From assembly GCF_006363815.1 (NCBI RefSeq), contig NZ_RRYT01000001.1:326768-367417 (forward strand): DNA of 40,650 bases, read 5' to 3'. This document shows positions 1 to 40,650 of the stretch, one piece after another. The number at the start of each line of letters is the position of its first letter. Position 1 is the stretch's first letter. The stretch is from Thermomonospora catenispora. Lineage in GTDB: Bacteria > Actinomycetota > Actinomycetes > Streptosporangiales > Streptosporangiaceae. The position numbers and the translations under genes were made by a program. The notes under the pieces were generated by a model that saw only the letters and a list, made by a program, of their open reading frames with translations, ran no database searches and was not told the DNA's origin.

Positions 1-335
1 AGCAGCGCGGCCTCCGGCGCCAGCGTCCGGTGGAGGTCCAGGATCTTGCGCAGCGACACGCCCTCCACGGCCTCCATCACGATGGCGGCGCCGCGCTCGC
101 CGGTCACGAAGCGGTACAGGCGCACCACATGCGGGCTGGAGACCCGGGCGAGCAGCTGCGCCTCGGCGCGCAGCCGTTCGACCGCCTCGGCGTCGCCGTC
201 CGTCCGGGTCAGGTACTTGATGGCCACCGGGGCCCCGGACTCGTCGTGCCGGGCGAGCACCACCCGCCCCTGGGCCCCCGTGCCCAGTTCCCTGACCTCG
301 GTGAACCCGCCGATCCGCCACTCATCGCCGTCCAT
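1..335 (-). CDS. Ser/Thr protein kinase, N-terminal part (cut by window edge)
   Basis: The reverse strand encodes a protein beginning MDGDEWRIGGFTEVRELG and continuing to the left edge, so only about 112 residues are seen. The glycine loop GTGAQGRV (residues 18-25) and the ATP-binding lysine in VAIKYL (K40) identify a PknB-type eukaryotic-like kinase. A conserved stretch near residue 90 (IVMEAVEGVSLRKIL) fits the hinge region. An in-frame ATG at 398 would add 21 residues; I chose 335 because the second kinase in this window opens with the same layout (a few residues, then GFTPVRELG). No strong ribosome-binding site is seen for either. The catalytic loop, any membrane segment and any sensor domain lie outside the window. 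Its similarity to the kinase at 2912 suggests paralogues flanking the LysR-hemL pair. Confidence 0.85.
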   Translation of the reverse strand, partial: MDGDEWRIGGFTEVRELGTGAQGRVVLARHDESGAPVAIKYLTRTDGDAEAVERLRAEAQLLARVSSPHVVRLYRFVTGERGAAIVMEAVEGVSLRKILDLHRTLAPEAAL

Positions 336-413
336 GCCGCCCCCGTCCGGATCGTTGTCTCGCGATACATCGTCGCGACGGGCTGCGCCGGCGTCCATGC
401 GGGGCCGCCGGCC

Positions 414-495
414 CGTCGCGGACCCGTCGCGGACCCGGCGCGGGCCTAGTGCGGACCCGTCGCGGGTCCGCCGGGACGTCGCGGGTCCGCCGGGA
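414..495. repeat. 11-bp tandem repeat running into 19-bp tandem repeat
   Basis: Five consecutive 11-bp units start at 414, 425, 436, 447 and 458. Units one and two are identical (CGTCGCGGACC); the others differ at one to four positions. They run into two perfect 19-bp units (458-476 and 477-495, CGTCGCGGGTCCGCCGGGA). The array crosses the stop codon of the LysR gene (446-448), so the last residues of that protein are written in repeat sequence. Confidence 0.9.
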
Positions 496-1393
496 CGTCC
501 CGGCGGCCCGCCGCGCGCAGGGCGTCGAGCGCGGCGCAGATGGCGGGGCGGCGGGCGGCCTCCTCGCGCCAGACCGCGAAGACGCGGCGGATCAGCGCCG
601 GCCGGAGGGCGACGAGCCTGACCCCTTCGGGGATGTCGCAGCGGCCCAGGCGGGGCAGGATGGCGTTGCCGAGCCCGCCGGCGACCAGGGCGAGCTGGGT
701 GGCGAACTCGTCGGCCATGTGGTCGATGCGCGGCTCGTTGTCGAACGAGCGCAGGGTGTGGACCAGCCAGTCGCAGCAGATGGAGCCGGGGGTGGAGCTG
801 ATCCAGCGGTCCCCGGCCAGCTCGGTGAGGGCGACGACGTCGCGGTCGGCCAGCGGGTGGTCGGCGGGCAGCGCCACGTCGGCCACGTCCTCGCAGATCA
901 TCCCCTTGGCCAGGCCTTCGGGAACGGGCAACGGCTCGTTGTTCCAATCCTGGACGATCGCCAGGTCGATGTCGCCGCGGGAGGTCAGCGGCAGGCTCTC
1001 GGCCGGGTCGCACTCGTGCACCCGCACCCGCAGCCTGGGGTGGGCGGTGCGCAGCGCGGCCAGCGCGGCGGGGATCAGGCCCCGGATCGCGCTGGGGAAC
1101 GCGGCGACCGTCATCTCCCCCGCCACCACTCCGCGGTGCGCCTCCAGGTCCGCCTCGGCACGTTCCACCAGCGCCAGGATGCGCTCGGCGTGCGCCACCA
1201 GCAGCCAGGCGACGTCGGTGAGCTTCACCCCGCGCCCGTTGCGCTCCAGCAGCTTGTGGGCGGTCTCCCGCTCCAGCTTGGCAAGCTGCTGGGAGACCGC
1301 CGACGTCGTCACATGCAGGGCCTCGGCCGCCGCGCTGACCGAGCCGTGGGTGGCCACCGCGTGCAGCGCCCGCAGCCGATCCAGATCGAGCAT
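446..1393 (-). CDS. LysR-family transcriptional regulator
   Basis: This 315-aa protein has the classical LysR layout. A winged helix-turn-helix occupies residues 1-60 (start MLDLDRLRALHAV, recognition segment with VTTSAVSQQLAKLE), followed by a linker helix and a periplasmic-binding-like effector domain from about residue 90 to 290. Family members bind DNA as tetramers and respond to a small ligand; the ligand cannot be read from sequence. It lies 64 bp downstream of hemL on the same strand and may be co-transcribed with it, though nothing shows that it controls haem synthesis. The extreme C-terminus (about the last 18 residues, Pro/Gly/Arg-rich) is encoded by a GC-rich tandem repeat and is probably disordered and lineage-specific. 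Confidence 0.9.
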   Translation of the reverse strand: MLDLDRLRALHAVATHGSVSAAAEALHVTTSAVSQQLAKLERETAHKLLERNGRGVKLTDVAWLLVAHAERILALVERAEADLEAHRGVVAGEMTVAAFPSAIRGLIPAALAALRTAHPRLRVRVHECDPAESLPLTSRGDIDLAIVQDWNNEPLPVPEGLAKGMICEDVADVALPADHPLADRDVVALTELAGDRWISSTPGSICCDWLVHTLRSFDNEPRIDHMADEFATQLALVAGGLGNAILPRLGRCDIPEGVRLVALRPALIRRVFAVWREEAARRPAICAALDALRAAGRRDVPADPRRPGGPATGPH

Positions 1394-1457
1394 GAAGCAA
1401 ATCTAAACATCGATCAGGGCTCGGTCAGGCGATTGTTAAAACATCTCCGGGCCGGCC

Positions 1458-2750
1458 TCACAGGGCCGCGGCGGCGGCGCGGGCGGCCGCGGGCATCGCC
1501 GACACCACCCGGTCGAGGGCGGCGTCGTCGTGCGCGGCGCTGAGGAACCACGCCTCGTACGCCGACGGCGGCAGATAGACGCCCTGCTCCAGGGCGGCGT
1601 GGAAGAACGCCGCGTACACCGCGGTGTTCTGCCGCTGGGCGGCGGCGAAGTCGGTCACCGGCTCGTCGGTGAAGAAGATCGAGAACAGGTTCCCCGCCGT
1701 CTGCAGCCGGTGCGGCACGCCCTCCTTGGACAGCGCCTCGGTCGCCGCGTTCGACACCACCGAGGCGGCCCGGCCGATCGCCTCGTACACCTCGTCGGTG
1801 GCCTCCCGCAGCGTGGCCAGCCCGGCGGCGGTGGCCAACGGGTTCCCCGACAGGGTGCCCGCCTGGTAGACCGGGCCGGCCGGAGCGAGCTGCGCCATGA
1901 CGTCGGCCCGTCCGCCGAACGCGGCGGCCGGCAGCCCGCCGCCCATCACCTTGCCGAACGTCATCAGATCGCCCGCCACGCCCTCCAGGCCGTACCAGCC
2001 GGAGCGGCTCACCCGGAAGCCGGTCAGCACCTCGTCGATGATCAGCAGCGCCCCGTGCCGCTCGCACAACGACTTCAGCAGCCGGTTGAAGTCGGGGGCC
2101 GGCGGGACCACCCCCATGTTGCACGGGCACGCCTCGGTGATCACGCAGGCGATCTCGTCGCCGTGCTCGGCGAACGCCAGCTCCACCGCGGACACGTCGT
2201 TGTAGGGCAGCACGACGGTGTCGGCGGTGGTCGCCCCGGTGACGCCGGGGGTGTCCGGCAGCGCCAGCGTGGCCACCCCCGATCCGGCGGCGGCCAGCAG
2301 CGAGTCCACATGGCCGTGGTAGCAGCCGGCGAACTTGACGACCTTGCTGCGCCCGGTGAACCCGCGGGCCAGCCGGATCGCCGACATGGTCGCCTCGGTG
2401 CCGGAGTTGACCAGCCGGACCTGCTCGACCGGGGTGCGCGCCACGATCTCCTCGGCCAGCTCCACCTCGCCCGGCGTGGGCGCGCCGTAGGAGGTGCCCC
2501 GCTCGGCGGCCCGGCGCACCGCCTCCACCACGGCCGGGTGGGCGTGGCCCAGGATCATCGGCCCCCACGAGCAGATCAGGTCGACGTACTCGTTGCCGTC
2601 CACGTCCACCAGGTAGGGGCCGTGGGCGGAGGCGATGAACCGGGGGGTGCCGCCCACCGCCCGGAAGGCGCGCACCGGCGAGTTGACACCGCCCGGAACC
2701 ATCCGTTCCGCGCGGTCGAACAGTTGCTGGGAGCGATCGATCTCGGTCAC
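1458..2750 (-). CDS. hemL: glutamate-1-semialdehyde 2,1-aminomutase
   Basis: HemL is a PLP enzyme that converts glutamate-1-semialdehyde to 5-aminolevulinate, the second step of the C5 route to tetrapyrroles. The 430-aa length is normal. Recognisable parts are the N-terminal [12 protein letters not shown] segment, the substrate-side [15 protein letters not shown] motif (about 115-129), the cofactor-contacting [10 protein letters not shown] (237-246) and the Schiff-base lysine in TFGKVMGGG (K267). It acts directly after HemA, encoded at 9390-10694, but is separated from the rex-hem operon and has its own upstream region shared with the divergent kinase at 2912. The ATG at 2750 matches the usual family start ([11 protein letters not shown]). 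The LysR gene follows it on the same strand. Confidence 0.97.
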
Positions 2751-2786
2751 TGTGCCAGTCTCTCAGTCGCAATCCGGTATACACGC

Positions 2787-2816
2787 TTGACCCGGGCGAC
2801 AGCATGCCGATATCCA
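2787..2816 (+). promoter_or_regulatory. possible promoter for the kinase gene
   Basis: TTGACC (2787-2792) is followed after 18 bp by TATCCA (2811-2816), in the 161-bp gap between divergent hemL and the kinase. The -35 is good and the -10 poor. On the other strand TATACC (2781-2776) could be a -10 for hemL. Confidence 0.25.
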
Positions 2817-2911
2817 CCCAAAGTAGCTGGTGCGGGGTTCGCCGTCGACGACGGCCGAGAACCCGGCCTGTGGCCGCTGCGGTGGGCCGCACGAGCCGGA
2901 GGGATGACGAA

Positions 2912-4636
2912 GTGGCAGACGGCTGGACGGTCCCGGGTTTCACCCCTGTGCGGGAACTGGGACACGGATCCACCGGCCGGGTGATGGTGGCCGTCGACGA
3001 GGTCACCCGGACCGAGGTCGCGATCAAGTACCTGGATCCTCGGTTGACCGGCGACGAGGAGTTCATGGCGGCCTACCGGCCGCTGGCCGACCGGTTGACC
3101 CGGCTGGAGGATCCGAGCATCGCCGACCTGTACCAACTGGTGGACGGCCCCGACGGCGCCGCCGCCGTGGTGATGCGGCGGGTCGACGGCGTCGGGCTGA
3201 GCCGGATCCTGGACACCCAGGGGCCGACGGGACCGCTGGCCGCGCTGACCGTGTTCGGCAGCACGCTGGCGGCGCTGGCGGTGGCGCACCGGGCCGAGGT
3301 GGTGCACCGAGACCTGCGTCCCGACAACACGCTGGTCGACCGGACCGGTCAGGTGGTGATCACCGACTTCGGGCTGGTCCCGCCGCGCCGCTCCAGGTCC
3401 GGCGGCGAGCCGCCCGGCGCGCCCGCCTATCTGGCGCCCGAGCTGTGGGACGGGGCGTCCGCCTCCCCCGCCTCCGACCTGTACGCGGCGACCGTGGTGT
3501 TCTTCCAGTGCCTCACCGGACGCCACCCGTACGAGAGCGGCGGCGGCGGTGGGCGGGCGATCGCGGCGCTGGGCCGGGCGCATCGGGAGGCGCCGATCCC
3601 GACCGAGGCGGTGCCCGGGCCGCTGCGCGGGCTGATCTCCGCCGGACTGGCCAAGGACCCCGCCGACCGGCCCGCCTCGGCGGAGGAGTTCCTGGCCGCC
3701 CTGGAGGAGGCGGCCGTCGCCGCGTACGGGCCGGCCTGGGAGGCGCAGGGACGCGGCCGGCTGGCCGAGATGGTCACCGCGGCCGAGAACGCCCCGCCGC
3801 CCGAGCCCGCCCCCGCCACGACCGCCGGACGCCGGCCGGACCGGCCGTCCCGGGGGAGCCGGGGCCGGCTGGTGGGCAGCGTCGCGGCGATCGTCGCCGT
3901 CGTCGCGATCGCCGGGGCCAGCGTGGCGTACGGGCTGAACCGCGGCGGCGGCTCGTCCACGGCGCAGTCCACCGTGTCCCCCGCCGCCGTGCCGCCCGCG
4001 TCCACGCCCGCGACCTCCCCCACCCGCTCCCCCGCCGACGCCCTGGCCGCCCGCATCATCACGGCGACGACCCGCCGGCCGAGCGCGTCGTTCACCTACC
4101 GGGGCAAGGGCTGCTGCGGCGCGGACGCCACCGCCAAGGGGACCTTCGCCGTCCGGCCCGGGCGCCCCCCGGCGTACACGATGACCGCCTCCGGCCCCGC
4201 CCGGCAGACCCGCAAGGCGGCCCGGGTGATCCTGATCGACGAGACGGCCCACGTGCGGCGGGGCGACGGCTGGCGCGAGGTCCCGGTCTCGACCCGTTCG
4301 GCCTCGGCGCAGGGCCATGCGCCGCTGGCGGCGCGGATCCGCGAGTGCACGTCGGTCGACCACGTCGTCGCGCTCGTCCAAAAGAGCACCGACCTGCGGC
4401 GCACCGGGCGCACCTACCGGGGCACCGTGGCGGTGGCGCAGCTGGGCGCCGCGCATCCGTACGCCGCCATCGCGCGGGCGGCCAAGACCGAGCGGCTGAC
4501 CTATGCGCTGGTGCTGGACGCCGCCGGGCTGCCCAGCCGGCTCACCGTCACCATCGGCTCGGGCCGCACCCGGGCGGTGCTGACCACCGCCTACGGCAAC
4601 TGGGGCAAGCGGGTCGTCATCGACGCCCCGCGCTGA
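2912..4636 (+). CDS. membrane Ser/Thr protein kinase with extracytoplasmic domain
   Basis: GTG at 2912 is chosen because GGAGGG (2898-2903) lies 8 bases upstream; this gives 574 aa. The kinase domain covers about residues 8-265, with loop GHGSTGRV, lysine K39 (VAIKYL), HRDLRPDN (132-139), DFG (152-154) and an APE-type motif (AYLAPE). A Pro-rich linker leads to one transmembrane helix at about 320-342. Roughly 180 residues then lie outside the membrane. They look like an LppX/LprG-type lipoprotein fold (beta-rich, ending TAYGNWGKRVVIDAP), a layout expected of a ligand-sensing receptor kinase; this fold call is inference. The catalytic-loop lysine (HRDLK) is arginine here (R136), which is unusual but not necessarily inactivating. 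It is divergent from hemL and convergent with the PrimPol gene. Confidence 0.88.
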   Translation: MADGWTVPGFTPVRELGHGSTGRVMVAVDEVTRTEVAIKYLDPRLTGDEEFMAAYRPLADRLTRLEDPSIADLYQLVDGPDGAAAVVMRRVDGVGLSRILDTQGPTGPLAALTVFGSTLAALAVAHRAEVVHRDLRPDNTLVDRTGQVVITDFGLVPPRRSRSGGEPPGAPAYLAPELWDGASASPASDLYAATVVFFQCLTGRHPYESGGGGGRAIAALGRAHREAPIPTEAVPGPLRGLISAGLAKDPADRPASAEEFLAALEEAAVAAYGPAWEAQGRGRLAEMVTAAENAPPPEPAPATTAGRRPDRPSRGSRGRLVGSVAAIVAVVAIAGASVAYGLNRGGGSSTAQSTVSPAAVPPASTPATSPTRSPADALAARIITATTRRPSASFTYRGKGCCGADATAKGTFAVRPGRPPAYTMTASGPARQTRKAARVILIDETAHVRRGDGWREVPVSTRSASAQGHAPLAARIRECTSVDHVVALVQKSTDLRRTGRTYRGTVAVAQLGAAHPYAAIARAAKTERLTYALVLDAAGLPSRLTVTIGSGRTRAVLTTAYGNWGKRVVIDAPR

Positions 4637-4648
4637 GGCCCGGGCCGC

Positions 4649-5314
4649 TCAGCAGACCGCCTCGCAGCAGTCCGACAGGATCTCCAACACCCGCACCGGG
4701 TCGGGCAGCGGGGTGCGGTCCGGCGCCCGCACCCAGGAGACCTCCCCGGCGGGCAGCACGGACGGCGGGGCGACCACATAGCTGTCCCGGCAGTGCCAGC
4801 GCAGACCGGGACTGTCGTCGATGGTCTCCGGGGAGCAGTCCAGGTGGCACGACCACCACTCGTCCTCGTCCTCGGGGGCGCCCCGGGTCGCCACGAAGAA
4901 CAGATGCCGCTGCTTGCCCACCACGGCGACCGGGCCGACCGGGCTGGTGGGGCCGGGCTCGGAGTACCGCTCGGCGATCCGCGCCAGCGCCATCTCACCG
5001 GCCGCCGCGGGCACGTCGAACACGTCGAACACCCGTCCGGTCGGCAGGATCACGTTGGCCCGGGGAATGTCCGTCCACCAGCGTTTGATCTTCTCCGGGT
5101 CGGTCGTCGCCTGGATCTGCCACGCCGCCGTCACCGGGTGCCCTCCTGGGTCCGGACATCCGATCCGGTCGCACGAACACGCCCGGTCACCGTCCACCAG
5201 CGGACGCGCCCCCGGTATGCAGGGCCATCCGAGCGCCGCGTACTCCTTGGCGGCCGCCCCCAGACGGCTGCGCCCCCGCTGCCGCCGTGCCGCCGATACC
5301 GCCGTCAGCATCAT
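4649..5314 (-). CDS. standalone bifunctional primase/polymerase (PrimPol) domain protein
   Basis: The 221-aa protein resembles the PrimPol domain that usually forms the N-terminus of plasmid and phage primase-helicases. Visible landmarks are the opening AAKEYAALGWPCIPG, the WWTDIPRANVILPTGR block, a paired-aspartate motif FDVFDVP (about 112-118), and the late WHCRDSYVVAPPSVLP segment. No helicase domain follows, so it is a single-domain protein. A small cysteine cluster (CSCDRIGC, about residues 47-54) could bind metal. Actinobacteria often carry such standalone copies; their role is not established to my knowledge. The ATG at 5314 has a GGGAGAG ribosome-binding site. The gene converges on the kinase gene with only 12 bp between stops. 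Confidence 0.75.
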   Translation of the reverse strand: MMLTAVSAARRQRGRSRLGAAAKEYAALGWPCIPGARPLVDGDRACSCDRIGCPDPGGHPVTAAWQIQATTDPEKIKRWWTDIPRANVILPTGRVFDVFDVPAAAGEMALARIAERYSEPGPTSPVGPVAVVGKQRHLFFVATRGAPEDEDEWWSCHLDCSPETIDDSPGLRWHCRDSYVVAPPSVLPAGEVSWVRAPDRTPLPDPVRVLEILSDCCEAVC

Positions 5315-5869
5315 CCGACTCTCCCAGTCCCCGCGTCCTCACTACCGATGATGGCCGCCGTCGTTCCCCCGTATCGCACCAACCCCCGAAAACCGCCCCA
5401 ATGGACTAGACCTCCATGATCCCAGGATCGCAGAGGCCGTTTCGGCGGCACCCCCCGCCCCGCTCCGTGGGACCCGCCGGAGCGCCCGCGCCGGGGCCCG
5501 CCCGGCACGGGGCGAAGGACCCGCGCGGCCGTCGGTGCGCGGCGGTCGTCCGCGGCCCGACCGGGCCCGGGGACCGCATCCCGCGGCGGGCCTCCCGGGG
5601 CCGAAGCGTCCCCTCTACAGGCCGCCTTTCCCCGTATGCGGCCCGCCGCACGCGACCCGCCCCGAATCGGCCGGGCCGGAGGACCGCTCCCTCCCGGCGG
5701 GCCCGGCAGGGAGCGGCGGTCCTCCTCGCGTCGTCCTCTCCCGTGCGCGCTCCGCCGCACGTTCCACGCCACCGGCCGCTCCTCCCTCCGCGCCGGGCCC
5801 GGCCGCACGGCCGCGCACGGGCCGGAGGAGACCCGCCCGCAGGCCGTGCGGGCCGACCGCCGGGGCGCG
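5315..5869. other. 555-bp gene-free GC-rich stretch
   Basis: I see no supportable gene here. Several frames are open on both strands, but all give Pro/Arg/Gly/Ala low-complexity products without a ribosome-binding site or recognisable motif. The right end holds the hairpin after hemB; the left end holds the upstream region of the PrimPol gene. No tRNA cloverleaf was found by eye. Confidence 0.6.
5835..5853 (-). terminator. hairpin downstream of the hem operon
   Basis: GCCCGCA (5835-5841) pairs perfectly with TGCGGGC (5847-5853) across a 5-nt loop, 17 nt beyond the hemB stop codon. There is no U-tract, as is common for actinobacterial terminators. Confidence 0.5.
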
Positions 5870-6865
5870 TCAGTCGCGGGAGCGGAGCGAGCGCAGGAAC
5901 TCGGGAGTGGCGTAGTAGGTGAGGATCAGGTCGGCGCCGGCGCGGCGGATGCCGATGAGGGACTCCATGACGATGCGGTCGCGGTCGAGCCAGCCCTGGG
6001 CGGCGGCGGCCTCGATCATCGCGTACTCGCCGCTGACCTGGTAGGCGGCCACCGGGACGTCGACGGCGTCGCGGACCCGGCGGACGATGTCCAGGTACGG
6101 GCCGGCCGGCTTGACCATCACCATGTCGGCGCCCTCGTCGACGTCGAGCATCACCTCCCGCAGCGACTCGGCGGCGTTGGGAGGATCCTGCTGGTAGGCC
6201 GAACGGTCGCCGAACTGGGGGGCGCACTCGGCGGCGTCGCGGAACGGTCCGTAGTAGGCGGAGGCGTACTTGGCGGAGTAGGCCAGGATCGCCGTCTCCC
6301 GGTGACCGGCCTCGTCCAGGGCGGAGCGGATCGCGGCCACCTGGCCGTCCATCATGCCGCTGGGGGCGACCACCTGGGCGCCCGCCTCGGCCTGCGCGAC
6401 CGCGATGGAGGCGTACCGCTCCAGGGTCCGGTCGTTGTCCACCTCGCCGGAGGGGGTGAGCACGCCGCAGTGGCCGTGGTCGGTGTACTCGTCCAGGCAC
6501 AAGTCGGCCATCAGCACGGTGGCGTCGCCCAGGTCGGCCGACAGCTTCCGCAGGGCCTGCTGGACGATGCCGTCGGGGTCGTCGGCGGCGCTGCCGCGGC
6601 CGTCCTTGCGGGCGGGGACGCCGAACAGCATCAGCCCGCCCACCCCGGCCTCCACGGCCTCCTGGGCGGCCGCGCGGAGGGTGTCCAGGGTGTGCTGGAC
6701 GACCCGGGGCATGGACGGGATCGGCTGCGGCTCGGCGATGCCCTCCTTGACGAACATCGGCAGGATCAGGGAGGCCGGGTCCAGCCGGGTCTCGGCGACC
6801 AGCCGGCGCATGGCGCGGGTGCGGCGCAGCCGACGGGGCCGGGCGACCGGGAAACGAGCAGTCAT
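5870..6865 (-). CDS. hemB: delta-aminolevulinic acid dehydratase (porphobilinogen synthase)
   Basis: HemB condenses two 5-aminolevulinate molecules to porphobilinogen in the cytosol. The start at 6865 (MTARFPVARPRRLRRTRAM) has GGAGAAGG 8 nt upstream and gives 331 aa, the normal length; a longer frame upstream is non-genic. The two Schiff-base lysines are visible in AYSAKYASAYYG (K199) and MVKPAGPYLD (K252). The metal site reads DLCLDEYTDHGHCG (121-134): two cysteines of the three-cysteine zinc type, with aspartate in the middle position, so metal use is mixed rather than clear-cut. It is the last gene of the rex-hemACDB operon, 43 bp after hemD, and is followed by a hairpin. Confidence 0.97.
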   Translation of the reverse strand: MTARFPVARPRRLRRTRAMRRLVAETRLDPASLILPMFVKEGIAEPQPIPSMPRVVQHTLDTLRAAAQEAVEAGVGGLMLFGVPARKDGRGSAADDPDGIVQQALRKLSADLGDATVLMADLCLDEYTDHGHCGVLTPSGEVDNDRTLERYASIAVAQAEAGAQVVAPSGMMDGQVAAIRSALDEAGHRETAILAYSAKYASAYYGPFRDAAECAPQFGDRSAYQQDPPNAAESLREVMLDVDEGADMVMVKPAGPYLDIVRRVRDAVDVPVAAYQVSGEYAMIEAAAAQGWLDRDRIVMESLIGIRRAGADLILTYYATPEFLRSLRSRD

Positions 6866-6908
6866 GGCGCGGACCTTCTCCGAAGACAGACGTGGTGACG
6901 GTGCGCCG

Positions 6909-8474
6909 TCAGCGCCGTCTGCGGGCGCCGCGGCGCATCTGGCTGGGCTTGCGCAGCGGGTCGCCCGCCTCGATCTGGGCGGCCCGTCGCCTTGCACCGT
7001 ACTCCGCCAGGGCGTCGGCCAGCGTCAGGGCCGAGGGCTTCTCGGCCATCACGTCGACGCGCAGCCCGTACTCCTGGGCGGTCTTGGCGGTCTGCGGGCC
7101 GATCACCGCGATCACCGTCACGTTGTGCGGCTTGCCGGCGATGCCGATGAGGTTGCGCACCGTGGAGGAGGAGGTGAACAGCACCGCGTCGAAGCCGCCG
7201 CTCTTGATGGCCTCGCGGATCGGCGCCGGCGGCGGCGCGGCCCGCACCGTGCGGTAGGCGGTGACGTCGTCGCACTCCCAGCCCAGCTCGGTGAGCCCGG
7301 CGATCAGCGTGTCGGTGGCGATGTCGGCGCGGGGCAGCAGCACCCGATTGATCGGGTCCAGGTCCTTGTCGTACGGCGGCCAGACCTCCAGCAGGCCCTC
7401 GCCGGACTGCTGGCCGGTCGGCACCAGGTCCGGATGGACCCCGAACTCGATCAGCGCCTTGGCGGTCTGCTCGCCGACCGCGGCGACCTTGAGCCCGGCG
7501 AACGCCCGGGCGTCCAAGCCGTAGTCGAGGAACTTCTCCTTGACCGCCCGCACCGCGTTGGTGGAGGTGAACACCACCCACTCGTAGCGGCCGGTGACCA
7601 GGCCCTTGACGGCGCGGTCCATCTGCTGCGGGGTGCGCGGCGGCTCCACCGAGATGGTCGGCACCTCCTCGGGCACCGCCCCGTAGGAGCGCAGCCGCTC
7701 CGACAGCGAGGCGGCCTGCTCCTTGGTCCGCGGCACCAGCACCCGCCAGCCGAACAGCGGCTTGGTCTCGAACCACGAAAGCCGCTCCCGCCAGCCGACC
7801 ACATCCCCTACGATGATCAATGCCGGCGACTCCATGCCCTTGGTGTCGGAGGCCAGCCGGTGCAGCGTGGAGACGACCGTCTCCTGCTGGGTGGTGGTGC
7901 CGAGGCTGGTCATGGCGGCCGGGGTGGAGTCCGGACGACCGGCGGTCATCAGTCCCTTGGCCACCTCCGCCACCATGGTCTCGGCGCCCAGGATCACCAG
8001 CGTGGTGTCGGGATCGGCATAGCGGTGCCAGTCCACCCCGCCGTGGGAGGCGTCGATCACGCGGATCTCGCGGGTGCGGGAGTCGGTCAGCGGGATGCCC
8101 GCGTACGCGGGCACGCCGGTGGCCGCCGACACGCCCGGCACGATCTCGAACGGGATGCCGGCGGCGGCGCAGGCGGCGGCCTCCTCGGCCAACGGGCCGG
8201 CCACCCCCGGGTCGCCCCGGAACAGCCGGACCACGGTGCGTCCCGCCTTGGCGGCGTCGCCGACCAGCGCGACCGGATCGCCCTCGGAGGCGTCCAGGAT
8301 CTCGGCGTCCGGCCGACAGTGCGCCAGGATCTCGCCGGGACAGCCCTCCCGGTGCACCACCACGGTGTCGGCTTCACTGAGCTTGGCGACGGCCCGGACG
8401 GTCAGCAGTTCCGGGTCGCCGGGGCCCATTCCGACGAAGGAAACGGTGCCCTGGTCGGTCTCAACGGGGCTCAA
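6909..8474 (-). CDS. hemD: fused uroporphyrinogen-III C-methyltransferase / uroporphyrinogen-III synthase
   Basis: This 521-aa protein joins two enzymes. Residues 1 to about 245 are a SUMT-type methyltransferase (SAM-dependent, making precorrin-2 for sirohaem/cobalamin), shown by the VGMGPGDPELLTVRA signature near the start and by GDPGVAGPLAEEAA further in. Residues from about 255 to 500 are a HemD-type synthase, which closes hydroxymethylbilane to uroporphyrinogen III; characteristic segments include FTSTNAVRAV and DAVLFTSSSTVRNL. Such CobA-HemD fusions are normal in actinobacteria and place a branch point on one polypeptide. The start overlaps the hemC stop by 14 nt, suggesting translational coupling. 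The C-terminal tail is basic (RRGARRRR). Confidence 0.95.
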   Translation of the reverse strand: MSPVETDQGTVSFVGMGPGDPELLTVRAVAKLSEADTVVVHREGCPGEILAHCRPDAEILDASEGDPVALVGDAAKAGRTVVRLFRGDPGVAGPLAEEAAACAAAGIPFEIVPGVSAATGVPAYAGIPLTDSRTREIRVIDASHGGVDWHRYADPDTTLVILGAETMVAEVAKGLMTAGRPDSTPAAMTSLGTTTQQETVVSTLHRLASDTKGMESPALIIVGDVVGWRERLSWFETKPLFGWRVLVPRTKEQAASLSERLRSYGAVPEEVPTISVEPPRTPQQMDRAVKGLVTGRYEWVVFTSTNAVRAVKEKFLDYGLDARAFAGLKVAAVGEQTAKALIEFGVHPDLVPTGQQSGEGLLEVWPPYDKDLDPINRVLLPRADIATDTLIAGLTELGWECDDVTAYRTVRAAPPPAPIREAIKSGGFDAVLFTSSSTVRNLIGIAGKPHNVTVIAVIGPQTAKTAQEYGLRVDVMAEKPSALTLADALAEYGARRRAAQIEAGDPLRKPSQMRRGARRRR

Positions 8475-9393
8475 TGTCGCGCTCCCCCATCAACTGGTCG
8501 GCCCCCTGGGCCAGCAGCCGGGCGGCGAGCTCCCGCCCGATCTCCTCGGCCCGTTCCGGGCGGCCGCTTGCGGACAGCCGTACCTGACGGGCGCCGTCGA
8601 TGCCCGCGACGCACGCGGTCAGGTACAGGCTCGGTTCGGCGTCTGCGGAGTCCTCGACGGTCGCGTACGCGCCGACCGGGGCCGAGCAGCCCGCCTCCAG
8701 CACCGCCAGCACGGTGCGCTCGGCGGTGACGGCGGCCCGGGTGGCCGGATCGTCGACCGTGCGCAGAAGCTCCACCAGGTCGGCGCGGTCGGACCGGCAT
8801 TCGATCGCGAGCGCGCCCTGCCCGGGGGCGGGCAGCATCTGCTCCGGGTCCAGGACCTCGGCGACCGCGTCCAGCCGGCCGATCCGTCCCAGCCCAGCGT
8901 AGGCCAGCACCACCGCGTCCAGTTCACCGTCGGTGATCTTGCGCAGCCGGGTGTCGGCGTTGCCGCGGATCGGGACGACCTTCAGGTCGCCGCGCAACGC
9001 CCGCAGCTGGGCGACCCGCCGGGGAGAGCCGGTGCCGACCCTGGCCCCCGGCGGCAGGTCCGCCAGCTTGGCGGGCCCGCACAACGCGTCACGGGGGTCG
9101 TCGCGCCGGTGGACGGCGGCCAGGGTGATGCCCTCGGCGGGAGCGGTGGGCAGGTCCTTGAGGGAATGCACGGCGAAGTCGACCTCGCCGGCCAGCAGCC
9201 TGTCCCGCAGCGCGCTGACGAACACCCCGGTGCCGCCCATCTGGGTCAGGTGGGCGCGGGAGACGTCGCCCTCGGTGGTCACGCCGACCAGCTCGACGGT
9301 GACCCCGGTGCGCCGCTCCAGCTCGTCGGCGACACGCCGGGACTGGGTGGTGGCCATCAGGCTCTTGCGGGTGCCCAGGCGCAGGGTGGTCAT
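8461..9393 (-). CDS. hemC: hydroxymethylbilane synthase (porphobilinogen deaminase)
   Basis: HemC polymerises four porphobilinogens into hydroxymethylbilane. The 310-aa protein shows the start TLRLGTRKSLMATTQS, the catalytic aspartate region VDFAVHSLKDLPT (71-83), the arginine-rich VGTGSPRRVAQL (119-130) and the dipyrromethane-cofactor cysteine in LEAGCSAPVGAY (C236). It overlaps hemA by 4 nt (ATGA) and hemD by 14 nt, so hemA, hemC and hemD are likely translated as a coupled set. Nothing unusual is seen. Confidence 0.97.
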   Translation of the reverse strand: MTTLRLGTRKSLMATTQSRRVADELERRTGVTVELVGVTTEGDVSRAHLTQMGGTGVFVSALRDRLLAGEVDFAVHSLKDLPTAPAEGITLAAVHRRDDPRDALCGPAKLADLPPGARVGTGSPRRVAQLRALRGDLKVVPIRGNADTRLRKITDGELDAVVLAYAGLGRIGRLDAVAEVLDPEQMLPAPGQGALAIECRSDRADLVELLRTVDDPATRAAVTAERTVLAVLEAGCSAPVGAYATVEDSADAEPSLYLTACVAGIDGARQVRLSASGRPERAEEIGRELAARLLAQGADQLMGERDIEPR

Positions 9394-10694
9394 GATGCAG
9401 GTCCTTCGATGTCGGGGCGGGCCACGGCCTCGGGCGCCTTGGGGTCGAGGTCGAACAGCTCGCGCAACGCGGCGGCGTAGGTGTCGCCGCCGGGCGCCGC
9501 CGCCAGTTGCTTGACGCGGACGGTCGGCGCGTGCAGCAGTTTGTCCACCACCCGCCGGACCGTCTGGGCGATCTCGGCCCGGTCGCGCTCGTCCAGACCG
9601 GGCAGCCGGCCGGCGAGCCGGGCCAGCTCGGCGTCGACGACCTGGGCCGCCTTGCTGCGCAGCGCCACCACGGTCGGGGCGACCGCCGCCGCGCGGGCGG
9701 CGGACAGGAACGCGGCGACCTCGTCGGCGACGATGCGCCGCACCGCCTCGACGGCGCGGGGGCCGAGCGCCTGGGTGGCCTCCTCGGCGGTGCGCAGGTC
9801 GTCCAGCCCGGCCAGCGACACGCCGGGCAGTTCGCCGACGGCCCGGTCGATGTCGTGCGGCAAGGCCAGGTCCAGGAAGAAGCGCCGCTGCTCGGCGGGC
9901 GGGACCTGCTCGGCGGTGATCACCAGCCCGGTGGCGCCGGTGCAGGAGACCACCAGGTCGGCCTCGGCCAGCGCGCCGTTCAGGTCGGCCAGCTCGATGG
10001 CCCGGGCGGGCGCCCGGGCGCCGTCGGCCAGCCTCCGGGCCCGTTCGAAGGTGCGGTTGGCGACGACGATCTCGCCGATCCCGGCACGGTCCAGGGTGGC
10101 GACCGCCAGGCCGCTCATCGCCCCGGCGCCGACCACCAGCGCGCGCTTTCCCGACAGCTCGCCCAGGTGCTCCTCGGCGACCGCCAGGCCGACGCTGACC
10201 AGGGACGCCCCGGCCTTGTCCACGCCGGTCTCGGCATGCGCGCGCTTGCCGACCCGCAGCGCCTGCTGGATCAGCTCGTGCAGCCCGCGGCCGATCGTGC
10301 CCTCGGCCTGGGCCAGCCGGAACGCCTGACGCATCTGGCCGAGGATCTGGCTCTCGCCGACGACCATGGAGTCCAGCCCGCAGGCCACCGAGAAGGCGTG
10401 CTGGACGGCCCGGTCCTCATAGTGCACGTACAGATGCCGGCTCAGCTCCTCCAGCTGCACGCCGGCGTGCCGGGCGAGCAGCTCGGAGATGTCGGAGACG
10501 CCGCCGTGGAACTTGTCCACCACGGCGTAGACCTCGACGCGGTTGCAGGTCGAGACGATCAGCGTCTCCGCCACGTGCTCGGAGTCGTAGACCTCGTGCA
10601 GCAGCTTGACCAGCTCGTCGCCGGAGACGGCGGCGCGCTCCAGCATGGCCACCGGAGCGCTGCGGTGGCTGATCCCGACCACCAGGACAGTCAT
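9390..10694 (-). CDS. hemA: glutamyl-tRNA reductase
   Basis: HemA reduces glutamyl-tRNA(Glu) with NADPH to glutamate-1-semialdehyde, the committed step of the C5 pathway. The 434-aa protein has the nucleophilic cysteine in STCNRVEVYA (C50), the VGESQILGQMRQAF segment, a Rossmann-type NADPH site (ALVVGAGAMSGLA) and the C-terminal dimerisation helices. It starts 22 bp after the rex stop codon and overlaps hemC by 4 nt. Being the first biosynthetic gene after rex puts the controlling enzyme of the pathway under the Rex operator, as known for the rex-hemACD operon of Streptomyces coelicolor. Confidence 0.97.
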   Translation of the reverse strand: MTVLVVGISHRSAPVAMLERAAVSGDELVKLLHEVYDSEHVAETLIVSTCNRVEVYAVVDKFHGGVSDISELLARHAGVQLEELSRHLYVHYEDRAVQHAFSVACGLDSMVVGESQILGQMRQAFRLAQAEGTIGRGLHELIQQALRVGKRAHAETGVDKAGASLVSVGLAVAEEHLGELSGKRALVVGAGAMSGLAVATLDRAGIGEIVVANRTFERARRLADGARAPARAIELADLNGALAEADLVVSCTGATGLVITAEQVPPAEQRRFFLDLALPHDIDRAVGELPGVSLAGLDDLRTAEEATQALGPRAVEAVRRIVADEVAAFLSAARAAAVAPTVVALRSKAAQVVDAELARLAGRLPGLDERDRAEIAQTVRRVVDKLLHAPTVRVKQLAAAPGGDTYAAALRELFDLDPKAPEAVARPDIEGPAS

Positions 10695-10716
10695 CGGCCC
10701 ACCGCCTCACTCGTGG

Positions 10717-11487
10717 TCATGCCTCAACCGCCTCGATGTACTCACTGGTACCGGGAGGTCGTTCCCGCCTCGGCCCGTCGCCATGTCCGCTCAGCCCTTT
10801 CGACCAGTCGTCCGCCGCGCTCTCGCCCGGTCCGCCCGCCTTGCGCTGCTCGTGGAACGCCAGGATCTGCAGCTCGATGGACAAATCGACCTTACGCACC
10901 TCGACCCCCTCGGGCACCGAGAGGACGACCGGGGCGAAGTTCAACACGCTCGTCACCCCCGCCGCGACCACGCGGTCGCACAGGGCCTGGGCCGCCGACG
11001 CGGGTGTCGCGATCACCGCGATGGAGACCCCGTGCTCGTCGATAACGCGTTCCAGTTCGTCGATATGCCGCACGGTCAATCCGGCGATCTCGGCGCCCAC
11101 CACCGCGGGATCGGCGTCCAGCAGGGCGGCCACGCGGAATCCCCGGGAGGCGAACCCGCCGTATCCGGCCAAGGCCCGGCCCAGGTTACCCACGCCGATG
11201 ATGGCGACCACCCAGTCCTGGGTGAGACCCAGCTCACGGCTGATCTGGTAGATGAGGTAATCGACCTCATAGCCGACGCCTCGGGTGCCGTAGGAGCCCA
11301 GGTGCGACAGGTCCTTGCGGAGCTTGGCGGAATTGACGCCGGCGGCGGCGGCCAGCTCCTCGGAGGAGACGGTGACCACCCCCCGCTCCTGCAGGCTGTG
11401 CAGCGCGCGCAGGTACACCGGCAGCCGCGCCACCGTGGCTTCTGGGATCCCCCGCTCGGCGCGGGTGCGGTTGTGTCGACGTGTCAC
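10717..11487 (-). CDS. rex: redox-sensing transcriptional repressor Rex
   Basis: Rex is a dimeric repressor that binds DNA when NADH is low and lets go when NADH/NAD+ rises. The GTG start at 11487 gives 256 aa and places the conserved GIPEATVARLPVYLRAL about a dozen residues in, as in known Rex proteins; the longer upstream frame begins beyond the promoter and is excluded. The winged helix includes VSSEELAAAAGVNSAKLRKD; the NAD(H) Rossmann domain has AIIGVGNLGRALAGYGG; the C-terminal swap helix carries DLSIELQILAFHEQRK. A roughly 40-residue hydrophilic tail follows. The gene heads the hem operon, and a matching operator lies 124-141 bp upstream, indicating autoregulation. Confidence 0.96.
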   Translation of the reverse strand: MTRRHNRTRAERGIPEATVARLPVYLRALHSLQERGVVTVSSEELAAAAGVNSAKLRKDLSHLGSYGTRGVGYEVDYLIYQISRELGLTQDWVVAIIGVGNLGRALAGYGGFASRGFRVAALLDADPAVVGAEIAGLTVRHIDELERVIDEHGVSIAVIATPASAAQALCDRVVAAGVTSVLNFAPVVLSVPEGVEVRKVDLSIELQILAFHEQRKAGGPGESAADDWSKGLSGHGDGPRRERPPGTSEYIEAVEA

Positions 11488-11599
11488 GGCCTGCTCTTCG
11501 GGGCTCGACGCCAGAACTTGCGATCCGACCGGTCCGGGCGGCGCGGTCCGGTCCCGTCGGGCCGATCGGGGCCGGCACGAACCGCCCTGGACTGCCCCC

Positions 11600-11628
11600 A
11601 GGTTAGACGTTTGTGAACACGCGCACAA
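11600..11628 (-). promoter_or_regulatory. promoter of the rex-hemACDB operon
   Basis: On the reverse strand TTGTGC (11628-11623) is followed after exactly 17 bp by TAACCT (11605-11600). Transcription would start near 11593, leaving a leader of about 105 nt before the rex GTG. The Rex operator covers the -35 and most of the spacer. Confidence 0.6.
11611..11628. promoter_or_regulatory. Rex operator (ROP site)
   Basis: TTGTGAACACGCGCACAA matches the actinobacterial Rex consensus TTGTGAA-N4-TTCACAA at 12 of 14 defined positions; the two mismatches are the TT of the second half-site. It sits across the promoter, where bound Rex would block RNA polymerase. Confidence 0.8.
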
Positions 11629-11697
11629 AGTCACGAGGGTGGCGCATGCCTCCATCTCGACCGCCCCGCCAGGCGTTCACGCAGCTCAATGTGCCAT

Positions 11698-11713
11698 AAG
11701 TAATTAATTACTT
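11698..11713. promoter_or_regulatory. 16-bp perfect AT-rich palindrome
   Basis: AAGTAATTAATTACTT is its own reverse complement over all 16 bases and has only 2 G/C positions in very GC-rich surroundings. It lies about 85 bp upstream of the rex operator. It is probably a protein-binding site; the binder is unknown. Confidence 0.5.
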
Positions 11714-11794
11714 TACTCTGGGGGACACTTTCCGGCAATCCTCGATGTGATCTAAAGAACACCCGCCGCGACGGAGCGCGCGATCGTCCCCGGG

Positions 11795-11877
11795 CCGGTC
11801 CCCGACCGGTCCTGAACCGGCCCGAGCCGGTCTCACGTCGGTTCCCTGGCCGGTCGTCCCCGGCCGTCCTCCCGGTC
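11795..11877. repeat. five phased CCGGTC copies
   Basis: CCGGTC starts at 11795, 11806, 11827, 11850 and 11872, with spacings of 11, 21, 23 and 22 bp, close to whole helical turns. Reverse-complement partners in between (AACCGG at 11815) allow small hairpins. It directly follows the glutaredoxin stop and may serve as its terminator region. Confidence 0.55.
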
Positions 11878-12127
11878 AGCCCTCGCGCGCCGCGAGCACC
11901 GCCCGCCGCAGACGCTCCTCGTCCACCCGCCAGAAATCGTGCTGGACCCCGTTCACCAACGTGACCGGGATCTGCTCCCAGTACTTGCGGGTCAGCTCCT
12001 CGGAGCGGGTGATGTCCCGCTCCTCCCAGGCCACGCCGAGCTCGGCGGCCACCCGGGCGATCACCTCGCGCGCCTCGTCGCACAGATGACAGCCGGGCTT
12101 GCCGAGCAGGGTGATCGTCACGCTCAT
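11876..12127 (-). CDS. glutaredoxin-like thiol protein (DUF836 type)
   Basis: This 83-aa protein has a thioredoxin fold pattern: an initial beta strand (VTITLLGKPG), the redox motif CHLC (C13, C16), and the cis-proline region IPVTLVNG. Proteins of this type are presumed small thiol-disulphide carriers. Glutaredoxin-like genes stand close to hemA in other actinobacteria as well (Rv0508 in M. tuberculosis, from memory). Its ATG overlaps the stop of the upstream membrane/ABM gene (ATGA), so the two are translationally coupled and probably functionally linked. Confidence 0.85.
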   Translation of the reverse strand: MSVTITLLGKPGCHLCDEAREVIARVAAELGVAWEERDITRSEELTRKYWEQIPVTLVNGVQHDFWRVDEERLRRAVLAAREG

Positions 12128-13380
12128 CGGTAGTCCTGGGCGTTCAGCGAGGGCAGCGAGACCACCTTGCCGGCGGTCAGGTTCAGCTCGATCACATTGG
12201 TGGCCGCCACGTACGGGCGGGACTCGGCCAGGAAGCGCTGCACGTGCGGCAGCCGCTGGTGCTCGGCGAACGCCGCCTGGTCCCGGAACAGCTGGTAGAC
12301 GATCCGCTGGGAGGGCGCCCCGGTGACCTCGTGCGAGGTGAAGATCAAGATGTCCGGCTCGCTCGTCTGGGAGGCCCGGATCGCCTCCCCGACCAGCCGG
12401 TCGAACGCCTCACCCTGCCCGTCCGCCAGCGTGTAGACGGTGATCTGGCCGCACAGCGGCGCGCCGGCCGCGAGCGGCGGCTCGGCGGCGTGGCGAGGGC
12501 CGGGCACCACCGGGTCGGCCCGGGTCGGCGCCGCGTGCCGCCCCACCGGAGGCGCGCCGGGCTCGGCCGGCTCGGCGGGCGGGGCGGCGTAGACCGGCTC
12601 CTCCCGCTCGGCCTCCGGGTACTCCCGATCGGCGTACTCCCCGTCGTACCCCTGGTCGGCGTACTCGCCGTCATAGTCCTCGGCGTAGTCCCCGTCCTCG
12701 TACGGCTCCTCCCCGCCGCCCGTGGACGGCAGCGTCCGCATCGCGCCGTACCAGACCAGGCCCGCCGCACCGGCCAGCGCCAGCACCGCCAGCAGTCCCG
12801 GCAGGAACCCGCGGGTCCCGCTCACCACCAGCACCCCGGCCAGCGCCACCAGCGCCACCGGCATCAGCAGCTCGTAGGCCGCCCGGTCCTGCCTGCCGGC
12901 CCGCAGCGCGATCACCACCGTGCAGGCGACCAGCGCGATCACCGCCACCACGTGGGCGACGTCGATCAGCAGCAGCGGAAGCGTGTCGTAGTGGCGGGAG
13001 GGGCGCGGCAGCGAGCTGTCGAAGCTCCCCTTGAGCGGATCCAGCAGCAGGATCACCACTGCCACGATCGTGTAGGAGATGCCGAACAGCCAGCTGGCGA
13101 ACCGCACCTGGACCAGCCTGCTGATCAGCACCGTCATGCCGAGCGCCAGCCAGACCGGGCCGAGCAGCGCGCCGCCGACCTCCATCAGCCGGAACAGCAG
13201 GCCGTTGAAGCCCGCCAGGAAGCCCGCGGTCATGCCGATCAGCGCGATCGCGATGCCGCCCAAGGTCAGGCACCACGCGATCAGATACGGCAGCCGCTCG
13301 TCTTTGGCGCGGACGATCAGCAACCCGGTGGCCGCCAGGGCACCGAGGGTCGCCAGCAGCGCCGGGACACCCAGAATCAT
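12124..13380 (-). CDS. multi-pass membrane protein with C-terminal ABM domain
   Basis: The 418-aa protein has two parts. Residues 1 to about 215 hold roughly seven hydrophobic helices. A linker of about 90 residues follows, first acidic and tyrosine-rich with an imperfect internal repeat (YDGEYADQGYDGEYADREYP), then Pro/Ala-rich. Residues from about 315 to the end (ITVYTLADGQGEAFDRLVGE ... VYQLFRDQAAFAEHQ ... PHVQRFLAESRPYV) look like an antibiotic-biosynthesis-monooxygenase (ABM) ferredoxin-like domain, the fold also used by IsdG-type haem oxygenases. No function is established. It is coupled to the glutaredoxin-like gene (ATGA overlap) and lies beside the Rex-controlled haem operon, which makes a haem or redox role possible but unproven. 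Confidence 0.75.
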   Translation of the reverse strand: MILGVPALLATLGALAATGLLIVRAKDERLPYLIAWCLTLGGIAIALIGMTAGFLAGFNGLLFRLMEVGGALLGPVWLALGMTVLISRLVQVRFASWLFGISYTIVAVVILLLDPLKGSFDSSLPRPSRHYDTLPLLLIDVAHVVAVIALVACTVVIALRAGRQDRAAYELLMPVALVALAGVLVVSGTRGFLPGLLAVLALAGAAGLVWYGAMRTLPSTGGGEEPYEDGDYAEDYDGEYADQGYDGEYADREYPEAEREEPVYAAPPAEPAEPGAPPVGRHAAPTRADPVVPGPRHAAEPPLAAGAPLCGQITVYTLADGQGEAFDRLVGEAIRASQTSEPDILIFTSHEVTGAPSQRIVYQLFRDQAAFAEHQRLPHVQRFLAESRPYVAATNVIELNLTAGKVVSLPSLNAQDYR

Positions 13381-13569
13381 CGCGCCCCCTATGGTGCCCG
13401 ATCGTCAGGAGCGGCGCGTACCCGACCACGGGCCCGGTCGCGGGCGAACCCGTGACGGACGTGACGGGAATGCACTTCCGGCGGCCTCTTCGACGCGCTG
13501 AACAGCGCGATTAAGGGGCAAAGCCGGTGATGACGCCGATCCTGCACCATACCGGCTACCGCACCACGA

Positions 13570-13598
13570 TTGCCTCGATACCCCTGGAAACCTAAAGT
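13570..13598 (+). promoter_or_regulatory. candidate promoter of the BldN-like sigma gene
   Basis: TTGCCT (13570-13575), a 17-bp spacer and TAAAGT (13593-13598) precede the ATG at 13652 by about 50 bp. A direct repeat of GTGACGG further upstream (about 13451-13466) could be a regulator site. Confidence 0.4.
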
Positions 13599-13651
13599 GG
13601 CGATTCCTGTGTGTCTTGCCCGGAGGTCGCATCAGCCCCGAGGAGAACTGC

Positions 13652-14347
13652 ATGCGCAGCTTGACCCTCGACGCCCACGCCGTCGCGACCTCCCGGCGTT
13701 CGTCTCCGTCCCGGCCCGCGCCGCGGACCGGTGCGCTCCGCCGGCGCCGCGCCGACCGCGTCGAGGTCCCTCGGGCCGGCGATGAGGAGATCAGGCGCCT
13801 GGTGCTGCGCGCCCGCCAGGGCGAGGCCGACGCGTTCGGGATCCTGTACGACCGCTATGTCGACCTGGTCTACCGGTACGTCTACTACCGGGTCGGGTCG
13901 CATTCGCTGGCCGAGGACCTGACCAGCGAGACGTTCCTGCGCGCCCTGCGCGGCATCGGCGACTTCCGCTGGCAGGGCAAGGACTTCGGCGCCTGGCTGG
14001 TCACCATCGCCCGCAACCTGGTCGCCGACCACTTCAAATCCAGCCGCTTCCGGCTGGAGGTGTGCACCGCCGAGCTCCTGGAGCCCGACCATCCCGGCGT
14101 CGACCGCCTGGCCGAGGACCCCGCCCGCCGCGTGGTCAAGGCGATGACCCACCGCGCTCTGCTGGAGGCGGTCCGCCGCCTCAACTCCGAGCAGCAGGAA
14201 TGCATCGTCCTGCGTTTCCTGCACGGCCTGTCCGTCGCCGAGACCGCCCTGATCATGGGCAAGAAGACCGGTGCCGTCAAAGCCCTGCAGTACCGCGCCG
14301 TCCGCGCCCTGGCCCGCGCGCTCCCCGACGACCTGATCCTCGCCTGA
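13652..14347 (+). CDS. bldN: ECF-type sigma factor, BldN-like
   Basis: AGGAG at 13641-13645 selects the ATG at 13652, giving 231 aa. Region 2 (about 48-135: EADAFGILYDRYVDLVYRYV, LAEDLTSETFLRALRGI) and region 4 (about 165-225: LNSEQQECIVLRFLHGLSVA, GAVKALQYRAVRALA) are clear. About 45 basic, low-complexity residues precede region 2, resembling the N-terminal extension of BldN, whose pro-form is processed in Streptomyces. BldN directs genes for aerial development there. Its position close to rex-hem and a HAD phosphatase matches the Streptomyces bldN neighbourhood as I recall it. No full anti-sigma gene (RsbN) follows on the same strand; only a 53-aa convergent ORF does. The symbol is by similarity and synteny. 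Confidence 0.8.
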   Translation: MRSLTLDAHAVATSRRSSPSRPAPRTGALRRRRADRVEVPRAGDEEIRRLVLRARQGEADAFGILYDRYVDLVYRYVYYRVGSHSLAEDLTSETFLRALRGIGDFRWQGKDFGAWLVTIARNLVADHFKSSRFRLEVCTAELLEPDHPGVDRLAEDPARRVVKAMTHRALLEAVRRLNSEQQECIVLRFLHGLSVAETALIMGKKTGAVKALQYRAVRALARALPDDLILA

Positions 14348-14358
14348 CCGACCTCCGG

Positions 14359-14520
14359 TCACCGGTGTCCGCGCCGCCGCGCCCCTCCCGCCTCGGCCGC
14401 GTCCGCCAGCAGCCGCTCCCGCAACGTCTTCCGGAATTTTGGATCCGGTTTGGCGGTATCCGGCCGCACGTCGGACAGCCACCCCGTGACACGTCGTCTC
14501 GCTCGCAAACCACGCCTCAT
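14359..14520 (-). CDS. 53-aa basic small protein, convergent with the sigma gene
   Basis: The frame starts with ATG at 14520, six nt after a strong GGAGGGG ribosome-binding site, and ends at 14359, 11 bp from the sigma-gene stop. The product is arginine-rich (MRRGLRARRRVTGWL) and has a central motif PDPKFRKTLRERLLADAAEA. This PDPxFRxxLRxRLL pattern resembles the N-terminal part of DUF5667-type proteins, which are often associated with BldN-like sigma factors. It may be a short relative or a remnant of an anti-sigma gene; no transmembrane helix is present. The ribosome-binding site is the main support. Confidence 0.5.
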   Translation of the reverse strand: MRRGLRARRRVTGWLSDVRPDTAKPDPKFRKTLRERLLADAAEAGGARRRGHR

Positions 14521-14723
14521 GAATTCCCCTCCGATTCCCCGACGCCGGCAAGAACGAGCCGCCGACGGCCGGGTTACGCCGCGCCCTCGCCGACCGCGCC
14601 CGAAAAGGCGCCGACGACGCCGCGCGCACGGCCGCGCGCCGCCGCCCGGAGACGCGGTCGCGCCATCGTGGTCATGAACACGTCCGTCGCGCCCGGGCCG
14701 CGGCCGTCAGTAGGCTTCGGAAC

Positions 14724-15593
14724 ATGCGGCGATTTTGGCGGCGCGGCGAAGACGACCATGTGAGCGCGGGCGAGGCGGCGGCCGCCGCCGCCGAACCGCA
14801 CGGAGCGGGAGTCGAGCCGGACCCGACGGCCGCGGCGTTCTTCGACGTGGACAACACGATGATGCGGGGGGCGTCGATCTATTACTTCGCCCGCGGGTTG
14901 GCCGCTCGCAAGCTGTTCACGCTGCGGGATCTGGCGATGTTCGCCTGGGGGCAGGCGGTGTTCCGGCTGCGCGGCACCGAGAACGCCGAGCACATCGGCG
15001 CCGCCAAGGAGACCGCCCTGGCGTTCGTGGCGGGGCAGCGGGTCGAGGACCTGGTCCGGCTCAGCGAAGAGATCTACGACGAGGTGATGGCCGACCGGAT
15101 CTGGTCCGGCACCCGGGCGCTGGCGCTGCAGCACCTGGACGCCGGTCAGCAGGTCTGGCTGGTCACCGCGACACCGGTCGAGGTCGCCCGGATCATCGCC
15201 GCCCGGCTCGGGCTGACCGGCGCCCTGGGCACCGTCGCCGAGACCCGGGACGGCGTCTACACCGGCCGGCTGGTCGGCAATCTGCTGCACGGCCCGGCCA
15301 AGGCCGAGGCGGTCCGCGCGCTGGCCCAGCGCGAGGGGCTGGACCTGTCCCGCTGCTCCGCCTACAGCGACTCCATCAACGACCTGCCGATGCTGAACAC
15401 CGTGGGCCACCCCCACGCCGTCAACCCCGACCCCAGGCTCCGCGAGCACGCCAAGACCCACGGCTGGCCCATCCACGACTTCCGCACCGCGCGCAAGGTC
15501 ACCATGGTCGCCATCCCGGCCGCCGCCGGCGCCGGCGCCCTGGCCGGCGGCGTCGCCGCCGGCATCGCCCTGCGCCGCCACTACCGCGCCTGA
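14724..15593 (+). CDS. HAD-superfamily IB phosphatase, SerB-like
   Basis: The 289-aa protein carries the HAD signature [11 protein letters not shown] (nucleophile D41, acid D43), a helical cap (about 60-130), motif II in [11 protein letters not shown], and motifs III/IV with GPAKAEAVR and [11 protein letters not shown]. This is the SerB/CicA-like IB group, annotated in related genomes as phosphoserine-phosphatase-like; the substrate is not known here. A hydrophobic, Ala/Gly-rich segment close to the C-terminus ([20 protein letters not shown]) suggests membrane attachment. The gene is divergent from the 53-aa ORF and convergent with the acyltransferase. The orthologous locus in M. tuberculosis (serB1, from memory) is also near galE2 and the hem genes. 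Confidence 0.85.
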
Positions 15594-15711
15594 GGGCCAC
15601 GGCCCCGCGGGGACCTCGCGGAAACCCTCTTCCGGCGCCTCTCGCGCTCTCCTCCCGTCCTTCCTCCGTCCCCTTCTCCGGCCCCTCGCGCGCCCATGCG
15701 GCCGCCGCGCG

Positions 15712-15726
15712 GCCCCGCGCCGGGGC
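15712..15726. terminator. hairpin between convergent genes
   Basis: GCCCCG and CGGGGC pair across a 3-nt loop in the gap between the HAD and acyltransferase genes. A further palindrome, CCCCGCGGGG, lies just after the HAD stop codon. Neither has a T-tract. Confidence 0.35.
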
Positions 15727-15797
15727 GCTCGGGCGCGCGGAGGGACGCAGGGAGGGCGCACGGCGGAACGGGCCGGGGAGCGGGCGCGGACGACGCC

Positions 15798-16736
15798 TCA
15801 GAACGCCGGGCCGCGCTCCAGGAGGGTGTCGTAGAGCATCTGCTGGACGGTCTCGCGCACGTGATCGGTGAGGTCGAAGACCGTCATCGGATCGTCGGCG
15901 TCCCGCGGGCCGTACCCCTTCAGGGTCATGGGCTCGCCGAAGCGGATCAGCCACTTGGAGGGCAGCGGGATCAATCCGAGCGCGCCCAGCAGCGGGAAGG
16001 TCGGAGTGATCGGGAAGTACGGCAGGCCCAGCAGGCGGGCCAGGGCGCGGACGTCGCCGATCTTGGGGTAGATCTCCTCGGCGCCCACGATGGCGACGGG
16101 GACGATGGGGGCCTCGGCGCGCAGCGCGGTCTCCACGAACCCGCCGCGGCCGAACCGCTGCAGCCGGTAGCGCTCGCCGAAGGGCTTGCCGACCCCCTTG
16201 AAGCCCTCGGGGAACACCCCGACCAGCTCGTCCTTGCTCAGCAGGCGGTGCGCGTCGGCCGGATGGGCCAGGGTGTGACCGGCCTTGCGGGACAGGTGCC
16301 CCAGCACCGGCACCTGGTAGACCAGGTCGGCGCCGAGCAGCCGCAGGTCGCGACGGGCGTGGTCGTGCACGGCGACCTGCAGGATGAGGCCGTCCAGCGG
16401 CAGCGTCCCGGAGTGGTTGGCGACCACCAGGGCGCGACCGGACCGGGGGATGTGCTCGGTCCCGCGCAGCTCCACCCGGAACCAGTACCGGTACAGGACG
16501 CGGACGAGCGGCAGCAGGACCGTGTCGGTCAGCTCGCGGTCGAAGCCGAACTCGTCGACCTCGTAGTCGCCGTTCAGCCGCCGGCGCAGGAACTCCAGCA
16601 GGGCCGAGAGCCGATCCTCGGCGTCGGCGCCGGCGTCGGAGCCCGTGCCGGCATCGGCGTCGGCGAACGTCAGCGGGATGACCGGGGCCACATCGGGTTC
16701 GTCGGGCGCCTCCCTCGGCCGGCGGTGCGCGGTCAT
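15798..16736 (-). CDS. lysophospholipid acyltransferase family protein (PlsC-like)
   Basis: The ATG at 16736 overlaps the SDR stop (ATGA) and gives 312 aa. Family features are the VVANHSGTLPLDG segment in place of a plain HxxxxD motif, the acceptor-site FPEGFKGVGKP, and the PIVPVAIVGAEE strand. The layout resembles the LPLAT/MGAT-like group rather than classical PlsC. These enzymes transfer acyl chains to glycerol-based or other lipid acceptors at the inner membrane face. The first 50 residues are acidic and low-complexity (ADADAGTGSDAGADAED). Coupling to the SDR gene parallels galE2-Rv0502 of mycobacteria, suggesting a shared envelope-lipid task, but the substrate is unknown. Confidence 0.85.
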   Translation of the reverse strand: MTAHRRPREAPDEPDVAPVIPLTFADADAGTGSDAGADAEDRLSALLEFLRRRLNGDYEVDEFGFDRELTDTVLLPLVRVLYRYWFRVELRGTEHIPRSGRALVVANHSGTLPLDGLILQVAVHDHARRDLRLLGADLVYQVPVLGHLSRKAGHTLAHPADAHRLLSKDELVGVFPEGFKGVGKPFGERYRLQRFGRGGFVETALRAEAPIVPVAIVGAEEIYPKIGDVRALARLLGLPYFPITPTFPLLGALGLIPLPSKWLIRFGEPMTLKGYGPRDADDPMTVFDLTDHVRETVQQMLYDTLLERGPAF

Positions 16737-17761
16737 CGCCCGCTCCCTCCCAGCACGGTGGTGAGCCGTTCGAACATCTCCTGGGCGGGGGTGCGGCCGT
16801 CGCCGACGGTCTCGACGAAGTCGGCGAACGCCGCCTCGGCGCTGTAGGCGGGGCGCCAGCGCAGCTCCGCCGCCAGCTTCGAGCAGTCGATCACCCGCCC
16901 GTACATCAGCCAGCGCAGCAGCTCGGAGGAGAACCCCGACAGCCCGGCGAACCGGCGGCCCAGACCGCCGAACAGCTGGACGGACGCCTCCGGCACGGGG
17001 ACCGAGGGCCGCCCGGCCCGGCGCAGCGCCTGCGAGAGCAGCAGCACCCCGTCTCCGGCCACGTTGAAGCAGCCGGGGTGGTCCTCCAGCGTCATCCGGC
17101 GCAGCACCTCGGCCCCGTCGTCGGCGTGCACGAACTGCAGCCGCGGGTCGAAGCCCAGCACCGTCGGCACCACCGGCAGCCGCAGGTACCGGGTGACCGG
17201 TGAGTCCACGTCGGGACCCAGGAAGTTGGCGAACCGCAGCACCGTCACCGTCAGGTCCGAGCGGCGTCGCTGCAGTCCTCGGACGTAGCCCTCCACCTCG
17301 GTGGCGTCCTTGGCGGAGCCGGAGGAGGGCGCCTCCACGGGCTCGTCGGTCTCGGTGAAGACCGCCGGGTCCCGCGGCGAGGAGCCGTACACCGCCGCCG
17401 TGGAGCGCACCACCAGCTTGCGCACGTCCGGCGACCGTTGGCAGGCCGCCAGCAGCTGCATGGTGCCGATGACGTTGAGTTCCTTCACCTTCGCCCGAGG
17501 GCCGTACTGGGCGGTCTCCAGACTGCAGTGGACCACCGTGTCGACCCGCTCGGCGGAGATGATCTTGGCGATGCTCGGCGTGCGGATGTCGACGCGCACG
17601 AACTCGGTGCGCCCGAGCGGCGCCGTGGGGGGGACCGTGTCCACGCCGATGACGCGTTCGATGCCCGGCTCGGCCTGCAGCGCGCTCGCCACCCGGGCGC
17701 CCAGGAACCGGGACACCCCCGTGACCAGGACGACGCGAGCGGCGGAGGGCGTAGCCGACAC
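16733..17761 (-). CDS. NAD-dependent epimerase/dehydratase-like SDR (atypical)
   Basis: I place the start at GTG 17761 (VSATPSAARVVLVTG), giving 342 aa; the longer frame upstream runs through the bS22 micro-gene. The fold is an extended SDR: N-terminal beta strand with TGVSRFLG, then IGVDTVPP, the STAAVYG strand, and RFANFLGPD. Two hallmarks are altered. The central glycine of TGxxGxxG is arginine, and no YxxxK catalytic pair is evident where expected (around SAKDATEVEGYVRG). It may therefore bind NAD or a ligand without classical epimerase chemistry. The gene is coupled to the acyltransferase downstream and lies 38 bp after the bS22 gene, an order conserved across actinobacteria. Confidence 0.85.
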   Translation of the reverse strand: MSATPSAARVVLVTGVSRFLGARVASALQAEPGIERVIGVDTVPPTAPLGRTEFVRVDIRTPSIAKIISAERVDTVVHCSLETAQYGPRAKVKELNVIGTMQLLAACQRSPDVRKLVVRSTAAVYGSSPRDPAVFTETDEPVEAPSSGSAKDATEVEGYVRGLQRRRSDLTVTVLRFANFLGPDVDSPVTRYLRLPVVPTVLGFDPRLQFVHADDGAEVLRRMTLEDHPGCFNVAGDGVLLLSQALRRAGRPSVPVPEASVQLFGGLGRRFAGLSGFSSELLRWLMYGRVIDCSKLAAELRWRPAYSAEAAFADFVETVGDGRTPAQEMFERLTTVLGGSGR

Positions 17762-17799
17762 AGTGCACCCCACCCCCAACGGCGGCCCGGCCGGACCGC

Positions 17800-17898
17800 C
17801 TACTTCTTGTTGCGGCGCTGGATGCGGGTCTTCTTCAGCAGCTTGCGGTGCTTCTTCTTGGCCATCCGCTTGCGGCGCTTCTTGATGACGGAACCCAC
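17800..17898 (-). CDS. bS22-type ribosomal micro-protein (AURKAIP1/COX24 family), 32 aa
   Basis: A GTG start at 17898, with GAGG 4 nt upstream, opens a 32-aa reading frame that is almost entirely Lys and Arg ([20 protein letters not shown], then [12 protein letters not shown]). It matches the tiny actinobacterial protein found as bS22 in mycobacterial 30S ribosome structures and listed as an AURKAIP1/COX24 domain protein. It lies between the HTH gene and the SDR gene, the same place as Rv0500B. It is short enough to be missed by automatic annotation, but its sequence is close to invariant in the phylum as I recall it. Confidence 0.9.
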
Positions 17899-18060
17899 GT
17901 GACCTCACTCGTCCGGGAGTCGACAGGGAGACGGACCTGCCGCGCCCGCGACGCAAGGCGTGGGCGCGCGCCATGTCCGAGGCTCAAGACTACTCCTGTG
18001 CACCCGCATGCCACGCCTCCGCCCCCGAAGCGGCGGCGCGATCGGGCCACGACCGTCCCC

Positions 18061-18083
18061 GCCCGCTCGCCGGGCGAGCGGGC
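18061..18083 (-). terminator. hairpin downstream of the HTH gene
   Basis: GCCCGCTCG (18061-18069) pairs perfectly with CGAGCGGGC (18075-18083) across a 5-nt loop, 18 nt beyond the HTH stop codon. Confidence 0.55.
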
Positions 18084-18100
18084 GCAGGCGGCGCTCCGCG

Positions 18101-18304
18101 TCAGCCCGCTTCGATGAACGCGTCGCGGAGGTAGTCGTGCACGGCCTGTTCGGGGACCCGGAACGAGCGCCCCACCCGGATGGCGGGAAGCTCGCCTGAG
18201 TGGACCAGGCGGTAAACGGTCATCTTGGACACCCGCATCACCGCCGCCACCTCGGCCACCGTCAGGAACCTGACCTCGCTGAGAGGCTGCTCACCTGAAG
18301 CCAT
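18101..18304 (-). CDS. excisionase-type (MerR-like) helix-turn-helix protein, 67 aa
   Basis: The start at 18304 (MASGEQPLSEVRFLTVAEV) has AGAGGA 6 nt upstream. The small protein is one winged-helix unit: FLTVAEVAAVMRVSKMTVYR forms the helix-turn-helix and LPAIRVGRSFRVPEQAVHDYL the wing and last helix, like excisionase/BldC-type DNA-binding proteins. It is not BldC itself by sequence. The gene is conserved beside proC and the bS22 micro-gene in actinobacteria (Rv0500A position). Its upstream region carries two palindromes, suggesting tight control or autoregulation. It is not associated with any phage or integrase gene here. Confidence 0.88.
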   Translation of the reverse strand: MASGEQPLSEVRFLTVAEVAAVMRVSKMTVYRLVHSGELPAIRVGRSFRVPEQAVHDYLRDAFIEAG

Positions 18305-18345
18305 CGGACGTCCTCTTCTCACGTACGGTGCCACCGGCCCTTTAG

Positions 18346-18366
18346 GTGACTTTGATCACGTACGTG
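18346..18366. promoter_or_regulatory. two overlapping palindromes upstream of the HTH gene
   Basis: GTGA-N6-TCAC (18346-18359) has the spacing of a CRP/FNR-type site, and CACGTACGTG (18357-18366) is a perfect 10-bp palindrome overlapping it by 3 bp. Both lie between the candidate promoter and the start codon, where a bound protein would repress. Confidence 0.4.
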
Positions 18367-18376
18367 TTCTTCCCCC

Positions 18377-18404
18377 AGCGTAAATCGTGTAACGGCAGTC
18401 GCAA
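18377..18404 (-). promoter_or_regulatory. candidate promoter of the HTH gene
   Basis: TTGCGA (18404-18399), 16 bp, TACGCT (18382-18377) on the reverse strand. It would give a leader of about 65 nt containing both palindromes. Confidence 0.4.
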
Positions 18405-18413
18405 GAGGGAAGT

Positions 18414-19253
18414 TCAGACAATCAGCCCAGAACGTGACATAAGGTATGCCGTCAGCGGCTCGTACCGGTCGGGACGCACCCCGTCGTCCAACGGCACGGT
18501 GACCAGGATCTTCCCCTCCACCTGCCCCGCGAACAGGGCGGGGTCGTTGCAGTCGGCGAATCCCACGGTGTCGATCCCGGCCTGCCCGGCGGCCCCGGCC
18601 CAGCCGTGGTCGGCGATGACCAGATCCGGCCAGTGGGCGCGGCCGGCCGCCGGCGATCCGTCCGCCGCCGGGGAGGACGCCGCCAGCTCCGCCAGCACGG
18701 CCTCCATCGGCGCCGAGTCGTGGGTGTGCTGCACCCGGCCGGCCTCGTCCTCCAGCGCCGCGACCGTCCCCTCCAGGTAGCGGATCCGCCGCGGCTCCGG
18801 GGGCGCGCCGACCTCGGGCACGTACGACCACCCCTCGGCGGGGGTCAGCACCGTGCAGCCGCGGGCGCGCAGCGCCCGGCCCACCGCCGCGTAGATCGGG
18901 GTCAGCACCTCCGGGTGGCCGGTGGCCAGCAGCACCCGCTCGCGCCGCCGGGCCGCCAGGCCGATGCGCTCGGCCATGACCTCCAGCGCGTCGATGGTCT
19001 TGTCCGGGTCGATGGTGTCGTCGCCGTACAGGTGCCGGGGGTCGGGGATCACCCCGCACAGCTCGGCCATCATGGCCAGCACGTCCCGCTCGGTCCACCG
19101 CCGCCGGAAGACCAGGCCGAACCGGTAGTACGGGTAGCCGAGCGCCATCCGCCGGTAGTGCAGCAGGTTGTTCTGCCGGGGAGTGGCCACATCGCCGGCG
19201 ATCATCGAGGCGACCAGGTGCTCGCGCAGCTCCTCACGGGTGGGCACGGGCAC
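18414..19253 (-). CDS. conserved actinobacterial protein of unknown function
   Basis: I do not recognise a firm family; relatives are, as I remember, sometimes labelled 'phosphatase' without evidence. From GTG 19253 (or 19247) the product is about 279 aa. It begins with a helical segment (TREELREHLVASMIAGDVAT), then NNLLHYRRMALGYPYYRFGL, and ends with two alternating strand-helix blocks (LVIADHGWAGAAGQAGIDTV, ILVTVPLDDGV) that suggest an alpha/beta fold. Acidic and histidine residues (IADHGW, FADCNDP) could form a metal or active site. No signal peptide is evident. The start is uncertain because no good ribosome-binding site is close. It follows acuC with about 20 bp spacing, so the two are probably co-transcribed. 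Confidence 0.65.
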   Translation of the reverse strand: MPVPTREELREHLVASMIAGDVATPRQNNLLHYRRMALGYPYYRFGLVFRRRWTERDVLAMMAELCGVIPDPRHLYGDDTIDPDKTIDALEVMAERIGLAARRRERVLLATGHPEVLTPIYAAVGRALRARGCTVLTPAEGWSYVPEVGAPPEPRRIRYLEGTVAALEDEAGRVQHTHDSAPMEAVLAELAASSPAADGSPAAGRAHWPDLVIADHGWAGAAGQAGIDTVGFADCNDPALFAGQVEGKILVTVPLDDGVRPDRYEPLTAYLMSRSGLIV

Positions 19254-19273
19254 GGCGGGCGCGGCGGAGCCGG

Positions 19274-20515
19274 TCAGGCCTCCGTCAGCGGATCCAGCCC
19301 GTGCTCGGGGAAGACCGCCTTGCGGGTCGCCAGGATCGCCTGATCCACCGGATTCGCCGGGTCGTAGCCGCTCGCCCACGCGGGCACCTCCAGGGGGTCG
19401 CCGCCGGACCGGTCCGGCGGCAGGTCGGACATCACGGCGGGCGCGATCTCCAGCGTCCGCTTGCGCACGAACTCGCGCCACGGCTCCGGCGTGGCCGTCG
19501 CCGGATCGATGGGCCGGCCCGCCGCCTCGGCCAGCAGATGGGTCCACGCCCGCGGCACCACCTGCACCAGCTCATAGCCCCCGCCGCCGGTGATGATCCA
19601 GCGCCCGCCGGCGACCTCGTGCGCCAGCCGGTGCAGCGCGGCGTAGGCGGCCCGCTGGCCGTCCACGCTCAGCATCAGATGGGCCAGCGGGTCGAGCCGA
19701 TGGCTGTCGCAGCCGTGCTGGGTGAGCAGGACCTGCGGGCGGAACGCGCGCAGCAGCTGCGGCACCACCGCGTGGAACGCCCGCAGCCAGGCGGCGTCCC
19801 CGGTGCCCGGCGGCAGCGCCACGTTCACCGCCATGCCCCGGGCCTCGCCCGTGCCGCACTCCTGGGGGAAGCCGGTGCCCGGGAACAGCGTGCGGGGCGT
19901 CTCGTGCAGGCTGATCGTCAGCACCCGCGGATCGTCGTAGAACGCCGTCTGCACTCCGTCCCCGTGGTGCACGTCCACGTCCACGTACGCGACCCGCTCG
20001 GCGCCGTGCTCCAGCAGCCAGGCGATGGCGATGGCCGGGTCGTCATAGACGCAAAAGCCGCTGGCCGCCGACCGCATCGCATGGTGCAGGCCGCCGGCGA
20101 TGTTGGCCGCGTGCGACGTCCGTCCGGTCCACACCGCCTCGGCCGCCGCCACCGAGGCCCCGGTGACCAGCGCGGACGCCTCGTGCATGCCGATGAACAC
20201 GGGATTGTCGGGGGTCCCCAGACCGTGCCGGGGCACCGGCAGCCCGGTCGATCCGGCGTGCCGGACCGCGGCGATGTACGCCGGGTCGTGGATCAGCTCC
20301 AGCAGCGCCTCTCCGGCCGGCTCGACCGGGGCCACCTCGACGTTGGGCTGATCCAGCACCCCGTACTCGCGGGCGAGCGCCATCGTCAGCTCCACCCGCA
20401 CCGGGTTCATCGGGTGACCCGGGCCGAAGTCGTAGGTGATCAGCCGGTCATCCCACAGGACCCGCAGGTCACAGGGACCGGAGCGGTCCGCGGCCGAGGG
20501 CACGGGCTCGTTCAT
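19274..20515 (-). CDS. acuC: AcuC-like histone-deacetylase-family hydrolase
   Basis: The 413-aa protein is a zinc-dependent class I/II deacetylase homologue. The active site is complete: GGLHHA (His pair about 144-145), YVDVDVHHGDGVQ (metal ligands D181 and H183), the DPLAHL aspartate after QHGCDSHRL, and the GGGGYE tyrosine. In Bacillus subtilis AcuC deacetylates acetyl-CoA synthetase; a similar protein-lysine deacetylase role is likely but the target here is unknown. A -10-like TAGCGT lies 6 bp before the ATG, so the mRNA could be leaderless. It is followed closely by the unknown gene at 18414 and is divergent from the esterase gene. Confidence 0.9.
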   Translation of the reverse strand: MNEPVPSAADRSGPCDLRVLWDDRLITYDFGPGHPMNPVRVELTMALAREYGVLDQPNVEVAPVEPAGEALLELIHDPAYIAAVRHAGSTGLPVPRHGLGTPDNPVFIGMHEASALVTGASVAAAEAVWTGRTSHAANIAGGLHHAMRSAASGFCVYDDPAIAIAWLLEHGAERVAYVDVDVHHGDGVQTAFYDDPRVLTISLHETPRTLFPGTGFPQECGTGEARGMAVNVALPPGTGDAAWLRAFHAVVPQLLRAFRPQVLLTQHGCDSHRLDPLAHLMLSVDGQRAAYAALHRLAHEVAGGRWIITGGGGYELVQVVPRAWTHLLAEAAGRPIDPATATPEPWREFVRKRTLEIAPAVMSDLPPDRSGGDPLEVPAWASGYDPANPVDQAILATRKAVFPEHGLDPLTEA

Positions 20516-20637
20516 GTGTTCACGCTATCGCCCCGCGACCACGGCGCACCGAAAACATCCGCACCAGATGTGACGAAAGGGTGATTTATCCGCTTCAGAG
20601 GGCATCAGGTAACACGAACGAAACATCGGGGGTGCAC

Positions 20638-21678
20638 ATGGTGCCGCTTATCCGGGCCCGCCGCCCGCGCAAGGCGGTCGCCCACCCAGACGGGCAGGAG
20701 CCGGAGGCCGATGCCCTCGCGGACCTCAAACCGAGCATGCAGAGCGCGGTGATCTCCCGCGCGCTCCGATTGGGCCTCCGGCCCTTCATGCACCGGCTGC
20801 CGGACCACCCGGTGAGCATCCGGACCGCCCGTACCGCGGTGGACGCCGCCGCCCTGCTCATCGGGCAGCATCCGCAGACCCGGCTGGAGAGCGCGTCCAT
20901 CCCGCGCGAGAACGACCGGCCGCTGACCGGCGAGCTGTTGATCCCCGAAAAGGGCGCGATCGAGGACGCGGCCATGCTGTACCTGCACGGCGGCGGCTAC
21001 ATCGTGTGCTCGCCGCGCACCCACCGGCCGATCACCTCACGGCTGTCGGCCGACTGCAGGCTGCCGGTGCTCGTGCCGCACTACCGGCTGGCGCCCGAGC
21101 ATCCGTTCCCGGCGCCCCTGGAGGACGCCCTGGACGCCTACCGGTGGCTGCTGGAGCAGGGCTACCCGACGGACCGGATCGTGGTCGCCGGCGACTCGGC
21201 GGGCGGCCACCTGGCCGCGGTGCTGACCGCCGAGCTCTGCCGCCTCGACCTGCCCTCCCCGGCCGGGCTGGTGCTGTTCTCCCCCTGGGTGGACCTGACC
21301 TGCGAGCTGTCGGTGGAATGCGATCCGCAGGTGCGGGACGCCTACATCAGCCCGCAGATGGCGCGCCGCATCGCCCGGCTGGTGACCGGCCAGGACGACC
21401 CCGACCCCCGGCTGGCGCTGCTGGAGTGCGACTGGGAGAACGTCCCTCCGGTGCTGATCCAGGTCGGCGGGGACGAGGTGCTGCGTCCGGAGGCGGAGCG
21501 GCTGGCCGAGGCGCTGACCGAGGCCGGCGCGCACTGCGTGCTGCAGATCTGGCCGGGCCAGATGCACGACTTCCAGATCCTCAACCGGGTGCTCCCCGAG
21601 GCCCGGCGGGCCTTGGCGGAGGTCTCCCGCTTCGTCTGCTCCCTGCTGGAGGAGCCCGACCGCGGCGCCGTCGCCTGA
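20638..21678 (+). CDS. alpha/beta hydrolase of the hormone-sensitive-lipase family
   Basis: The 346-aa product (ATG 20638; a GTG at 20632 is also possible) has the HSL-type oxyanion motif YLHGGGYIVCS and the nucleophile elbow GDSAGGHLAA, with the acid likely in QVGGDEVL and the histidine in GQMHDFQIL. Such enzymes hydrolyse short-chain esters or acyl groups of small molecules. The substrate is unknown. About 85 residues precede the core, with a basic start (RARRPRKAV), forming a cap. No signal peptide is apparent, so it is probably cytosolic. It is divergent from acuC and isolated from other genes on its strand. Confidence 0.9.
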   Translation: MVPLIRARRPRKAVAHPDGQEPEADALADLKPSMQSAVISRALRLGLRPFMHRLPDHPVSIRTARTAVDAAALLIGQHPQTRLESASIPRENDRPLTGELLIPEKGAIEDAAMLYLHGGGYIVCSPRTHRPITSRLSADCRLPVLVPHYRLAPEHPFPAPLEDALDAYRWLLEQGYPTDRIVVAGDSAGGHLAAVLTAELCRLDLPSPAGLVLFSPWVDLTCELSVECDPQVRDAYISPQMARRIARLVTGQDDPDPRLALLECDWENVPPVLIQVGGDEVLRPEAERLAEALTEAGAHCVLQIWPGQMHDFQILNRVLPEARRALAEVSRFVCSLLEEPDRGAVA

Positions 21679-21752
21679 CCGGAACGGTCCCCGGCGCCGA
21701 GCGGGCGCGCGGCGCGGCCCCCGCGCAAGGGCCTGTCAGAGCCTCAGGACCC

Positions 21753-22172
21753 TCAGACCGCCTCGGCGTGCCGGGACGCGCCCTGCCGCTCGGCCCGGGG
21801 GAGGAACACGCCTCCCAGGGCGGCCAGCGCGGCGACGCCCTCGCCGACCAGGCTCCAGGTCTTCTCGCCGTACCAGACCGGGTCGTGCATGTCCGGCAGC
21901 GGGCCGAGGACCCCCACATCGACCCACAGGTACAGCAGCAGGGCCCCCACCGCGGTGGCGGCCACGACGAAGGCGACCGCATAGGTCCAGCGGCGCGGCC
22001 GCACGGCGACCAGGACGGCGGACACGGCCGCCACGGCGGCCTGGAGGCGGAACAGCGTGTCCCCCTCGATGCTGCCGCCCTCGACGAAGGCCATGTCCGG
22101 CGCGAAGCGCCAGTGCACGACCGCGTCGATCACCAGCCCCGCCACCACCAGCACTCGAAGCAACATCCCCAT
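21753..22172 (-). CDS. small four-helix membrane protein
   Basis: The 139-aa protein has about four hydrophobic segments (near residues 3-20, 40-58, 63-88 and 108-124) separated by short loops; an acidic loop (FVEGGSIEGD) lies between the first two. No catalytic motif is seen. I recognise no named family, though the general layout is common among small actinobacterial membrane proteins. Two adjacent ATG codons (22172 and 22166) could serve as start, preceded by a GGGGGC stretch. It is convergent with the esterase gene and lies upstream of nothing it obviously belongs to. Confidence 0.7.
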   Translation of the reverse strand: MGMLLRVLVVAGLVIDAVVHWRFAPDMAFVEGGSIEGDTLFRLQAAVAAVSAVLVAVRPRRWTYAVAFVVAATAVGALLLYLWVDVGVLGPLPDMHDPVWYGEKTWSLVGEGVAALAALGGVFLPRAERQGASRHAEAV

Positions 22173-22303
22173 GCCCCCAGCCGAGCAGAAAGCAAAGATC
22201 GGCTCAATGGACGGTCAGTTCTCTCGCCGCTTTTCCGCCGCTCTCCCCTTCGCCGCCCCCGCGGATCCGGGCCCGGGCTCCGCTCGGCTCCCCCGGCGGG
22301 GCG

Positions 22304-23107
22304 TCAGCCCTCGGCCAGTTCGCGGGCCCGGTTGCGGGCGGCCTCGATGGCCTCGATGACCGCGGCGCGGACGCCGTGCCGCTCCAGCTCGCGGATGGCC
22401 GCGATGGTGGTGCCGCCCGGGGAGGTGACCGCCTCGCGCAGCATCACTGGGTGCTCGCCGGAGTCCCGCAGCATGACCGCCGCCCCGACCGCGGACTGGA
22501 TCACCATCTCCAGCGCGGCGGCGCGCGGCATGCCCAGCAGGATCCCCGCGTCCACCATCGCCTCGACCAGGTAGTAGAAGTACGCCGGGCCGCTGCCCGA
22601 CAGCGCGGTGGCCCCGTCCTGCAGGGCCTCGGGGATCCGCAGCACCTTGCCCACCGGGGACAGCAGCTCCTCGGCGACCTTCAGGTGCTCCTCGGCGGCG
22701 TGCGAACCCGCCGACACCACGCTCATCGCCTCGTCCACCAGCACCGGGGTGTTGGACATCACCCGGATCACCGGCACCCCGTCCGGCAGCCGCTGCTCGA
22801 TGAACGAGCAGGGGATCCCGGCGGCCATCGAGATCACCAGGCGGTCCGGCGCCAGGTGCGGGCGCAGCTCCTCCAGCAGCGCCCCCATGTCCTGCGGCTT
22901 GACGGCCAGGATCAACGTCTTGGCGATCTTGGCCGCCTCGGCGTTGGTGACGACCTCGACGCCGTACCGCTCCCGCAGCAGGGCGCCGCGCTCCTCGCGG
23001 CGGGTCGTCACGACCAGCTCGCCGGGCCGCCGACCGGCCCGCAGCACGCCGGACAGCAGCGCCTCGCCCATCTTCCCGGCGCCGAGAATCGCGATGAGTC
23101 CACTCAC
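22304..23107 (-). CDS. proC: pyrroline-5-carboxylate reductase
   Basis: ProC reduces delta-1-pyrroline-5-carboxylate to proline with NAD(P)H, the last step of proline synthesis. The 267-aa length is normal. The Rossmann motif AILGAGKMGEALLSG opens the protein, AVKPQDMGALLEEL follows, and the C-terminal dimer domain has the signature ALSGSGPAYFYYLVEAMVDA and TSPGGTTIAAIRELE. It lies 115 bp downstream of the proline dehydrogenase gene on the same strand, so opposing proline reactions are neighbours. The locus next to the HTH gene and bS22 is conserved in mycobacteria, but here acuC, an esterase and other genes are inserted between. Confidence 0.96.
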   Translation of the reverse strand: MSGLIAILGAGKMGEALLSGVLRAGRRPGELVVTTRREERGALLRERYGVEVVTNAEAAKIAKTLILAVKPQDMGALLEELRPHLAPDRLVISMAAGIPCSFIEQRLPDGVPVIRVMSNTPVLVDEAMSVVSAGSHAAEEHLKVAEELLSPVGKVLRIPEALQDGATALSGSGPAYFYYLVEAMVDAGILLGMPRAAALEMVIQSAVGAAVMLRDSGEHPVMLREAVTSPGGTTIAAIRELERHGVRAAVIEAIEAARNRARELAEG

Positions 23108-23199
23108 AGGCCCCAGCGTAGCGAGGGTCCGCCGCCGCCCAGGCCCGGTCCGGCCGGCCGCCCTCCCCGGTCCCGTCCCGGGCGGCCGAGGAGGCGAGG

Positions 23200-23216
23200 C
23201 CGGCGGGCCCCGCCGG
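23200..23216 (-). terminator. hairpin after the proline dehydrogenase gene
   Basis: CCGGCGG and CCGCCGG pair across GCC, ending 6 nt beyond the stop codon at 23223. Confidence 0.4.
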
Positions 23217-23222
23217 GCCCCG

Positions 23223-24143
23223 TCAGGACCCGCTCGCCAGCGCGCGGAGCACGAACAGCAGGTTGGCGGGCCGTTCGGCCATCCGCCGCATCGCGTACCC
23301 GTACCACTCGCGGCCGTAGGGGACGTACACCCGCACCTGCGCGCCGAGCCCGATGAGACGGCGCTGCTCGGCCGGCCGGATCCCGTACAGCATCTGGTAC
23401 TCGTAGCTGTCGGCGGGGCGGTCGTGGGAGATCGCCAGCGCCCCGCCGATCTCGATGAGGCGCGGGTCGTGGGTGGCCAGCATCGGGTAGCCCTTGCCGG
23501 CGAACAGCACCTTCATGCACCGCACATACGACTTGTCGATCTCCGCCCGGCTGGTGTAGGCCACGTCGGCGGGAGCGGCGTAGGCGCCCTTGCACAATCG
23601 CACCCGGGAGCCCTCATGGGCCAGCTCGGCGCAGTACTCCTCGGCCCTGCGCAGGTACGCCTGGATCACCGCGCCGGTCCGGGGATGGTCGCGGCGCAGC
23701 TCGGCCAGGATCCGCAGCGTCGACTCGACCGTGGTGTGGTCCTCCATGTCGAGCGTCACGGTGGTCCCGGCGGCCTCGGCGGCGGCGCAGATCCGGCGGG
23801 CGTTCTCCAACGCCATGTCCTCGTCCAGCGCCTGCCCCACCGCCGACAGCTTCACCGACACCTCGGCGCGCGGCCCGTGCCCGGCGGCGGCGAGGCGGTC
23901 CAGCAGCGCCGCATACCCCTCGACCACGGCCTCGGCCTGCGCGGCGTCGGTGGTGTCCTCCCCCAGGTGGTCGATCGTGACGTGCAGGCCGTCGGCGGTG
24001 AGCCGCCGGGTGACCTCCAGGGCGTCCTCCGCCGTCTCGCCCGCGATGAACCGGCGCACCATCCGCCGGGAGAACGGAGCGGACTCCACCGCGCGACGGA
24101 CCCCGCTGCTGCGGGACGCCGCCAACAGAACCTGACGAAGCAC
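23223..24143 (-). CDS. proline dehydrogenase
   Basis: This 306-aa monofunctional enzyme oxidises proline to pyrroline-5-carboxylate with FAD. The beta-alpha barrel shows VTIDHLGEDTTD, EVSVKLSAVG, VTLDMEDHTTVESTL, GAVIQAYLRRAEEY, VRLCKGAY and the substrate-binding YVPYGREWYGYAMRRMAER close to the C-terminus. The length and C-terminal arginine pair fit the short bacterial PRODH type rather than PutA. The second catabolic enzyme (P5C dehydrogenase) is not in the window. The ATG at 24143 gives a normal N-terminus (MLRQVLLAASRS). Confidence 0.93.
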   Translation of the reverse strand: MLRQVLLAASRSSGVRRAVESAPFSRRMVRRFIAGETAEDALEVTRRLTADGLHVTIDHLGEDTTDAAQAEAVVEGYAALLDRLAAAGHGPRAEVSVKLSAVGQALDEDMALENARRICAAAEAAGTTVTLDMEDHTTVESTLRILAELRRDHPRTGAVIQAYLRRAEEYCAELAHEGSRVRLCKGAYAAPADVAYTSRAEIDKSYVRCMKVLFAGKGYPMLATHDPRLIEIGGALAISHDRPADSYEYQMLYGIRPAEQRRLIGLGAQVRVYVPYGREWYGYAMRRMAERPANLLFVLRALASGS

Positions 24144-24234
24144 TGCGCCACCCCTTCTGCGACGGGACCTCCTCGTCCCACCACGACCCAGAGTAAGCGG
24201 GCGCGCGGCCGGGCCCCGGGGCGGCCGGGCGCGG

Positions 24235-25374
24235 TCAGGAGACCTTGGTCACCTTGTTGGCGCCGCCGTGCTGATCGACGTACTCGGCGAGCTTGGCGGC
24301 GCGCACGGCGTCGTAGAGGAGGCGGGCCTTGGCGTCGTCCAGCAGCACCACGCTCTGGCTGCCGCGCTGGGCGGGGCCCTTGTTGGGCACGGTCAGGAAC
24401 GTGATGTCCGAGCCGCGCACGTTGCGCAGGCTCAGCGCCAGCGAGCGCAGGTCTCCCGCCGACACCCCCTCGTCCACGCTGATCGACTTGGTCACCGCCG
24501 ACAGGAAGCGGTCCAGCTTGAGCGGGTTGGTGACGGTCCCGGCGGTGGCGGCCTTCTGGGTGACGGCCCGCAGGAACGCCTGCTGCCGCTTGATCCGGTC
24601 GAAGTCGCCGTTGGGCAGGTTGTAGCGCTGCCGGACGAACAGCAGCGCCTTCTCGCCGTTCAGGTGGTTCTTGCCGGCCGGCCAGGTGATGTGGTTCATC
24701 GGATCGTGCACGGTCTTGGTGATGTGCACGTCGACGCCGCCGAGGGCGTCGGTCATGTCCTTGAACCCGTTGAAGTCGATCGCGCCGAAGTGGTCGATGC
24801 GGACGCCGGTCAGGTCCTCCACCGTCTCGATCAGCAGCGGCGGTCCGCCGTAGGAGAACGCGGCGTTGATCTTCTGCTGCCCGTAGCCGGGGACGGTGAC
24901 CCACGAGTCCCGGGGAATGGAGATCACATAGACCTTGTCCCGCTCGGCGGGCAGGTGCACCAGCATGATCGTGTCGGCCCGCTGCTGGCCCCGCCGCCAG
25001 ACCAGGCCGCCCTCGCCGGTGGTCTTGGTCTCCACCCGGGTGTCGGAGCCGACCAGCAGCCAGTTCTCGGTGCCGACCACGTTGGGGCCGGGCCGGTCAC
25101 CGGTGGGCATCACGCCGGGCAGCCGGCTGATGTTGCTGTTGTAGGTGCTCTGGCGCTCCCAGAGCAGCGCCGCCGCACCGAGCACGACGATGAGCAGGAA
25201 GGCCACGACCGCCAGCAGAATGCGGCGGCCTCGGCGACGACGCGGCTCGCTCTTCTCCTCTCCCGGCTCGTCGGCGAGCTCCTCGTCCGCGTCCGCCTCC
25301 TGGGGATCGGCGCCGTCCGGGCGGGGTTCGTCGAGCTGGTCGGCGCCCGCGGCGGGATCCTTCTTCGCGCTCAT
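24235..25374 (-). CDS. LytR-CpsA-Psr (LCP) family cell-wall glycopolymer ligase
   Basis: LCP proteins transfer lipid-linked glycopolymers onto peptidoglycan outside the membrane. The 379-aa product has an acidic, Pro/Asp/Glu-rich cytoplasmic tail, a basic cluster (RRRRGRR), one transmembrane helix at about 60-80 (ILLAVVAFLLIVVLGAAALL) and an LCP domain. Conserved stretches are ADTIMLVHLP, VISIPRDSWVTVPGYG, INAAFSYGG and LLFVRQRYNLPNGDFDRIKR, containing the arginines that hold the pyrophosphate. The start at 25374 is favoured over 25422 because a -10-like TAATAT (25388-25383) lies 8 nt upstream, inside the longer frame. It stands alone, next to the ABC-2 exporter. Confidence 0.93.
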   Translation of the reverse strand: MSAKKDPAAGADQLDEPRPDGADPQEADADEELADEPGEEKSEPRRRRGRRILLAVVAFLLIVVLGAAALLWERQSTYNSNISRLPGVMPTGDRPGPNVVGTENWLLVGSDTRVETKTTGEGGLVWRRGQQRADTIMLVHLPAERDKVYVISIPRDSWVTVPGYGQQKINAAFSYGGPPLLIETVEDLTGVRIDHFGAIDFNGFKDMTDALGGVDVHITKTVHDPMNHITWPAGKNHLNGEKALLFVRQRYNLPNGDFDRIKRQQAFLRAVTQKAATAGTVTNPLKLDRFLSAVTKSISVDEGVSAGDLRSLALSLRNVRGSDITFLTVPNKGPAQRGSQSVVLLDDAKARLLYDAVRAAKLAEYVDQHGGANKVTKVS

Positions 25375-25382
25375 GAGCAGGG

Positions 25383-25388
25383 ATATTA
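25383..25388 (-). promoter_or_regulatory. -10 element of the LCP gene
   Basis: TAATAT lies 8 nt upstream of the ATG at 25374 on the reverse strand, consistent with a leaderless or near-leaderless transcript. No good -35 hexamer is seen at 16-18 bp. Confidence 0.4.
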
Positions 25389-25459
25389 CCGATGCCTCGG
25401 ATACTCCGCCCGTTATTCCCATGCCCGGTTTCGGTCAATACGCCCTTTCGGCGGGCCGT

Positions 25460-26194
25460 TCACGGGGTGCGCCGCCGCAGCGTGGCCGCGCCCAGGGCCA
25501 GGGCCAGCACCGCGCATCCGGCGATCACCGCCATGTCGCGCAGCAGCGTCCCGGTCACGCCGGGCTCCCGGGACACCTCCTGCATGGCCTCCACCGCGTA
25601 CGACAGCGGCAGCACGTGGGAGATCGCCTCCAGCCAGCCGGCCATCTGGTCGCGCGGCACGAACAGCCCGCACAGCAGCGTCTGCGGCAGCACGAACACC
25701 GGCATCAGCTGCACCGCCTGGAACTCGGTGCGGGCGAACGCGCTGGCCAGCAGCCCCAGCGCCACGCCCAGCAGCGCGTCCAGCACCGCCACCGCCACCA
25801 GCGTCCCCACCGAGCCCGCCAGCTCCAGCCCCAGCCAGGTCAGCGAGATCGTCAGCACCACCGCCACCTGCGCCAGCGCCACCAGCCCGAACGCCAGCGC
25901 GTACCCCACCAGCAGGTCCGGCGCCCGCAGCGGCGTCGTCATCAGCCGCTCCAGCGTGCCGCCGGCGCGCTCCCGCAGCGTGCCCACGCTGGTGACGATG
26001 AACATGATGACGAACGGGAACACGCCCAGCAGGACCGGTCCGATCCGGTCGAACAGGATCGGCTGGTCGAACACGTACCGCAGCAGGATCATCAGCAGGC
26101 TGGGCACCCCGACGATCATCACCACCGTGCGGTGGTCGTGCCGCAGCTGCTGCAGGATCCGCCGGGTCGTCGCCCATGTCACCGCGATGCTCAT
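25460..26194 (-). CDS. ABC-2 type transporter permease
   Basis: The 244-aa membrane protein has about six helices and the ABC-2 signature between them (GVFPFVIMFIVTSVGTLRER, GTLERLMTTPLRAPDLLVGY). The last helices include LLRDMAVIAGCAVLALALGA. It forms an exporter with the ATPase encoded 76 bp upstream. Such two-gene systems commonly export drugs, lipids or polysaccharides; the cargo is not known. The pair is probably controlled by the palindrome-bearing promoter at 27021-27049. Confidence 0.92.
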   Translation of the reverse strand: MSIAVTWATTRRILQQLRHDHRTVVMIVGVPSLLMILLRYVFDQPILFDRIGPVLLGVFPFVIMFIVTSVGTLRERAGGTLERLMTTPLRAPDLLVGYALAFGLVALAQVAVVLTISLTWLGLELAGSVGTLVAVAVLDALLGVALGLLASAFARTEFQAVQLMPVFVLPQTLLCGLFVPRDQMAGWLEAISHVLPLSYAVEAMQEVSREPGVTGTLLRDMAVIAGCAVLALALGAATLRRRTP

Positions 26195-26270
26195 GACGTC
26201 CTCCCAGGGCGGGGGAACGGCGCCCCGCGCCGCCCGATGAGCGCGGCGCCGGCGCGTCCGCGTCGCCGGC

Positions 26271-27014
26271 TCACGACGCCGCCCGTTCGGTGATCAATCG
26301 GAGGAAGACCTGCTCCAGGTCGGATGTCCCGGCGCGCTCGCACAGGACCTCGGGCGGGTCGTCGGCGAGCATCTCGCCCTCGCGCATCAGCAGCAGCCGC
26401 TCGCAACGCCTCGCCTCGTCCATCACGTGGCTGGAGACCAGCAGCGTGACGCCGCGGGCGGCCAGGACGTGGAACAGGTCCCACAGCTCCTCGCGCAGCA
26501 CCGGGTCCAGGCCCACCGTCGGCTCGTCCAGGACCAGCAGCTCGGGCGCGCCCAGCAGGGCCACCGCCAGGCTGGCGCGACTGAGCTGCCCGCCGGACAG
26601 GGTGGCGACCACCTGGTCGCCGTGGCGCTCCAGACCGACCTCCGCCAGCACCCGGTCCACATCGTCGCGGGGCGCGCCGAGCACCGCGGCGAAGTAGCGC
26701 AGGTTCTCCCGGACGGTCAGATCGGTGTAGACGGCGGCGCTCTGCGCCGCGTATCCGACGCGGCGGCGCACCGGAGGGCTGCCCGCCGGGTGACCGAGCA
26801 CGGTGACGACGCCGCTCTTGACGATCTGCACGCCCACGATGGCGCGCATCAGCGTGGTCTTGCCGCAGCCGCTGGGGCCGAGCAGGCCGACCACGGCGCC
26901 GCGCGGGACGTCGAAGCCGACTCCGCGCAGCACCTCCCGGCCGCCGCGCTCGACCCACAGGTCGCGGACGCTGACGGCGGCGCCCGGCGGGGCCGCCGGA
27001 GCAGAATTCATCAT
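26271..27014 (-). CDS. ABC transporter ATP-binding protein
   Basis: The 247-aa ATPase has Walker A GPSGCGKTT, Q-loop in YAAQSAAVYTDL, signature LSGGQLSRASLA, Walker B LLVLDEPTVGLDP and the switch histidine in LVSSHVMDEARR, all intact. It is the DrrA-like partner of the ABC-2 permease. ATG 27014 is preceded 6 bp upstream by a -10 element, so the mRNA appears leaderless and the start is well fixed. Confidence 0.95.
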   Translation of the reverse strand: MMNSAPAAPPGAAVSVRDLWVERGGREVLRGVGFDVPRGAVVGLLGPSGCGKTTLMRAIVGVQIVKSGVVTVLGHPAGSPPVRRRVGYAAQSAAVYTDLTVRENLRYFAAVLGAPRDDVDRVLAEVGLERHGDQVVATLSGGQLSRASLAVALLGAPELLVLDEPTVGLDPVLREELWDLFHVLAARGVTLLVSSHVMDEARRCERLLLMREGEMLADDPPEVLCERAGTSDLEQVFLRLITERAAS

Positions 27015-27020
27015 GTGTTG

Positions 27021-27049
27021 AATTTATGTCCGCGCAGCGGACCGGTCAA
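27021..27049 (-). promoter_or_regulatory. leaderless promoter of the ABC exporter with palindromic operator
   Basis: TTGACC (27049-27044), exactly 17 bp, then TAAATT (27026-27021) and 6 bp to the ATG, so transcription would begin at or next to the start codon. The spacer contains the perfect inverted repeat GTCCGC-N3-GCGGAC (27028-27042), the position expected of a repressor site. Confidence 0.7.
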
Positions 27050-27202
27050 GGGCGCGATGAGGCGAACGGCGGGATGGAGCGAGGAGCGGGACGGAGGCGA
27101 ACGGCGGGTCGACGCGCCCGTCCCGGAAAGCACGTGCGCCCCGGGCGGAGCGGGGTCCGGTGGGTCGGGCCGGCGGTGCGGCCGCGAGGAGACGGCCCGC
27201 GG

Positions 27203-27793
27203 TCAGGAGGAGTCGAGGTGGTGCTGCAGCACCGGGGCCAGCATCGCCGCCAGCTCCTGCGGCGGGGCGGACGCGATCGGCTCCACCTCCAGCACGTACC
27301 GGAGCACGGCCATGCCGATCATCTGCCCCACGGCGGCCTGGACCCGGAGCGGGGGGATGCGGTACCGCTCGGTGATCGGCCCCAGCAGCGCCGAGCTGAC
27401 GAACTGCCGCATCATCGTGGCGGCCTGCTCGTTCGTCATGGCCGACCGTAGCAGGGCCAGCGCCGGCGCCCGGCGCGCCGGGTCGTCCCAGACCTCCAGG
27501 AACACCCTCGCCAGCGCCTCGCCGAGCCGTTCGCGCGGCATGTGCGCGACCTGCTCCAGCACCGCCGCCGGATCGATCGGGAACCGCATCGCCGCGACGA
27601 ACACGCCCTGCTTGCCGCCGAAGAAGTGGTGCACCAGCGCCGGATCCACCCCGGCCTCCCGGGCGATGCCGCGCAGCGACGCCCCGTCGTACCCCTTCTC
27701 GGCGAACAGCCGGCGAGCACAGGCCAGGATCCTCTCCCGGGTCTCGGTGGGACCGGGACGCCGGCCGGGCCTGCCGGTGACGTCGGCGGCCAT
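27203..27793 (-). CDS. TetR-family transcriptional regulator
   Basis: The 196-aa repressor begins at ATG 27793, overlapping the upstream stop codon (ATGA). The N-terminal HTH reads TRERILACARRLFAEKGYDG followed by ASLRGIAREAGVDPALVHHF; the C-terminal ligand domain (about 75-190) matches the TetR_C_17-like class by general look. It lies directly upstream of the ABC exporter on the same strand, and the palindrome within the exporter promoter is a natural target. The inducer is probably an exporter substrate. That link is inference. Confidence 0.93.
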   Translation of the reverse strand: MAADVTGRPGRRPGPTETRERILACARRLFAEKGYDGASLRGIAREAGVDPALVHHFFGGKQGVFVAAMRFPIDPAAVLEQVAHMPRERLGEALARVFLEVWDDPARRAPALALLRSAMTNEQAATMMRQFVSSALLGPITERYRIPPLRVQAAVGQMIGMAVLRYVLEVEPIASAPPQELAAMLAPVLQHHLDSS

Positions 27794-28677
27794 CAGCTCC
27801 GGCCTCGGCGCGACACCTCTCCGGCCGGGGTGACCTCCCAGGTGCGGTCGGCGGCGGCCAGATGCAGCCGGGCGAACGCCAGCGCCTCGGCCAGGTCGTC
27901 CATGCGCTCGGCCCGGCTGGCCGCGCGCCGGGTGTTGACCTCCAGCACGACGTGCCCGGAGAAGCCGTCGGCGGCCAGCTTCTCCAGCACCTCGGCGCAC
28001 GGCTGGCGTCCCCGGCCCGGCACCAGGTGCTCGTCCTTGTTGGCGATGCCGACCCCGTCGGCCAGGTGGATGTGCTGCAACCGGTCGCCCAGCCGCTCGG
28101 CCATCTCCAGCGCGTCCGAGCCCGACACCGCGGTGTGCGACAGATCCAGCGTCACATACGGGTAGTCCTGGTCCACCGGGTTCCAGCCGGGCGAGTACAT
28201 GCCCACCTCGGCGCCGCGCGCCCGCACCGGGAACATGTTCTCCACCGCGAACTTCACGTCGGTCTCGGACTGCATGCGGGCCAGGCCCTCGACGAACTCG
28301 CGGGCGTACTCGCGCTGCCAGCGGAAGGGCGGATGCACCACCACGACCTCGGCGCCGAGCGCCTCGGCGACCTCCTTGGAGCGCATCAGCTTGCCCCAGG
28401 GGTCGCGGCCCCACACCCGCTGGGTGAGCAGCAGACAGGGCGCGTGGATCGACTTGATCGGGATCTGGTGGTACTCCGACAGCCGGCGCAGCACGTTCAG
28501 GTCCTGTGAGGCGGCATCGGTGGCGACCATCACCTCGACGCCGTCATACCCCAGCGTGGCGGCGATCTCGAAGGCGCTGGGTGCCTTCTCCGGAAAGACC
28601 GATGCGGTCGAGAGCGTCACCGAGGCGTCCGGCAGCCGGAGCCCCGCTGGTGCTGCGCCGTCGTGCTGCGGAGTCAC
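27793..28677 (-). CDS. sugar phosphate isomerase/epimerase-like TIM-barrel protein
   Basis: GTG 28677 is chosen because GAGGGGG lies just upstream; this gives 294 aa, close to the 280 aa of the mycobacterial counterpart Rv0498 (from memory). The AP-endonuclease-2-type barrel shows strands [63 protein letters not shown] and HVVLEVNTR. The Glu, Asp, His and Glu at strand ends fit a divalent metal site. The true substrate is unknown. It is coupled to the TetR gene downstream (ATGA). Confidence 0.85.
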
Positions 28678-28843
28678 TGCCCCCTCGCTGAGGATCACTC
28701 GACGATCGTCCGACGCGGCGCCGCCCGTGCGGGCCGCCGAGACGGGCGACCGCCGCCCGGCGGAGAACACCGCGCACACGAAAGCCTATGCGCTGCGTCG
28801 CCGCATGTGTCCCCCCTGGTATCGATGATTCGCACAACACCCC

Positions 28844-29566
28844 GTGAACGCGGCTACTCTCGCGTCCGTGGCCGAGATCGCGGCGGGCGCCGTGCCCAGT
28901 CCCAACATCTGGAATTCCCCGCAGATCTATGAGATCGAAAATCGCGCCGCGGACCCCGACGGACTGCTGGAGGCGGCGCTGCGCCGAATCCGGCCCTGGG
29001 CCGGTGCGACCGTGCTGGACCTGGGGTGCGGAACGGGTTTCCATCTGCCGATGTTCGCCCGTGAGGCGGCCCGGGTGATCGGAGTAGAACCGCATTCGGC
29101 ACTGGCGGCGGCGGCCGCCCGGCGGGTGCGGCATCTGGCGAACGTGACCGTGCGGGTCGGCGCGGCGCAGGCGATTCCGCTGCCGGACGCCTCGGTGGAT
29201 CTGGTGCACGTCCGCTGGGCGTACTTCTTCGGGCCGGGGTGCGAACCGGGACTGGCCGAGCTGCGACGGGTGATCCGGCGCGGCGGAGCGGCGGCGATCA
29301 TCGACAACGACGCCACCCGGTCCACGTTCGGCCGCTGGTTCCGGCGCTGGCTGCCCCGGTACGACCCGGCCGCGGTGGAGGCGTTCTGGGCCCGGCAGGG
29401 ATTCCAGCGGGAACCGGTGCTGATCCGGTGGGCGTTCGACGACCGCGAGGATCTGGCGAAGGTGCTGCGCATCGAGTTCCCCGAGGAATTGGCCGCCGCG
29501 TTCCTGGCCGAGCACGAGGGCTGCGAGGTCGATTACGCCGTGAACATCTGGTGGCGGCGCTACTGA
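28844..29566 (+). CDS. SAM-dependent class I methyltransferase
   Basis: The product (240 aa from GTG 28844; a GTG at 28868 is equally possible, with TACTCT 7 nt before it) has motif I VLDLGCGTGFHLPMFA, acidic loop end VIGVEPHSA, and the post-II/III segments IPLPDASVDLVHVRW and LRRVIRRGGAAAIID. This is the UbiE/COQ5-like fold; the methyl acceptor cannot be told. The C-terminal part is rich in Trp/Arg (FGRWFRRWLPRYD). It stands alone, 89 bp before radA on the same strand. Confidence 0.85.
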   Translation: MNAATLASVAEIAAGAVPSPNIWNSPQIYEIENRAADPDGLLEAALRRIRPWAGATVLDLGCGTGFHLPMFAREAARVIGVEPHSALAAAAARRVRHLANVTVRVGAAQAIPLPDASVDLVHVRWAYFFGPGCEPGLAELRRVIRRGGAAAIIDNDATRSTFGRWFRRWLPRYDPAAVEAFWARQGFQREPVLIRWAFDDREDLAKVLRIEFPEELAAAFLAEHEGCEVDYAVNIWWRRY

Positions 29567-29655
29567 CCGGAAGGCCCGGCGCCGGCGGGCCGCCGGAGGC
29601 GCGCGGGAGGACGCGGGCGCCGCATTGTCGGCGGTCCGGCGTACCGTATCGGGAT

Positions 29656-31065
29656 ATGGCCAAGGCTAAGACCACGTCCCGAGCGGCCTACCGCTGCTCC
29701 GAGTGCGGCTGGCAGACGACCAAATGGGTCGGCCGCTGCGGCGAGTGCCAGGCGTGGGGCACCGTCTCCGAGGCCGGCGCCGTCGCTCCGCCGCGCGTGG
29801 TGGCCCCCGGCCCGGTCACCTCCCCGGCCCGGCCGATCGGCGAGGTGGACGTGCGGGCGGCGCAGACCCGGCCGACCGGGCTGGAGGAGCTGGACCGGGT
29901 GCTGGGCGGCGGGCTGGTGCCCGGGGCGGTGCTGCTGCTGGCCGGCGAGCCCGGCATCGGCAAGTCCACCCTGCTGCTGGAGGTCGCCGCGCTGGCCGCC
30001 GCCGAGACCCCCGTGCTGTACGTCACCGGGGAGGAGTCCGCCGAGCAGGTCCGGCTGCGCGCCGACCGGGTGGGGGCGGTCGCCGACGGGCTGTACCTGG
30101 CCGCCGAGACCGAGCTGGCCGCCGTCCTCGGCCACATCGACGCCGTCGAGCCCAAGCTGCTGGTGGTGGACTCGATCCAGACCATCGGCACCGTGGAGGT
30201 GGAGGGCGCGCCCGGCGGCGTCACCCAGATCCGCGAGGTCACCGCCAACCTCATCCGGGTGGCCAAGGAGCGCTCCATCACCACCGTGCTGGTCGGCCAC
30301 GTCACCAAGGACGGCGCCATCGCCGGCCCCCGGCTGCTGGAGCACCTGGTCGACGTGGTGCTGTACTTCGAGGGCGACCGGCACAGCCGGCTGCGGATGA
30401 TCCGCGCCGTGAAGAACCGCTACGGCCCCACCGACGAGCTGGGCTGCTTCGACCTGTCGGAGGTCGGCATCGTGGGGCTGGCCGATCCCAGCGGGCTGTT
30501 CCTGACCCGCCGGGAGGAGCCGGTGCCGGGGACCTGCGTGACGGTGACGCTGGAGGGCCGCCGGCCGCTGGTCGCCGAAGTGCAGGCGCTGGTGGCCAAG
30601 TCGTTCCTGCCCGCTCCGCGGCGCGCCACCTCCGGGCTGGACTCGGCGCGGGTGGCGATGGTGCTGGCGGTGCTGGCCCGGCGCTGCCAGGTCTCCATGC
30701 ACGACCAGGACGTCTACGTCTCCACCGTGGGCGGGGTGCGGCTCACCGAGACCTCCGTGGACCTGGCGGTGGCGCTGGCGGTGGCCGGCTCCACCGTCGA
30801 GCAGGCGCTGTCGGGGAACCTGATCGCGCTCGGCGAGGTCGGGCTGGCCGGGGAGGTCCGCGCGGTGCCGGGCGTGCAGCGCCGGCTGGCCGAGGCGAGC
30901 CGGCTGGGCTTCAAGGCGGCCGTGGTGCCCAAGGGGTCGCTGGACCTGGGCGAGCGGACCCCGCTGCGGCGGGCCGAGCTGCAGGCGGTCAGCTACGAGG
31001 GCATGAAGGTCATGGAGGTGGACAACCTCCAGCAGGCCCTGCGGGTGGCCTTCACTGCGCCCTGA
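29656..31065 (+). CDS. radA: DNA repair protein RadA (Sms)
   Basis: RadA is a RecA-like helicase that helps branch migration in recombinational repair. ATG 29656 gives 469 aa. The N-terminal zinc finger has C14, C17, C28 and C31 (CSECGWQTTKWVGRCGECQAW). The Walker A is GEPGIGKST (K103), the RadA-specific motif reads KNRYGPTDE, and the C-terminal Lon-like domain runs from about 300 to the end (VSTVGGVRLTETSVDLAVAL, GEVGLAGEVRAVPG). The gene is directly upstream of disA, an arrangement conserved in many Gram-positive bacteria, where RadA and DisA interact. Confidence 0.97.
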   Translation: MAKAKTTSRAAYRCSECGWQTTKWVGRCGECQAWGTVSEAGAVAPPRVVAPGPVTSPARPIGEVDVRAAQTRPTGLEELDRVLGGGLVPGAVLLLAGEPGIGKSTLLLEVAALAAAETPVLYVTGEESAEQVRLRADRVGAVADGLYLAAETELAAVLGHIDAVEPKLLVVDSIQTIGTVEVEGAPGGVTQIREVTANLIRVAKERSITTVLVGHVTKDGAIAGPRLLEHLVDVVLYFEGDRHSRLRMIRAVKNRYGPTDELGCFDLSEVGIVGLADPSGLFLTRREEPVPGTCVTVTLEGRRPLVAEVQALVAKSFLPAPRRATSGLDSARVAMVLAVLARRCQVSMHDQDVYVSTVGGVRLTETSVDLAVALAVAGSTVEQALSGNLIALGEVGLAGEVRAVPGVQRRLAEASRLGFKAAVVPKGSLDLGERTPLRRAELQAVSYEGMKVMEVDNLQQALRVAFTAP

Positions 31066-31238
31066 CCTCCCCGATAGCCTCGCTTTACCGGGGCGTACGG
31101 GCGATGCGGGGACGCTCAGGCCACGGAGCGGCGCAGCGATGCGCAAAAGGCGTAAAAGATTGTCAGATGTCCGGGAATGAGCCGATCGCCCACACGGCTC
31201 GGTAGACTAAGCGCCGTTCAGCGACCTCCGGGGGTCCA

Positions 31239-32324
31239 GTGGGAGTACCGCACGACAAGTCGCATGACGAGAGGCTCCGCGCCACGCTGGCGGCGGTCGC
31301 CCCCGGCACCGCCCTTCGCGACGGCCTGGAACGCATCCTGCGGGGGAACACCGGCGGCCTGATCGTTCTCGGCTATGACGACGTCGTGGCGGAGCTGTGC
31401 TCGGGGGGTTTCGAGCTGGACGTGGAGTTCTCCGCGACCCGGCTGCGCGAGCTGGCCAAGATGGACGGCGCGATCGTGCTGGACAGCGACCACCGGCGGA
31501 TCGTCCGCGCGGCCGTCCACCTGGTGCCCGACCCCACCATCCCCACTGAGGAGTCCGGGACCCGGCACCGCACCGCCGAGCGCGTCGCCAAGCAGTGCGG
31601 GTTCCCGGTGATCTCGGTCAGCCAGTCCATGCGGATCATCGCCCTCTACCTGGACGGCACCCGCTATGTGCTGGAGGACTCGGCGGCCATCCTCTCCAAG
31701 GCCAACCAGGCGCTGGCGACGCTGGAGCGCTACAAGCTCCGCCTCGACGAGGTCTCCGGCACCCTGTCCGCGCTGGAGATCGAGGACCTGGTCACCGTCC
31801 GCGACGTGACCGCCGTGGTGCAGCGGCTGGAGATGGTCCGCCGCATCGCCGACGAGATCGAGGGGTACGTGGTCGAGCTCGGCACCGACGGACGGCTGCT
31901 GTCCCTCCAGCTGGACGAGCTGGTCTCCGGCGTCGACGTGGACCGGGAGCTGATCGTCCGCGACTACCAGCCGCCCGAGACCCCCGCGCACCGGGTCGGC
32001 GAGGTCCTGAACGCCCTCGACACCCTCAGCGCCAACGAGCTGCTGGACCTCACCACCGTCGCGGAGGTCATGGGCTACTCCGGCCCCGACGCCCTGGACA
32101 CCCCGGTCAGCCCCAAGGGTTACCGGCTGCTGGCCAAGGTCCCCCGGCTGCCCGGTCTGGTCGTGGAGGGCCTGGTCGAGCACTTCGGCAGCCTGCAGAA
32201 GCTGCTGGCCGCCAGCATCGACGATCTGCAGTCCGTCACCGGCGTCGGCGAGTCCCGTGCCCGCAGCGTCCGGGAGGGCCTGTCCCGCCTCGCCGAGAGC
32301 TCCATCCTCGAACGGTACGTGTGA
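31239..32324 (+). CDS. disA: DNA integrity scanning diadenylate cyclase
   Basis: DisA makes cyclic di-AMP from ATP and is inhibited by branched DNA. The 361-aa protein (GTG 31239, GGGGG 7-11 nt upstream) has the cyclase domain with both signature motifs, DGA (76-78) and RHR (109-111), a central helical spine, and a C-terminal RuvA-like helix-hairpin-helix domain ([20 protein letters not shown]). The octamer-forming architecture is complete. Its co-directional neighbour radA is 173 bp upstream. No c-di-AMP riboswitch was recognised in the window. Confidence 0.96.
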
Positions 32325-32379
32325 GCTCAGAGGGGACGCCCCCGCCCGCCGGCACCCCCGGCTGAGACCGCGCGGTCCC

Positions 32380-32443
32380 GGACCGATCCGGACCGATCCG
32401 GGCCGATCCCGGGCCGATCCCGGGCCGGTCGCGGATCGATCGC
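32380..32443. repeat. 10/11-bp phased tandem repeat after disA
   Basis: Units GGACCGATCC at 32380 and 32390 are identical, followed by GGGCCGATCCC at 32400 and 32411, GGGCCGGTCGC at 32422 and GGATCGATCGC at 32433. Six units at 10-11 bp spacing. It fills the gap between the convergent disA and MarR genes. Confidence 0.85.
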
Positions 32444-32524
32444 GGGACCGGCTCCGGAGGCGCCCCGCGAACCGCGGGCCGGGACCCGCCCCGCGCCGGT
32501 CGCCCGCTCACGACGACCGGCGCG

Positions 32525-32941
32525 TCAGACCAGGGCCTGGGCGTTCTCGGCCATGCGACGCAGCACGTTGAGGGTGGTGGCGTACTCCTCGGGGGTGATG
32601 CCCTCGGCCAGCCGCCGCCTGCTCTCCTCGACCCGGGCCGACAGCCGGGAGCGGGCGGAGGCGCCCTCGGCGGTGAGGCCGAGGCGGCCGTCGACGGTGC
32701 GCTCCAGCCAGCCCCGGCGGGTGAGGTCCTCGACGACCTCGGCGGGGGTGATCGCCCCCTCGGTCCAGAAGGGGGCCAGGCGGTCGGTCAGGGCGGCGGC
32801 GTCCACCGGGCCGTTCCGGAAGACGTTGAGCGCCTGCCAGTGGCGGCGCCCCACCCCCTCCTCGGCCAGTGCGCGGTCCAGAACCTCTTCCAGCGCGGTG
32901 TCCAGGCGGCGAATCCAATAACCGATCGGTTGTTCCGTCAT
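32525..32941 (-). CDS. MarR-like transcriptional regulator (first of a divergent pair)
   Basis: The 138-aa product (ATG 32941; ATG 32959 would add six residues) has helices flanking a winged HTH: LNVFRNGPVDAAALTDRLAP, then AEVVEDLTRRGWLERTVDGR and the wing LGLTAEGASARSRL. The amphipathic N- and C-terminal helices would form the dimer interface. No ribosome-binding site is convincing. It is divergently transcribed from a second MarR gene, with a perfect palindrome between them, suggesting cross- or autoregulation. No obvious target gene lies beyond the pair. Confidence 0.8.
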   Translation of the reverse strand: MTEQPIGYWIRRLDTALEEVLDRALAEEGVGRRHWQALNVFRNGPVDAAALTDRLAPFWTEGAITPAEVVEDLTRRGWLERTVDGRLGLTAEGASARSRLSARVEESRRRLAEGITPEEYATTLNVLRRMAENAQALV

Positions 32942-32967
32942 CGTCGATGAGCAATCCATGTAATCTG

Positions 32968-32979
32968 ACAACTAGTTGT
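32968..32979. promoter_or_regulatory. 12-bp perfect palindrome between the MarR genes
   Basis: ACAACTAGTTGT is its own reverse complement and sits in an AT-rich patch in the 61-bp gap between the two divergent genes. It overlaps plausible promoter elements for both. Size and place fit a MarR operator. Confidence 0.65.
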
Positions 32980-33002
32980 ACTTGATTATGGATTGGGGAG
33001 CC

Positions 33003-33497
33003 ATGGCGGACAAGGGCGCTTCCGGCGGAGGGGAGCTGGCGGCCATCGAGCGGGCCATGGTGGCCATCCGGCGGAGACAGCGGCGCGGGGCCCTGGCGGA
33101 GCTGGCGGGGGCCGAGACGGTGGGCCGGGCGGTGTTCGACGTGCTCGATGTGATCGAGGCGGCGGAGGCGGCCGGTGAGCAGGTCACCGTGGGGACGGTG
33201 TCGACGGCGCTGGGCGTGGATCAGCCCCGCGCCAGCAGGCTGGTGTCCGCGGCGGTGAACGCGGGACTGGTGCGGCGGGTCGCCGACCAGCGGGACGGAC
33301 GGCGGACGCTGCTGGAGCGGACCGGGGAGGGGCGTGCGCTCACCGACCGGGTGCACAGGCACCGGCGGCGGGTGTTCGCGGCGGCGATGGAGGGGTGGGC
33401 CGACGCCGAACGCGCCGAGTTCGCCCGGCTGCTGCAACGTTTCACGGCCGGGCTGGAGGAGATCAGCGAAGGTGGAAGACCTTCCGGTGAGGCTTGA
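33003..33497 (+). CDS. MarR-like transcriptional regulator (second of the pair)
   Basis: The start at 33003 (MADKGASGGGELAAIERAM) follows GGGGAG at 32995-33000, which is unusually close (2 nt), so an alternative start at 32988 cannot be excluded. The 164-aa protein has a winged HTH at about 50-110 (VTVGTVSTALGVDQPRASRL, AGLVRRVADQRDGRRTLLE) and a C-terminal dimer helix (AEFARLLQRFTAGLEEI). The DQRDGR wing is classic MarR. Its 3' end overlaps the convergent gene at 33463 by 35 nt. Confidence 0.88.
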   Translation: MADKGASGGGELAAIERAMVAIRRRQRRGALAELAGAETVGRAVFDVLDVIEAAEAAGEQVTVGTVSTALGVDQPRASRLVSAAVNAGLVRRVADQRDGRRTLLERTGEGRALTDRVHRHRRRVFAAAMEGWADAERAEFARLLQRFTAGLEEISEGGRPSGEA

Positions 33498-34110
33498 GGC
33501 CCTCCAGGCGCACGGTGGCCACATAGGTGCCCGGCTTGGCCGCCGCCCGGCTCTTGGGACAGCCGGGGGCCGAGCGCCTGCGGTCCCAGGTGACGGTCTG
33601 GACGTAGGGGACTCCGCGGCGGAGCTTGCGGAACGAGGCGCCGACGGCGCAGTGCTCGGAGGACCAGACGCGGTCCGGGCCGCTGGTGATGCGGACCCGC
33701 AGGCTCGCCGGGCCGAGGTCGAGGCCGCAGGTCCGCTCGCCGACGTTGACCAGGGAGAGGTGCAGCCTGGGATGTTCCCCCTCGGGATAGACGGTCCGGT
33801 CCATGCGGACCGTCAGGACCAGGTCGTCGGGGTCGCAGCGGCCGTCGGAGGGCGCGGGCTCCGGCCGGGCGGAGGGCTCGGCGCTCGGGGTGCCGCCGGC
33901 GGTGGGGGTGGCGGTCACGGTGATGGTCGGCAGCACCGGCGGGATGGGCGGGGTCGGCGCGTCGGCGGCGCCGGCGGGGCGGGCGGTCTGCTCGTCGCCG
34001 CCGCAGGCCCAGGCCAGCAAGGCGATCACTGCGGCCACCCCGCCCAGCACCAGGGCGCGACGACGCCAGTACACTGGGCCGTCTTCGTCACTGTAGGTGT
34101 CCACATCCAT
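33463..34110 (-). CDS. membrane-anchored extracytoplasmic protein of unknown function
   Basis: ATG 34110 gives 215 aa. A short acidic cytoplasmic start (MDVDTYSDEDGPVYWRRR) leads to one transmembrane helix at about 19-38 (LVLGGVAAVIALLAWACGG). The cysteine at its end resembles a lipobox but lacks a canonical L-x-x-C context. A Thr/Pro/Ala-rich linker of some 50 residues follows, then a globular domain (about 95-215) with four cysteines (GRCDPDD, ERTCGLD, SEHCAVG, APGCPKS) that may form two disulphides. The domain is beta-rich and looks like an immunoglobulin-like fold (LHLSLVNVGERTC). The gene is divergent from mutY and convergent with MarR. Confidence 0.75.
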   Translation of the reverse strand: MDVDTYSDEDGPVYWRRRALVLGGVAAVIALLAWACGGDEQTARPAGAADAPTPPIPPVLPTITVTATPTAGGTPSAEPSARPEPAPSDGRCDPDDLVLTVRMDRTVYPEGEHPRLHLSLVNVGERTCGLDLGPASLRVRITSGPDRVWSSEHCAVGASFRKLRRGVPYVQTVTWDRRRSAPGCPKSRAAAKPGTYVATVRLEGLKPHRKVFHLR

Positions 34111-34176
34111 GCGGGCAGTATGCGTTCCGCCGAAGCGGCGAGCATCCCGGCACGCCGTGGCAGGATGGCCTCCGCC

Positions 34177-35067
34177 ATGACCACCACGCCGCTCAACGCC
34201 GTCCGCTACACTGCGCCGATCCTCGACTGGTACGCCGAGCACGCCCGCGACCTGCCCTGGCGCGCCCCCGAGGCGACCCCGTGGGGGATCCTGGTCAGCG
34301 AGATCATGCTGCAGCAGACGCCCGTCGCCCGCGTGCTGCCCGTCTGGCGGGAGTGGATGCGGCGCTGGCCCACCCCCCGGGCGCTGGCCGCCGAGCCGTC
34401 CGGGGAGGCGGTGCGGGCCTGGGGGCGGCTGGGATATCCGCGCCGGGCGCTGCGCCTGCACGCGTGCGCGGTGACGATCACCGAGCGGCACGGCGGGCGG
34501 GTGCCGGACTCCTATGCGGAGCTGCGGGCCCTGCCGGGGGTCGGGGCGTACACCGCGGCGGCCGTGGCCAGCTTCGCCTACCGGCAGCGCCACGCCGTGC
34601 TGGACACCAACGTGCGGCGGGTGCTGGCGCGGATGATCACCGGTGTGGAGTATCCGCCCAGGTCGCAGACGGCCGCCGAGGTCGCCCTCGCCGAATCCCT
34701 CCTCCCGCCGGACGCCCCCACCGCCGCCCGCTGGTCCGTGGCCGTCATGGAGCTGGGCGCGCTGGTCTGCACGGCGCGCAACCCCCGCTGCGCCGACTGC
34801 CCGGTCATCGGCTCCTGCGCCTGGTACCGGGCCGGTCGGCCGCCCCACGAGGGGCCGCCCCGACGCGGCCAGGCGTACGCGGGCACCGACCGCCAGTGCC
34901 GGGGGCGCCTGCTCGCCGTGCTGCGCGAGGCCGACGGCCCGGTGGAGAAGGCGGCCCTGGACGTGGTCTGGGCCGACCCCGTCCAACGCGAACGCGCCCT
35001 CGACGGGCTGGTGGCCGACGGCCTCGTCGACCCCCTGGAGGACGGGCGGTACGCCCTGCCCTCCTGA
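34177..35067 (+). CDS. mutY: A/G-specific adenine glycosylase
   Basis: MutY removes adenine mispaired with 8-oxoguanine. From ATG 34177 (AGGA 11 nt upstream; ATG 34165 is an alternative) the product is 296 aa. The catalytic glutamate (SEIMLQQTPV, E42), the helix-hairpin-helix LPGVGAYTAAAV and catalytic aspartate (LDTNVRR, D143) are present. The [4Fe-4S] cluster ligands are C198, C205, C208 and C214. The C-terminal 8-oxoG-recognition domain found in E. coli MutY is replaced by a short winged-helix-like tail of about 70 residues, typical of actinobacterial short forms. It converges with eboE across a strong hairpin. Confidence 0.93.
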   Translation: MTTTPLNAVRYTAPILDWYAEHARDLPWRAPEATPWGILVSEIMLQQTPVARVLPVWREWMRRWPTPRALAAEPSGEAVRAWGRLGYPRRALRLHACAVTITERHGGRVPDSYAELRALPGVGAYTAAAVASFAYRQRHAVLDTNVRRVLARMITGVEYPPRSQTAAEVALAESLLPPDAPTAARWSVAVMELGALVCTARNPRCADCPVIGSCAWYRAGRPPHEGPPRRGQAYAGTDRQCRGRLLAVLREADGPVEKAALDVVWADPVQRERALDGLVADGLVDPLEDGRYALPS

Positions 35068-35163
35068 CCGCGGGCCCTCCCGGCCGCGCACGCCCCGCCC
35101 TCCCGACGCGGGGCGACGCGCCGTCCCGGAAAGCCGCAGAACGCCCCCGCGGACGCGCCCGCC

Positions 35164-35214
35164 GCGCCGCCGGCCCGCCGGCGCAGCGGCGGCGACGCGG
35201 CGGGCCGGCGGCGC
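35164..35214. terminator. 17-bp perfect inverted repeat between mutY and eboE
   Basis: The 17-bp arms at 35164-35180 and 35198-35214 are exact reverse complements around a 17-nt loop. It can act in both directions as a terminator for the two convergent genes; the right arm ends 10 bp from the eboE stop. No T-tract is present. Confidence 0.75.
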
Positions 35215-35224
35215 CGTGGGCCGA

Positions 35225-36376
35225 TCAGTTCTCTTCCTTAAGGCCCAGCCGGATCAGCTCCTCGCGCATCCAGGTGAGCTCGCCGACGATCCCGTCGATC
35301 AACGCCCCCTTGCCCCGGGTGTGCCCCGGCAGCACCTCCCAGGTGTAGGTCTCCACCTCCACATGGTCGGTGAGCGCGCGCTCGCCCCCGAGCAGGGTCT
35401 CCAGCACGTCGCTCAGCACCGGCCGGGTGGACCGCAACGGCTCGGCCGGCGCGGCGTGCAGGGGGACGTGATAGTGGATGCGCCACTCGCGCTCGCCGGG
35501 CAGCTCCCCCTCCAGGGCGACGTCCAGGTCGTCGACGCCGACCGCCACGTCCCGCTCCCTGGTCTGATGCAGGAAGCGGGGCTCGACGAACTCCCGCAGC
35601 GCCTCACGGGTCCGCGGGTCGGCGGGCCGGTCGGCCTGCAACGCGCAGGACGCCTGCACCTTGACCACCGGCAGCCCGGCGGCGGTCAACCGTTCCACCG
35701 CGGCCGCCGGGTCCTCGAAGCCCACCGCCAGATGACAGGCGTCCAGGCACACCCCCAGATGCCGCCGGCCGCCCAGCAGATGCTCGCCGGCCTGGACGGT
35801 GGACTCCACCAGGCAGCCGGGCTCGGGCTCGAACGCGACCCGGATGTCGCGGCCGGTGGCCGAGGCCAGCGCGAACAGCTCGCGGTCCAGCCGGTCCTGC
35901 CGCCGCCGCGCCAGCTCCTCCTGCGCCGGCGACCAGGGCTCCCGCCAGGCCACCGGCAGGGTGGAGATGCTGCCGTGCTCGGCGTCCTCCGGCAGCAGCC
36001 GGGTGAGGATGCGGGCCAGGTCGAGGGTGTAGCGCATCCGCTCGGGCCGGGTCCAGTCGGGGTGGTACACGTCGTGCTTGACCACCTCGCTGTGGAAGCC
36101 CTGGTAGGGGAAGCCGTTCATGGTGACGACCTCCAGGCCCGCCTTGTCGACGGCCCGGCGCAGCCGCAGCAGCTCGCCGGGGTCGGCGGTGAGCATGTCG
36201 GCCACGGACCGGGCCAGCCACAGCCCGACCCCCAGCCGGTCCACCCCCAGCCGGTCGCGGATGGGACGGGCGTACCGGGTGAACTGGGCGATCACCCCGT
36301 CGAGGTCTTCGGCGGGGTGAACGTTGGTGCAGTACGCGACGTGCACGAGGGTCCCGTCGCGATGTCGAAAGCGCAT
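35225..36376 (-). CDS. eboE: metabolite traffic protein EboE
   Basis: EboE belongs to the Ebo set that in cyanobacteria is needed for export of scytonemin precursors; its chemistry is not settled. ATG 36376 (MRFRHRDGTLVHVAYCTNVH) gives 383 aa, and the start falls one base after the TatD stop. The sequence reads as a TIM barrel of the xylose-isomerase type: VAYCTNVHPAEDLDG at the start, TMNGFPYQGFHSEVVKHDVY, VAFEPEPGCLVEST, LGVCLDACHLAVGFEDP and VKVQASCALQ. The Glu, Asp and His at strand ends could hold a metal. It is the last gene of the operon and ends at a strong hairpin. Confidence 0.88.
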   Translation of the reverse strand: MRFRHRDGTLVHVAYCTNVHPAEDLDGVIAQFTRYARPIRDRLGVDRLGVGLWLARSVADMLTADPGELLRLRRAVDKAGLEVVTMNGFPYQGFHSEVVKHDVYHPDWTRPERMRYTLDLARILTRLLPEDAEHGSISTLPVAWREPWSPAQEELARRRQDRLDRELFALASATGRDIRVAFEPEPGCLVESTVQAGEHLLGGRRHLGVCLDACHLAVGFEDPAAAVERLTAAGLPVVKVQASCALQADRPADPRTREALREFVEPRFLHQTRERDVAVGVDDLDVALEGELPGEREWRIHYHVPLHAAPAEPLRSTRPVLSDVLETLLGGERALTDHVEVETYTWEVLPGHTRGKGALIDGIVGELTWMREELIRLGLKEEN

Positions 36377-36377
36377 A

Positions 36378-37223
36378 TCATCCGCCTCGTTCGATGGTGT
36401 TGCCGGCATAGCACGCCGCGGGCTCCGCCTCGGCGAGGTCGAGCCGGCCGCTCTGCGCATAGAAGGCGACCGGGTTGTCCCACAGGACGGTCTCCACGTC
36501 AACGTCGGTGAAACCCGCCGCCAGCATCGCCTCCCCGACCCTACGGGTCTTGAGCGGGTCGCTGCGGCCCCAGTCGGCGGCCGAGTTCACCAGCATGCGC
36601 TCGGTCCCGTACTCCTTGAGGATCCTCACCATCCGATCTTCGTCCATCTTGGTGTCCGGATAGACCGAGAATCCCATCCAGCACCCCGACTCCTTCACCA
36701 TGGCCACGGTCGTCTCGTTGAGGTGGTCGATCAGCACCCGTTCGGGCGGCAGCCCCGACTCGCGCACCACGTCCAGGCTGCGGCGGGTGCCGGCGGCCTT
36801 GTCCCGGTGCGGGGTGTGCACCAGCACCGGCAGGTCCGCGTTCCGCGCCATCTCCAGCTGGGCGGCGAACGCCTCGTCCTCCTCGGGGGTCATCGAGTCG
36901 TAGCCGACCTCGCCGACCGCCACCACCCCGTCCTTGGCCAGATAGCGGGGCACCAGGTCGAGCACGGGACGGCAGCGGGGATCGCCCGCCTCCTTGGGGT
37001 TGAGCGCGATCGTGCAGTGGTGCCGGATGCCGAACTGCGACGCCCGGTACGGCTCCCAGCCCAGCAGCGAGTCGAAGTAGTCGACGAAGGTGTCCGGCGA
37101 GGTGCGCGGCTGGCCGAGCCAGAACGCCGGCTCGACCACGGCCCGTACCCCGGCGGTGTACATGGCCTCGTAGTCGTCGGTGGTGCGCGAGGTCATGTGG
37201 ATGTGCGGGTCGAAGATGCGCAT
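36378..37223 (-). CDS. eboB: TatD-family metal-dependent hydrolase (EboB-like)
   Basis: The 281-aa protein is an amidohydrolase-type barrel. Metal ligands are visible in FDPHIHMTS (H7, H9), VAVGEVGYDS (glutamate), VLVHTPHRDK (histidine) and LIDHLNE, with the final aspartate in VNSAADWGRSD. TatD relatives are nucleases or hydrolases; in Ebo clusters the substrate is unknown. It lies one base after eboA and one base before eboE, so the three are transcribed and translated as a block. The symbol follows cluster position and family. Confidence 0.88.
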   Translation of the reverse strand: MRIFDPHIHMTSRTTDDYEAMYTAGVRAVVEPAFWLGQPRTSPDTFVDYFDSLLGWEPYRASQFGIRHHCTIALNPKEAGDPRCRPVLDLVPRYLAKDGVVAVGEVGYDSMTPEEDEAFAAQLEMARNADLPVLVHTPHRDKAAGTRRSLDVVRESGLPPERVLIDHLNETTVAMVKESGCWMGFSVYPDTKMDEDRMVRILKEYGTERMLVNSAADWGRSDPLKTRRVGEAMLAAGFTDVDVETVLWDNPVAFYAQSGRLDLAEAEPAACYAGNTIERGG

Positions 37224-37224
37224 C

Positions 37225-37908
37225 TCAGAGCCATCCTTCCGGGAGTCGCCTGCCTTCGGTCACGTCCGGGTGCCGCCGGATCAGCGGCCGGACGTCCGCC
37301 GGGACGTCGCGCCCGGCGACGGTGCGCTCATGGGCGTAGTCGGCCAGCATCCGCGCCAGCTCGCGGTCGGCCCGCTGCTCCAGTCCGGCCACCGCCGACA
37401 GCGGAACGCCGACGAACACGCACTTGAGCACCGCCTGCCGGTACTCCGCGTCGGGGAGGCGCCGGGCCCCGTACGGGCCGACGGCCGCCTCGATCATCCG
37501 GGCGTCGTTGGTGCGGATCGCATCCCGCACGATCCGCAGCCCGTGCTCCCCCAGCGCCCCGTCGGCGTCCAGCCGGCCGAGCGCCCTGAGCACCGCGATC
37601 CGCTCGGCCGCATCGCCGTACCGGTAGACCCGCCACAGCAGCTCGCCCAGCTCGGCGCCCCGGCTGGACAGGGCCGTCAGCAGCCGTTCCCGGACCGCCT
37701 GGTCGACCGTCACCCCGGGCGCCCCCGGCATCGGGCCGCGGCCGCAGGCCCGCCCCGCCACCGGGAACAGCTCTAAGACGGCCTCCTCCCGTTCCCTGAT
37801 GCGCTCCAACGCCTGCGCCAGCCAGCGCCGGCCGCGTTCGTCCAGCGCGCCGTCCAGCGCGCCGTCCAGCGACCGCTCTCGGTCGAGCGTCTGGTCCACA
37901 TGCGTCAT
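37225..37908 (-). CDS. eboA: EboA family protein
   Basis: EboA is a mostly helical protein of unknown biochemical role found in Ebo clusters. From ATG 37908 the product is 227 aa. The body is a series of amphipathic helices (ELGELLWRVYRYGDAAERIA, VLRALGRLDADGALGEHGLR, IVRDAIRTNDARMIEAAVGP) followed by YRQAVLKCVFVGVPL, which is the best family marker, and an ADYAHERTVAGR stretch. A 12-bp duplication near the start gives a repeated DGAL. The ATG overlaps the stop of the isomerase (ATGA), and the stop lies one base from the TatD start. Confidence 0.85.
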   Translation of the reverse strand: MTHVDQTLDRERSLDGALDGALDERGRRWLAQALERIREREEAVLELFPVAGRACGRGPMPGAPGVTVDQAVRERLLTALSSRGAELGELLWRVYRYGDAAERIAVLRALGRLDADGALGEHGLRIVRDAIRTNDARMIEAAVGPYGARRLPDAEYRQAVLKCVFVGVPLSAVAGLEQRADRELARMLADYAHERTVAGRDVPADVRPLIRRHPDVTEGRRLPEGWL

Positions 37909-38765
37909 CGATTCGCCTCCCCAGTGATCCCCGCTTTCTCGGCCGCGGCCCGCAGGAAGCGGAGCGAACGCTCCGCGACCTCGGGCGCGGCATGGCTGTG
38001 CCGGGGCAGCTCCACGCCGACCAGCCCGCGATAACCGCAGGCCTCCAGCGCGGCCAGCACCGGCGGGAAGTCGATCTCGCCCTCGCCGAACTCCAGGTGC
38101 TCGTGCACCCCGCGGCGCATGTCCTCGATCTGCACGTTCACCAGATGGGGGGCCGCGCGGCGGACGCAGTCGGGGACGGGCTCGGGCTCCAGGCAGCGGC
38201 AGTGCCCGATGTCCAGCGTGATGCCGAGCGCGTCCGGCGCGCCCAGCCGGGCGTGCAGGTCCGCGAACCCCGCGATGGTGTCGATGAACATCCCCGGCTC
38301 CGGTTCGAAGCCGAGCCGCACGCCGAGGCGTTCGGCCTCGGCGACGACGCGGGCGACGCCCTCGGTGAGCCGCCGCCATGCGGTCTCCTCCGGCAGATCG
38401 GGGTCCGCCGTGCCGCTCCACAGCGACATCGCCTCCGCGCCCAGGTCGGCGGCCACCCGGACCGCCCGCAGCAGCAGGTCGAGCCGGCGGGCGGCCTCGA
38501 GCGGCGGGTCCAGCAGCGTCGGCCGGTGCTTGCGGCGCGGGTCCAGCACATAGCGCCCGCCGGTCTCCACGACCACGCTCAGCCCCAGCTCGCCCAGCCG
38601 GGCGGCGACCTTGTCCACCGTGCGCGCCAGGTCCGCGTCGAACGGGTCGAGGTGCCCGCCGTCCAAGGTCAGCGCCACCCCGTCGTACCCGAGGTCGGCC
38701 AGCACCGCGAGCGCATCGTCCAGCCGGTGGTCGGCGAACCCGTTGGTCCCGTAGGCGAACCTCAT
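37905..38765 (-). CDS. xylose-isomerase-like sugar phosphate isomerase/epimerase
   Basis: The 286-aa TIM barrel opens with MRFAYGTNGFADHRLDDALA and shows the strands GVALTLDGG, VVVETGGRY, AEAMSLWSG, LGFEPEPGMFID, LGITLDIGHC, NVQIEDMRRG and VGVELPRHSH. Glutamate, aspartate, histidine and a final glutamate at strand ends fit a metal site. It probably acts on a phosphorylated cyclitol or sugar, given the inositol-phosphate synthase upstream; this is inference. It corresponds in position to the barrel protein of other Ebo clusters (EboD-like), but I withhold the symbol. ATGA overlaps occur at both ends. Confidence 0.85.
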   Translation of the reverse strand: MRFAYGTNGFADHRLDDALAVLADLGYDGVALTLDGGHLDPFDADLARTVDKVAARLGELGLSVVVETGGRYVLDPRRKHRPTLLDPPLEAARRLDLLLRAVRVAADLGAEAMSLWSGTADPDLPEETAWRRLTEGVARVVAEAERLGVRLGFEPEPGMFIDTIAGFADLHARLGAPDALGITLDIGHCRCLEPEPVPDCVRRAAPHLVNVQIEDMRRGVHEHLEFGEGEIDFPPVLAALEACGYRGLVGVELPRHSHAAPEVAERSLRFLRAAAEKAGITGEANR

Positions 38766-38923
38766 CGCGACGGCACCTCCCGGTCGGACGCCGTGACGCC
38801 GCCGGGCGCCGCCGCGGCCGACGGCGCCGCCCCCTCACCGGTCCCGGCTGGCCTCCGCCCCGTCGGGCCTGCGGCGCTCGGGCGCGTCCGGCGCCCGGTC
38901 CCGTGTCCGGTCGCGCCGTTCAT
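38762..38923 (-). CDS. 53-aa ORF coupled by ATGA on both sides
   Basis: The frame starts with an ATG overlapping the inositol synthase stop and ends with a TGA overlapping the isomerase ATG. It encodes 53 residues rich in Gly, Arg, Pro, Ala and Thr (MNGATGHGTGRRTRPSAAGP at the start), with about 90 percent G/C at third positions, but overall composition is equally extreme. No motif, helix or signal is seen. It may be a real small protein, a coupling peptide that keeps ribosomes on the mRNA, or the scar of a deleted gene such as the UbiA-type prenyltransferase expected in an Ebo operon. Confidence 0.4.
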   Translation of the reverse strand: MNGATGHGTGRRTRPSAAGPTGRRPAGTGEGAAPSAAAAPGGVTASDREVPSR

Positions 38924-40074
38924 GCGGCCGCTCCCAGCCCGGCGGCCCACTCGCGCAGCAGCTCGTACTGGAGGACGAGCCGGTGCTCCCGCACGCCGAT
39001 CGGGTCCTTGAAGAAGAAGCCCAGCGCCGGCAGCGGACCCGACTCGCCCGCCTCGTGGGCGCGGGCCGTCAGCCGGGCCAGGTCCAGCACCAGAGGGGCG
39101 GCCAGCGCCGAGTCACAGCCCTGCCAGGTGAACTGCAGGGTCATCCACACCCCGCCGAACCCCTCGAACAGCACATGGTCCCAGGCGGTCTTCCACTCCC
39201 CCATCGACGGCACGTAGTCGATGTGGGTCTCGCCCTCGGCCCTGCGCCCGAGGATCTCGGTGAGCGCCCGGTCCTTGGAGGTCTTCTTGCTGCGCCCGGC
39301 CTGCGGGTCGGCCAGCGTCGCCCCGTCGCCGCCGCCCAGCAGGTTGGTGCCGGACCAGGAGCGCACGTTCAGCGCCCGGGCCGTGAACATCGGCGCCAGC
39401 GCCGTCTTGACCAGCGTCTCCCCGGTCTTGGCGTCGCTGCCCGCGTACGGGACGCCCATCCGACGGGCCAGCTCGTCCAGGGCCGGAAGCCGCACTCCGG
39501 TGGACGGGGTGAAGTCGATGTAGGCGCAGCCCGCCCGCAGCGCGGCGTAGGCGTACACCGAGCTCGGCGGCAGCACGTCGCCGGAGACGGCGAGGGCGCG
39601 TTCCAGCGCGTCGAGGTCGGCGTGCTCCGGGCGCCGGGGGAACGGCGGCTCGGTGGAGGCCACGTTGACCACCACGATCCGGTCCAGGCCCCGCCGCTCC
39701 CGGAAGGAGGTCAGGTCCGCGATCAACCGGTCGGCGTGCTCGCGTTGCGTTCCCGGCTCCCCGGCGACCAGGCCGACCCGGATCTCCGAGTCCGCCTCCT
39801 CCAGCTCATGGGCCACCGCGGTCGACGACCACGAGGGCACCACTCCGGCGCGCGCCAGCTCCTCGGCCCGTTTGACCAGCGGCGCCGTCCCGGCGAGGTC
39901 GTGGCCGCCGAACACCAGCGTCTCCAGTCCCGGCAGCCCCGCCTCGGCGAAGTCCGCCGTCTCGGTGACGCATCCCACCGGCGGGAGCAGTTGGGCTCTG
40001 ATCGCCGCAGCCCCGGTGATCACCGTCGTCGCCACGGAGCCGCGGCCCCCCACCAGCCAGACACCGATCCTCAT
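38920..40074 (-). CDS. inositol-3-phosphate synthase (divergent type)
   Basis: The enzyme cyclises glucose-6-phosphate to inositol phosphate with bound NAD. The 384-aa product has the Gly-rich WLVGGRGSVATTVITG, then SDAKTGETLVKTALAP, WSGTNLLGGGDGATL, the lysine region GRSKKTSKDRAL and DYVPSMGEWKTAWDHVLFEG. Together they place it in the MIPS family, but in a subgroup distinct from the housekeeping Ino1, which has a GxGNCAS-like motif. GAGGGGG precedes the ATG. It is co-transcribed with isomerase, EboA, TatD and EboE, suggesting it provides the scaffold of the cluster product rather than of phosphatidylinositol. Confidence 0.9.
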   Translation of the reverse strand: MRIGVWLVGGRGSVATTVITGAAAIRAQLLPPVGCVTETADFAEAGLPGLETLVFGGHDLAGTAPLVKRAEELARAGVVPSWSSTAVAHELEEADSEIRVGLVAGEPGTQREHADRLIADLTSFRERRGLDRIVVVNVASTEPPFPRRPEHADLDALERALAVSGDVLPPSSVYAYAALRAGCAYIDFTPSTGVRLPALDELARRMGVPYAGSDAKTGETLVKTALAPMFTARALNVRSWSGTNLLGGGDGATLADPQAGRSKKTSKDRALTEILGRRAEGETHIDYVPSMGEWKTAWDHVLFEGFGGVWMTLQFTWQGCDSALAAPLVLDLARLTARAHEAGESGPLPALGFFFKDPIGVREHRLVLQYELLREWAAGLGAAA

Positions 40075-40154
40075 CGAACCCCCTCACAACCCATGCCCGA
40101 CACTTCTTCCGAGCCCGACACGACGGCTCAGCGGACCTGCGGCCGCCGGCCGCT

Positions 40155-40376
40155 TCAGGACTCGATGCGAAACGGCCGGCCGGCGCAGGCGCCGTCCGCC
40201 AGGGCGATGCCTGCGTCGAGCACGGTGATGCCGCGGGGGGTGATCGATCCCGGTGCGCTCACCGTGGAGCGCGGGGCGGGACGGACGCATCCCGGCCCGC
40301 CGGGCGGTAACGCCGCCGTCAGGCCGCTGTCGGCCGTCAGTCGGGCCACGGCCGACGAGGTGTGCGATCTCGACAT
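40155..40376 (-). CDS. 73-aa small protein heading the Ebo-type operon
   Basis: ATG 40376 follows a strong AAGGGGGG ribosome-binding site by 4 nt. The 73 residues include MSRSHTSSAVARLTADSGLT near the start and TVLDAGIALADGACAGRPFR near the end, with two cysteines and many Pro/Gly/Ala. Third codon positions are almost 90 percent G/C, in favour of real coding. No family is recognised, and no transmembrane helix or signal peptide is present. It ends 80 bp before the inositol synthase and may share its mRNA. A peptide precursor, a small regulator or an accessory subunit are all possible. Confidence 0.6.
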   Translation of the reverse strand: MSRSHTSSAVARLTADSGLTAALPPGGPGCVRPAPRSTVSAPGSITPRGITVLDAGIALADGACAGRPFRIES

Positions 40377-40396
40377 GTTCCCCCCTTGTGCTCGTA

Positions 40397-40414
40397 CGCG
40401 GGTCTTCGCCCGCG
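40397..40414. promoter_or_regulatory. hairpin in the leader of the 73-aa gene
   Basis: CGCGGG (40397-40402) and CCCGCG (40409-40414) pair across a 6-nt loop, 21 nt upstream of the ATG. Confidence 0.4.
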
Positions 40415-40430
40415 CCACCGGGGGAGTTAC

Positions 40431-40447
40431 CCATTGGCGGCCATTGG
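40431..40447. promoter_or_regulatory. CCATTGG direct repeat, 10-bp spacing
   Basis: CCATTGG occurs at 40431-40437 and 40441-40447, one helical turn apart, about 60-70 bp upstream of the 73-aa gene. It looks like an activator or repressor direct-repeat site for the Ebo-type operon. Confidence 0.4.
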
Positions 40448-40550
40448 GCCGTCATGCCCGGCGTGTCGCGGCGGTCGTCGGATCAGGACACGCCCAACCC
40501 CGCTCAATCACGGAGAGCGACAACTGCTCACTATTCGTGCAGGCATGCAA

Positions 40551-40578
40551 AGGGCCCGCACCAGTCGGTGCGGGCCCT
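40551..40578 (-). terminator. 12-bp perfect stem terminator
   Basis: AGGGCCCGCACC (40551-40562) pairs with GGTGCGGGCCCT (40567-40578) across AGTC. Read leftward it is followed by TTTGCAT, a short T-run, so it terminates the gene ending at 40612. Confidence 0.85.
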
Positions 40579-40611
40579 GTACCGGTTCTCGGTCCGCCGG
40601 TCGCGGCTCGG

Positions 40612-40650
40612 TCAATCCTTGTTGAAGTTCACTGCGCCCTCCACCGGCGG
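40612..40650 (-). CDS. C-terminal end of a gene entering from the right
   Basis: The last 13 codons of a leftward frame read PPVEGAVNFNKD and a TGA. Support comes from the strong hairpin 34 nt beyond the stop. Too little is seen to name it. Confidence 0.4.
   Translation of the reverse strand, partial: PPVEGAVNFNKD

Follow-up and report, generated by a model that had tools for sequence, protein, structure and literature searches.

A run of leftward genes in Thermomonospora catenispora is probably a gene-loss derivative of a common actinobacterial Ebo operon built around an inositol-phosphate synthase (MIPS)-family enzyme, its soluble half probably still being in use. The run occupies positions 40376–35225 of the window, the whole 40,650-nt stretch of DNA that was analysed. 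The 'actinobacterial MIPS-type Ebo operon' is a layout defined in the present analysis: MIPS, a TIM barrel, EboA, EboB and EboE in that order, together with a UbiA gene of the SCO3242 family. The window has the five genes in this order but lacks the SCO3242-family UbiA gene, and its operon is therefore classed as a derivative, not as a full member. Judged from the genes of its relatives, the absence of UbiA is evidently a lineage-specific loss and not the actinobacterial type.

Organisation of the operon

Every open reading frame in the originally predicted operon was found, all on the minus strand. The run begins with a 73-aa ORF (40376–40155), followed by the Ebo-type MIPS (40074–38920), a 53-aa ORF in the position of the UbiA (EboC) gene (38923–38762), an isomerase/epimerase-like TIM barrel (38765–37905), EboA, a predicted helical-repeat (HEAT-like) protein (37908–37225), EboB, a TatD-like metal-dependent hydrolase (37223–36378), and EboE, a TIM-barrel protein (36376–35225). 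By these coordinates there are 4-nt overlaps between MIPS and the 53-aa ORF, between this ORF and the TIM barrel, and between the TIM barrel and EboA, and 1-nt gaps between EboA and EboB and between EboB and EboE. The tight spacing ascribed to the whole run thus holds from MIPS through EboE, but the 73-aa ORF sits 80 nt from MIPS. The run was also said to end at a strong hairpin. A GC-rich hairpin (main stem at about 35214–35164, minus strand) is present where eboE and a mutY-like gene converge, but its fold (−77 kcal/mol over 111 nt) only modestly beats shuffled sequences (z −1.58; 14 of 200 equally good), and it lacks a T run and is not in the terminator-scan list. Given the modest z and the missing T run, the hairpin is weaker evidence than was first implied.

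The Ebo identity of the run was borne out by profile scores. EboE scores 431 bits against NF035939 (cut-off 250) and EboA scores 161 bits against the EboA_domain model NF035938 (cut-off 50). The narrower EboA_family model NF035937 gives 80 bits against a cut-off of 320; this model and the EboC model score under their cut-offs even for intact genes. EboB, beside EboA, scores 50 bits against PF01026 (TatD_DNase; cut-off 27) and is 95% identical to the gene of a congener (genome G120); no EboB-specific model was among the family-scan matches. The TIM barrel scores 140 bits against PF01261 (cut-off 31) and weakly matches a UlaE-type epimerase in the PDB (42 bits); passages of PMC5133447 describe its fusion to EboA in some actinobacteria. 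The 73-aa and 53-aa ORFs have no matches in family-profile scans. The sole PF01761 match in the genome, the family of the DHQ-synthase-superfamily cyclase EboD, lies on another contig (C39), and matches to PF01663, the EboF family, lie on contigs C78 and C13, with none on the window contig.

The MIPS-family enzyme is divergent, as had been proposed. Both of its domains are recognised (PF07994, 163 bits, cut-off 25; PF01658, 111 bits, cut-off 27), but it scores only 43 bits against the mycothiol INO1 model TIGR03450, for which the cut-off is 638. Its best match in the PDB is the Archaeoglobus fulgidus enzyme 1u1i (227 bits), and the catalytic residues N244, D250, K267, K295 and K356 are invariant in 146 aligned rows. 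A second MIPS homologue, on contig C54, shares 30% identity over residues 171–358. On the strength of its domains and residues the enzyme is predicted to be an NAD-dependent cyclase acting on a sugar phosphate, and a cyclitol-phosphate-derived product of the operon is plausible.

Two genes lost from the operon

The congener G120 carries a 275-aa UbiA (L062 4255–5082) in the place that the 53-aa ORF occupies in the window. This protein passes the SCO3242 model NF045897 (330 bits, cut-off 260) and fails the EboC model NF035940 (116 bits, cut-off 250). The resemblance of the 53-aa ORF to UbiA is limited to about its last 20 bp; its 136-bp core is GC-rich filler, and the GC content of the scar is 87%. 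The ORF was considered as a shrunken UbiA, an idea rejected because shuffled sequences aligned as well as its core, on both strands, with the UbiA regions in G120, G067 and G098. A search for a donor of the scar elsewhere in the genome gave short matches of 74–91% identity, none spanning the scar among the 40 scored of 511 candidates.

Profile and sequence searches found EboC neither in the operon nor in the rest of the genome, confirming that the operon has no UbiA gene. A distant partner had been suggested as one reason for the gap. PF01040 matches only two genes in the genome, one scoring 432 bits as heme O synthase and the other 398 bits as MenA, and a search of the genome with the G120 UbiA gave nothing at E 1e-3, which argues against such a partner.

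A second gene is affected upstream of MIPS. At the position of the 73-aa ORF the congener has a full ScyD/ScyE-family gene (390 aa, L062 1820–2992) whose product scores 280 bits against NF033206 (cut-off 80); the window ORF has no match to this model. Window positions 40650–40208 align with L062 1553–1988, and 40194–38917 with L062 2953–4229. From these alignments the 73-aa ORF is evidently a remnant of the secreted-protein gene, with an internal loss of about 0.95 kb and the same stop codon retained. Its omega against G120 is 1.12 (57 codons).

MIPS and UbiA in actinobacterial relatives

The majority layout in actinobacterial relatives is MIPS-EboC-TIM-EboA-EboB-EboE. In 62 of the 65 fetched sample loci with such a MIPS, the Ebo gene that follows it is an EboC-like UbiA, and the remaining three have one elsewhere in their genomes. 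The linkage of MIPS to Ebo genes is thus conserved, as anticipated; the lack of UbiA does not hold as a trait of the actinobacterial version, since most relatives have an SCO3242-family UbiA adjoining MIPS. Among 150 genomes of the family, 53 have either gene, with MIPS in 52, UbiA in 52 and both in 51; the window genome alone has MIPS without UbiA. In five g34 genomes and in Sphaerisporangium album the cluster is split, with UbiA distant from the operon. G140, G091 and G025, the other genomes of the family in which EboE occurs and UbiA is missing, have also lost most of the cluster, the Ebo-type MIPS included.

An EboD-type cyclase (DHQ-synthase family) is present at the Ebo locus in none of 37 genomes with a MIPS-type Ebo operon, so that MIPS appears to fill the EboD slot and to stand in for EboD in actinobacterial Ebo operons.

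L115 was examined as a candidate EboD-bearing actinobacterial cluster and set aside, since its EboE is divergent and is flanked by genes for an aldehyde dehydrogenase and a 2-oxoacid dehydrogenase. L125, L127 and L129 likewise showed no further Ebo gene, short of a Pfam scan of their neighbours.

MIPS is itself variably present. In G141 it is reduced to a stub with the other Ebo genes retained, and at loci L102 and L120 EboC is present with no MIPS within reach; this variability is counted against our preferred explanation.

Selection on the retained genes

In the window MIPS, the TIM barrel, EboA, EboB and EboE contain no frameshift and no internal stop. Across the five (1526 codons), omega is 0.264 on the window branch (95% 0.19–0.36), a value that informs on use after the loss of UbiA only if that loss is not very recent, and 0.368 on the G120 branch (95% 0.22–0.57). 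These are Nei-Gojobori counts with parsimony polarisation and not estimates from a likelihood model. The G140 EboB row, which contains a stop, was left out. The flanking mutY and MarR controls were also left out: for the G120 copies, mutY has a dN of 0.19 relative to the window, and MarR has a dN >1.5 and a stop, aberrant figures that probably reflect extraction of a wrong or shifted gene. With five intact and constrained genes, the soluble half of the operon is probably still used in the window lineage.

Proposed pathway and alternative explanations

Where the operon is complete, the MIPS-like enzyme, replacing EboD, would convert a sugar phosphate into a cyclitol phosphate by ring closure. 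The TatD-like hydrolase and the TIM barrels may then modify this product, with the helical-repeat EboA perhaps keeping the enzymes together. The SCO3242-family UbiA would attach a prenyl chain at the membrane. The resulting lipid-linked cyclitol may serve to carry a metabolite across the membrane, a role following the cyclitol-bearing lipid carrier proposed for Ebo in passages of PMC6282210. In the window lineage, UbiA and the neighbouring ScyD/ScyE-family gene have been lost and the genes for five predicted soluble proteins retained. These five may have kept or acquired a function of their own, making a non-prenylated cyclitol; we regard this extension as possible but somewhat doubtful. If true, Ebo would fall into two parts, a soluble module for the cyclitol and a separable one for prenylation and export.

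Evidence from Nostoc speaks against continued use. There, as reported in passages of PMC6282210, each single ebo deletion tested abolished scytonemin, that of eboC included, so a pathway without EboC may no longer function. The five genes could then belong to a pathway dead without UbiA and its secreted protein, and not yet be eroded. The two losses in one operon, the pairing of MIPS with UbiA in other genomes and the wider decay in G140, G091 and G025 all fit early decay of this kind. Yet the genes are intact, the window-branch omega is not above that of the sister branch, and the drifted ScyE remnant and unrecognisable UbiA scar are mildly at odds with a very recent loss; on balance we consider such decay rather unlikely.

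It is highly improbable that MenA, the heme O synthase or another enzyme serves the operon in trans. Split clusters provide a precedent, but the search covered the UbiA family, the high scores of its two members identify them as heme O synthase and MenA, and the congener's UbiA finds no counterpart. We give just as little credence to an assembly error that dropped an existing UbiA from the draft. The assembly comprises 109 contigs and the scar is rich in GC; nevertheless, the junction is internal to a contig and carries a filler sequence of its own, with the reading frame open and the overlaps preserved. The assembly is 99.98% complete, no other contig holds UbiA, and the same operon shows a second loss of another kind. 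Loss of UbiA with probable retention of a working soluble half remains our preferred reading.

The pairing of MIPS with UbiA (51 of 53 genomes), with no EboD at the locus, independently supports a product that combines a cyclitol with a prenyl chain and suggests an inositol-phosphate-like precursor, testable in tractable actinomycetes. The window offers a natural EboC loss that can be compared with its congener.

Comparison with known systems

The ebo cluster eboA–F (PMC5133447), tested in Nostoc punctiforme (PMC6282210), likewise has the EboA domain, a TatD-like EboB and EboE in one operon. A UbiA-type EboC is common to that cluster and the window's relatives, as is the proposed cyclitol-plus-prenyl product. 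The window differs in having MIPS in place of EboD, an extra TIM barrel and no PF01663 (EboF-type) gene; its relatives have an EboC of the SCO3242 type, and the window itself has none.

The ebo clusters of Flavobacteria and Saccharomonospora also have a UbiA-type prenyltransferase in the operon, UbiA-297, which in E. coli farnesylates 8-hydroxyquinoline-2-carboxylic acid (passages of PMC9235831). The window has no UbiA, and for those clusters the same paper describes eboD, with zero occurrences of inositol. The word is likewise absent from PMC5133447 and PMC6282210, and no paper among the open-licence literature matches listed links MIPS to Ebo.

In the CDA region of Streptomyces coelicolor, SCO3242 and SCO3243 are annotated as a putative transferase and a myo-inositol phosphate synthase in passages of PMC3610822. 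SCO3242 is the namesake of the NCBIfam prenyltransferase family; the window, which has no gene of this type, is likened to S. coelicolor by the published annotation. The MIPS of A. fulgidus (1u1i) belongs to a different operon than the window enzyme, but the residues changed in structures 3qvw, 3qvx and 3qw2 are conserved in the window MIPS.

The Ebo operon and its neighbours

The leftward run of genes described in the original prediction is borne out by the window sequence: on the minus strand (35225-40376) lie a 73-aa ORF, a MIPS gene, a 53-aa ORF, a TIM-barrel gene, eboA, a TatD-like eboB and eboE. EboE and the EboA domain reach their NCBIfam cut-offs, and the TatD-like, MIPS and TIM-barrel proteins reach those of Pfam; the 73-aa and 53-aa ORFs match no family in Pfam and NCBIfam scans. 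The hairpin reported at the operon end is present, but much of its supposed strength is a composition effect (fold z -1.58). Ordinary genes neighbour the operon: a MutY-like gene (34177-35067, plus strand; 209 bits, under the cut-off of 286.5) is convergent with eboE, while hemC, hemA and rex form a single leftward run (8461-11655, minus strand).

Layout among relatives

Of 150 genomes in the window's family, 56 have an EboE above the cut-off, as do 76 of 296 in its class; a further 31 of the 150 have below-cut-off relatives only. The 80 neighbourhoods fetched—77 around over-cut-off EboE and three (L136-L138) around weaker relatives—are a selection from these matches rather than the full set, and their Ebo genes were called with profiles derived from these same loci. 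Window-type MIPS is found in 65 of the 80. The proposed linkage of MIPS to Ebo genes holds in this comparison, with an EboC-like UbiA prenyltransferase as the next Ebo gene in 62 of the 65 MIPS loci; the three exceptions (L063, L068 and L094, from genomes G130, G149 and G119) each have a SCO3242-family UbiA elsewhere in the genome. Fifteen loci lack MIPS, among them L067 and L078, which reach contig ends. EboC is present and MIPS absent within reach of the locus stretch in L102 and L120; the L102 genome has a second locus, L103, bearing MIPS.

A second set, overlapping the first in some genomes (e.g. L161 and G067), comprises the best 80 of 158 named loci found by the window MIPS. EboC lies downstream of MIPS in 57 of these, and in 22 none of the other five genes follows within the stretch covered. 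In Sphaerisporangium album (L162), TIM-EboA-EboB follow MIPS without EboC, and UbiA is found elsewhere in the genome. A Phycisphaerae MAG (L225 1397-4911) also carries MIPS, TIM and an EboC-like UbiA together, as does a Desulfosarcina MAG (L236 3862-14461), there joined by an EboB-like gene; the MIPS-UbiA pairing is therefore not limited to actinobacteria. Micromonospora chalcea carries a 59%-identical MIPS in a different cluster (L194 2966-14843), with a DegT aminotransferase, a carrier-protein domain, a PLP decarboxylase and an acyl-CoA dehydrogenase; other Ebo genes are likewise absent near five further Micromonospora MIPS genes. One candidate cluster was rejected: the L115 gene (7496-8758, minus strand) passes the EboE cut-off yet adjoins a 2-oxoacid dehydrogenase operon, so that an NF035939 match alone is no proof of an Ebo cluster.

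Two lost genes

Five genomes of the genus were compared: the window's, G120, G067, G098 and G140. At the position of the 53-aa ORF, G120 encodes a 275-aa UbiA (SCO3242 prenyltransferase model, 330 bits, cut-off 260). UbiA is also found in G067 and G098, with a G120-G067 omega of 0.37, and is absent from the window genome and G140. What the window has instead is 136 bp of 87% GC filler between 38917 and 38782, which retains an open frame and 4-nt overlaps, resembles UbiA no more than shuffles do, and has no close copy found elsewhere in the window genome.

The loss of the ScyD/ScyE-family gene is different in kind, being an internal deletion-type gap. At the position of the 73-aa ORF, G120 has a 390-aa ScyD/ScyE-family protein (280 bits, cut-off 80). 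The ORF keeps the 5' part and 3' tail of such a gene, with an identical stop codon; ~0.95 kb is gone, and in the alignment window 40208 and 40194, which flank the gap, correspond to 1988 and 2953 of the G120 locus, L062. In Thermomonospora and Actinomadura macrotermitis the Ebo operon is preceded by ScyD/ScyE-like genes, in tandem in two genomes (L062 1820-2992; L066 173-1312 and 1559-2737; L075 441-1625 and 1813-3003; L164 6733-7812).

Over 57 codons, omega for this remnant is 1.12 against G120 and 0.64-0.81 against G067, G098 and G140, compared with 0.46-0.69 for pairs among those four genomes; the signal is raised, but comes from a small sample within a fast-evolving stretch of the gene. 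The top hydrophobic 19-residue stretch scores 0.97 in the 73-aa ORF, whereas the G120 protein reaches 1.97 within its first 40 residues. The five Ebo genes have no internal stops in the window-G120 comparison, and pairwise omega is 0.37 for MIPS, 0.24 for TIM, 0.55 for EboA, 0.13 for EboB and 0.34 for EboE. Polarisation by G067 and G098 (1526 codons) assigns 86.5 synonymous and 61.5 nonsynonymous changes to the window branch (omega 0.264; bootstrap 95% 0.19-0.36) and 37 of each to the G120 branch (0.368; 0.22-0.57). Judged by these omega values and the remnant's lower hydrophobicity, selection appears to have been lifted from the ScyE remnant but not from the five Ebo genes.

It is conceivable that UbiA was lost very recently; that its scar is unrecognisable as UbiA argues mildly against this. 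The distant partner gene suggested for the missing EboC was not found, PF01040 giving two genes genome-wide, heme O synthase (432 bits) and MenA (398 bits). Among the 150 family genomes, over-cut-off UbiA occurs in 52, Ebo-type MIPS (E 1e-60 or better) in 52 and both in 51, in searches that score limited candidates per genome and may contain single misses. MIPS without UbiA is confined to the window genome, and UbiA without MIPS to G141. The G141 locus (L244 6211-10379) mirrors the window: EboC-TIM-EboA-EboB-EboE are intact, MIPS is reduced to a stub ahead of EboC (profile positions 1-19), and the family-sample search found no Ebo-type MIPS elsewhere in G141.

UbiA never occurs without EboE in this sample; four genomes have EboE but no UbiA, namely the window's own plus G140, G091 and G025. 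The last three have eroded clusters—G140 retains EboE and the EboB tail, G091 TIM, EboB pieces and EboE, and G025 a broken EboE—and weak MIPS matches only (42-54 bits), which leaves the window genome as the sole EboC-less one of the 150 with MIPS, TIM, EboA, EboB and EboE intact. In the G140 locus (L076 7491-8642, minus strand) EboE is intact beside the EboB tail, with MIPS, EboC, TIM and EboA gone. Private changes in this EboE number 20 synonymous and 14 nonsynonymous, so that EboE may serve some independent purpose.

MIPS as a probable stand-in for EboD

The closest PDB entry to the window MIPS is that of Archaeoglobus fulgidus (227 bits); inositol-3-phosphate synthase 1gr0 is distant (48 bits). 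The residues altered in structures 3qvw, 3qvx and 3qw2 are kept. Across 146 aligned rows, which include the window and in some cases the same gene twice, N244, D250, K267, K295 and K356 are invariant; at position 223 (K in the window), lysine occurs in 115 rows and arginine in 31. A second MIPS homologue in the window genome (contig C54) is 30% identical over residues 171-358.

According to PMC5133447, ebo clusters of other phyla encode the sugar-phosphate cyclase EboD, a relative of DHQ synthase. In 37 genomes chosen from those with actinobacterial Ebo clusters, PF01761 matches somewhere in every genome and, by coordinates, at the Ebo locus in none. The simplest reading is that MIPS would provide the cyclitol instead of EboD.

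Comparison with known systems

The literature already covers the Ebo system, its UbiA component and the annotated SCO3242/SCO3243 pair. No account of the MIPS-for-EboD layout across actinobacteria stands among the matches listed from the open-licence literature; the window operon derives from that layout by gene loss. The ScyD/ScyE-like genes beside the Ebo operons of Thermomonospora and A. macrotermitis recall the link between Ebo and scytonemin in cyanobacteria.
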